Source of the DNA: Syntrophus aciditrophicus | GTDB lineage: Bacteria > Desulfobacterota > Syntrophia > Syntrophales > UBA8958 | DNA length: 48,051 bases | Direction of reading: 5' to 3' | Assembly: GCA_020718905.1 (NCBI GenBank) | Contig: DYRD01000011.1 | Span: 1 to 48,051 of the forward strand | Shown here: positions 1-48,051 of the stretch, piece after piece | How positions within the stretch are numbered: the first letter of the stretch is position 1 | Layout of the letters: each line of letters opens with the position of its first letter | Made by a program: the position numbers and the translations under genes | Notes under the pieces: generated by a model | What the model saw: the letters and a program-made list of their open reading frames with translations, nothing else | What the model was told of the DNA's origin: nothing | The model's database searches: none

Positions 1-525
1 CTTTTCGGTTCCCGCGCGGCGGTCGGTCAGTTTTTTTGACACTGCAGCGGCCAGATGGGCCAGGAGGGAGGTATCCATGTCGGCGTGATAGCGGGTCGGA
101 GCGGCGTCGCCGAAGTTAAGGCTGCCGATAAAGACTCCGTTTCTGGTGATGGGGGCCATGGCAATGGATTTGATGAAATATTTGTTGTTCTGGGGGAGGA
201 GCCGGTAAAAAGGCTTGAGATCGCCGTTGGCGAGGACAGGTTCCGCGCCTTTGACGGCCAGTTCGGAAAAGGCGTCGTCGTCGATCTGATTCAGACGATC
301 CTTGAGAAAGGGCGATTTAATAAGCTCATCTTTCCAGCCCGCTGTCTCCGGCTGCTCAACCAGGGAAAACCAGGCAAAGGGAATGGCAAATGCTTTTTGA
401 AGCTCCTGCACGACATAAGCGATGATTTCGCCGATATCGGCCGCCGCAGCCAGGGACTCCTCAATCCGGGAAAAAGCTTCCTGGATGGCTTCGTTAACCC
501 GCTTCGTTTCTCCGGAAATTTTCAT
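1..525 (-). CDS. GAF/DUF484-like protein, C-terminus cut off by window edge
   Basis: The minus strand is open without a stop from 525 to the window edge (175 codons), so the C-terminus lies outside. The start ATG at 525 is chosen over 531 because GGGAG sits 7 nt upstream of it. The sequence opens with a helical stretch (KRVNEAIQEAFSRIEESL), then a region typical of GAF/DUF484 sensors, with a core containing AMAPITRNGVFIGSLNFGD, as in small-molecule-binding GAF domains. It lies 15 nt downstream of xth on the same strand, so the two are probably cotranscribed. Ligand and output domain are unknown. The long plus-strand frame over the same bases is an antisense shadow. Confidence 0.65.
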   Translation of the reverse strand, partial: MKISGETKRVNEAIQEAFSRIEESLAAAADIGEIIAYVVQELQKAFAIPFAWFSLVEQPETAGWKDELIKSPFLKDRLNQIDDDAFSELAVKGAEPVLANGDLKPFYRLLPQNNKYFIKSIAMAPITRNGVFIGSLNFGDAAPTRYHADMDTSLLAHLAAAVSKKLTDRRAGTEK

Positions 526-540
526 AGCCATGCTCCCGTT

Positions 541-1326
541 TCATAATTTAAATTCCGCCATGACAACCGTATGGTCCGAAGGTTTCTCGGTCATACGAGG
601 GGCCATGTCGATCCAGCAGCGGGTGGATTGTTCCGCCAGTTGCGCTGTGGCGAGGATGTGATCGACCCGCCAGCCTAACTTTCTTTCCACGGATTTCGGC
701 ACCCGGTAATCAAAGAACGTATATTGTTGCGATTCCCCCGGGTGGTGTTTCCGGAAGATGTCGGCGAAACCCCACGCCTTGACATGATCAAAGGCCTCCC
801 ATACCTCGGGGGTGAAGCAGACATGTCCCCGCAGCCGCTTGGGATCGTGGACGTCGATCGCATCGGGGGCGACATTGAGATCCCCGCACCAGACGATATC
901 CTCTGCCGGGGAAAAGGAGCGTTCAAAGTATCGCCGCAGCCGCTGGAACCACTCCAGTTTATAAGCGAAGTGAGGTGTTTCCCGCTCCTGGCCCTGGGGT
1001 ACGTAGGTATTTACGACCGTGAGCTGGGGGAAGGATACCCGGAGCAGCCGGTCCTCATCCGTCGTTTCCCCGTCCCCAAGGCCGCAGGCCACCGCTTCCG
1101 GTTTTTCCAGTGATGCCACGGCGACGCCGTTGTACTGACGCTCTCCCCGGAAGGCGATATGATACCCTGCGTTGGTAAATTCAGCCTGGGGGAATTTGTC
1201 GTCTCCCACCTTGGTTTCTTGAAGACAGATCACATCGGGCCGGTTTTCCCATAGCCAGGGAATCAGGATATGGAGACGGGAACGAATGGAGTTTACATTG
1301 TAGGTGGCAATACGGAAGACGGCCAT
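541..1326 (-). CDS. xth: Exodeoxyribonuclease III (AP endonuclease family)
   Basis: A 261-residue protein of the ExoIII/endonuclease-exonuclease-phosphatase fold, which cuts DNA 5' to abasic sites and trims 3' ends in base excision repair. Family landmarks in order: [13 protein letters not shown] at the N-terminus, CLQETKV (metal-binding Glu), the WCGDLNVAP segment, YTFFDYR, and the C-terminal WRVDHILA and PSDHTVV, which hold the catalytic Asp and His. Length matches ExoIII (about 260-270). The frame extends upstream to 1374, but ATG 1326 begins the conserved [10 protein letters not shown] and has AAAGG 6 nt upstream. The GAF/DUF484 gene follows. Confidence 0.9.
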
Positions 1327-1379
1327 GAAGTTACCTTTCGGCATTAATGAGCAAGTCGATTTTCCCGATATCATGCCCG

Positions 1380-1604
1380 GCCGTCAGAATCAAGGTCATT
1401 TCGAACAGAAGGAGCTTGCCCAGGCGTCTTCAACAGCATATCGATGGATTCAATAAAAGAGAATCCCGACCATGCAAGCTCGCCATGATCTGGGTGACGT
1501 CCGTTTACGACCCCGAACATCCTCTCTCCCTCGACGAACTCATGGCGGCGGCCGATAAGTTGATGTATGCCAACAAAAGTGGGAAACCATATTCTATACG
1601 ATAA
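1380..1604 (+). pseudogene. Relic of a GGDEF (diguanylate cyclase) domain, C-terminal end only
   Basis: The plus-strand frame ending at the TAA of 1602-1604 encodes FNKRESRPCKLAM, then YDPEHPLSLDELMAAADKLMY. This is the characteristic last helix-strand-helix of GGDEF domains (consensus like YDPEHP.SLDELL..AD.AMY). No GGDEF signature, I-site or start precedes it, and the frame runs back into the xth leader, so only about 60-70 residues of the domain remain. It is best read as a degraded diguanylate cyclase gene. The left edge is approximate. Nothing is recognisable in the remaining 100 bases up to 1704. Confidence 0.6.
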
Positions 1605-1751
1605 GTTGTGTATTTAAAGCGGAAATCCTCCCGGCTACCCTTGGTTTTGCCTCCTTTTCCATGATCTGTTGGCTGACGATCAGTTCTGTTTTCCTTCAAG
1701 ATATTTTCTTAGATGATCTTTTCCCAACTCCGGTTTGTCATCCAGGCCCCG

Positions 1752-2324
1752 CTAATTTCCGAAGGATCCTCCCAGGACAAAGGCGCCGTAATCGGCGAGA
1801 GCGAGATCCCGCCGCAGCTCTTCCAGGGCAAGCGTCTCGGCGTTCTTTCCGGGGCTCTCTCCGGGCTTTGCGGGAGTAATCTTGATGGCCCTGCCCGGAT
1901 GCTCCTTGCGGATACGGTGAAAGGCAAGCAGCTTATTTCTCAGGTCCCGGGGGGTGATGGAAAGGGTTTTCAGGGCGGCCTTCTCTCTCGTGATCAGAAG
2001 CAAGGAATACGGCTTTTCATCATCCGGCGGCAGGGCATATGCGAGCACCTCGCCTGCCTTCAATCGGCGTTGGGCACTGGGAAGGTCGATCGTGGAAACG
2101 GCCAAAGCATCGGCCAGATCGGGAGCCCGCCCCCGCAGCCGGGTGATCAGCTCCGCCCGCTGATTCAACAAGTCGCTTTCAAATTGTTCACGGCTCTTTC
2201 CCCGGCTGGCGAAGGCGTTTTTTCGCTGCCGTTCCTTCAGAATCTCCCTGTCCGATAGACGGATTCTCTCCATCAGGGGTTCTTCTCCGGGTCGGGAGAT
2301 GTTCCTTTGGGCAAGCATGGACAC
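1752..2324 (-). CDS. CHAT-type protein fragment, in frame with the upstream lipoprotein
   Basis: A 190-codon frame with a nominal GTG start. Its sequence matches the linker and beginning of the CHAT domain of TPR-CHAT proteins: SMLAQRNI, then PLMERIRLSDREILKERQ, a helical linker, and GEVLAYALPPDDEKPYSLLLITRE. The catalytic His and Cys region of a CHAT protease is absent: the frame stops at TAG 1752-1754, and 22 further codons in frame show no CHAT motif. The five codons between this start and the TGA ending the upstream lipoprotein are in the same frame and read RTRTF, which completes the family motif 'ER-x-RxRxF'. It is therefore probably the 3' part of one gene interrupted by TGA, and truncated as well. 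Confidence 0.5.
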   Translation of the reverse strand: MSMLAQRNISRPGEEPLMERIRLSDREILKERQRKNAFASRGKSREQFESDLLNQRAELITRLRGRAPDLADALAVSTIDLPSAQRRLKAGEVLAYALPPDDEKPYSLLLITREKAALKTLSITPRDLRNKLLAFHRIRKEHPGRAIKITPAKPGESPGKNAETLALEELRRDLALADYGAFVLGGSFGN

Positions 2325-2339
2325 AAAGGTCCGAGTTCT

Positions 2340-3101
2340 TCACCGCTCCATGTCCTGAAAAAGGGAGTCGAAATCCTTTTTACCGACATCTATCTCGACC
2401 AGATGGCGGGTAACCTTTTCCTTGCCGGAACCGAATCTTATCCTTGCCCCATCGGTGGTCATGGTTTCGGAGATGCGATCAACCACCGTTTGGGCGCGCC
2501 GGAGCGACGACTCCGCTTGTTCCATCTGCCCAAGCCTGCCAAAGGCTTCCCCGTGGCGGGCTTCCAGGTGCCAGATATAATCCAGCAACTCCATCCTTTC
2601 CGCACCGGCAAGGTCCGGTCGGCCGGTCTGGATAAGGGTGATCACATATTCGTATGCGTTTCTCCAGGCGCCGGCCGCGCCGCTGTGTGGGTCCTCCTCG
2701 GCCCGCTTGTAATATCGGAGCGCCGCCTCTCCGTCGCCGGCAAGAAAGGCCTTCGTTGCCTTTTCAAAATCGGGGGTGATTTCAAATCCGAAATAGTGCC
2801 GGCCTCCCGCCCGGAGCGCTTGATAGGGGGGCGGTTTTTTCGGGGCGGTCCACACGGCGCTGATCCCGGGGGGCGTTAACGGCTTATGCATATCCAGGTC
2901 TGCGGGGGATAAGGATTTTACGACAGGCCGGCCGCTCCGCATCATCATCGGGGCCCTGGCTTCTCCGGGACCGCCGGCGGCGGGAAGGATACTTTTATCG
3001 TTAGCCGGAAAGTGGTTGGAGCACCCGGGGAGCAGGAACAGCACCCAGCCAAGAGTGAGGAGAAAGCCGGTAAGCAGCGGATTTATTGTATGTATTTTCA
3101 T
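2340..3101 (-). CDS. TPR-containing lipoprotein, 5' part of an interrupted TPR-CHAT gene
   Basis: A 253-residue frame. Residues 1-27 form a lipoprotein signal peptide ending in LLPGCS (lipobox, Cys27), so the product should be anchored in a membrane facing the periplasm. A Pro-rich low-complexity stretch follows. From about residue 110 come helical TPR-like repeats (KATKAFLAGDGEAALRYYKRAEEDP, EAFGRLGQMEQAESSLRRA). The frame ends at TGA 2340-2342, inside the sequence ER-stop-RTRTF; TPR-CHAT proteins have an uninterrupted 'AERxRARxL' helix at this point. The stop therefore looks like a nonsense mutation. It lies downstream of YjbQ and rubrerythrin on the same strand. Function is unknown. Confidence 0.6.
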   Translation of the reverse strand: MKIHTINPLLTGFLLTLGWVLFLLPGCSNHFPANDKSILPAAGGPGEARAPMMMRSGRPVVKSLSPADLDMHKPLTPPGISAVWTAPKKPPPYQALRAGGRHYFGFEITPDFEKATKAFLAGDGEAALRYYKRAEEDPHSGAAGAWRNAYEYVITLIQTGRPDLAGAERMELLDYIWHLEARHGEAFGRLGQMEQAESSLRRAQTVVDRISETMTTDGARIRFGSGKEKVTRHLVEIDVGKKDFDSLFQDMER

Positions 3102-3131
3102 CTGTTTGACGCAGGGGCGGCATCTTCGCTG

Positions 3132-3551
3132 TCATTCCCCGATGATCTTGGCCAACACCCGTTTGGGCCTCCGACCGTCGAACTCCCCGTAGAAGATCTG
3201 TTCCCAGGGACCGAAATCGAGGTCTCCCCCCGTCACGGCGACGACGACTTCCCGCCCAATGATCTGGCGTTTCAGGTGAGCGTCGCCGTTGTCCTCCCCC
3301 GTCCGGTTATGGCGGTAGCGGGAGATGGGCCCATGGGTGGCAAGCTGCTCCAGCCAGACCTCATAATCGGCGTGGAGACCCGACTCGTCGTCATTGATGA
3401 ATACCGAAGCGGTGATGTGCATGGCGTTTATCAATGTCATCCCCTCGGCGATCCCGCTTTCCCGTAGGCACTGCCGGACCTGAGGGGTGATATTGATAAA
3501 ACCGCGCCGGTCAGGAACGTTGAACCATAGTTCCTTGCGGTAGCTTTTCAT
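3132..3551 (-). CDS. YjbQ/UPF0047 family protein
   Basis: A 139-residue protein of the UPF0047/YjbQ family, small homotrimeric beta-barrel proteins. E. coli members have weak thiamine-phosphate synthase activity, and the true role is unsettled. Family hallmarks: GFINITPQV near the N-terminus, [18 protein letters not shown] (metal-binding His), [17 protein letters not shown] (second His) and [13 protein letters not shown] near the end. Length is typical. It lies 11 nt downstream of rubrerythrin and is probably in the same transcript. Confidence 0.85.
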
Positions 3552-3562
3552 GGCTTTCCCGC

Positions 3563-4141
3563 TTAAAAGTTTTCCGCCAGGACTTCGTAATATGACTGCG
3601 GATGGAGACAGGCGGGGCAGGTCTTCGGAGGCGCCGTCCCTTCATGAACATAACCGCAATTGATGCAGTGCCACTTGACCTTCTGTTTTTTCTTGAAGAC
3701 CGCGCCGTTGACGATATTGGCGATCAGGGTGCGGTAGCGCCCCTCATGAAATTTTTCCACTTTCGCAATCTGCTCAAAGGAACGGGCCACTTCCGGATAG
3801 CCTTCTTTCTTGGCAATGGCGGCAAAATCCGCATAAAGGGTCGTCCATTCCATCTGTTCTCCCGCTGCCGCCGCTTCCAGGTTGGCTTTTGTATTGCCGA
3901 TTATCCCGGCGTGATAGCCGGCGGTAATCTCTACTTCCCCACCTTCGAGATGTTTGAAGAATACCTTCGCGTGTTCCTTCTCGTTTTCCGCCGTTTCCAT
4001 GAAGATATTGGCGATCTGCTCGAAGCCTTCCTTCCGGGCGGCGCTGGCAAAGTAGGTGTAGCGGTTTCTTGCCTGCGATTCGCCGGCAAAAGCTGCCAGC
4101 AGTTTTTTTTCCGTTTTGCTTCCCTTGATCGATTTACCCAT
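3563..4141 (-). CDS. rbr: Rubrerythrin
   Basis: A 192-residue rubrerythrin, a cytoplasmic peroxidase that reduces hydrogen peroxide in anaerobes. The N-terminal four-helix diiron domain shows the ligand motifs [24 protein letters not shown] and, later, EKFHEGRYR. The C-terminal rubredoxin domain carries [10 protein letters not shown] and [11 protein letters not shown], four Cys for one Fe. Length and order are standard. It follows a small zinc-ribbon gene by 43 nt, and YjbQ follows 11 nt downstream. The set looks like an oxidative-stress operon driven from the promoter near 4402-4430. Confidence 0.93.
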
Positions 4142-4184
4142 GTCATTCCTCCTGTCTTACTTAATTTGTTGTGTAAGGTTAATG

Positions 4185-4367
4185 TTACTTCAGGCGCTGG
4201 TCGATACCTGTAAATCCGCAATCGGGAGTGTAGCAGGTCACATTGAGAAACTGGCATTGCTGCCGGCAGGCCGGACACTCCTGGGGCGGCTTCTCAACCT
4301 GGATCGTATTGCCGCAGTTGCCGCACTTCCAGAACATGTCAGGAAGCTGAGGTTTATTTTCCGCCAT
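4185..4367 (-). CDS. Small rubredoxin-like zinc-ribbon protein
   Basis: A 60-residue protein with two Cys pairs, CGNCG and CPAC, spaced as in a rubredoxin or zinc ribbon, followed by a tail with two more Cys (CYTPDCG). Similar small metal-binding proteins are often found beside rubrerythrins and may pass electrons to them; the metal (Fe or Zn) cannot be told from sequence. A strong Shine-Dalgarno (AGGAGGAAAG) precedes the ATG at 4367. First gene of the rubrerythrin operon. Confidence 0.75.
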   Translation of the reverse strand: MAENKPQLPDMFWKCGNCGNTIQVEKPPQECPACRQQCQFLNVTCYTPDCGFTGIDQRLK

Positions 4368-4401
4368 CGACTTTCCTCCTTTTTCCTCCGAATATGCGGT
4401 T

Positions 4402-4430
4402 CTTATACAGCAGTTTCAAATAATAATCAA
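4402..4430 (-). promoter_or_regulatory. Predicted sigma-70 promoter of the zinc-ribbon/rubrerythrin operon
   Basis: Minus strand: TTGATT (-35), 17-bp spacer, TATAAG (-10), ending about 35 nt before the zinc-ribbon start codon. Prediction by eye. Confidence 0.55.
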
Positions 4431-4531
4431 CAGCCGCCGGCATCAATCTTTATCCCCTTGTTGGCGGGTTGAAGATTAAACTTTTACTTGATAGCATTTG
4501 CAGAGATCTGAGCTTGGCATGATGATTTTGG

Positions 4532-4781
4532 CTTAGAGCTGTGAAGGCCGATTTTGTAGTGGCCTTCTGGATGGTCCACGAAGTTCCCGAGGTCGGGAAA
4601 TTTCTTCAGGATGTAAAATGGATCATGAACCCGGAGGCCAATTTTTTGATTGCCGAACCTCTTTCCCATGTTTACGAAGGGGAGTTTTGATAAAACCTTA
4701 AGGACACTTCAAGCAGGGGGATTCAAAATAGCCATCCGCCCGGCGATATCGTTTAGCTATGCGGCGACGCTATCTTCATAG
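4532..4781 (+). pseudogene. 3' relic of a SAM-dependent methyltransferase
   Basis: On the plus strand the frame from about 4532 reads FVVAFWMVHEVPEV, then KWIMNPEANFLIAEPLSHVYEGEF, the motif V/VI end of class I methyltransferases (family pattern 'FxMVHEVP...LKPGGxLLxxEP.xHV'). It stops at TGA 4688-4690, right after a run of four T. Dropping one T restores FDKTLRTLQAGGFKIAIRP and ISFSYAATLSS ending at TAG 4779-4781, the expected C-terminal tail of the same family. The SAM-binding N-terminal half is missing. The relic is convergent with the UbiA gene. Confidence 0.6.
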
Positions 4782-4788
4782 GGAATTC

Positions 4789-5700
4789 CTACCCCGCGAA
4801 AATTCCGCCCAGAATGTATCCCGCCGCGATGAGGAACTGGGTCAGCAATACGAGCCGGACATTGTTCATCATTGCCGTCAGGAAGACCTCTTCCTCGTCA
4901 TACCGGCATGCCCCGCGGATAACCTGGATGGCGATGGGGAACGTCAGGAGGGCCAGGAGCGTAAAGGCAGGCATATAACGTAGTGTTACCGCCCCGACGA
5001 TCCATGGATAAATCATCAGGGTAAAGAGGGAGAAGACCACGGCGGCCTTCTTCTTGCCGAGCATTATGGGCAGCGTCCGCCTCTTTACCGTGATGTCCGC
5101 TTCGACGTCGGGAAATTCATTGAGGAGAAGCAGGTTATGGACAAGGAAAAAAGACGGCATCGAGGCGATGCAGGCGGTAAGCGTATATGCGCCCGTATGG
5201 ATAAAATAAGCTCCCATCACGGGAAGGATGCCCAGCCCCAGGCCGGGGGACCACTCGGGATAGCCCGTCTTCAGAATTAAGGGGGTGTACAGGACGACAA
5301 GGAGCGCGGCCAGAACCAGCAGCGGCACGAGCATCCAACCCTTCATCAGGGTGAAGAACACGCCGATGGGGATAATGATGAGGAAGCAGCCGATGCCGAG
5401 CCACAAGGCTCCCCGGGTCGTCAGTAGTCCCCGGGGGATGGCGCCGCTCCCGCCGCTGAACTGAGTCCGCCGCGTCCGGTAGTCAAGACCGCTCCGGCAG
5501 TCGAAATATTCGTTGAAAATATTGACTGCCCCATGGGCGATGAGCAACCCAAAGGTTGCGAGGAGGGCGTATCCCAGATCGAAGGGCGAACCGAATCTTC
5601 GCGATTCATACCAGGCGACGCCGGCGCCGAGAATCCCGAGGATCAAAGCGAGAATCAAAAAAGGAAGGCGAACGATGGTAACGATTCCCTGGAATGTCAT
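4789..5700 (-). CDS. UbiA-family prenyltransferase (MenA-like)
   Basis: A 303-residue polytopic membrane protein with about eight hydrophobic segments. The two Asp-rich motifs of UbiA prenyltransferases are present: NIFNEYFDCRSGLD after the second helix and NEFPDVEADITVKRRTLP later. NEYFD..SGLD is closest to the MenA group, which prenylates 1,4-dihydroxy-2-naphthoate in menaquinone synthesis, but no other men gene is present, so the acceptor is uncertain. The frame runs up to 5982, but ATG 5700 is chosen because GGAGGAG lies just upstream and the upstream translation is not membrane-like. Divergent from selB. Confidence 0.8.
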   Translation of the reverse strand: MTFQGIVTIVRLPFLILALILGILGAGVAWYESRRFGSPFDLGYALLATFGLLIAHGAVNIFNEYFDCRSGLDYRTRRTQFSGGSGAIPRGLLTTRGALWLGIGCFLIIIPIGVFFTLMKGWMLVPLLVLAALLVVLYTPLILKTGYPEWSPGLGLGILPVMGAYFIHTGAYTLTACIASMPSFFLVHNLLLLNEFPDVEADITVKRRTLPIMLGKKKAAVVFSLFTLMIYPWIVGAVTLRYMPAFTLLALLTFPIAIQVIRGACRYDEEEVFLTAMMNNVRLVLLTQFLIAAGYILGGIFAG

Positions 5701-5910
5701 TACTCCTCCTTTATTCCGCCTACCGGCGCTGCGCCACCAGGCATTATCGCCGTTATTGCCAAATGTTTCGGCAAATTCGGCTATGCTGCCCCTGTCATTG
5801 CCGCCGGGGGAGGGATTCTGCGATACGGGATACCTCTTTGTCAAGTGAATAAAATCGGGCGGCCATGGCCGGGCAGGGACATTTCCATTGTGAAAATCCG
5901 GGGAGTCTGT

Positions 5911-5936
5911 TATTTGCCCACCAGGAGGGGCAAATA
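5911..5936 (+). promoter_or_regulatory. Hairpin over the selB ribosome binding site
   Basis: TATTTGCCC (5911-5919) and GGGCAAATA (5928-5936) are perfect 9-bp inverted arms around an 8-nt loop, ACCAGGAG. The loop and the following G's contain the Shine-Dalgarno sequence, and the start codon begins 4 nt after the stem. In mRNA this would place the ribosome binding site in a hairpin. In E. coli a SECIS-like element in the selAB leader is bound by SelB and represses the operon; a similar role here is inference. Confidence 0.55.
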
Positions 5937-5940
5937 GGGG

Positions 5941-7854
5941 ATGAAACATATTGTGCTCGGAACCGCCGGTCATGTGGATCACGGAAAGACTTCCCTGGTC
6001 AAGGCCCTTACGGGCATTGATACGGACCGGTTAAAGGAGGAGAAAGAGCGGGGCATTACCATCGAATTGGGTTTTGCCTCCCTGCGGCTTCCCGGCGGAC
6101 TTACCTTGGGAATCGTGGATGTCCCCGGACACGAACGGTTCATCAAGAACATGGTCGCCGGGGCCTCCGGCGTCGATCTCCTCGTCCTGGTCATTGCCGC
6201 CGATGAAGGGGTAATGCCCCAGACGCGGGAGCACCTGCATATCTGCACCCTCCTGGGAATCAGGAAAGGCTTGGTGGCCCTGACCAAAATCGACATGGTT
6301 GATGAGGACTGGCTTTCCCTGGTCATGGATGACGTGCACGGATACCTCGGGGAGACTTTTCTTGCCGATGCGCCCATCGTTCCCGTTTCGGCGGTAACCG
6401 GGGCCGGATTGGCGGAGCTTGTGCAGGCCCTGGACGACCTGGCGGCGGAGGTGAGGGAGAAGAAGGATCACGGCATCTTTCGCCTGCCCGTGGACCGGGT
6501 CTTCACGATGAGGGGATTCGGGACAGTGGTGACGGGAACCCTGGTTTCCGGAAGCATCGGCGTCGGTGACGACGTGGAGATTCTTCCCTCCCGGTTGAAG
6601 GCTAAAATAAGGAGCATTCAGCTCCATAATCAGGGTGTGGACACGGCCGAAGCCGGTCAGCGGACGGCGATCAATCTTCAGGGGGTGGAAAGGGCCGCCG
6701 TCGAGCGCGGCGAGGTGATGGCGAGACCGGGAACAGTGGAACCTTCCCGGCGTCTCGATGTCGCCCTGGACTACCTGGCAAGCAACGGTAAGGCCCTTAA
6801 AAACAGGAGCCTCGTCCGCTTTCACGTGGGAACGAAAGAGATTATCGGCCGGATCATCCTCCTGGATCGAGAGGAGGTGCGGCCCGGGGAGCGGGCCTAC
6901 GGCCAGATCATCTTCGAGGAACCGACGGTGGTGATGACGGGGGATCACTTTGTCATTCGGAGCTATTCGCCCATTACCACGACGGGGGGCGGGGTGATCC
7001 TCGATACGCTGCCCCGGAAGCACAAACGGATGCAGGCGGCCGTGAACGAAGAATGCCGTCTTCTGGAAGGGGGAACGGAGGAGGAGCGGGTAGCGACCAT
7101 TACCGAGCGGTCCGGATATGAAGGCATCAGTCTCGTTCGTCTCGTCATGCGGACGGGACTTGCGGAAAACCGCCTGCGGAAGCTTATCGAGGCGATGCTC
7201 TCCGTCCGCAAGGCCGTTCTTCTTGATTCCGAATCCTTGGAGATCGTTTCCGCCTCCGTTTATGCCTCTCTTCAAAAACAGGCCCGGGAAGAGGTAAGGG
7301 CCTATCATGGGAAGAATCCCCTCCGGGAAGGCATGCAAAAAGAGGAGTTGCGCATGACCATCGGCGATTTCATCAATACGAAGCTTTTCAACAAGGCCCT
7401 CAAGGATCTGGAAAAACAGGGGAAATTGGCCCTGGAGCGGGAAACGGTCCGACTGCCGGACCATCGGGTCCATCTGCAAGGGGAACTGGAGGCGATGAAG
7501 GGGCAGATCGTGACCCTTTATCTGCAAGGCGGTCTGTCGCCGCCGACGGTTAAGGAGATTTACGGACAGTTTCCCGACCGGAGCCAAGAGGTCGATAACG
7601 TGCGCGCCATCCTGCTCCGCGAGGCGGTACTCGTCAAGATTAACGAAGATCTCATCTATCATCGGGAGAATCTGGACAAGCTACAGGAGGACTACCGGGG
7701 GCTCCTCGTCAGGGACGGCCAGGCAACACCCGTTACCTTCAAGGATCTTACGAACCTGACCAGGAAGTTCATCATTCCCCTGATGGAATATTTCGACCAG
7801 ATCAAAATGACGGTGCGCTCGGGAGACCACCGCATCTTGAGAGAAAAAAGATGA
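5941..7854 (+). CDS. selB: Selenocysteine-specific elongation factor SelB
   Basis: A 637-residue SelB, which delivers Sec-tRNA to UGA codons followed by a SECIS hairpin. The N-terminal GTPase shows G1 [20 protein letters not shown] (G2), [12 protein letters not shown] (G3) and TKIDM (G4). EF-Tu-like beta domains follow ([18 protein letters not shown]). The C-terminal half, from about residue 380, holds winged-helix modules for mRNA binding, ending ITFK-like ([23 protein letters not shown]), typical of SelB. Length is normal. The start is ATG 5941, with the ribosome binding site inside a hairpin. fdhD overlaps its stop by ATGA. No selA or selC is in the window. Confidence 0.95.
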
Positions 7855-8728
7855 TCCTTGACCATTGTAATCGCCCGGAAGGGATCGCAGCATTTCCCGT
7901 CCGGATGTTCACGGGGACGTCCTGGCAGGAGGCGGTGGCGGCTGTTGTTCGGGAGGACCATCTGGAAGTTTTGCTCAACGGGCGGAAAATGATTACCATT
8001 GCCTGTACGGGCCTGCATACGGATGAACTCGCCGTGGGTTGGCTGCGGGGTGAGGGAATCATCCGGACCGCCGGGGAGATAGAATCCGTAGAAGTGGGCC
8101 AGGAAGGAATGTCGATCCATGTCCATACGAGGTCGGGGTTGCCCGGTATCTTTGCCAATGGCGGGACAATCATTTCTTCCAGCGGCGCCCGGAGCGCTGC
8201 CACGGGAATAAAAAGCTCGGGCCGTGAAACACCGCTGTCCGGGGCCCAATCCGGGGAATCAGGATCGGAGGCAGGGGGGGACGAAACATGGCGGCCATGA
8301 AACCCCTCGCAATGGGGGCGGAAACAATCTCGCCGGCAACGGTCTTTATGCTTATGGAGGAAATGGTAACCGCCGCGTGCCTCCATAATCTTTCCCGGGG
8401 GACCCACGGCGCCGCCCTTGCCCATGGCTCCCATGTCTTGGTAATCCGCGAAGATATCGGCAGGCACAACTGTCTGGATATGCTGAGCGGCTATACTCTC
8501 CTCCAGGGCATGGACAGCGCGGATAAAGTTCTTTTGAGGGCCGGACGGGTTTCCTCGGAAATTGTTCACAAGGTTTGGCGGGTGGGCATCCCCGTGGTGT
8601 TATCCCTCTCCGTGCCTACGGCATTGGCGATCAGCCGGGCCGGGCAGGCGGGGATCACCCTCGTGGGGGCCATCCGGGCGCCGTCCCTGACGGTTTACAC
8701 ACATGGGAAACGGATTCGGGAATCATGA
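7851..8728 (+). pseudogene. fdhD: FdhD, formate dehydrogenase sulfurtransferase, frameshifted
   Basis: FdhD passes sulfur from IscS to the molybdenum cofactor of formate dehydrogenase. The first frame (7851 to TGA 8298) holds the N-terminal half (TGLHTDELAVGWLRGEGII). The second frame holds the C-terminal half: GTHGAALA, VIREDIGRHNCLD, GRVSSEIVHKV, SVPTALAISRAGQAGITLVGAI. The shift falls between 8228 and 8298; the 7-G run at 8274-8280 is the likely place, since eight G's would restore one frame. The usual Cys motif of FdhD is replaced by SSSGARSAA, with no Cys. ATGA overlaps join it to selB and to the HD-domain gene. Sequencing error is a real alternative to gene death. Confidence 0.75.
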
Positions 8729-9675
8729 AAAAAAACATCTATGTCAAAGACATTAAAGCGGGGGAGAAAATCTGCGATTTCTTTTTTGTAACGGAAAAGA
8801 ATGTCGCTTTTTCCCAGAAAGGGTCTCCTTACCTGAACCTGCGTCTCAAGGATAAAACGGGAGAACTGGATGGAAAGGTGTGGGACAATGCCCAGGATAT
8901 GGACAAGGTTTTCCGCAAGGGCGATTTCATCTATATCCAGTCCCGGGCCATGCAATACAAAAACGCGATTCAATTGTCCGTTATGAGCGCCCGCAAGGCC
9001 GATGATCAGGAGATCAGTACGGAAGAATACTTTCCCGTGGCCAAGGAAAATCCGGACAAGATGTTTGCCGAGCTCATGACTTTTGTCGACACCGTCGAGA
9101 CGCCTCCTTTGAAGTCCCTCCTGCAATCCTTCTTCCAGGATGAGGAGATCGCCGGTCTCTTTAAGCGCGCTCCCGCCGCCAAGGGGTTTCATCATGTTTA
9201 TATCGGCGGCCTGTTGGAGCATACCCTGTCGGTGGTGAGGATTCTCGCCTGGCTCGCCGGCCATTACGAGGGACTGAACCGCGATCTCCTCATGACCGGC
9301 GGCATCCTCCATGACATCGGCAAGATTTACGAATACTCTTATGACGGCATCGTTGATTGCACCGATGAGGGTCGCCTCGTCGGCCATATTGTCATGAGCG
9401 TGGAAATGCTTGCGCGCCGGATTTCGGTCCTCCCCGACTTTCCCCCCCAATTGGCCATGGAGCTGCGGCACGTTCTCCTGAGTCATCACGGAACCCTGGA
9501 ATTCGGCTCCCCGAAGCGACCCAAGACCCTTGAGGCGCTTGTCGTCCACTTTGCAGACGATCTTGACGCCAAGGTCAATGCCATGCAGCTCACCATTGAA
9601 GGCGCTGCCGATAACGAGTCGGACTGGACACCTTATCACCGGCTGCTGGAGCGTTATATCTACAAGGGAAAATAG
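8725..9675 (+). CDS. YhaM-like 3'-5' exoribonuclease (OB fold + HD domain)
   Basis: A 316-residue protein of the same length and layout as B. subtilis YhaM. Residues about 10-90 form an OB-fold nucleic-acid-binding domain (YLNLRLKDKTGELDGKVWDN). From about 150 comes an HD hydrolase domain with HHVYIGGLLEHTLSVVRI, GGILHDIGKIYEY (the HD pair), LLSHHGTLEFG and HFADDLDAKVNAM, which supply the metal ligands. The start at ATG 8725 gives an ATGA overlap with fdhD; the frame open from 8575 only antiparallels fdhD. Its role in RNA decay or DNA end processing is inferred from the family. Confidence 0.85.
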   Translation: MKKNIYVKDIKAGEKICDFFFVTEKNVAFSQKGSPYLNLRLKDKTGELDGKVWDNAQDMDKVFRKGDFIYIQSRAMQYKNAIQLSVMSARKADDQEISTEEYFPVAKENPDKMFAELMTFVDTVETPPLKSLLQSFFQDEEIAGLFKRAPAAKGFHHVYIGGLLEHTLSVVRILAWLAGHYEGLNRDLLMTGGILHDIGKIYEYSYDGIVDCTDEGRLVGHIVMSVEMLARRISVLPDFPPQLAMELRHVLLSHHGTLEFGSPKRPKTLEALVVHFADDLDAKVNAMQLTIEGAADNESDWTPYHRLLERYIYKGK

Positions 9676-9735
9676 CTAGTCGCCATCAGGACGGGGTAAT
9701 GAAAAACATGGAGAGGACAAGAAGCTCCCGTCGTT

Positions 9736-10053
9736 TCAAGGCGCGAACGACGCCAGCATAAGCAGGATAAGGGCAATAATCACGAACATAAACATCATGA
9801 TCAAGATTCTTCGGCGCCCGAGGAAGGAGATGGTGTGTTCTTTGCGAATCACATCTTCCCGGATGTCGAAAAGGAAAGCAGAGAGCAGATAGAGCAGCGA
9901 CACAGGTATGGCGTAGATAAAAAACAGCGCCTGAGCCAGCGATCCCCGGCCCGCCCACTGGTTGACGAGTTGCTTTGCCGGTACGGATAAAAGCAGTGCC
10001 AGCAGGCACGTCCAGAGGCCGATGTAAACGATGTATAGATGCTTCCTCTTCAT
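9736..10053 (-). CDS. Small three-helix membrane protein, unknown function
   Basis: A 105-residue hydrophobic protein with three predicted membrane segments: IVYIGLWTCLLALLLSVPA, ALFFIYAIPVSLLYLLSAFLF and ILIMMFMFVIIALILLMLA. A charged loop (DIREDVIRKEHTISFLGRRR) lies between the last two. No family is recognised. It lies alone, convergent with the YhaM-like gene and divergent from epmB. Composition is consistent with a real coding gene. Confidence 0.6.
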   Translation of the reverse strand: MKRKHLYIVYIGLWTCLLALLLSVPAKQLVNQWAGRGSLAQALFFIYAIPVSLLYLLSAFLFDIREDVIRKEHTISFLGRRRILIMMFMFVIIALILLMLASFAP

Positions 10054-10125
10054 AGCCTTTAAATACTATGAAGTTTCGGGGACAAGGTCAATAGATATAT
10101 TCGCGCTCTCGGTAAGGGGAAAGAT

Positions 10126-11178
10126 TTGTCCATGAATTTATTGAATAGTTCGTCGGCGGAATGGGGGGACTGGCGTTGGCAATACGGGAACCGCCTGCGC
10201 CGCCCGGAGGACCTTGCCGAACTGGGGGGGGGTAATGACAATCTTCTTGAGGAATGGGATCGGGTTTCCCAGGTTTATCCCTTTGCGATCACTCCCTATT
10301 ATGCATCGCTCATGGATCCGACGGACCGAAGTGATCCGATCCGTCGGCAATGTCTTCCCGATATTAGGGAACTCGCCGATATCCATACCGGTCAGGATGA
10401 TCCCCTGGAAGAAGACCGCCATATGCCGGTTCCCGGGCTTATCCGCCGCTATCCGGACCGTTGCCTTGCCCTGGCGACGAATCGCTGCGCTGTTTATTGC
10501 CGCCACTGTAATCGCAAACGGTTCTGGAAGCAGGGAAACCGGCGGTTTTCCCGGTCATATTTTCAGGGGATGAGCGATTGGGTGGCGCAAAACCCCTCTC
10601 TCCGCGAGGTGATCGTATCCGGCGGCGATCCCCTGCTCCTTCCCGAAGCGGCCCTGGACCGGTTTTTAGGGTCGCTGAAGGCCATTCCCCACCTGGAGGT
10701 CCTGCGGATCGGCAGCCGGATTCCCGCGGTGATGCCCATGCGGATCGACAAGCAACTGGTCGGGATCATGAAAAAATACCGCCCCCTCTGGTTCAATACC
10801 CAGTTCAATCATCCCCGGGAAATCACCCCGGAGGCCGCCCGGGCCTGTGACCTCCTCCTGACGGCGGGGATACCTGTCTCCAATCAGGCCGTACTGCTCA
10901 AGGGCGTCAACGATGAACCTGAGACCCTGAGGGAATTGTTTTACGGTCTCCAGCGGCTCTCGATCCGACCTTACTACCTTTTTTCCTGTGACCGGGTGAA
11001 GGGGGTGGATCACTTCCAGGTGGCTATTCCGAAAGGCATGGAGATGATGGAACAACTTTGGCAACGGACATCGGGACTCTGTCTGCCGCGCTTTGTCCTG
11101 GATGCGCCGGGGGAGCGTGGTAAGATCCCCTTGCAGCCGTTATCCCGGCAAGATTGGCCGGACATGAAAAGGAGATGA
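10126..11178 (+). CDS. epmB: KamA/EpmB-family radical SAM lysine aminomutase
   Basis: A 350-residue radical SAM enzyme of the lysine 2,3-aminomutase family. The [4Fe-4S] motif CAVYCRHCNRKR (CxxxCxxC) sits near residue 125, followed by EVIVSGGDPLLLP, LRIGSRIPAVMPMRID and QFNHPREIT, all family hallmarks. Its place directly before efp and epmA identifies it as EpmB, which makes beta-lysine for attachment to EF-P, rather than a catabolic aminomutase. The start may be TTG 10126 (AAGGGGA 5 nt upstream) or ATG 10132; the difference is two residues. Confidence 0.88.
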   Translation: MSMNLLNSSSAEWGDWRWQYGNRLRRPEDLAELGGGNDNLLEEWDRVSQVYPFAITPYYASLMDPTDRSDPIRRQCLPDIRELADIHTGQDDPLEEDRHMPVPGLIRRYPDRCLALATNRCAVYCRHCNRKRFWKQGNRRFSRSYFQGMSDWVAQNPSLREVIVSGGDPLLLPEAALDRFLGSLKAIPHLEVLRIGSRIPAVMPMRIDKQLVGIMKKYRPLWFNTQFNHPREITPEAARACDLLLTAGIPVSNQAVLLKGVNDEPETLRELFYGLQRLSIRPYYLFSCDRVKGVDHFQVAIPKGMEMMEQLWQRTSGLCLPRFVLDAPGERGKIPLQPLSRQDWPDMKRR

Positions 11179-11185
11179 AATTTCT

Positions 11186-11214
11186 TTGACAGAAAACGGA
11201 AAATACATTAAGAG
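11186..11214 (+). promoter_or_regulatory. Predicted sigma-70 promoter for efp
   Basis: TTGACA (11186-11191), 17-bp spacer, TAAGAG (11209-11214), about 80 nt before the efp start. It would let efp be transcribed apart from epmB. The -10 is weak. Confidence 0.4.
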
Positions 11215-11293
11215 TCACCCGCTGTTTTGATAATCGGAACTCAAACAAGGGGCAGGGTTCAAACCTGCTTCCATCATTCAAGAAGGGGTTGGT

Positions 11294-11857
11294 ATGTACG
11301 CAGCCAGTGATTTAAGAAAAAATCTGCGGATCAAGATGGACAATGAGCCGTATGTCATTACGGAATTCAACTTTGTCAAGCCGGGTAAGGGGCAGGCCCT
11401 TTACCGCTGCAAGCTGAAAAATATGATCAGCGGGGCGCGGTTCGAGCGGACCTTCCGCTCGGTGGATGTCTTTGAGCCGGCGGATCTCCAGGAAAAGAAG
11501 ATGCAATATCTCTATGAACAGGACGACAAGTACTGCTTCATGGACAACGAGAGTTACGAGCAGGTCTTGCTGACTGCCGAGCAGGTCGGCGATGCGAGAA
11601 ACTACCTGATCGCAAATATCGAGGCGGAAGTCCTCCTCTTCGAAGACCGCCCGTTAGGGGTGAGCCTGCCCAATTTTGTCGATGTTGTCGTTACCAAGGC
11701 GGATCCCTGGGCCAAGGGGGATAGCGTCTCGGGAAATACCAAACCCGTAACCGTAGAGACGGGATATATCCTGCAGGTTCCCACGTTTATCGAAGAGGGA
11801 GAAAAAATCCGCATCGATACCCGGACTGGGGAGTATCTTACCCGGGTCAAGGACTGA
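11294..11857 (+). CDS. efp: Elongation factor P
   Basis: A 187-residue EF-P, which binds between the P and E sites and rescues ribosomes stalled on proline runs. Domain I contains the loop VKPGKGQALYR, whose Lys is the one beta-lysylated by EpmA. Domains II and III follow, ending GEYLTRVKD. Length is typical. It is flanked by both modification enzymes, epmB upstream and epmA 16 nt downstream, so the lysine-modified form is expected. ATG 11294 has GAAGGGG upstream. Confidence 0.95.
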   Translation: MYAASDLRKNLRIKMDNEPYVITEFNFVKPGKGQALYRCKLKNMISGARFERTFRSVDVFEPADLQEKKMQYLYEQDDKYCFMDNESYEQVLLTAEQVGDARNYLIANIEAEVLLFEDRPLGVSLPNFVDVVVTKADPWAKGDSVSGNTKPVTVETGYILQVPTFIEEGEKIRIDTRTGEYLTRVKD

Positions 11858-11873
11858 CACCCCGCCGCTTATC

Positions 11874-12797
11874 ATGGATGGTGCCTGGTCTCTGGCCAAG
11901 AAACGGCGCGCGCTGCAGCTGCGTGCTAAGATTCTGCAAGAACTTCGCCAATTCTTTATCGTTAGGGGTTACCTGGAGGTTGAGACCCCCTGTCTGATCC
12001 CCGCCACCGCCCCGGAATTCTATATCGATACCATGACTTGTCAAGGATGGTTCCTTCATCCTTCGCCGGAGTTGTGCATGAAGCGCCTCCTGGCGGCCGG
12101 TTACGACAAGATTTTCCAGAGCTGCCGGTGTTTCCGTCAGCACGAGCGGGGCAACCGCCATCTTCCCGAATTCACCATGCTGGAGTGGTATCGCCGGGAT
12201 GCCGATTACTGGGACCTGATGGAAGAATGCGAAGATTTAATCCTCCATCTCGCCGCGGCCCTTGATTATGGTGCGGCCCTTTCCTATCAGGGACAGATCA
12301 TCCGCCTGCAAAAGCCCTGGGAAAGGATCACCGTCCAGGGGGCTTTTGAAAAATACGCCGCCCTGTCCGTTGAAGAAGCCCTGTCCGGGAATTGTTTCGA
12401 CGAGGTCCTGACCGACCGCGTCGAACCCAACCTGGGGAGGGAACGGCCGACATTTCTCCTGGATTATCCCCTGGCCCTGGGGTCGTTAGCCCGGACCAAA
12501 AAAGAAGATCCTTCGTTAGTTGAGCGTTTTGAGCTTTACGTGGCCGGGATGGAACTGGCCAATGCCTTTACGGAACTGACGGATGCCCAGGAGCAGCGTC
12601 GCCGCTTTGTGAGGGAGGAGGATGATCGCCGCCGGGCGGGCAAACCGCCTTATCCTGCTCCGGAACGGTTCCTCGCCTCCCTGGGGGATCTAGGGGAGTC
12701 CGCGGGGATCGCCTTGGGCCTCGACCGCCTGGTGATGATTTTTGCAGATGCCCTGCATATCGATGATGTCGTGGCCTTCCCGCCTGAAACATTATAG
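11874..12797 (+). CDS. epmA: EF-P lysine ligase EpmA (GenX/PoxA)
   Basis: A 307-residue paralog of the class II lysyl-tRNA synthetase catalytic core without an anticodon-binding domain, as in EpmA. Motif 1 region: FFIVRGYLEVETPCL. Motif 2: FQSCRCFRQHERGNRHLPEFTMLEWYR. Motif 3: GIALGLDRLVMI. The absence of an OB fold at the N-terminus and the position after efp separate it from LysRS. It uses the product of EpmB to lysylate EF-P. Confidence 0.93.
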   Translation: MDGAWSLAKKRRALQLRAKILQELRQFFIVRGYLEVETPCLIPATAPEFYIDTMTCQGWFLHPSPELCMKRLLAAGYDKIFQSCRCFRQHERGNRHLPEFTMLEWYRRDADYWDLMEECEDLILHLAAALDYGAALSYQGQIIRLQKPWERITVQGAFEKYAALSVEEALSGNCFDEVLTDRVEPNLGRERPTFLLDYPLALGSLARTKKEDPSLVERFELYVAGMELANAFTELTDAQEQRRRFVREEDDRRRAGKPPYPAPERFLASLGDLGESAGIALGLDRLVMIFADALHIDDVVAFPPETL

Positions 12798-12816
12798 CCG
12801 GCTTCGTAAAAAGTCC

Positions 12817-12845
12817 GGATGCGGCGTGGCGCTGCATCCTTTATT
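12817..12845 (+). terminator. Probable Rho-independent terminator after epmA
   Basis: Arms GGATGCGGCG and CGCTGCATCC (10 bp, one G-U pair) around a TGG loop, followed by TTTATT. It sits between epmA and the tol promoter. Confidence 0.55.
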
Positions 12846-12869
12846 AAAGATTTTACGTGAAAAGTATTG

Positions 12870-12898
12870 TTGACAAGGCCCATGTTTTCCTTTACAGG
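12870..12898 (+). promoter_or_regulatory. Predicted sigma-70 promoter for the tol operon
   Basis: TTGACA (12870-12875), 17-bp spacer, TACAGG (12893-12898), ending 39 nt before the tolQ start. The -35 is perfect and the -10 weak. Confidence 0.5.
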
Positions 12899-12937
12899 TA
12901 AGGCCGCGATAGAAAAACACCGCTGGGAGAGGAAAAA

Positions 12938-13687
12938 GTGAAAGAAATTCCATATGTTGCCGTTGCCGGCCTGGGTGGGCAATTTCAGGGGAGCGTCTTC
13001 GGGATGATCCTGGATGCAGGACTGATGGTTCAATTTGTCCTCCTTCTCCTCCTTGGATTTTCCGTTATTTCCTGGGCGATTATCTGGCTCAAGCATCGAA
13101 GCATCAACAAGGTCAAGAAGGAGAATGAGCTCTTTCTTGATGCTTATGTGAGATCGACAAAGCTCTCGGATATCTTCTCGGAGTCGAAAAAATTTCCCGA
13201 ATCGACGATGGCCGAGATTTTCCGTTCCGGATACAGTGAACTGGTTAAAATCACCAAGGCGGCACGGGAAAAGCTCTCGGTGAAAGAAACGGGTGATTAT
13301 GCGGATTCCGGTTACGAAATGAAGGGTATCGATAATATCGAAAGGGCCCTCAACAGGGCCGCGAGCAGTGAAACGGGTAAACTTGAAAAGACATTGGGAT
13401 TCTTAGCGACGACGGGGAGCGCCTGTCCTTTCATCGGCCTTTTCGGAACGGTCTGGGGTATCATGGACACCTTTAAGGATATCGGCGCCCGGGGCTCGGC
13501 GACGCTGGCCGTAGTGGCCCCCGGTATCTCGGAGGCCCTGGTGGCGACAGCCGCCGGTCTTGCCGCCGCCATTCCCGCCGTTATCTTCTACAATTACTAT
13601 ACGAACAAGGTTAAAAATCTGGCCATGGACATGGACGCCTTTGCCTCGGAACTAACCAATATCATTGAAAGGAATTACCTTAAATAG
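12938..13687 (+). CDS. tolQ: TolQ/ExbB/MotA-family proton channel subunit
   Basis: A 249-residue inner-membrane protein with three membrane segments: near residues 27-50 (LMVQFVLLLLLGFSVISWAI), around 150 (LGFLATTGSACPFIGLFGTVWGIMDTF) and around 195 (EALVATAAGLAAAIPAVIFYNYY). The last two carry the MotA/TolQ/ExbB signature. Followed by tolR, tolA and tolB, so it is TolQ rather than ExbB. With TolR it uses the proton gradient to drive outer-membrane constriction at division. GTG start with GGGAGAGG upstream. Confidence 0.92.
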   Translation: MKEIPYVAVAGLGGQFQGSVFGMILDAGLMVQFVLLLLLGFSVISWAIIWLKHRSINKVKKENELFLDAYVRSTKLSDIFSESKKFPESTMAEIFRSGYSELVKITKAAREKLSVKETGDYADSGYEMKGIDNIERALNRAASSETGKLEKTLGFLATTGSACPFIGLFGTVWGIMDTFKDIGARGSATLAVVAPGISEALVATAAGLAAAIPAVIFYNYYTNKVKNLAMDMDAFASELTNIIERNYLK

Positions 13688-13698
13688 CGGGAGAGACG

Positions 13699-14124
13699 AT
13701 GAGATTTGCAAGCAAGCGCCGTTACTTCGAAGGCAAACTCGTGGCCGAGATCAATGTCACCCCGCTAGTGGATGTGGTCCTGGTACTTTTGATCATTTTT
13801 ATCGTCACTGCGCCCATGTTGTCCATGGGGATCGATGTCAACCTGCCCCGGGTCAAATCCAAAACGATCGACGTCAATGAAGAAAAGCTCGTCCTTTCCA
13901 TAAACAAAGACGGGGAACTCTTCATCAACCGCACAAAGATTCCCAAGGATGATCTCAAGGTGAAACTGGAGAGTATCTTGGCGCCCAGGATCGATAAGGA
14001 GATTTTCCTGCGGGCTGACAAATCCGTTGCCTACGGTTTTGTGGTGGAGGTCATGTCGGAGATCAGGAAGGCCGGCGTCGATAAGTTGGGAATGGTCACC
14101 GAAACCCCCGAGGAGTCGCGGTGA
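13699..14124 (+). CDS. tolR: TolR/ExbD-family protein
   Basis: A 141-residue protein with one N-terminal membrane helix containing the proton-carrying Asp (INVTPLVDVVLVLLIIFIV, the Asp of LVDV). A periplasmic domain follows (ADKSVAYGFVVEVMSEIRKAGVDKLGMVTE). It partners TolQ. GTGA overlap with tolA indicates translational coupling. Confidence 0.93.
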   Translation: MRFASKRRYFEGKLVAEINVTPLVDVVLVLLIIFIVTAPMLSMGIDVNLPRVKSKTIDVNEEKLVLSINKDGELFINRTKIPKDDLKVKLESILAPRIDKEIFLRADKSVAYGFVVEVMSEIRKAGVDKLGMVTETPEESR

Positions 14125-14858
14125 CGTCCCCGCACTATTCGGGAGGACGACAGGAGCAGGGGGGCGGTCTGTCCCGAATGATCGCCTTATCCCTGGGCAT
14201 TCATCTGGCCCTCTTGTCTTTAGCGATATTTTGGCCCATGCGGTCATCGTCGCCCCGTTTTACCCTTGGCCCCGTCTATTCCGTCCAGTTGGTCAACCTC
14301 TCCGAAGCGCTCCTCAGCCCGAGACAGGCCAGCGACCCCTGGCGCGATCTCGCCGGATCTTCCCCGCGCGATCAGTCCCTCACGATGAAAAAGCGGGTAA
14401 GCACTCAGACGGCCCCACCGATCAGGAAGATGGAGACGAAGAAAAGTTTGAGTAATCCCGCCGTGGAAAACCTGAGAAAAAAACTGGGGGAAAGAACCTC
14501 GACGGATAATGCCAAGGGAGAATCATCGCCGGCGGCTAATTCTGCCGCCAGCGCCGAAGTTAATGATCGGTTGGCTGATTATTATACGGTTATCTGGTCC
14601 AGAATTAAAAGCCAGTGGACCCTCCCCGGAGGCATCAATCCCAAGGAGAATATCGAGGCCATTGTGCAGCTGCGAATTATGAGAAACGGGGCCATTACGG
14701 GGATCAGCTTTGAAAAAAAATCGGGCTTGGCCTACTTCGATAACTCTGTCCTCAAGGCCCTGAAAAAATCGGATCCCCTGCCGCCGCTGCCCCCATGGTA
14801 CCGGGAAAATGGACTGGATCTTGGCATTCGCTTTCTTTCCTCCGATCTGCGGAGATGA
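14121..14858 (+). CDS. tolA: TolA/TonB-like energy transducer
   Basis: A 245-residue protein. One N-terminal membrane helix (MIALSLGIHLALLSLAIFW) is followed by a charged, Ser/Lys-rich linker shorter than E. coli TolA's long helix. The C-terminal TonB/TolA domain lies at about residues 150-245 (YYTVIWSRIKSQWTLPGG, IVQLRIMRNGAITGISFEKKSG, SVLKALKKSDPLPPLP). GTG start overlaps the tolR stop. It links the inner-membrane motor to TolB and Pal at the outer membrane. Confidence 0.88.
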   Translation: MTSPHYSGGRQEQGGGLSRMIALSLGIHLALLSLAIFWPMRSSSPRFTLGPVYSVQLVNLSEALLSPRQASDPWRDLAGSSPRDQSLTMKKRVSTQTAPPIRKMETKKSLSNPAVENLRKKLGERTSTDNAKGESSPAANSAASAEVNDRLADYYTVIWSRIKSQWTLPGGINPKENIEAIVQLRIMRNGAITGISFEKKSGLAYFDNSVLKALKKSDPLPPLPPWYRENGLDLGIRFLSSDLRR

Positions 14859-14891
14859 TGCAAACCCATAAGGATATTTTTAAGGACAATT

Positions 14892-16187
14892 ATGAAAAGA
14901 ATGATTCTCTCTCGCCTGGCGACCATTTTGTTGATCGCTTTTCTTGCCCCGTGCCCAGGGTTGGCAAAGGATTATATCGATATCGACGCCCCGAATTTTC
15001 AAAAATTCCCCATTGCCATTACGGATTTTACAAGAGCGGGAACGGACGGCGGTAAGGAGGGGCTTGCCGCCTGGTTCCCCAATAACCTGTCAAAATATCT
15101 CGAGATGACGGGTTATTTCAATATCGTTCCCCGTAAGGCCTTTTTAGAGGACCCGGCCCGGAGTCAGGGTAATATCAACTTCGGCGACTGGACGACCATC
15201 GGAGCCGATTATCTGGTCAAGGGCCATTTCACCAGCCGGGGAAAAGACCTGTCCGTCGAAATGCGCCTCTACGATACGGTCCGGGGGGTGGTGATGCGGG
15301 AGAAAAAATATACGGGAAAGACCAATGACAGAAACGATATGGTGATCCAGTTTGTCAATGAGATTCTGCTGGTCCTTACGGGGGAACGGGGGGTTTTCAA
15401 TACCCAGATCGCCTATGTTCAGAAGCAGGGAAGGAACTCGGAGATTCGGACCATCACCTTTGAAGGGACGGCTCAGAGGCAACTCACCAACTACCACTCC
15501 TTGACCCTGGCGCCGCGCTGGTCGCCGGACGGGAAATGGATCTCCTTTACCTCTTACCGGGACGGCAACCCGGATTTCTATATTGCCGTCCTGCAGGGAG
15601 GACCGGGGAAGAAGGTCTCCAGTTATCCGGGGTTGAATCTTTCCGGCGCCTGGTCTCCCGACGGCCGCAAGATCCTGCTCACCCTCAGCAAGGACGGCAA
15701 CCATGACATCTATGCCATGGACTCAAAGAGTGGGTACCTCCAAAGATTGACATACGAATACGCCATCGATGTCTCTCCGGTCTGGTCTCCCGACGGGGAA
15801 AATATTGCCTTCGTCTCCAACCGGGCCGGTTCTCCTCAGATCTACATCATGGGCAGCGACGGAAAGAATGTGAAAAGATTGACCCGTGAAGGTTCTTATA
15901 ACACCTCCCCCTCCTGGTCGCCCAAGGGAGACCGGATTGCCTATGAGAGCACCGTGGGTGGGGTCTTCCAGATCTTTACCATCAGCCCCGACGGGACGAA
16001 TCTGCAGCAGATCACCAGCCAGGGCGGGGCACACAAGCATCCTTCCTGGTCTCCCGATGGCAGATACCTGGCCATCACCGTCAAGAGCGGGGAGATCGAC
16101 AGGATTGCCGTTATTAATGCCAACGGGACAAACATCCGCGTTTTGTGCGAAGGATCGAATCCGGCATGGTCGCTATTTCTCAAATAG
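14892..16187 (+). CDS. tolB: TolB periplasmic beta-propeller protein
   Basis: A 431-residue protein with a Sec signal peptide (residues 1-25, ending LAPCPGLAKD). The N-terminal alpha/beta domain is followed by at least five WD/PD40-type repeats bearing the motif W-SPDG (RWSPDGKWISF, AWSPDGRKILL, VWSPDGENIAF, SWSPKGDRIAY, SWSPDGRYLAI). Size and repeat number match TolB, which binds Pal and TolA. The 33-nt gap from tolA holds AAGGA before the ATG. Confidence 0.94.
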   Translation: MKRMILSRLATILLIAFLAPCPGLAKDYIDIDAPNFQKFPIAITDFTRAGTDGGKEGLAAWFPNNLSKYLEMTGYFNIVPRKAFLEDPARSQGNINFGDWTTIGADYLVKGHFTSRGKDLSVEMRLYDTVRGVVMREKKYTGKTNDRNDMVIQFVNEILLVLTGERGVFNTQIAYVQKQGRNSEIRTITFEGTAQRQLTNYHSLTLAPRWSPDGKWISFTSYRDGNPDFYIAVLQGGPGKKVSSYPGLNLSGAWSPDGRKILLTLSKDGNHDIYAMDSKSGYLQRLTYEYAIDVSPVWSPDGENIAFVSNRAGSPQIYIMGSDGKNVKRLTREGSYNTSPSWSPKGDRIAYESTVGGVFQIFTISPDGTNLQQITSQGGAHKHPSWSPDGRYLAITVKSGEIDRIAVINANGTNIRVLCEGSNPAWSLFLK

Positions 16188-16221
16188 TTACAATTTGATA
16201 GGATGGTGCGTTAATTTAAGG

Positions 16222-16250
16222 TTGACCTTTGGCGCGCTTTTTGATTTAAT
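16222..16250 (+). promoter_or_regulatory. Predicted sigma-70 promoter upstream of cpoB
   Basis: TTGACC (16222-16227), exactly 17 bp, TTTAAT (16245-16250). It lies in the short tolB-cpoB gap, where many genomes have pal, and would give cpoB its own transcript. Confidence 0.5.
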
Positions 16251-16315
16251 ATTCCCGTCCGTAGCAGCAGCCTCGTATGCCGCGAGGGATATAGATTATC
16301 GTGGAGGTGACATTA

Positions 16316-17155
16316 TTGAAACGGTCGGTTAGGCTGCTCATTGTTCTCTTGATTGCTTTCCTCACCGGGTGTGCCACGGCAGGAGATCTCAAACGGGTTC
16401 AGGGAGATCTCGGTACGAAGATCAGTGATCATGACGGCAAAGTTGCCGCCATGCAGACAGATATCGCCGCTTTGCAGAAGGAATCGGCGCAGCATGCGGA
16501 AGCTGTTGCTGGCATCCGGAAGAAACAGGCGGATATGGGGGCGGATCTTACGGACATCCGGGAACAGCTCCAGAAGCTGTGGGGAGCCGTTGAAAAGCTT
16601 CAGAAGGATATCGATGAGCTTCATGGCCCGGCGGGCAAGGACTTCAGGGAACGACTTGACCAGGCAACCTTCAAAATAAATTTTATTGAAAACTTTCTTG
16701 GCATCGGCAAAAAGGAAGAGCGGGCGGAGAACAGGGAAAAGAATAATAAAAGCCACGCAAAAAATGGATCAAAAGGAAAGTCGGACAAAGAATCCATCTA
16801 TGCCTCCGCCTATGAGCTCTACAAGGAAGGAAAGTACGAAAAGGCGAGGACGGAATTTCAAAACTTCATCAAGGCCTATACAAAAACCGAATACTCGGGA
16901 AACGCTCAATTCTGGATTGGAGAATGCTACTATTACGAGAAAAGCTACGAGAAGGCCATCCTGGAGTATGAAAAGGTAATCAAGACCTATCCGGAAGGGA
17001 ACAAGGTTCCCCAGGCCCTCCTGAAGCAGGGCCTTTCCTTCCTGCAACTGAAAGATAAAGCCGGCGCCAGACTGATCCTGCAGAATATCATCAAGGATTA
17101 TCCGAATACGAGCCAGGCGAGGGTAGCGAGGGCCAAGCTCCTCGAAATCAAATAG
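16316..17155 (+). CDS. cpoB: CpoB/YbgF Tol-Pal-associated TPR protein, lipoprotein form
   Basis: A 279-residue periplasmic protein. The start is TTG 16316: the GTG at 16301 lies in the Shine-Dalgarno itself (GGAGGTGA, 16303-16310), which is spaced correctly for the TTG. Residues 1-20 are a lipoprotein signal (LLIVLLIAFLTGC). Residues about 25-105 form a coiled coil, then a Lys-rich linker, and three TPRs from about 155 (YASAYELYKEGKYEKARTEF, AQFWIGECYYYEKSYEKAILEY, ALLKQGLSFLQLKDKAGARLIL). E. coli CpoB coordinates PBP1B and Tol during division; it is not a lipoprotein there. Confidence 0.88.
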   Translation: MKRSVRLLIVLLIAFLTGCATAGDLKRVQGDLGTKISDHDGKVAAMQTDIAALQKESAQHAEAVAGIRKKQADMGADLTDIREQLQKLWGAVEKLQKDIDELHGPAGKDFRERLDQATFKINFIENFLGIGKKEERAENREKNNKSHAKNGSKGKSDKESIYASAYELYKEGKYEKARTEFQNFIKAYTKTEYSGNAQFWIGECYYYEKSYEKAILEYEKVIKTYPEGNKVPQALLKQGLSFLQLKDKAGARLILQNIIKDYPNTSQARVARAKLLEIK

Positions 17156-17265
17156 CGACGGCTTTTCGATTTTTTACGGGTCCATCAAACAATACGCCCG
17201 CGTCACCTCATTCTTGCCGCCTTGCTTTCTTCTTTGATTTGTAACCGGAATCGTGGTCTGGTTAG

Positions 17266-18093
17266 TCATTTGAGGATAATGGTTTTTACGCCCGCGGGAA
17301 CGGGCAGGTCAAATATCCGCTCTGCCTCATTGGTTAGCGGCACGAATGTCGCCCCGTCATACCTTAATGAAATGCTACGCTCGTCCCTGCCGGGCATTTG
17401 AAACCGGATACGGCTGGCCATAGAGACGTCATTGTCCTGGAAGTACTCATCAAAATTAACCGTCAACAACGGCTCCCCGGTTCTCCCAAACCTTTCCCAA
17501 CGGGTCAGGAAGAGGTTGGCAGGATCGATCCAAAGTGACTGCAAGGGATTGTTTTCCCTGGACAAAATGTCCACGCGATACGACCCTCCCTCCGGAGACC
17601 CCCTGAGAATGGTGTGTTCCGCAGGCAGGGTCGGACGGCAGCCCATTAACAAGGCAACCAGATCAGGGACGGCCACCTGGAGCGGGAAAAAGGTCTTCAT
17701 GTTGTCGACAGTTGCCGGACCGACATAGTATTCACCCTTCTGGGGAAGATAAACCTTTATGAGCCCGTTTTGGATTGATAAGAAAAAATTGGGCAGCCCG
17801 ATGATGGGAATGGCCTCCAAGCGGAGAGATGCCGGTTTAGCCGCGATGATGGCAAGTTTTAAGGGGTATCGTCCTGCTTCCGTATGCACGACGACTTGAG
17901 CCACGCCCTTCATGAAATTTTTTTCGCTGTCTCTGAGGTCGATGGTTCGTAACGCCTCCGCTGGGGAAAGTCGGTACTCTGTGACCGGTACCGATTGCAG
18001 GGGGTAAAGAGCGCACCCGCCCATAAATAAGATCAGGAAAAGGAGGAGGAGAAAAACCCCTGCCTTGGAGGGGGAGGACCGTAAGGCGATCAT
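17266..18093 (-). CDS. LolB/DUF4292-like outer-membrane lipoprotein
   Basis: A 275-residue protein with a lipoprotein signal (FLLLLFLILFMGGC) and an incomplete beta-barrel fold resembling LolA/LolB (LRLEAIPIIGLPNFFLSIQNGLIKVYLPQKGEYYVGP, then SLWIDPANLFLTRWERFGR). LolB receives lipoproteins from LolA and inserts them in the outer membrane. lolA is 23 kb away in the window, and this gene is the best LolB candidate, though DUF4292 proteins have unproven roles. Its ATG overlaps the TGA of the upstream TPR gene. Convergent with cpoB. Confidence 0.65.
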   Translation of the reverse strand: MIALRSSPSKAGVFLLLLFLILFMGGCALYPLQSVPVTEYRLSPAEALRTIDLRDSEKNFMKGVAQVVVHTEAGRYPLKLAIIAAKPASLRLEAIPIIGLPNFFLSIQNGLIKVYLPQKGEYYVGPATVDNMKTFFPLQVAVPDLVALLMGCRPTLPAEHTILRGSPEGGSYRVDILSRENNPLQSLWIDPANLFLTRWERFGRTGEPLLTVNFDEYFQDNDVSMASRIRFQMPGRDERSISLRYDGATFVPLTNEAERIFDLPVPAGVKTIILK

Positions 18094-19763
18094 TGCTCGG
18101 GAAGGTCGGCGATCTTTTTTGGCAGGGTGCGACTGGTAGGGTTGAATTTCAGTGCCCGCTGAAAGGAGTCGAGGGCCCCCTGCCGGCGACCTGCCTTGAG
18201 GTAGGCATCCCCCAGATGTTCGGCAACGGTGCCGTCATTAGGCAATAGACTCGCTGCTTCTTTCAGACGCTGTACGGACAGGTCGATCCGGTTCTGCTTG
18301 AAGTATGTCAATCCTAGCGAGTCGATCATATAGCCGCTTCCCGGTTTGAGCTGGAGGGCCCTTTCGATCATTTTTTCGGCTTCTCCAAGATTTATTCCCC
18401 GGTCCGCGTAACTGTAGCCGATAAAATTCAGGGCATCAGCGTGATCGGGATCAATCTTCAAAAGGGTCCTCATTTGTTGGATGCTTGCTTCAAAACGGTC
18501 GGCCTTTTCGTAAAGGACCCCCAGGCTGTAATACAAATCCACGTTTTGCGGCAGGATCGCCAGTCCCTCTTTGAGAATCCGCTCCGCTCCGGTCAGATCC
18601 TTTTCATCTTCGTAAAGGGAGGACAGGATGACGTATAGTCCCGGGACCTCTCGTTTTACCTTAACTGCCTTCTCCAGAGTGGCAATGGCTTCCCTCGTCT
18701 TTCCTTCTTTTTTCAGGATTAAGGCCAGACGAATCTGGGCGCTGCCGTATAAGTCGGCATGGACGGGAACCTTCATAAAGATTCTGATTGCCTGGGCATG
18801 GGCCTTTTTTTCCTCATAAGCGGTTGCCTGGAGGTAGGCACACCGGTAATCAGCAGGGAATTTTTTAATCAGCTTCTCAAAGGTTTCGATGGCCAGGTCG
18901 TAGCGGCCGCTATCTATATACAGCATGCCCATCGCCAAAAGGACTTCCCTATTTTCCGGGTCTAACCTGATAATGCTATGAAATTCCTTCTCCGCCTCGT
19001 CATATCTCTTTTCCCGGAGATATAGTTCCCCGAGTTTGACGCGAACACTTGGCTTTTCCGGATGCAGGGAAAGATAATCCTTGAAGGTATCGATGGCCAT
19101 TGCCGTCTTTTGCTGTTTTTCATAAACAAGGGCGAGATCGATGATGGCCGCTTCAAAGCCCGGTCTAATGCTCTGGGCCTTTTTGAGCATCCTTTCCGCG
19201 CCATCATAATTTTTCATGTCCATGTAAATTTTGGCCTGATAGTAGGCGGCCATGAGGTGCTGAGGGTCCAGAAGGAGCACTTTTTCGAACATGCCAATGG
19301 CTTCGGGGTACTGTCTGGATTCTCTATAGATGATTCCCAGGTAAAAACATGCAGAAACATTTTTGGCATCCTGGCGGATTACTGTCTGGTAGTTGATTAT
19401 GGCCCGGGGGTAATTCTTGGCATTCATGTAAAGCCCGCCGAGCATGAGATTCAAGCCCACATGTTCCGGATTAGCTTTCAGCCCTCTTTCACAGACGGCG
19501 ATGGCCTTGCTGCTTTCACCCTTCTCCACATGAGCGGCTGCCAGTTCCGCGGCGATATCCGGATCGGTCGGATCATAATGCAGGGCTTTTTCGAATTCCT
19601 TGACGGCTTCACCCGGATTCTCATCAAGCATCTGCAACACGCCCAGGGAGTAATGATAGGTGGCACGATAGGAGGGGGCGTTCTTGCCATAAAGCTCCGG
19701 ACATCCGCACAAAAGCGTCAATATCCCGGCGATGCAGATGATGCGCGTCCAGAAATGGTTCAT
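18090..19763 (-). CDS. TPR-repeat lipoprotein
   Basis: A 557-residue protein with a signal ending ILTLLCGC (lipobox), then about 14 consecutive tetratricopeptide repeats from residue 35 to the end (for example YHYSLGVLQMLDENPGEAVKEFEKALHYDP and LGIIYRESRQYPEAIGMFEKVLLLDP). It should act as an envelope scaffold; the partner is unknown. It sits between the ctpA protease (12 nt upstream) and the LolB-like lipoprotein (ATGA overlap), which suggests a shared role in outer-membrane or lipoprotein assembly. Confidence 0.85.
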   Translation of the reverse strand: MNHFWTRIICIAGILTLLCGCPELYGKNAPSYRATYHYSLGVLQMLDENPGEAVKEFEKALHYDPTDPDIAAELAAAHVEKGESSKAIAVCERGLKANPEHVGLNLMLGGLYMNAKNYPRAIINYQTVIRQDAKNVSACFYLGIIYRESRQYPEAIGMFEKVLLLDPQHLMAAYYQAKIYMDMKNYDGAERMLKKAQSIRPGFEAAIIDLALVYEKQQKTAMAIDTFKDYLSLHPEKPSVRVKLGELYLREKRYDEAEKEFHSIIRLDPENREVLLAMGMLYIDSGRYDLAIETFEKLIKKFPADYRCAYLQATAYEEKKAHAQAIRIFMKVPVHADLYGSAQIRLALILKKEGKTREAIATLEKAVKVKREVPGLYVILSSLYEDEKDLTGAERILKEGLAILPQNVDLYYSLGVLYEKADRFEASIQQMRTLLKIDPDHADALNFIGYSYADRGINLGEAEKMIERALQLKPGSGYMIDSLGLTYFKQNRIDLSVQRLKEAASLLPNDGTVAEHLGDAYLKAGRRQGALDSFQRALKFNPTSRTLPKKIADLPEQ

Positions 19764-19775
19764 AAATCTCTCTTT

Positions 19776-21155
19776 TTAATTCTTTACGGTCTTTTTAAAG
19801 ATATCCCAGCTTTTCAACATATCGACGGCGGCTTTAAGCTGATTGTCCGTAGTCACGTCGCCAAGGACCCTTTTCGCGGGCAGGTCCTTCCGGTTGCCGT
19901 TATCCTTCGTTATCCGCTGCGGTAACTTTATGTCCCTGTCCTTAGCGGGTTCCCCGCCCTTCTTCTCCATTTCCTTCACGGATTTGATATGTCCTTGCAG
20001 ATCCTTTTCTCTGATAGGCTCATAATCATCATCATCGGCCTCGTCCCCGGTCCGGAGATATTTGACGACGATGTCCGGGGCGATCCCTTCCGCCTGGATG
20101 GAGCGGCCCTTGGGAGTATAGTAGCGAGCCGTCGTAAGTTTCAGCGCGGCGCCGTCTTCAAGGGGAATTACGGTTTGGACGGAGCCCTTGCCGAAGGTCT
20201 GGGTGCCGATAACCAGGGCGCGTCCGTTGTCCTGGAGGGCCCCTGATACAATTTCTGCGGCGCTCGCCGTTCCTTCATTCACAATAACGACAATGGGAGC
20301 GGTGAACTCATCGCCACTGTCTCGGGCGCTGGCCTTGCTTTCCATACCCTTGGTTCGTCCTTTGGTTGAGACGATTATTCCGGACTTGAGAAAGACATCG
20401 GAGACCTCGATGGACTGGTTCAGGAGCCCGCCGGGGTTGTTGCGCAGATCCAGGACAATCCCTTTGAGGGATTTGTTCTTAGCCGTCATCTCCTGCAGGG
20501 CCTTTTTCAGATCACTGGCGGTCTTATCCTGGAAAGAGGCGACGCGAACATAACCGATCTGGTCGTCGAGAAGCTTGTATTTAACACTGACGATTTTGAT
20601 GATAGCTCTCGTGATGACAAAGTCCCGGAGCTTGTTCTCAGTTCCCCTCAAGACGGAAATTGTCACTTTCGTATCTTTTGGTCCCCGAATCCGGGTGACC
20701 GCCTCCATAATGGTGATGTCCTTGGTAGACTTCCCCTCAATCAGGATGATCTTGTCGCCGGCCTTGACACCGGCTTGAAAGGCAGGTGTGTCTTCGATGG
20801 GGGAGACGACGGTGAGGATATCCTTGTGGATAGTGATCTCGATACCGATGCCGCCGAAACTGCCCCGGGTCTCCATCTCCAGTTCCTTGTAAGTTTCCGG
20901 CGTCATATAGCTGCTGTGGGGATCGAGGTTCTTGATCATGCCGTTGATGGCCCCTTGGATCAGGGTCTTGGAATCCACCGGCTCTACATAATTCTTTTCG
21001 ACAATATCGAGGATTTCGTTGAAAGCCTTGAGATTTTTATATATAGACCGGTCCAGGGCTGCCGATACCATGCTGTAGCGATAGAGTCCCATAAAAACCA
21101 GCAGGGCGGCCATGCCGAGCACCACAATCCATTTTGTTTTTGTTTGTCTTTTCAT
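19776..21155 (-). CDS. ctpA: C-terminal processing peptidase, S41 family
   Basis: A 459-residue periplasmic serine protease. One N-terminal hydrophobic segment (WIVVLGMAALLVFMGLY) is followed by a PDZ domain at about 95-180 (GGIGIEITIHKDILTVVSPIEDTPA, GDKIILIEGKSTKDIT). The S41 core has LRNNPGGLL, the catalytic Ser in NEGTASAAEIV and the Lys in GTQTFGKGSVQ. The Lys/Pro-rich C-terminal tail is longer than usual. First gene of a run with the TPR and LolB-like lipoproteins; a promoter is predicted upstream. Confidence 0.93.
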   Translation of the reverse strand: MKRQTKTKWIVVLGMAALLVFMGLYRYSMVSAALDRSIYKNLKAFNEILDIVEKNYVEPVDSKTLIQGAINGMIKNLDPHSSYMTPETYKELEMETRGSFGGIGIEITIHKDILTVVSPIEDTPAFQAGVKAGDKIILIEGKSTKDITIMEAVTRIRGPKDTKVTISVLRGTENKLRDFVITRAIIKIVSVKYKLLDDQIGYVRVASFQDKTASDLKKALQEMTAKNKSLKGIVLDLRNNPGGLLNQSIEVSDVFLKSGIIVSTKGRTKGMESKASARDSGDEFTAPIVVIVNEGTASAAEIVSGALQDNGRALVIGTQTFGKGSVQTVIPLEDGAALKLTTARYYTPKGRSIQAEGIAPDIVVKYLRTGDEADDDDYEPIREKDLQGHIKSVKEMEKKGGEPAKDRDIKLPQRITKDNGNRKDLPAKRVLGDVTTDNQLKAAVDMLKSWDIFKKTVKN

Positions 21156-21216
21156 TCATCCCTCCACATAATACCCTGCGACTATTTAATCATCGCTCCC
21201 TATTTGAAACTTTTTT

Positions 21217-21246
21217 ACAATAACACTTTTTATGGGAAAATTTCAA
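21217..21246 (-). promoter_or_regulatory. Predicted sigma-70 promoter for ctpA
   Basis: Minus strand: TTGAAA, 18-bp spacer, TATTGT, in an AT-rich gap about 60 nt upstream of the ctpA start. Prediction by eye. Confidence 0.4.
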
Positions 21247-21275
21247 ATCTTTTTTATTTCTGGAGGTTATCGGTG

Positions 21276-22220
21276 TTACAAGGAGGAGGCTGCCTTTAGG
21301 AGGGCTTCCCCGTCACCGACATAAAGGAGGCGCAGGTGCCGATCTATGTTCTTAATCAAACCGGAGAGGACCTTACGGGGACCGATTTCCACAACCGTCC
21401 TAACACCCAGCGCGGTCATTCTTTCCACCGTTTCCTGCCAGCGCACGGGAGAGACCATTTGCCGCTGCAGTAGCTCCCGGGAACAGTCGGGGGAATGAAG
21501 CCGGGAAGGATCATAATTGGGAACGACGGGTATCAGGCAGGGCTGAAAAGCTATTTTTGCCAGATCGCCGCTGAAAAGTTCGGCGGCTTCCCTAAGGAGA
21601 CGCGAGTGGCAGGGGACGCTTATGAGCAGGGGGACAAATTTCTTAATTCCCGCTTCCCTGGCCATCTCTCCCACCCGTTCCACCGCCCGGGCATTTCCCG
21701 AGATGACGATCTGGTTCGGGGCATTGAGGTTGGCCAGATCGAGGAGCTCTCCCGGGAGGGAACATCTCTTGCAGACCTTGACCACGGCCTCGTGATCCAG
21801 GCCCAGGATGGCAGCCATCGCCCCGACGCCGGGAGGCAAAGCTTCCTGGTGCCTGCGGGCCCTCGCCTGGACAATGGCTATGGTTTCTTCAAGCCTAAGC
21901 GAACCTGCCGCATACAGGGCGCTGTATTCACCGAGACTGTGTCCGGCCGCCACGGTCGGAGCGGCGGTGCCGATACGGACATGGGCTTTGAAGAGCTCAT
22001 AGGTGGCCAGCTCAAATGTCAGGACGGCAAGTTGGGTGTGAACGGTCTGATCCAGAACCCCTTGAGGGCCTTCCAGGCAGATCTTGGCGATGTCCATGCC
22101 GGTGACATCCCGGGTTCGGGAAAATACATCCCGAAAGGCTCCGAATTCCTTGAATAAATCGGCGCCCATACCCACATATTGCGAACCCTGACCTGGAAAG
22201 ACCAGCGCCCATTTCTCCAT
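21276..22220 (-). CDS. fabD: Malonyl-CoA:ACP transacylase FabD
   Basis: A 314-residue FabD, which moves malonyl groups from CoA to acyl carrier protein for fatty acid synthesis. N-terminal LVFPGQGSQYVGMG, nucleophile elbow AGHSLGEYSAL (Ser), the conserved Arg in ARARRHQEA, and the catalytic His in ISVPCHSRLL are all present. The end SPVRWQETVERM and VEIGPRKVLSGLIK is typical. It starts 17 nt downstream of the FabH/PhaC chimera. No fabG, acpP or fabF follows; the strand continues into the ctpA unit. Confidence 0.94.
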   Translation of the reverse strand: MEKWALVFPGQGSQYVGMGADLFKEFGAFRDVFSRTRDVTGMDIAKICLEGPQGVLDQTVHTQLAVLTFELATYELFKAHVRIGTAAPTVAAGHSLGEYSALYAAGSLRLEETIAIVQARARRHQEALPPGVGAMAAILGLDHEAVVKVCKRCSLPGELLDLANLNAPNQIVISGNARAVERVGEMAREAGIKKFVPLLISVPCHSRLLREAAELFSGDLAKIAFQPCLIPVVPNYDPSRLHSPDCSRELLQRQMVSPVRWQETVERMTALGVRTVVEIGPRKVLSGLIKNIDRHLRLLYVGDGEALLKAASSL

Positions 22221-22237
22221 ATGCTTTTCCCTCGTTT

Positions 22238-23962
22238 CTAATTTTCTGTAACGTATTTCCCCGGAGATCTCTCCCGGGGAGGATATTTAACGCATCCCAT
22301 GGTCGGTGGTTTTTTCATGATCGAGCCGCGCTGCACCAGCCAGTCCGTCCAATCCCTCCACCAGGAACCGCGCCTTTCCTCTTGACGGCTCAGCCAGTTG
22401 TCGAGATTCTCCGTGCTCTCGACTTTCCCGGCCCAGAACTTCCTCCTTGACCCCTCCGAATGGGGTTTGATAATACTCGGGATATGCCCTTCGCTGGCAA
22501 GGATATACCGCCGGGGGGCCTTGACCAGGGAGCAGGTGCGGAATGTCCCCCGCCAGGGGCAGATGTGGTCCAGTTGCGCTCCCACGGCGTATAAAGGCTG
22601 GCCGACCCTTTCCATGTCCATGGGCCGATTTCCCAGGGACAGGACGTCCTTTTTTGCCAGATTGTTATGGAGGTAGAATTCCCGCAGATAGAAGGAGCAC
22701 ATCGCTTCCGGCAGACGGGTGCTGTCGCTGTTCCAAGAGAGCAGGTCCGATTTCGGAGGTGTGCCGCCGTAGAGGTAGTTCTGAACGAAGTTTCGCCAGA
22801 TCAGGCTGTCCGAGCCAAGAACTCGGAAGAGCCAGCTCAGATAGCGGGCATCGAGGAAACCGTCCGCTTTCACAATAATCTCGGTTACTTCAATGGATTT
22901 TTCGCTCATGAAAACCCCGAGATCGCCGGGCTCGGAAAAATCAACAAGGGTTGAAAACAGTGTCCAGTCGGCGATGGGCAAATGGCCCTTTGTACCCGCC
23001 CCCCGGTTCAGCCAGGCCATGAAGGCGGCCAGGGCCGTGACGCCGATGCAGTATCCCGCCGCATGTACATAGTAGAGGGCTATGCAGATATGCCGTGCCC
23101 CCTCCACCGCTTTGAGGGTCCCGGAGAACATGTAGTCGGCAAAAGTTACCTCCCGCATGATTGCCGTCGGATTCTTCCAGCTGATAACGAAAACGGTGAA
23201 TCCCTGATCTCTTAGAAAACGTACGAAACTCGTTTGCGGCGTAAGGTCAAAGATGTAGTACTTGTTGATCCAGGGGGGGACCAGCACGATGGGCAGGGCA
23301 TGCGTTGTTGCTGTCGACGCCTCATACTGGATGAGTTCCATCAGGTCGTTGCTGAAGACCACAAATCCCGGCGTTATGGCAATATTCTCAGCTACTTTGA
23401 AAGCCTTTTCATCAGTGATCATGGAGAGATAATCGCCTCGGGAAAAATCTTCGGTGCCTTGCAGCAGCACGGCCCCCGCCCCATCCCCGAAATAGGGAAA
23501 GGTGGAAAAATCCTTGCTGTTGAGAAATCTCGAATAGGCCTCCGCGGCTACGAAAAGGATGTTGCCGTACTGCCCCGATTTCACGAGGACGTCGGCCAGG
23601 TGGAGGCCATAGACGCTTCCCGAACAGACGGAATTGATGTCAAAGGCAAAGGACCTTTTGGCCCCGAGGAGGTGCTGTACTCTGGTGGCTGTGGCCGGTT
23701 GGATGCGGTCGGGAGAAGAGGTCGAAAGGATTATCCCTTCGATGTCTGCCGGGAGAAAATCGATCTTTTCCAGGCAGGTCCGGACCGCCTCCAGGGCCAG
23801 ATCGGAGGTGCACTGGTTTTCCCCGGCGTGGTGTCGCGCCAAGACGCCGGTCTTCTTGCCGATCAGGGACCGGGCTTCCCGGGAAAACTGCAGGAGGTCT
23901 TCGTTCGGGATGATTTTTCCCGGCAAGTAGGATCCTGTGGAAGCAATGAAGGCCCTTGTCAT
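22238..23962 (-). CDS. Chimera: N-terminal half of FabH (KAS III) fused in frame to C-terminal two-thirds of PHA synthase PhaC
   Basis: One uninterrupted 574-codon frame. Residues 1 to about 170 are FabH-like: GSYLPGKIIPNEDL, the active-site Cys113 in INSVCSGSVYGL and YFGDGAGAVLL. The FabH His/Asn catalytic half is missing. From about 176 the sequence switches to class I PHA synthase: TDEKAFKVAENIAITPG, IVLVPPWINKYYIFDL, the nucleophile Cys305 in GYCIGVT (family GYCIGGT, so Val replaces Gly), Asp465 in AQLDHICPW, His493 in SEGHIPSII, and the GSWW..W.DWL tail. The PhaC N-terminal ~190 residues are missing. An in-frame deletion of adjacent fabH and phaC genes, or a misassembly, would give this. 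fabD follows. Confidence 0.8.
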   Translation of the reverse strand: MTRAFIASTGSYLPGKIIPNEDLLQFSREARSLIGKKTGVLARHHAGENQCTSDLALEAVRTCLEKIDFLPADIEGIILSTSSPDRIQPATATRVQHLLGAKRSFAFDINSVCSGSVYGLHLADVLVKSGQYGNILFVAAEAYSRFLNSKDFSTFPYFGDGAGAVLLQGTEDFSRGDYLSMITDEKAFKVAENIAITPGFVVFSNDLMELIQYEASTATTHALPIVLVPPWINKYYIFDLTPQTSFVRFLRDQGFTVFVISWKNPTAIMREVTFADYMFSGTLKAVEGARHICIALYYVHAAGYCIGVTALAAFMAWLNRGAGTKGHLPIADWTLFSTLVDFSEPGDLGVFMSEKSIEVTEIIVKADGFLDARYLSWLFRVLGSDSLIWRNFVQNYLYGGTPPKSDLLSWNSDSTRLPEAMCSFYLREFYLHNNLAKKDVLSLGNRPMDMERVGQPLYAVGAQLDHICPWRGTFRTCSLVKAPRRYILASEGHIPSIIKPHSEGSRRKFWAGKVESTENLDNWLSRQEERRGSWWRDWTDWLVQRGSIMKKPPTMGCVKYPPRERSPGKYVTEN

Positions 23963-24042
23963 TTTACTGTTCTCATTCGGGTTGATCGGTTAAACTGTCA
24001 ATAATGAAGGGATTAACGGCTGTTCCACGTCCTTCGCTTTAG

Positions 24043-24071
24043 TTTTAACCTGACCGGGAAATCCCTGTCAA
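24043..24071 (-). promoter_or_regulatory. Predicted sigma-70 promoter for the FabH/PhaC-fabD unit
   Basis: Minus strand: TTGACA, 17-bp spacer, TTAAAA, about 80 nt upstream of the chimera's start. A second TTGACA lies closer but has no good -10. Confidence 0.4.
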
Positions 24072-24083
24072 AATAAAACCCCC

Positions 24084-25394
24084 TCAGGAAGATGCCTTTG
24101 TGGAACTCAGCAATACCTTGTCGATCCGGTTGCCGTCCATGTACACGATTTCGAAACGCCAGTCTTCCCAGGAAAAATGGTCGCCCGTAACGGGTATGCG
24201 TTCCAGAAAGGACATGATGAAGCCGCCAAGGGTGTGAAAGTCGCCCTTTTCTTCGGCGGGAAGCCCCTCGATATGGAAATGGGTTTTAAAATCTTCAACG
24301 GACAAGGCGCCGTCCACGAACCAGGAACCGTCCTCTCGCTGGACGATGGGATTTCCATCCTCCTCGCTGATCGAGGGAATATCGCCCACAATAGCCTGAA
24401 TTACATCGCTGATGGTCACCATCCCCTGAATGATTCCATATTCATCAACCACCAAGGCGATGTGGATGGGGGAGGTCTTGAATTGTGCGAGGACCTGCCA
24501 GGCGGAGATTGTTTCCGGGAAACAAAGGGGTTTTTTCAGCAGGGGGATCATGTCCAGTTCCCCTGCCCCCGTTGCGGCGACTTGTTTTAAAAGATCCTTG
24601 ACATGGAGAAATCCGATGACCTGATCAAGACTTTCCCTGCCTACGGGGAAGCAGGTGTGTTGGCCCGACCTGATGATCTCCAGATTGTAGGGAAAGTCCT
24701 TTCCCGCATCCAGCCAGAGAATATCCGGCCGGGGCGTCATCAGATCCCTGACCCCCAGTTCGTCGATATGAAAGGCCCGGTGGCAGATCTCATGTTCCAT
24801 GGCATGAAAAATACCGGCCTCCGCTCCTTCTTCAAGGAGGACCTTCACTTCCTCCTCGGACACGGAACTCTCCGACTTCTCGATGCGGAGTGCCTTCAAG
24901 AACAGTTCGGTGCTGACATTTAGGAGCCAGACAAGGGGGTAGGTGACGATGGACAGGTAATATACGGGAAAGGCTGCCAATGAGGCGATCCTCTCCGCTC
25001 TGAAAAGGGCCAGGCGTTTGGGGACAAGTTCTCCCAGGACAAGAGACAGATAGGTGATCACCAGGACCACGAGGGCAAGTCCCAACGGCTCGCTGTAAGG
25101 ATGGAAAATTGAAAATTGCTGCAGATAAACGCTTAGAGACTTTGCGATAGTTACACCGCCATAGGCCCCGGACAGGATACCGATGAGGGTGATGCCGATC
25201 TGGATGGCGGAGAGGAAACTCCCCGGTTCCTCCGCTATGCTAAGGGCCTTCTCCGCCCCTGTATCCCCGCTTTCCGCATCGACCCTCAGCTTGGCCTTGC
25301 GCGAGGAAACCAGGGCCATCTCCGCCATGGATAGGACCCCGTTAAGGAGCACGAGCAGCAGCAGGACAATGGCCTCAACAGACAAAGACGGCAT
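24084..25394 (-). CDS. CNNM/CorC-HlyC family membrane protein with CBS pair
   Basis: A 436-residue protein of the UPF0053 family. An N-terminal CNNM membrane domain (residues 1 to about 180) has SMAEMALVSSRKAKL and LSAIQIGITLIGILSGAYGG. Two CBS domains follow (VRDLMTPRPDILWLDAG, then PETISAWQVLAQFKTSPIHIALVVDEYGIIQGMVTISDVIQAI), and a CorC/HlyC transporter-associated domain (GSWFVDGALSVEDFKTHF, FHTLGGFIM). Members are linked to Mg/Co efflux; 'hemolysin' names are historical. Downstream of lexA on the same strand but about 390 nt away. Confidence 0.88.
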   Translation of the reverse strand: MPSLSVEAIVLLLLVLLNGVLSMAEMALVSSRKAKLRVDAESGDTGAEKALSIAEEPGSFLSAIQIGITLIGILSGAYGGVTIAKSLSVYLQQFSIFHPYSEPLGLALVVLVITYLSLVLGELVPKRLALFRAERIASLAAFPVYYLSIVTYPLVWLLNVSTELFLKALRIEKSESSVSEEEVKVLLEEGAEAGIFHAMEHEICHRAFHIDELGVRDLMTPRPDILWLDAGKDFPYNLEIIRSGQHTCFPVGRESLDQVIGFLHVKDLLKQVAATGAGELDMIPLLKKPLCFPETISAWQVLAQFKTSPIHIALVVDEYGIIQGMVTISDVIQAIVGDIPSISEEDGNPIVQREDGSWFVDGALSVEDFKTHFHIEGLPAEEKGDFHTLGGFIMSFLERIPVTGDHFSWEDWRFEIVYMDGNRIDKVLLSSTKASS

Positions 25395-25523
25395 GGCTCG
25401 TTATTTCCTGGTGAATGGGGAGGCCGGACACGCTTTCATGGTTCATTATGATCTGCATTTGAGGGGTAATATAAGGAGAATCTTCCCCGTAGTCAAGGAA
25501 AACAGTGACGGAGGAAGAGCATA

Positions 25524-25766
25524 TCAGCAGAGAGAGGGGAGGTGAAAAGCAAAATACATGACCGCGAAAAAGATGATGCCCAGGCAAATGCCGTTTACGG
25601 TCCCTTCCATGCCGAGGAGGCGCTGGTCCCATGGGGAGGTTGCGATGCAACGGCGGATGGCCATGAAGATGTCGCCCCGGGCTGGGATTATACTTGTCCG
25701 GCAATATAATGTTAAGGCCCCCGCTCTGATCGCGCCCATTTCGTCTGCATAAAGTCTTGCTCTCAT
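25524..25766 (-). CDS. Possible small membrane protein
   Basis: An 80-codon frame in the 389-base gap between lexA and the CNNM gene. The C-terminal third is one hydrophobic helix (GICLGIIFFAVMYFAFHL). An inner ATG (MAIRRC) would give a 46-residue version. No strong ribosome binding site precedes either start and no family is recognised, so this may be chance. Nothing else is seen in the gap. Confidence 0.25.
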   Translation of the reverse strand: MRARLYADEMGAIRAGALTLYCRTSIIPARGDIFMAIRRCIATSPWDQRLLGMEGTVNGICLGIIFFAVMYFAFHLPSLC

Positions 25767-25783
25767 CTTCTATGACCGCCTTT

Positions 25784-26365
25784 CTAATGGTTATACTTCC
25801 TGATTACCGCCGTAACCACACCGCCCATGCGAACTTCCGCTTTGGGGATGATGTTGGGGTACTTGGGATTGGCCGCGGCGAGAAACACGTTTCCCCCCTG
25901 CTTACGGAAATATTTCATCGTCCATTCCCCGTCGACTGCGGCGATGACGATGTCCCCGCTTTTTGGTTCCCGGTCCTTTTCCACAATGACGAGATCTCCT
26001 TCTATGATCCCCGCGCCGATCATAGAATCCCCGCTGACCTGGAGGAGAAAAGATACATCCGGTCTGGCTACAAGGTATTCGCCCAGGGAAATGATGTCCC
26101 GGAGTTCCTCTTCGGCATGGGAGGGAATGCCTGCGACGACTTCTCCCACCACGGGAATGCCGAAGGTCCGGCGACCCGGCCTCAGGCGTCCCTGGTCGTC
26201 TTTTTCGAGGAGTCCCCCTTCCCGAAGCTTGTTGACCCAGAAATGAACGACGCTCTTGGAGCGAACCCCCAGCAGGGAGAGCATTTCGGCATAGCTCAGC
26301 ATCCGCCGCCGGTGAAAGCTGCCGATGGCCCTGGCCACGCTCTGGATGGTTCTCTTTGCTTCCAC
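25784..26365 (-). CDS. lexA: LexA-type SOS repressor with S24 autoprotease
   Basis: A 193-residue protein. The N-terminal winged helix (MLSYAEMLSLLGVRSKSVVHFWVNKL) binds DNA. The C-terminal S24 domain has the Ala-Gly cleavage site (VVGEVVAGIP), the nucleophile Ser in VSGDSMIGAGI and the catalytic Lys in WTMKYFRK. RecA filaments would trigger self-cleavage. The start is GTG 26365: the TTG at 26401 is the -35 box of the promoter. The expected transcript start falls at or one base before this GTG, so the mRNA may be leaderless. A GTG further in (before ARAIGSF) is an alternative start. Confidence 0.82.
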   Translation of the reverse strand: MEAKRTIQSVARAIGSFHRRRMLSYAEMLSLLGVRSKSVVHFWVNKLREGGLLEKDDQGRLRPGRRTFGIPVVGEVVAGIPSHAEEELRDIISLGEYLVARPDVSFLLQVSGDSMIGAGIIEGDLVIVEKDREPKSGDIVIAAVDGEWTMKYFRKQGGNVFLAAANPKYPNIIPKAEVRMGGVVTAVIRKYNH

Positions 26366-26372
26366 GACTACT

Positions 26373-26401
26373 ATTATATAGAACGATCGTTCTATTGTCA
26401 A
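26373..26401 (-). promoter_or_regulatory. Consensus lexA promoter with an SOS box filling its spacer
   Basis: Minus strand: TTGACA (26401-26396), exactly 17 bp, TATAAT (26378-26373), both perfect consensus. The spacer holds the perfect 18-bp palindrome ATAGAACGATCGTTCTAT (26378-26395), with core GAAC-N4-GTTC, the LexA operator known from Bacillus and other Gram-positives. Bound repressor would block RNA polymerase, giving tight autoregulation. Confidence 0.85.
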
Positions 26402-26722
26402 GGATTTTTTTCCACGGCCATGTTATTTACGGATAGGTTCTTATCCACCGCTTTCCCCGGGGGGCGACGCCTGCGGAATCCCTCTTCTGAGCGCTGCCCA
26501 TCAGGTCGTCGTTATGGTTATCGCAAAGGGGAAACTGCAGAATCTCACCTTTGACAACCATGCCCTGTCGAGCCACCGGTTCATGGCGGCCATATTGAGG
26601 GCCATTCCTGAAGCTAGGCCAGTAAACAGGTGCAATCCCGTTACGTCGCGGCTCTCCTCCGGCGGGCAGGAATGTCAAAATGGTAAGTTATGGTCTTGAT
26701 ATTGATACAGCAGTATAGGTCG
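26402..26722. other. 321-base gap between lexA and the PfkB-type kinase gene, no gene recognised
   Basis: Short frames exist on both strands but none shows a family, a ribosome binding site or a plausible composition. No tRNA or known riboswitch was recognised. It contains the upstream flank of the lexA promoter. A structured RNA cannot be excluded by eye. Confidence 0.4.
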
Positions 26723-27853
26723 TCAACAGTACAGGTGGTCCATCATGTCGAGCATGTGTCCGGCCGATTCTTTCTTGATAATCCTGACCGGCGTCAAATA
26801 GTCTCCGTCGATTTCCCGCAGAAATGTTTCCAAGGTCGGTCTGCCGGGGCAGGAGCCGGAGCCGCCGTAGGTAGTGCAGGCATAGGATGCCCAGAGGCCG
26901 GCTTGGGCCATAGCATCCTGGAAATCAGGGAAGGTGAAGTCCTTTTTCCCGATCAGCGCCGCGGCAAGGCCGGCGGCAAAGGCATCGCCGGCCCCGGTGG
27001 TATCCACAATCATTTCCGGGGTGAGGAGGGGCTGTCCATAGATGAGGCCGTCCTTCCCGTCACGGTACGTACCCAGGGCGCCGAAGCGGCCCATGCTGAT
27101 TACGCCGCTTATTTTTCGATGCGTAAACCAGTCGATGATCTTGCGCAGGGAGGGGAAATGTTCTTCTTCCTTCATCAGCTGCTTGTATTCCCAGATATTC
27201 ATCTGGATAACCGTCGCCTGTAGAAAGGCCTCTTCCCAGAACCCAATGCCCAATTCGATCTGACTGTGGCCGAGATTCAGAAAGATAGGCGCTTTTCCCT
27301 GCCAGCGGTCGATGATATAACGGGTGCATTCGCCGGGAACATGGGGATGACCGTTGCTTTTATCACTGTAGATGTGGCCGATCATGACCGCGCCCGGCGT
27401 GATCCCGAGGCGCGCTTCAATATCATGGAAGCGTTTTTCCAGATGGTATTGGAAACTTTTGCCCTCGACGAATTTTTCCGAAAAGACGGTAGTCTGAAGT
27501 TCATTGACAAGGATCGTGGAACTGGGGGTTCTGACGTTGGGTACGAAAAATTGGCGGGGGGCTAAAAACTCTTTCAGGCGGTCCGGGGCCGGCACCTCTT
27601 CCGCAGCGGCGAGAATGCTTTCCCGGATCAATTTTCCCAGGGGATCATTGCCGACGGGGAGGATGGGCAGGACTTCCACGCCGGCGGCGAGGAGGCGGAG
27701 GGCGTAGTTCAAGCCGCTTCCTCCCAGACTTTCTTCCTGCGCGGCGATGTGTTTCCTGCCCAACTGGAGCGTGCCATCGCAAAGCAGGATATTTTCAAAG
27801 GCCCCGCTGCCGACGGCAATAACAGGGGACCGGTTTTCTGGTACCGTCTGCAT
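26723..27853 (-). CDS. PfkB-family carbohydrate kinase
   Basis: A 376-residue ribokinase/PfkB-fold sugar kinase. The N-terminal substrate motif region is GGSGLNYALRLLAAGVEVLPILPVGND. The C-terminal signature DTTGAGDAFAAGLAAALIG supplies the catalytic Asp and the anion hole. The middle insert (about residues 95-160) is longer than in ribokinase. The substrate is not readable from sequence. It lies 48 nt downstream of glmM in a co-directional amino-sugar cluster, which suggests a sugar or amino sugar substrate. Confidence 0.82.
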   Translation of the reverse strand: MQTVPENRSPVIAVGSGAFENILLCDGTLQLGRKHIAAQEESLGGSGLNYALRLLAAGVEVLPILPVGNDPLGKLIRESILAAAEEVPAPDRLKEFLAPRQFFVPNVRTPSSTILVNELQTTVFSEKFVEGKSFQYHLEKRFHDIEARLGITPGAVMIGHIYSDKSNGHPHVPGECTRYIIDRWQGKAPIFLNLGHSQIELGIGFWEEAFLQATVIQMNIWEYKQLMKEEEHFPSLRKIIDWFTHRKISGVISMGRFGALGTYRDGKDGLIYGQPLLTPEMIVDTTGAGDAFAAGLAAALIGKKDFTFPDFQDAMAQAGLWASYACTTYGGSGSCPGRPTLETFLREIDGDYLTPVRIIKKESAGHMLDMMDHLYC

Positions 27854-27901
27854 TAATTCTCTTTTGCCTAATTATTGTCAAGACATAAAAAAGCCAAAAG
27901 C

Positions 27902-29251
27902 TTATCCTATGGTTGCTTTCACAACTTCCGCCACCTGCCGGCAATATCGCTCCGTTTCCTCATCCGTCGGTCCTTCCACCATGACCCGGCACATGTTCTG
28001 GGTTCCCGAATAACGCACCAGGACCCGTCCCTTTTCGCCCAGAATATCTTCCACGACCCTGATGGCTTGGACAAGCTCGGGAATAGTTTCAATCTCGGGC
28101 TTTGATTTTACATCGATGTTGATCAATTTCTGGGGGAAAACGGTCATTACCTTCGCCAGCTCGGAGAGGGGTTGCTTTTCTTCACACATGGCGATAAGGA
28201 CCTGCAGGGCGGTCATGATGCCGTCCCCCGTCGTATGGTCATGAAGAAAGATCAGATGCCCCGATTGCTCGCCCCCGATGGCCGCTCCCCGGGTCTTCAT
28301 TTCTTCGAGGACGTATCGGTCTCCCACCTTGGCGGCGACCATTTCGATATCCAGTGATCTGAAGGCCTGCAGGAGGCCGAGGTTGCTCATCACCGTGGCA
28401 ACTACGAGGTTGTTGGTGAGAATCCTTTTTTTCTTCATTACCTTGGCGCAGATGGCCATGAGGTGGTCCCCCGTCAGGATGTTGCCCTTTTCATCAGCGG
28501 CGATGAGACGGTCGCCGTCGCCGTCGAAGGCAAACCCTGCGTCGGCATTCCTTTTCAGCAGTTTTTCCACCAACATCTCCGGGTGCTGGGAGCCGCATTT
28601 GTCGTTGATGTTCGCTCCGTTCGGCTGATCGAAACGGGCGGTGACGTTGGCCCCCAGTTCCAGGAAGGTCTGGGGGGCGACGCGATAGGTGGCGCCGTTG
28701 GCGCAATCCAGTTCCAGTTTCATCCCTTCGAGGGTGAATTCCTTGGGAAAGGTGCTTTTCAGGAAAACGATGTAACGATCCCTGGCCCCTTCGATCCGGT
28801 ACGCCTTGCCCAGCTTGTGGGATGAGGGGTTAAAGCCATGCATGTTGTTACGGAAGATAAGTTCTTCGATCTCCAGTTCTGTTTCGTCGGGGAGTTTGTA
28901 GCCGTCGCTGGAAAAAACCTTGATGCCGTTGTCCTCATAGGGGTTGTGGGACGCCGAGATGACGATGCCCGCATCGGCCCGCATGCTTTGGGTGAGAAAG
29001 GCAATCCCCGGTGTTGGCATGACCCCGACGAGGATGGCATCGACGCCCATGGAACAGATTCCGGCGACGAGGGCGTTTTCGAGCATGTAGCCGGAAATCC
29101 TGGTGTCCTTGCCGATGATGATTTTAGAGTGGTGGCCCCGGCGCTTGAAATAATGGGCCGTCGCCTTGCCGATGTTCAGGGCCATTTCGGGTGTCATGGG
29201 ATATTCGTTGGCCACCCCTCTGATTCCGTCCGTCCCAAACAGTTTTCCCAT
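27902..29251 (-). CDS. glmM: Phosphoglucosamine mutase GlmM
   Basis: A 449-residue enzyme that converts glucosamine-6-P to glucosamine-1-P for UDP-GlcNAc. N-terminal KLFGTDGIRGVAN, phosphoserine loop GIVISASHNPYEDNGIK (Ser), metal loop FDGDGDRLIAAD, sugar loop GGEQSGHLIF and phosphate loop RYSGTQNMCRVMVEG are all intact. Length is standard. It lies downstream of pyrG, with a hairpin terminator in the gap, and upstream of the PfkB kinase. Confidence 0.95.
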   Translation of the reverse strand: MGKLFGTDGIRGVANEYPMTPEMALNIGKATAHYFKRRGHHSKIIIGKDTRISGYMLENALVAGICSMGVDAILVGVMPTPGIAFLTQSMRADAGIVISASHNPYEDNGIKVFSSDGYKLPDETELEIEELIFRNNMHGFNPSSHKLGKAYRIEGARDRYIVFLKSTFPKEFTLEGMKLELDCANGATYRVAPQTFLELGANVTARFDQPNGANINDKCGSQHPEMLVEKLLKRNADAGFAFDGDGDRLIAADEKGNILTGDHLMAICAKVMKKKRILTNNLVVATVMSNLGLLQAFRSLDIEMVAAKVGDRYVLEEMKTRGAAIGGEQSGHLIFLHDHTTGDGIMTALQVLIAMCEEKQPLSELAKVMTVFPQKLINIDVKSKPEIETIPELVQAIRVVEDILGEKGRVLVRYSGTQNMCRVMVEGPTDEETERYCRQVAEVVKATIG

Positions 29252-29267
29252 ACACAGTCTCCTTAGC

Positions 29268-29305
29268 TAACAACAAAGATCGCCGGTGTGTATCCCCGGC
29301 GATCT
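29268..29305 (-). terminator. Hairpin terminator after pyrG
   Basis: Perfect 10-bp arms AGATCGCCGG and CCGGCGATCT (29278-29305) around an 8-nt loop, followed on the minus strand by TTTGTTGTTAG. It lies between pyrG and glmM and may reduce read-through into glmM. Confidence 0.6.
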
Positions 29306-29335
29306 GTAAAGTCAATCAATTTGTATCGGTATTCC

Positions 29336-34715
<5,380 letters not shown>

Positions 34716-34725
<10 letters not shown>

Positions 34726-35960
34726 GCCGGTATTAAGGAAAAGATGCGTTCGGCAACGTCGTCAACAATTGACTGCAGCCAGGCGACGCCGAGATTTACG
34801 GCTGCCGGGTCGAGGTTCCGGATGCAAGAGGTGTAGTCCATCCCCTTGCCCGTATAATTCTTCTCAATGATGTTTTGCAGGGTTTGTCTATTAGCGGGTT
34901 CGATATCCGCTTCCCTGCCGCTCGTCAAGGAGGCCTCAATGGCCGGCCAGTTTTCCATGAATTCCCGTGATTGCCGGATCAGGACGTCCCGCCGCTCTCC
35001 GGCCAGGATTTTTTCACTGATCCTGAGCGAGGTCTCCATCTTTTCCGAGAGGGCGCGGAAGCGGACGATCCTTTCCTGAATGATCAGATCCAGCTTTTCC
35101 ACGGCTCCTTCGTAAAGGGCGCCGTCGCCTGTCGCCATGAAAAAAGGCCGCCGGATGTAATCGTACCACTGCCGGAGGGCGAGAATGTTGGCGATGTAAA
35201 GAATATTATTGCAGATACGCCGTTTAATGTCGGCGTAAAAGCCCAGGTGAAAGCTGATTTCGTAAGTCATTTGGCCCTGTTGACCGATCAGCTTGCCTCC
35301 TTCCGGGCAATCACCCCGGTAGACGGTGCCGGCGGCAATGACGGTTCCGTATCCGATCCGGACCGGTCCGACGATCCCCCCCTGGCCACCCAGAAAAATG
35401 GGGGCCTGGTTCAGCATGACTCCCCGGGGGATGTCGCCGATCAGGGAAGCCGTGGCCTTATCCTGATTGGGAGTGTAGTTGAAATGGATGTAAGAGCTGC
35501 CTACCTCGCTGTGGTTCCGGCGGCTCGTCCCCCCGGCCACCAGGCAGTCGCAGCAATTGATCAGGCTGCCGAGAGTGACGAAGGGAAACAGGATGGTCTG
35601 TTTCATCCCGACCGTATGGGCGCCGTTGGCTTCTTCTTCCATAAGACAACCTTCACGGAGCTGGGCGTTGCTGCCCATACTGGCGTTTGCTAAAAATGTC
35701 GAGGCCGTATAGAACCCGCCTTTAAGTTCCACATGGGGTCCCAGTTGACAATTGACTACGGTTACGGGGGCTTCGCGGCCCAGCTTGACCCCCCTGGCAA
35801 TATATGTCTTTTCACCATAAATCCTTGTCCCTGCGAAAAAAGACACCCCGGCGCCGGCAATCCTCTCCGTAGCGACCTCTTCGCCAATATCCACCATTTC
35901 TGGATTGGGAATGGAGGCCCCTTTTTCGAGAAGCTGAATGATTTTAGATCGATCGGTCAT
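34716..35960 (-). CDS. Left-handed beta-helix (hexapeptide) protein, GlmU/UDP-GlcNAc pyrophosphorylase-related
   Basis: A 414-residue protein. Residues about 30-240 show the hexapeptide periodicity of left-handed beta-helix acyltransferases (ARGVKLGREAPVTVVNCQLGPHVELKGGFY, ANASMGSNAQLREGCLM, VGPVRIGYGTVIAAGTVYRG). The rest is helical. The N-terminal nucleotidyltransferase domain of GlmU is absent. Adjacency to the GlmS-like gene (10-nt overlap) and to glmM suggests work on GlcNAc or a related sugar, but no reaction is proven by sequence. Confidence 0.6.
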
Positions 35961-35976
35961 GGATATAAATTGCTGA

Positions 35977-36273
35977 TCAATCTTCCAGGTGAAGCTTCAC
36001 CATCTTTTTTTGAAAGGTGTTGCGATTGATTCCGAGATAATCGGCGGCCCGGCTTTTGACGTTTTGGGATCTCTGGAGGGCGATTCTGAACAGGCAGCGT
36101 TCGACGATGGCCACGATATCTTCATGCAGTCTGCTCTTCCCGTTTCCCGAACCGCTCAGAATGGTGGCGATGTCCGCTAATTTTCGGCCCAGGCTATCCT
36201 CGGCGACGGCATGGAGCGAGGATAGCCCCTCGGCTTTCTTTTCCTCGGGTTTATCTCCTGTTATGTCGTTCAT
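35977..36273 (-). CDS. Small Fis-like helix-turn-helix protein
   Basis: A 98-residue protein whose C-terminus (RAADYLGINRNTFQKKMVKLHL) is the Fis-type helix-turn-helix found at the end of NtrC-type activators; the N-terminal half is charged. The frame opens at 36549, but that part runs antiparallel to the neighbouring gene; ATG 36273 has AAGGAAG about 12 nt upstream and begins the plausible sequence. It may be a local nucleoid or regulatory protein. It lies 16 nt before the beta-helix gene. Confidence 0.65.
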   Translation of the reverse strand: MNDITGDKPEEKKAEGLSSLHAVAEDSLGRKLADIATILSGSGNGKSRLHEDIVAIVERCLFRIALQRSQNVKSRAADYLGINRNTFQKKMVKLHLED

Positions 36274-36293
36274 ATATGACGGTCTTCCTTGTG

Positions 36294-36821
36294 TTATGAA
36301 ATGAATTTCAAATAAATGATACCGGACAGGACGATAACGGCGACCCAAGCGGCAACGAGATCGGAGAGATTTTTCGTGGGTTTGTCCATTTGCATCCTGG
36401 CCTCCCCTTCGACTTCGATCTTCTCCGTATCCAGATGGTTGACAATGTTTCGCACGAGGGGAGCGAATGGTTCGTAAGCGTTCGACAAGATATGAAATCC
36501 CTTCTTGGTTGTCAAGAGGATAAAGACCTTGCTTCGCAAGCTCAGGCAACCTACATGGGTTATATCGCTCCAGAGGAGTTCCTTTGTTTTCAGTAGTTTT
36601 TTAAGAACGATGCCGCCTGCGGTGATCACGATTTTCCGGCTCAGCGCCTCGATCATGATCAGCAGGGATACGGCAAAGAAGCCGGTCAGGACGATTCTTT
36701 CCGTCCCCGACCCTTTTACAGCCAGGGACAGCACCAGGAGGACGAACAACAGCAGGACGTCGATGGCCAGGGGGATGGTGAAAGACCGGCGAATGCGGTA
36801 AACTGTTTCCGGCATGGTCAT
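36294..36821 (-). CDS. Membrane protein with PH-like domain
   Basis: A 175-residue protein with two N-terminal membrane segments (IPLAIDVLLLFVLLVLSLAV and IVLTGFFAVSLLIMIEALS). A soluble domain resembling bacterial PH domains follows (KIVITAGGIVLKKLLKTKELLWSDITHVGCLSLRSKVFILLTTKKGFHIL), then a C-terminal membrane segment (LVAAWVAVIVLSGIIYLKF). Function is unknown. Its start overlaps the moaC stop (ATGA). Confidence 0.65.
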   Translation of the reverse strand: MTMPETVYRIRRSFTIPLAIDVLLLFVLLVLSLAVKGSGTERIVLTGFFAVSLLIMIEALSRKIVITAGGIVLKKLLKTKELLWSDITHVGCLSLRSKVFILLTTKKGFHILSNAYEPFAPLVRNIVNHLDTEKIEVEGEARMQMDKPTKNLSDLVAAWVAVIVLSGIIYLKFIS

Positions 36822-37297
36822 TCTTCCCTGCTATATGTTCCGCTTTTACCGCCCCGTTTGGACATCAGCCTGATGTCCGTAAGGATCATGTCCCGGTCGA
36901 TGGCTTTGCACATATCATAGATTGTCAGGGCGGCGACGCTCACGGCAGTCAGGGCTTCCATTTCCACGCCGGTCCGGCCCACGGTTTTCACCTTCCCTTC
37001 AATGACGACTTCTCCCCGGTCATGGTTGCTTTGAAAGGAGATATCGATCCCCGTCAATGCGAGGGAATGACACATGGGGATGAGACGCCCCGTTTCTTTC
37101 GCGGCCATGATACCGGCGATGCGGGCCGTGCCGTATACATCCCCCTTGGGGATTTTGCCGCCCTCCACGAGGGCCAGGGTCTCCGGCTTCATGACGACCT
37201 TGCCCCGGACCACCGCCTCCCTTATTGTCGGCGTCTTGCCGGTGACATCCACCATTCTGGCCTGACCGTATTCGTCCAGATGAGTTAACTTTACCAT
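36818..37297 (-). CDS. moaC: Cyclic pyranopterin monophosphate synthase MoaC
   Basis: A 159-residue MoaC, second step of molybdenum cofactor synthesis. Hallmarks: MVDVTGKTPTIREA, KGDVYGTARIAGIMAAKETGRLIPMCHSLALTGI, then VEMEALTAVSVAALTIYDMCKAIDR and MSKRGGKSG. Start ATG 37297 matches the family N-terminus and has AGGAAAA upstream; the frame opens at 37390. Mo cofactor fits the FdhD context elsewhere in the window. It heads the minus-strand amino-sugar run. Confidence 0.93.
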   Translation of the reverse strand: MVKLTHLDEYGQARMVDVTGKTPTIREAVVRGKVVMKPETLALVEGGKIPKGDVYGTARIAGIMAAKETGRLIPMCHSLALTGIDISFQSNHDRGEVVIEGKVKTVGRTGVEMEALTAVSVAALTIYDMCKAIDRDMILTDIRLMSKRGGKSGTYSREE

Positions 37298-37319
37298 AAA
37301 TGTTTTCCTGATTGGCAAC

Positions 37320-37348
37320 AACTTATCACAGCCTTTGAGTCTCGTCAA
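37320..37348 (-). promoter_or_regulatory. Predicted sigma-70 promoter for moaC
   Basis: Minus strand: TTGACG, 17-bp spacer, TAAGTT, 22 nt before the moaC start. It could drive the whole run down to the amino-sugar genes. Confidence 0.45.
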
Positions 37349-37353
37349 GATAG

Positions 37354-37382
37354 TTGAAAAAACTTTACACTTTCTATAGATA
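37354..37382 (+). promoter_or_regulatory. Possible promoter for comM
   Basis: TTGAAA (37354-37359) with TAGATA at 17 bp, or TATAGA at 15 bp, about 40 nt before the comM start; back to back with the moaC promoter. Confidence 0.35.
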
Positions 37383-37422
37383 CCAATCAATCTTCAGCTC
37401 AAACTCAGGGAGGGGGGCGTGA

Positions 37423-38796
37423 ATGATCGTCAAAATCTTCGGTAGTTCCGTTATCGGCATCGAGGCCTACCTGATTGACGTTGAAGTGGATACCTCGCCG
37501 GGATTGCCCCAATTCTCAACGGTAGGGCTCCCCGATGTCGCCGTGCGGGAGAGTCGGGACCGGATCAAGGCGGCGGTAAAAAATTCCGGCTATCCCTTTC
37601 CCCGGCATCATGTCACCGTCAATCTTGCCCCGACGGATATAAAAAAGGAGGGCACCGGTTTTGACCTTCCCATTGCGGCAGGCATCCTGGCGGCGGCAGG
37701 CGTCATTGGACCGGAAATGTTTCACAATTATATCCTCCTGGGGGAGCTTTCTCTAAACGGGAGAATCAAGGGGGTGTACGGGGCCTTGCAGGCTCAGGAG
37801 GCGGGGTTGCGGGGGATCATCCTGTCTCGGGAAAATGCCTCGGAAGCGGCGATGGTTCATGGCATTGAAGTCATCCCGGTGGAAAGCCTCGTGGAGGTAG
37901 TGGAGTTTTTGAATGGCGCCCGGAGGATCGAACCGGCGCGACTGGATGGGGAGGCGATGTTTCAGGGCTCCTGTCATGAAGACTACGATTTCCGGGATGT
38001 CCAGGGACAGGATCAGGCCAAGCGGGCAATGGAGATCGCCGCTGCCGGGATGCATAATCTTTTGATGCTCGGGCCCCCGGGGAGCGGGAAGACAATGCTT
38101 GCCCGGCGCCGGACTCATCGGCGGCCGCCAGATTCCCAAACCGGGAGAGATCAGCCTGGCCCATCATGGTGTTATTTTTCTTGATGAATTGCCGGAATTC
38201 CGGAAGAATGTCCTGGAGGCCCTGCGGCAGCCCCTGGAAGAGGGGACGGTGACGATTGCCCGTTCGGCCATGACGGTGACCTGCCCGGCGCGTTTTCTTT
38301 TCGTGGCGGCAATGAATCCTTGCCCTTGCGGGTACTATGGCGCTGCCCATCGCCCTTGCCGTTGCAGTTCCCAGCAGATCCGCCAGTATCAGGGAAGGGT
38401 TTCCGGGCCGCTCCTGGGCCGGATCGATCTCCACATCGAGGTTCCCGCCTTGCGTTATCGCGAATTGGCGGCCGTTACGAGGGGGAGGCCTCGGAGACCA
38501 TCAGAGGAAGGATCGGCGGGGCCCGCATCATTCAGCAGGCGCGTTTCGGTGCCCGGGTGGCGCCCTTCAACGCCCGGATGTCCGACGGAGAGATCAAACG
38601 CTATTGCGAGATCGACAGGGAGTCCCAGAAATTGATGGAAATGGTCATGGAGAAGCTGGGGCTGAGCGCCCGGGCCTACAAACGAATTCTGAAGGTGGCC
38701 AGGACGATCGCCGACCTCGATGGCCGGGCGTCCATCCAGACTTCCCATGTAGCCGAAGCCATTCAGTGTAGAAGTCTTGATAGAAAGCTTGTTTAG
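37423..38796 (+). pseudogene. comM: ComM/YifB Mg-chelatase-like AAA ATPase, deletion plus frameshift
   Basis: ComM-family helicases act in branch migration during natural transformation. Three frames together give the family order. Residues 1-230 from 37423 ([35 protein letters not shown]) end in Walker [14 protein letters not shown]. The second frame starts [21 protein letters not shown] with Walker B FLDELPEF. The third has RIIQQARF and GLSARAYKRILKVARTIADL. Around 38101-38112 the protein jumps from Walker A to the AGLIGG motif, losing about 40 residues and changing frame. A second shift of one base lies near 38464-38474. It cannot make a working ATPase as written. Confidence 0.85.
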
Positions 38797-38847
38797 TGAT
38801 AAGGATGGGAATATCTCTTAAAATAATTACAGGGGGGAAATGATTGT

Positions 38848-39921
38848 ATGGAAATCATTGTCGTTCCGGCCGATCCGGGAAAGAGAAAGCCCAAACCGGC
38901 GGATGAGTCAAAGCTCGGATTTGGGAAGATTCTAACCGATCACATGTTTACCATGTCCTATCATGCCGGCCGGGGATGGTATGATCCTGCCGTCAGACCC
39001 TATGAAAGCCTTTCCCTCGATCCGGCGGCCATGGGCCTCCATTACGGGCAGTTGATTTTTGAAGGGATGAAGGCCTACCGGGGCAAAGGAGGGACCATCA
39101 ATCTCTTCCGGCCCATGGAAAACATCAAGCGCATGAATGAGTCGGCCAAAAGGCTCTGCATGCCGACCCTGGATCCGGATATATACCTGGAGGCCTTGAA
39201 GAAGCTCGTCCTCCTCGAACAGGACTGGATTCCCCGGAGCAGCGGCGCCTCCCTCTACATCAGGCCGACGATGATTGCGACTGAGGCGGCCCTGGGTGTC
39301 CATCCCGCCAACGCCTATCTCTTCTATATTATTGTGGGACCGGTGGGGGCGTACTATCCCGAAGGTTTCAGCCCGACGAAGATATACGTCGTGGAAGAGT
39401 ACGTCCGTTCCGCTCCCGGCGGCATCGGCTATTGCAAGGCGGCGGGGAACTATGCGGCGAGCCTCATGGCGAGCGCCATAGCCGTCGAAAAGGGCTATAC
39501 CCAGGTGCTCTGGCTGGACGCGGTCACGAGAAAATATGTGGAAGAAGTGGGAACGAGCAATATCTTTTTTGTTATTGGCGACGAACTGATCACCCCGCCC
39601 CTAAGGGGAACGATTCTGCCCGGCGTCACCCGCGATTCCGTTCTGCAGATTGCCCGGTCATGGGGGCTGAATGTTTCCGAACGGCCCCTGTCCATGGATG
39701 AGATCCTGTCCGCCTGTAGCAAGGGCACTATGAAAGAGGCCTTTGCCTCGGGAACAGCCGCCATCGTTTCCCCCATCGGCCAGCTTTGCTACCGAGACAG
39801 AGAATATCCTATTAATGAAGGGGAAACGGGATCCCTGACGGAGAAACTATACCGGGAGATACTTGAGATCCAGTATGGAGAAAAGGACGATCCTTTCGGT
39901 TGGCGCATGGAGATCGGATGA
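38848..39921 (+). CDS. ilvE: Branched-chain amino acid aminotransferase
   Basis: A 357-residue PLP enzyme of fold type IV, which interconverts Leu/Ile/Val and their 2-oxo acids. Hallmarks: LHYGQLIFEGMKAYRG, NIKRMNESAKRLCMP, SLYIRPTMIATE, and the PLP Lys in IGYCKAAGNYAASL. EVGTSNIFFVIGDELITPPL and KEAFASGTAAIVSPIG follow. Length matches the mitochondrial/bacterial BCAT2-like group (about 355). It is 51 nt downstream of comM, with its own ribosome binding site (AGGGGGGAAA). Confidence 0.92.
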   Translation: MEIIVVPADPGKRKPKPADESKLGFGKILTDHMFTMSYHAGRGWYDPAVRPYESLSLDPAAMGLHYGQLIFEGMKAYRGKGGTINLFRPMENIKRMNESAKRLCMPTLDPDIYLEALKKLVLLEQDWIPRSSGASLYIRPTMIATEAALGVHPANAYLFYIIVGPVGAYYPEGFSPTKIYVVEEYVRSAPGGIGYCKAAGNYAASLMASAIAVEKGYTQVLWLDAVTRKYVEEVGTSNIFFVIGDELITPPLRGTILPGVTRDSVLQIARSWGLNVSERPLSMDEILSACSKGTMKEAFASGTAAIVSPIGQLCYRDREYPINEGETGSLTEKLYREILEIQYGEKDDPFGWRMEIG

Positions 39922-40007
39922 AGGACGATGCGGTTTATAGCCTTTTTTGGCCCCCGTTAAGGATTAAAGATGATATTCCATAGACTTGCCCCGGTAATTC
40001 ACAGCCT

Positions 40008-40040
40008 TGTGGAAAAGGCTGTTGATAACTGTGTGCATAA
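40008..40040 (+). promoter_or_regulatory. Three phased DnaA-box-like sites in the ilvE-lolA gap
   Basis: The 316-base gap holds TGTGGAAAA (40008-40016), TGTTGATAA (40020-40028) and TGTGCATAA (40032-40040), each one mismatch from the DnaA box TGTGGATAA, same strand, starts exactly 12 bp apart. An AT-rich stretch follows near 40097-40130. The rest of the gap shows no gene. DnaA binding is a hypothesis. Confidence 0.45.
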
Positions 40041-40237
40041 CTTGCCTAAGTCTGTAAATGTCACGATTTTATGTCGGTTTGCCGCTATTTTGGGCAGCCT
40101 TAAAATATATTAAAAACAAATACTTATGTATGTGCTGAGGATTTTCTGCGAGTTAGGCCCCGCCCGTGTAAGATATGCACATAGAAAAAAGGCACGATTT
40201 TTGATTGTAGGGACAGGGGCAGCCAAGGAGGTTAAGG

Positions 40238-40921
40238 ATGAACCGGAATTCGTATCTCTTTATCATCACCGTCGGTATGCTCATGGGTCTCATCTGTTTA
40301 CCGGGGGAGACGGTTCAGGCCGAAACCCTCTCTCTGGAGCAAATCGCCCAGGGACTCCAGGGTACCTATGAGAAGACCGCCGATTTCAAGGCCCGTTTTG
40401 TCCAGGAGGTTACCCTGGCATCGGTGAACCGTAAGGAGCGGGAAGAGGGGACGGTTTATTATAAACCCCCCCAAAAGATGCTCTGGGATTATACGAAGCC
40501 CAAAGTTAAAAAGCTGATTATCAATCCGACCAAGGCTTACCTTTACGTGCCCCAGGACCAGGCGGTTTATGTTCAGGATACGCCCAAGCTCTTCAAGTCA
40601 CAGATCCTCGTGCGCTTATTGGACGGTCTCGGGAAGGTGACGGAGGATTTTAATCTGACCTTTGTCAATGCCAAGGAACCGACGGATACAGGAGGGCATT
40701 ATCTCCTGTACCTGACACCAAAAAGAGGTGATCTGGGGGTTGACAGAATTCAGGTGACCGTTCACAAGGCCTATTTTACCATCATCCAGTGTCAGTTTTC
40801 CGATGTGTACGGAAACCGGACGGTTGTCTCCTTCCGTAACATAGTGATTAACAGCAATTTGCCCGATAAGCTGTTCCAGTTCAAGCCGCCCCCGAAGGTG
40901 GAAATCTATCCCATGCCGTAG
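40238..40921 (+). CDS. lolA: Outer-membrane lipoprotein carrier LolA
   Basis: A 227-residue periplasmic protein with a signal peptide (FIITVGMLMGLICL, cut near VQA-ET). The LolA half-barrel follows: LQGTYEKTADFKARFVQEV, GTVYYKPPQKMLWDYTKP, AVYVQDTPKLFKSQILVRLLDGLGKV, then YGNRTVVSFRNIVINSNLPDKLFQFKPP near the end, typical of LolA. It ferries lipoproteins from LolCDE to LolB. ATG has AGGAGG upstream. Confidence 0.92.
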   Translation: MNRNSYLFIITVGMLMGLICLPGETVQAETLSLEQIAQGLQGTYEKTADFKARFVQEVTLASVNRKEREEGTVYYKPPQKMLWDYTKPKVKKLIINPTKAYLYVPQDQAVYVQDTPKLFKSQILVRLLDGLGKVTEDFNLTFVNAKEPTDTGGHYLLYLTPKRGDLGVDRIQVTVHKAYFTIIQCQFSDVYGNRTVVSFRNIVINSNLPDKLFQFKPPPKVEIYPMP

Positions 40922-40955
40922 GTCCCCGAAAAAATGGGGGAAGATGGGAGAAACT

Positions 40956-43035
40956 ATGAAGGTTCTGGAAATAGCCCACCTTGATGCCGGCCCCGTGACC
41001 TCACGGGTTGGGGAATCGAATCATCACCCTGCCCTCCGTAGAGAATGGCTCGACGTCAATGGCCGGGGAGGGTATGCGTCCAGCACCCTGCTGAACTGCC
41101 ACACCCGCAAGTACCACGGTCTCCTCGTTTCCCGGCTTGCTGCGCCCCCCGGGCGCTATATCCTCCTGTCCAAATTTGAAGATACCTTTTCCTGCGGGAC
41201 TCGTCAGTACCCTTTGACCTGCCATCAGTATCCTCAAAGCTTCTTTCCCGAAGGCTATCGCTTGCTGAAAACATTTCAGCAGGATGTGTGCCCCGTATTT
41301 ATTTATGAAGGGGAGGGCGTGCGCATCCGTAAATCTCTGATGATGGTGGGGGAAGAGGATTGTCTGCTGGTTCGCTACGATCTCGATGCCTGTCCCGCCC
41401 CGGGAGTCCTGCGCCTGCTGCCTTTTCTGGCTTTCCGGGATTATCATCGCCTGAGCCGGGAAAATTCTTTCCTCCGGGGGAAAACCTTAACCGTTAAAAA
41501 TGGTTTTTCCATCCGTCCTTACGCCGGGATGCCCCCCCCTCGTCATCCAGACGAATATCAAACCGGACTGGCGAGAGCAGCCCTTATGGTACCATGCCTT
41601 TGAATATGCCGAGGAAGCTGTCCGGGGCTATGAGCATCATGAGGACCTCTTTTGCCCCGGCATGCTTGAGATTCCCTTGCGGCAAGGTAAAACGATAATA
41701 GTTTCGGCATCTCCGGTTCCTTTCTATGGCCGCCTGAGGAAGAAGTGGGACGACGAGGAGCGCCGGCGGCGAAAGCTCGCGGAGAAGGACGGAGTAATAG
41801 CCGGGACCTTGAGCAGGGCGGCGTCGGAGTTTCCTGCGGGGGATCGGACTGAAGCGGGCGCAACGATTTCACCGGATGCGCGAGAAACACCCGATCTGAT
41901 CCGGTTGCTGTTCCGGGCGGGACGGCAGTTTCCCGTCCGGATCCCGGAGGGACGTCCGGCGGTTATCGCCGGTTATCCCTGGTTTGGGGAATGGGGCCGG
42001 GATACCCTGATCTCCCTGCCGGGACTTGCCTTCTGCTCCGGCCGCATCCGGGAAGGGACAGACATCCTGATGCATTTGACAAAATTCGAACGGCAGGGAC
42101 TCCTTCCCAATGTCTTTTCCGAGGAAGACACGCATCATGCCTACAACACCGTGGACGCTCCCCTCTGGTATTTCTGGGCCGTTCAACAGTTTCTGCAGTA
42201 TACGGACGGTAACGAAACCATCGTAGCGAAAAGCATCTGGCCGGCCCTGAAAAACATCCTTCGCCAGTTCCTCCATGGGACCATCTTCAATATCTACATG
42301 AACGACAACGGCCTCCTCCATGCCGGCGCCGAAGGCCGGGCGCTGACCTGGATGGATGCCTGCATCGACAACCGGCCCGTAACCCCCCGCTACGGATATC
42401 CCGTCGAAATCAATGCCCTCTGGTACAATGCCGTCTCTTTCGCTGCCGAGTTGGCTGACCGTTTCGGAGATGGGGAGTTCTACTTTCCTGCCCTGATTCC
42501 CCGGATCCGCCAGTCCTTTCAGAAAACATTCTGGATCGAGGCAGGGGGGTATCTCGGGGATGTTTACCATTCCGGTTACCTGGACCGCTCCGTCCGCCCG
42601 AATCAGCTTTTTGCCGTTTCCCTGCCCTACTCGCCCCTGGATACCCATCAGGGGCGCCGGGTGATTAATAAGGTGCGGGATGAACTGCTTACCCCGGTGG
42701 GTCTCCGCACCCTTTCTCCCCGGGACCCCGAGTACCGGGGGTGCTGCGAAGGCCCCCCGGCCGCACGGGATGGGGCCTACCACGAGGGGACGGTCTGGCC
42801 GTGGCTCCTCGGTCATTACGGCGAGGCCTGGCTCAAGGTCGCCGCCGACCGGGAGGAGGCAAAGACATCGCTGCGTCTGTACCTGCGGACATTCCTGCGC
42901 CGCCATTTCAGGGAGGCGGGTGTCGGCTGCGTCTCCGAGATCTTCGACGGGGACGCACCCCACCGGCCGGGGGGCTGTATCTCTCAGGCCTGGAGTGTGG
43001 CGGAGCTGATCCGCCTCTATACCCTCATCCGATAA
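40956..43035 (+). pseudogene. Amylo-alpha-1,6-glucosidase/glycogen debranching enzyme, frameshifted
   Basis: The first frame (from ATG 40956, GGGAG upstream) holds the N-terminal domain: REWLDVNGRGGYASSTLLNCHTRKYHGLLV, a signature of the archaeal-type debranching family. After an 8-C run (41532-41539) the frame is lost; with seven C's it continues into LVIQTNIKPDW and the GH133/GDE_C catalytic domain (GYPWFGEWGRDTLISLPGL, NTVDAPLWYFWAVQQFL, LTWMDACIDNRPVTPRYGYPVEINALWYNA, DGAYHEGTVWPWLLGHYGEAWL). Together about 692 codons, the normal length. Either a homopolymer sequencing error or a young pseudogene. Confidence 0.85.
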
Positions 43036-43081
43036 CTTGGCGGTAAAGGTAGACATATCCAGATACAAGGCGTAATATCCC

Positions 43082-43109
43082 TTGACACACGAAAACGGCC
43101 CCATATACT
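43082..43109 (+). promoter_or_regulatory. Sigma-70 promoter of the sigma-54 activator gene
   Basis: TTGACA (43082-43087), 16-bp spacer, TATACT (43104-43109), 40 nt before the activator's ATG. A TAGACA hexamer lies upstream (43050-43055), matching those before the sigma-54 promoter. Confidence 0.6.
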
Positions 43110-43149
43110 CCGGCCCGTCAAAAGCAATATCTTATCAACGAGATCTATC

Positions 43150-44550
43150 ATGAATTTTAATGACTTGAGAGACAACGAGAATAAATTGAAGCTGTACGAA
43201 GCCACCCTGAATATTCTTTTAAGTGGTCTTATCATAACCGACCCCGAAGGATATGTCCTTTTTTTCAGCGAAACTTATGGCAAATATCTGGGCATGGATC
43301 CCAAGGAGACAATCGGCAGGCACTGCACCGAAGTCATCGAGAACACAAGAATGCACATTGTGGCCAAAACGGGAGAGACAGAGGTCAACCAGCCTCAGGC
43401 CATTAAAGGGCGAAATATGATCGTGCAACGGCTACCTATTCATATTGATGGCAAACTGGAGGCTGTTGTAGGGCGGGTCATGTTCGAGGATGTCAAGGAT
43501 GTCCATTCATTGGCTAAGAAATTGAGCCACTTGGAATCAAAGGTTCAACTCTATGAGAAGGAATTGGCGGCTCTTCGGTCCGCCAAATACACATTTAGTA
43601 ATATCATCGGAATATGCCCCGCCATGGCGAAAATCAAGGATTTTGCCAACAAGGCCGCACGGAAAGACGCCCCGGTGCTCCTGATTGGAGAGAGCGGAAC
43701 AGGTAAGGAACTCTTTGCCCATGCTATTCATCAAGCAAGCCCGAGAAGGCTTTTTCCCTTTGTACGGATCAATTGCGCGGCTATTCCCAAGGATCTCCTG
43801 GAAGCGGAACTATTCGGCTATGAGCCCGGTGCCTTAACGGGAGCGGGCACCAAGGCGAAGCCGGGCAAGTTTGAACTTGCCCATCGTGGGACCATCTTCC
43901 TGGACGAGATAAGTGAACTTCCTCTTGATATGCAACCAAAACTCCTCCGTGTCCTTGAAGAAAAAGAAGTGGAGCGGGTCGGGGGGACACGTCTTCTCCC
44001 ATGCGATTATCGATTGATTACCGCAACCCAAGAAAATTTGGATGCTTATGTGGAACGAGGCAAATTCAGAAGGGATCTGTATTACCGTCTCAACGTAATT
44101 CCCATCCAGATTCCGCCCCTGCGAGAGAGGAAACAGGATATCCCCGTTATTGCGGAGCATCTCGTGCAAATACATGGCAAGGAATTTGGCACGAACATAA
44201 ACAGTATCGCTGCGGAAGTTATTAAAATATTCATGAACTATAAGTGGCCAGGTAATGTTAGAGAGCTTTCCAACGTCATCGAGAGAAGTCTCTATTCTAT
44301 AGAAGGTGAGGATGATATGATTTGCCCGGAGCATCTACCGCTATTCTTCCGCAATCTCACCAAAGACCGAGATAACGAAGCTAAGGCCTCTTTAAGAAAA
44401 TTAAAGGAATGCTCGGAAAAGGAAATTCTCCTTCATGCCCTTGGCAAGTCTGGATACAACATAAATGTGGCATCGGAACTTCTTGGCATTCACCGTACGG
44501 CCCTTTACCGGAAAATGAAAAAGTATAATCTTTCCAGGGCTGGCCAATAG
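43150..44550 (+). CDS. Sigma-54-dependent transcriptional activator with PAS sensor
   Basis: A 466-residue regulator. A PAS domain (about 15-110: LNILLSGLIITDPEGYVLFFSETYGKYLGMDPKETIG) is followed by a short coiled coil (115-145). The AAA+ domain (148-375) has Walker A GESGTGKE (180-187), the sigma-54 contact loop GALTGA (227-232, usually GAFTGA), Walker B GTIFLDE and the R-finger region FRRDLYYRLNV. The C-terminal Fis-type HTH (about 425-460) is GYNINVASELLGIHRTALYRKMKKY. It lies directly upstream of a -24/-12 promoter, so it probably senses a substrate of the adjacent permease/CoA-transferase genes. Confidence 0.92.
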   Translation: MNFNDLRDNENKLKLYEATLNILLSGLIITDPEGYVLFFSETYGKYLGMDPKETIGRHCTEVIENTRMHIVAKTGETEVNQPQAIKGRNMIVQRLPIHIDGKLEAVVGRVMFEDVKDVHSLAKKLSHLESKVQLYEKELAALRSAKYTFSNIIGICPAMAKIKDFANKAARKDAPVLLIGESGTGKELFAHAIHQASPRRLFPFVRINCAAIPKDLLEAELFGYEPGALTGAGTKAKPGKFELAHRGTIFLDEISELPLDMQPKLLRVLEEKEVERVGGTRLLPCDYRLITATQENLDAYVERGKFRRDLYYRLNVIPIQIPPLRERKQDIPVIAEHLVQIHGKEFGTNINSIAAEVIKIFMNYKWPGNVRELSNVIERSLYSIEGEDDMICPEHLPLFFRNLTKDRDNEAKASLRKLKECSEKEILLHALGKSGYNINVASELLGIHRTALYRKMKKYNLSRAGQ

Positions 44551-44575
44551 GGTGGCAAGAGCTTTTGTAGCTGTT

Positions 44576-44696
44576 TGTCTACATAGACATAACCATCTAA
44601 TATCTCTTGTATTCTAAGGATTATTCCCTCTTGTTTCCTGTAGCACTTTCTCGACATTATTGACCACCTATCTACCTAGGTAATTATGAATAGACA
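44576..44696 (+). promoter_or_regulatory. Candidate upstream activating sites for the sigma-54 activator
   Basis: An inverted repeat TGTCTA-CA-TAGACA (44576-44589), a perfect palindrome TACCTAGGTA (44673-44682) and a further TAGACA (44691-44696) lie 35-150 bp before the -24 element, the usual range for enhancer sites. TAGACATAACCA (44584) and TAGACATATCCA (43050, before the activator's own promoter) differ at one base of 12. Another TGTCTA is at 44757. Which element is bound is not known. Confidence 0.5.
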
Positions 44697-44728
44697 ATAA
44701 TTACAGATAGATGTTTCAATTGCGATTA

Positions 44729-44745
44729 TTGGCACCCCTCTTGCT
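44729..44745 (+). promoter_or_regulatory. Sigma-54 (-24/-12) promoter
   Basis: TTGGCAC-N5-TTGCT (44729-44745), with GG (44731-44732) and GC (44743-44744) at the canonical 10-bp separation. It is 40 nt upstream of the permease ATG and follows the activator gene. Confidence 0.88.
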
Positions 44746-44784
44746 AAGGGACAAATTGTCTAAAATCCACTCAGAAGAAATATC

Positions 44785-46185
44785 ATGGAAGTATTGGGAA
44801 TTATCCTCAGTCTCTTCGGACTGATGTACATGGCTTATCTGGGGTTCTCAGTCATTCTGTTCGCTCCAGTATTTGCGCTGCTCGCTGCCGCTCTGCAGGG
44901 GTTGCCTGTTATGCCCGGGTATACGGAATTATTTATGGCCAAGTCCGTAGGTTATATCAAGACATTCTTTCCCGTCTTTATGCTCGGGGCGGTCTTAAGC
45001 AAGGTCATGGAGGACACGCTGCTGGCCAAGGGAACCTCCTCATTCATCATGGAGAAGCTTGGCATGAAACGGGCGATGCTCGCCGTGGTTCTTTCCTGTG
45101 CTATTCTGACCTATGGCGGTGTGAGTCTTTTCGTCGTCGTGTTTGCCGTCTATCCCTTCGCCGCCGCCCTGTACAAGGAAGCCAATATCCCGAAACGGCT
45201 TCTTCCCGGCACCATTGCCCTGGGCGCGTTTACGTTCACCATCGACGCCTTCCCAGGGTCGCCTCAGATTCAGAATCTCATCCCGACAAACTTCTACGGC
45301 ACCACGGGATATGCCGCCCCGATCGCCGGTCTTTTCGGTGGAACGTTTATCTTCATCACCGGCATGCTGTGGCTGGAATGGCGCCGCAGGCAGGCGTTTG
45401 CGAAGGGGGAAGGCTATGGCGACCATACCTTGAACGAACCCCTCGTTTCGGAAGCCCGGGTATTGCCTAAATGGTACATCGGCATCTTGCCCCTGGTGGC
45501 GGTTCTCGTGATCAATTACTTGCTGTCGCGGGTCTACACCGGGGATCCCCAGCTGATGGATGCCTTCGCAGGCCTGAAGCTCCCCTTGTTTGCCGGAACG
45601 GTGAAGAAGGTTATCAGCATCTGGTCCCTGATCATTGCCCTGATTGTGGGAATCGTCATGGCAGTTATCCTAGGGTTCAAGAACTTGCCCCAGGGCGGCG
45701 GCCTGCAGAAGGCCCTCAATGCAGGAGCCATTGGATCGCTCCTGGCGATTATGAATACGGCGTCTGAAGTCGGCTATGGGAACGTTATCGCCGCCCTGCC
45801 TGGCTTCAAGGCAATCGCCAGTTCCCTGCTGGCCATCAAGATCGGTGGAACGCCCCTCGTGTCGGAGGTCATCTCCGTTACAACATTGGCGGGTATCACC
45901 GGTTCCGCGTCCGGCGGCATGTCCATCGCCCTCGATCTCATGTCCAAGGATTGGCTGGCTTGGGCTAACACCATCGGCATATCGCCCGAAATCCTTCATC
46001 GAGTTGCCTCGATGGCCTCCGGCGGTTGTGACACCCTGCCTCACAACGGGGCGGTAATCACCCTGCTCGCCGTCTGTGGCCTGACCCATAAACTGTCATA
46101 CCCAGACATTGGAATGATCACTATTATCAAGACAATAGGGGTGATGGTGATCATCCTGCTCTACAATTTGACCGGAATCTATTAA
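44785..46185 (+). CDS. GntP-family permease, probable short-chain (hydroxy/keto) acid transporter
   Basis: A 466-residue membrane protein with about 12 hydrophobic segments. GntP-like landmarks are YIKTFFPVFMLGAVLSKVMEDTLLAKG, LTYGGVSLFVVVFAVYPFAAALY, IPTNFYGTTGYAAPIAG, NTASEVGYGNVIAALPGF, ITGSASGGMSIALDLMS and GGCDTLPHNGAVITLLAVCG. The subgroup in operons with CoA-transferases and sigma-54 activators takes up short-chain acids such as 3-hydroxybutyrate or acetoacetate; that substrate is inferred from context. It starts 40 nt after the sigma-54 promoter and is 27 nt before the CoA-transferase. Confidence 0.85.
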   Translation: MEVLGIILSLFGLMYMAYLGFSVILFAPVFALLAAALQGLPVMPGYTELFMAKSVGYIKTFFPVFMLGAVLSKVMEDTLLAKGTSSFIMEKLGMKRAMLAVVLSCAILTYGGVSLFVVVFAVYPFAAALYKEANIPKRLLPGTIALGAFTFTIDAFPGSPQIQNLIPTNFYGTTGYAAPIAGLFGGTFIFITGMLWLEWRRRQAFAKGEGYGDHTLNEPLVSEARVLPKWYIGILPLVAVLVINYLLSRVYTGDPQLMDAFAGLKLPLFAGTVKKVISIWSLIIALIVGIVMAVILGFKNLPQGGGLQKALNAGAIGSLLAIMNTASEVGYGNVIAALPGFKAIASSLLAIKIGGTPLVSEVISVTTLAGITGSASGGMSIALDLMSKDWLAWANTIGISPEILHRVASMASGGCDTLPHNGAVITLLAVCGLTHKLSYPDIGMITIIKTIGVMVIILLYNLTGIY

Positions 46186-46212
46186 TCAGGAAGTCCGGAA
46201 AGGAGAAAAACC

Positions 46213-48041
46213 ATGAGTGAAATAAAGAACGGTCGTGAGCTTGAACAATCCCTGGAGGTTGGTAATGCTATCGCCCATCCCATCATCGAGGAAATCCGCG
46301 CGCAGATTCGGCGTAAGGGCAAGATCGTTACGGGGGAGCAGGCCGCTGCCATTATCAGGGATGGAGATGTCATAACGACGGGTGGTTTCGTTGGTGCCTG
46401 TGTTTCCGAGGATATGTTGATTCATGTTGAAGAGAGATTTCTGAAGGAAGGACACCCAAAAAATCTAACCCTCATCTACGCCGGCGGTCAGGGCGACGGC
46501 AAGGCGAGGGGTTTGAATCACCTTGGTCACCAAGGCCTCGTCGGCCGGGTCATCGGTGGACACATCGGCCTTGTTCCGCAACTCCAAAAGCTCATCCGCG
46601 AGGATGATATTCTGGCCTATAGTTTCCCGCAAGGGGTTATCAGCACGCTCTTCCGCAACCTGGCCGCGCGGAAGCCGGGTCTCATCTCCTACGTGGGACT
46701 TGGTACCTTTGTTGATCCCCGTATCGAAGGCGGGAAGTTAAATCAAAAAACCAAGGAGGAGGGTGAAGACCTCGTCAAGCTCATGGAGATCGAGAGTCGG
46801 GAGATTCTTTTCTATAAGTTGCCGACCGTGAAAGTGGCCATTATCCGGGGGCTGACGGCCGATACGGATGGCAATATCACCATGGAGAAAGAGGCCCTCA
46901 CCGTTGAAGTCCTGGCACAGGCCATGGCAGCGAAAAGCAACAACGGGTTTGTCATTGCCCAGGTCGAGAGGATCGCCGAACGTCATACGCTGAACCCGAA
47001 ACATGTCAAAATCCCCGGCATCTTCGTGGATTGTGTCGTCGTTGCCAGGCCGGAACATCACATGATGACATTTTTGGAACAGTACAACCCCGGCTATACC
47101 GGTGAACTCCGCGTGCCTATGACCTCAATCCCGTCCATGGATCTCGGTCAGCGAAAGGTCATCGCGCGGCGCGCGGCTTTCGATCTCCGCCCCAACCAGA
47201 TCGTTAATCTTGGTATCGGCATGCCGGAAGGTGTGGCGCGGATAGCAAATGAAGAAGGGGTTCTGGACTTGCTGACCTTGACGACCGAACCGGGCGTGAT
47301 CGGCGGCATGCCAAACGGCGGCCTTAACTTCGGCACTGGCACGAACATCGATGCTTTAATCGATCAGCCATACCAGTTTGATTTCTATGACGGAGGAGGA
47401 TTGGATATCGCCTTTCTCGGTTCCGCGGAAATGGACAGATTGGGTAATGTCAATGTTATTAAATTCGGGTCTCGCTTCGTAGGCCCCGGTGGGTTCATCA
47501 ACATCAGTCAGCATGCGAAAAAATCGTTTTTCTTGGCACATTCACGGCAGGAGGGCTGGCCGTGTCAGTCGTTGATGACAAACTTCAGATTGACCAGGAA
47601 GGTCGGGAACAAAAATTCGTCAATCAAGTAGAACAGATCACCTTCAGCGGCAGGTATGCCGTCGAGCGACGACAGCCTGTTTTGTATGTTACGGAGAGAT
47701 GCGTCTTCCGTCTCTGCCAGGAGGGGATGGAACTTATTGAGATTGCCCCGGGTGTTGATCTGGAAAAGGATATTCTGGCCAAGATGGAATTCGTGCCGGT
47801 AATGAAAACACCCCCGAAGCTTATGGATAAGAGGATCTTTAAGCCGCAACCCATGGGAATAAAACGGGACATGCTTGAAATTCCTGTTGAGGACAGGTTG
47901 ATTTATGTTGTCGCCGAAAATACCTTTTACGTGAATTTCGAGAGTCTCTATGTGAGATCCAGCGAGCAGATCAAGAGAATCCAGCTTCATGTGGAGAAAG
48001 AGGTGGTGGGGGTTGTTTGGACAGGATACAGGTTTTTATAA
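46213..48041 (+). pseudogene. Acetate/propionate CoA-transferase (YdiF-type, family I), frameshifted
   Basis: The first frame (46213-47631) holds most of the enzyme: an N-terminal family I domain (AAAIIRDGDVITTGGFVGACVSEDML), then VNLGIGMPEGVARIANEEGVLDLLTLTTEPGVIGG with the catalytic Glu in TTEPG. At a 6-A run (47518-47523) the frame is lost; seven A's would restore KKIVFLGTFTAGGLAV and join the second frame (FVNQVEQITFSG, VLYVTERCVFRL, EIAPGVDLEKDIL). Joined length is about 610 residues. It would activate an acid brought in by the permease. Error or true mutation is unresolved. Confidence 0.82.
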
Positions 48042-48051
48042 GTGGGAAATT

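Follow-up and report, generated by a model that had tools for sequence, protein, structure and literature searches.

One open reading frame of 574 amino acids (22238..23962, minus strand) in the 48,051-nucleotide stretch of Syntrophus aciditrophicus DNA analysed here, referred to as the window, joins the N-terminal half of a ketoacyl-ACP synthase III (KAS III, FabH) to the catalytic domain of a class I PHA synthase (PhaC). We consider this frame to be probably the relic of a recent in-frame deletion in a genome whose PHA storage is being lost. Since the relatives carry two separate genes and all three PHA synthases of the genome (the fused class I enzyme, a second class I and a class III enzyme) are damaged, the frame is most likely a recent product of decay and not a new enzyme.

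Composition of the fused reading frame

The initial annotation had described a single frame that runs from FabH into class I PhaC and switches near residue 170-180. The NCBIfam, Pfam and PDB matches agree with this description. In NCBIfam, residues 2-172 align with positions 3-173 of 322 of the FabH model (E 3e-47) and residues 170-572 with positions 134-531 of 532 of the class I PHA synthase model (E 7e-127), and both matches are far beyond chance. The same split is given by Pfam and by sequence matches to the solved FabH and PhaC structures, and the join lies within residues 171-176.

The FabH half (residues 1-170; 23453..23962, minus strand) is 82-83% identical in amino-acid sequence to the intact FabH of three congeners. 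It keeps the catalytic cysteine as residue 113 and, as had also been noted before, is without the half that bears His and Asn, the profile match ending at position 173. KAS III enzymes have a Cys-His-Asn set in a two-half thiolase fold, of which the fused frame possesses Cys113 only, and its score against NF006829 is 161.2 bits at a cut-off of 249 bits. Condensation by KAS III needs the half of the thiolase fold that carries His and Asn. Since this part is missing, no acyl condensation is expected, and the fusion product should be devoid of KAS III activity.

The PhaC half (22241..23434, minus strand) comprises the complete alpha/beta-hydrolase catalytic (CAT) domain from about residue 177, as judged from profile and structure matches, and a residue check found all three members of the proposed triad, C305, D465 and H493. 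The N-terminal domain, which in class I PHA synthases stabilises the dimer, is absent, and FabH residues precede position 134 of the TIGR01838 profile. At the nucleophile, where class I synthases have G-x-C-x-G-G, the frame reads G-Y-C-I-G-V. The initial annotation was right in reporting a Gly to Val exchange, but had placed it in the lipase box; the pentapeptide G-x-C-x-G is intact and the changed residue follows it (V308, codon GTC; 23039..23041, minus strand). Glycine occupies this position in 88 of the 88 other PhaC relatives bearing the pentapeptide, a count that leaves out nine divergent relatives which do not have it.

Modelling of the junction, as had been suggested, was carried out with AlphaFold. 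Both halves fold in the model: the PhaC fold is kept with a pLDDT mostly above 90 and the FabH half is folded with moderate confidence, while the linker at the join, residues 172-176, has a pLDDT below 50. Using this model in Foldseek, full-length and CAT-domain PhaC entries rank first and FabH entries after them.

The intact tandem in relatives and the proposed deletion

A separate FabH gene is present in six of the seven congeners. The initial annotation had pointed to relatives as the place to look for intact fabH and phaC beside fabD, and in five congeners (G002, G003, G005, G006 and G007) the two genes indeed lie at the same locus as separate tandem frames on the same strand, with fabD downstream; in G001 the fabH end and the phaC end sit on separate contigs. 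A tandem of separate fabH and phaC genes was moreover found in about 15 genomes of the order, plus further MAGs. Because it recurs in this way, the separate arrangement is, by parsimony, presumably ancestral.

The search for the same fusion in other genomes, likewise proposed earlier, returned none: not in 40 relatives, not in the other genomes of the family (all 11 examined), not among 155 genomes of the order, of which 26 gave a strong match, and not at the loci from a pattern scan of GTDB r220, which holds one genome per species for about 85,000 species. The titles listed by a literature search combining FabH with PhaC gave no natural fusion. Two candidates were rejected. A Roseinatronobacter plasmid matched over 97% of the query, but separate searches with the two halves gave PhaC and no FabH on it. 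The 1096-codon PhaC frame of genome G109 merely runs through an overlapping upstream gene.

Alignment to the tandem congeners demonstrated that the fused locus is shorter by 1206-1209 bp. One in-frame deletion spanning adjacent fabH and phaC genes had been postulated from the sequence; the congener tandems support such an event, although it is larger than the approximately 1 kb then assumed. The congener alignments of fabH and phaC share 18 bp at the junction (23435..23452, minus strand), and this segment corresponds to an imperfect direct repeat, which in G007 reads GATGATTCTTCCCGAGGC in fabH and GATGACTTTTCCCGGGGC in phaC. In the congeners the exact runs within the repeat are about 6-7 bases long. 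A short imperfect repeat at a join may be taken as the usual signature of slippage or of a short-homology deletion. Neither the missing 1.2-kb piece nor an intact copy was found on any other contig when the assembly was searched. The fused locus hence combines intact separate genes in relatives with absence of the deleted piece, the pattern of a fusion made by deletion.

In the course of events that we propose, an ancestral fabH-phaC tandem lay upstream of fabD, and a deletion of about 1.2 kb would have arisen between the imperfect direct repeats of about 18 bp, by replication slippage or short-homology recombination. The C-terminal FabH half, which bears the catalytic His and Asn, would thereby have been lost together with the spacer and the PhaC N-terminal domain, the frame being kept by chance. 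Since a frame survives such an event with a chance of one in three, an open frame alone does not point to selection. One reason for the persistence of the in-frame join may be that translation into fabD (21276..22220, minus strand), which is intact and lies 17 bp downstream, would be undisturbed. On the upstream side, the neighbouring gene for a CNNM/CorC-type transporter (24084..25394, minus strand) is syntenic in the congeners. A second fabD is located on contig C193 of the same genome, beside a full-length KAS III in which both Pfam halves are present; the loss of fabH at the fused locus is therefore tolerable and need not be lethal.

It is conceivable that the population mostly carries intact fabH and phaC, and that the contig was joined at the short repeat or derives from a minor variant with the deletion. 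We regard such an assembly or strain-mixture artefact, of which the initial annotation had already named the assembly join, as unlikely, even though the genome is a draft in 319 contigs with a contamination estimate of 3% and several further indels occur in the same window, those of 1 bp, for example in a C7/C8 run, being possible sequence errors. The repeat is imperfect, its exact runs are well under the usual assembly k-mer sizes, and no other contig carries the missing 1.2 kb. Moreover, the second class I phaC and comM have separate deletions of other sizes, and congener G003 is otherwise largely colinear with the window over about 37 kb.

Broken genes and the expected activity of the fusion product

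The second class I phaC of the fusion genome (G000:C248:74940-75419) has suffered an internal deletion of about 1.3 kb and a frameshift, leaving about 65 residues of the N-terminus, followed out of frame by about 78 of the C-terminus; in G001, G002, G003 and G005 the gene is intact. The class III phaC (G000:C250, about 34582-35872), intact in G001, G003 and G007, is interrupted by an in-frame stop near codon 28 and frameshifted at residue 66.

Further broken genes were observed in the window. A comM/YifB-like Mg-chelatase gene (37423-38793) shows a 143-bp deletion and a 1-bp loss compared with two congeners. The gene for a glycogen debranching enzyme (40929-43032) is split by an extra C at 41532, in the C7/C8 run, relative to G003, which either concerns carbon storage again or is a sequence error. 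The fdhD gene (7686-8725) is frameshifted near 8250-8285 compared with G007. Sequence errors could account for some of the 1-bp changes, but not for the larger deletions. On contig C66 of congener G003, in the part matching 7866-8667 of the window, a deletion of about 800 bp has fused the beginning of fdhD with the gene that follows, which encodes OB/HD domains. The result is one frame of 395 codons with an overlap of 6-7 bp at the deletion ends, apparently a parallel case of a fusion made by deletion.

At 397 sites that are invariant in five congeners, the PhaC half has 22 replacements unique to the fusion genome, G308V included; the corresponding counts for comparison genes of this genome are 8 of 311 sites in FabD and 9 of 447 in an S41 protease. 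On the fusion lineage, omega of the PhaC half was 0.20 with six taxa (background 0.11) and 0.17 with three taxa. For the FabH half, omega was 0.42 with six taxa (background 0.07), where omega = 1 was not rejected, and 0.19 with three taxa, where it was rejected. Omega is weakly raised in either half; it also rises in the flanking CNNM gene, which the two halves do not clearly exceed.

Two observations speak against a relic. Both halves still show purifying selection over the whole branch of the fusion genome, and decay is not visible as neutral evolution; in addition, neither the CAT domain nor any of the three PhaC catalytic residues has been lost, and both halves are folded in the AlphaFold model. 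However, plainly broken genes of the same genome are also at low omega (class III phaC 0.10, comM 0.17). Breakage is therefore recent and the branch test has little power, and the low omega that the fused frame shares with these genes fits recent breakage.

When a class I PhaC was extensively truncated at its N-terminus, PHA accumulation was almost abolished, and with the first 103 residues removed the amount of PHA did not suffice for analysis (PMC10867992). For the PhaC dimer, the N-terminal domain has been described as important (PMC5509742). Without this domain and with Val beside the nucleophile elbow, the fusion product is expected to show hardly any PHA synthase activity, or none. This argues against a residual PHA synthase, in which the CAT domain would be active and the FabH half would replace the N-terminal domain, perhaps dimerising via its thiolase-fold interface. 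The complete CAT domain with Cys-Asp-His, the high pLDDT of its modelled fold, with a low-confidence linker at the join, and an omega of the PhaC half well under 1 would be in line with it; yet we hold it to be very unlikely, given also that this architecture was seen in no other genome searched and that the remaining PHA synthases of the genome are broken. A working enzyme born from one deletion, with half a thiolase fold from FabH as its N-terminal dimerisation domain, appears still less probable. A new bifunctional or regulatory protein, which had been put forward earlier and would couple fatty-acid initiation with PHA synthesis, is hardly credible, because FabH has lost His, Asn and half its fold and PhaC its N-terminal domain, the junction displays no sign of structural adaptation and the fusion occurs once among the 155 genomes of the order, despite the one long frame with Cys113 and the PhaC triad and the fact that fabH and phaC adjoin each other and fabD in relatives.

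A recent deletion relic hence remains the best reading. It had been among those of the initial annotation, as a relic that kept PhaC; the first part fits best, while the retention of PhaC is doubtful in view of G308V, the absent N-terminal domain and the other broken synthases.

Significance and comparison with known systems

As a relic, the locus would be one more gene fusion made by short-repeat deletion and would mark a Syntrophus-like lineage in which PHA storage is being lost. It is also a warning that a fused frame with all its catalytic residues can be debris, and that one has to judge by the arrangement in relatives and the state of the paralogues. A working protein would mean that an unrelated fold can take the place of the PhaC N-terminal domain.

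The closest counterpart is the fabH-phaC-fabD tandem of Syntrophus-like MAGs (for example UBA8958 and GL140_4_metabat_222), which has neighbours, order and strand in common with the fused locus and 82-85% amino-acid identity to it in both halves, whereas it consists of two full-length genes and is 1.2 kb longer. With FabH (TIGR00747 / NF006829) the fusion has in common the N-terminal half with the catalytic Cys113, but not the C-terminal half that bears His and Asn. With the class I PHA synthases (TIGR01838), such as those of Cupriavidus necator, Chromobacterium sp. USM2 and Aeromonas caviae, it shares the whole catalytic domain, Cys-Asp-His and G-x-C-x-G; it differs from them in having half of a FabH for the N-terminal domain and Val after the pentapeptide, and it scores 424 bits where the family cut-off is 623.
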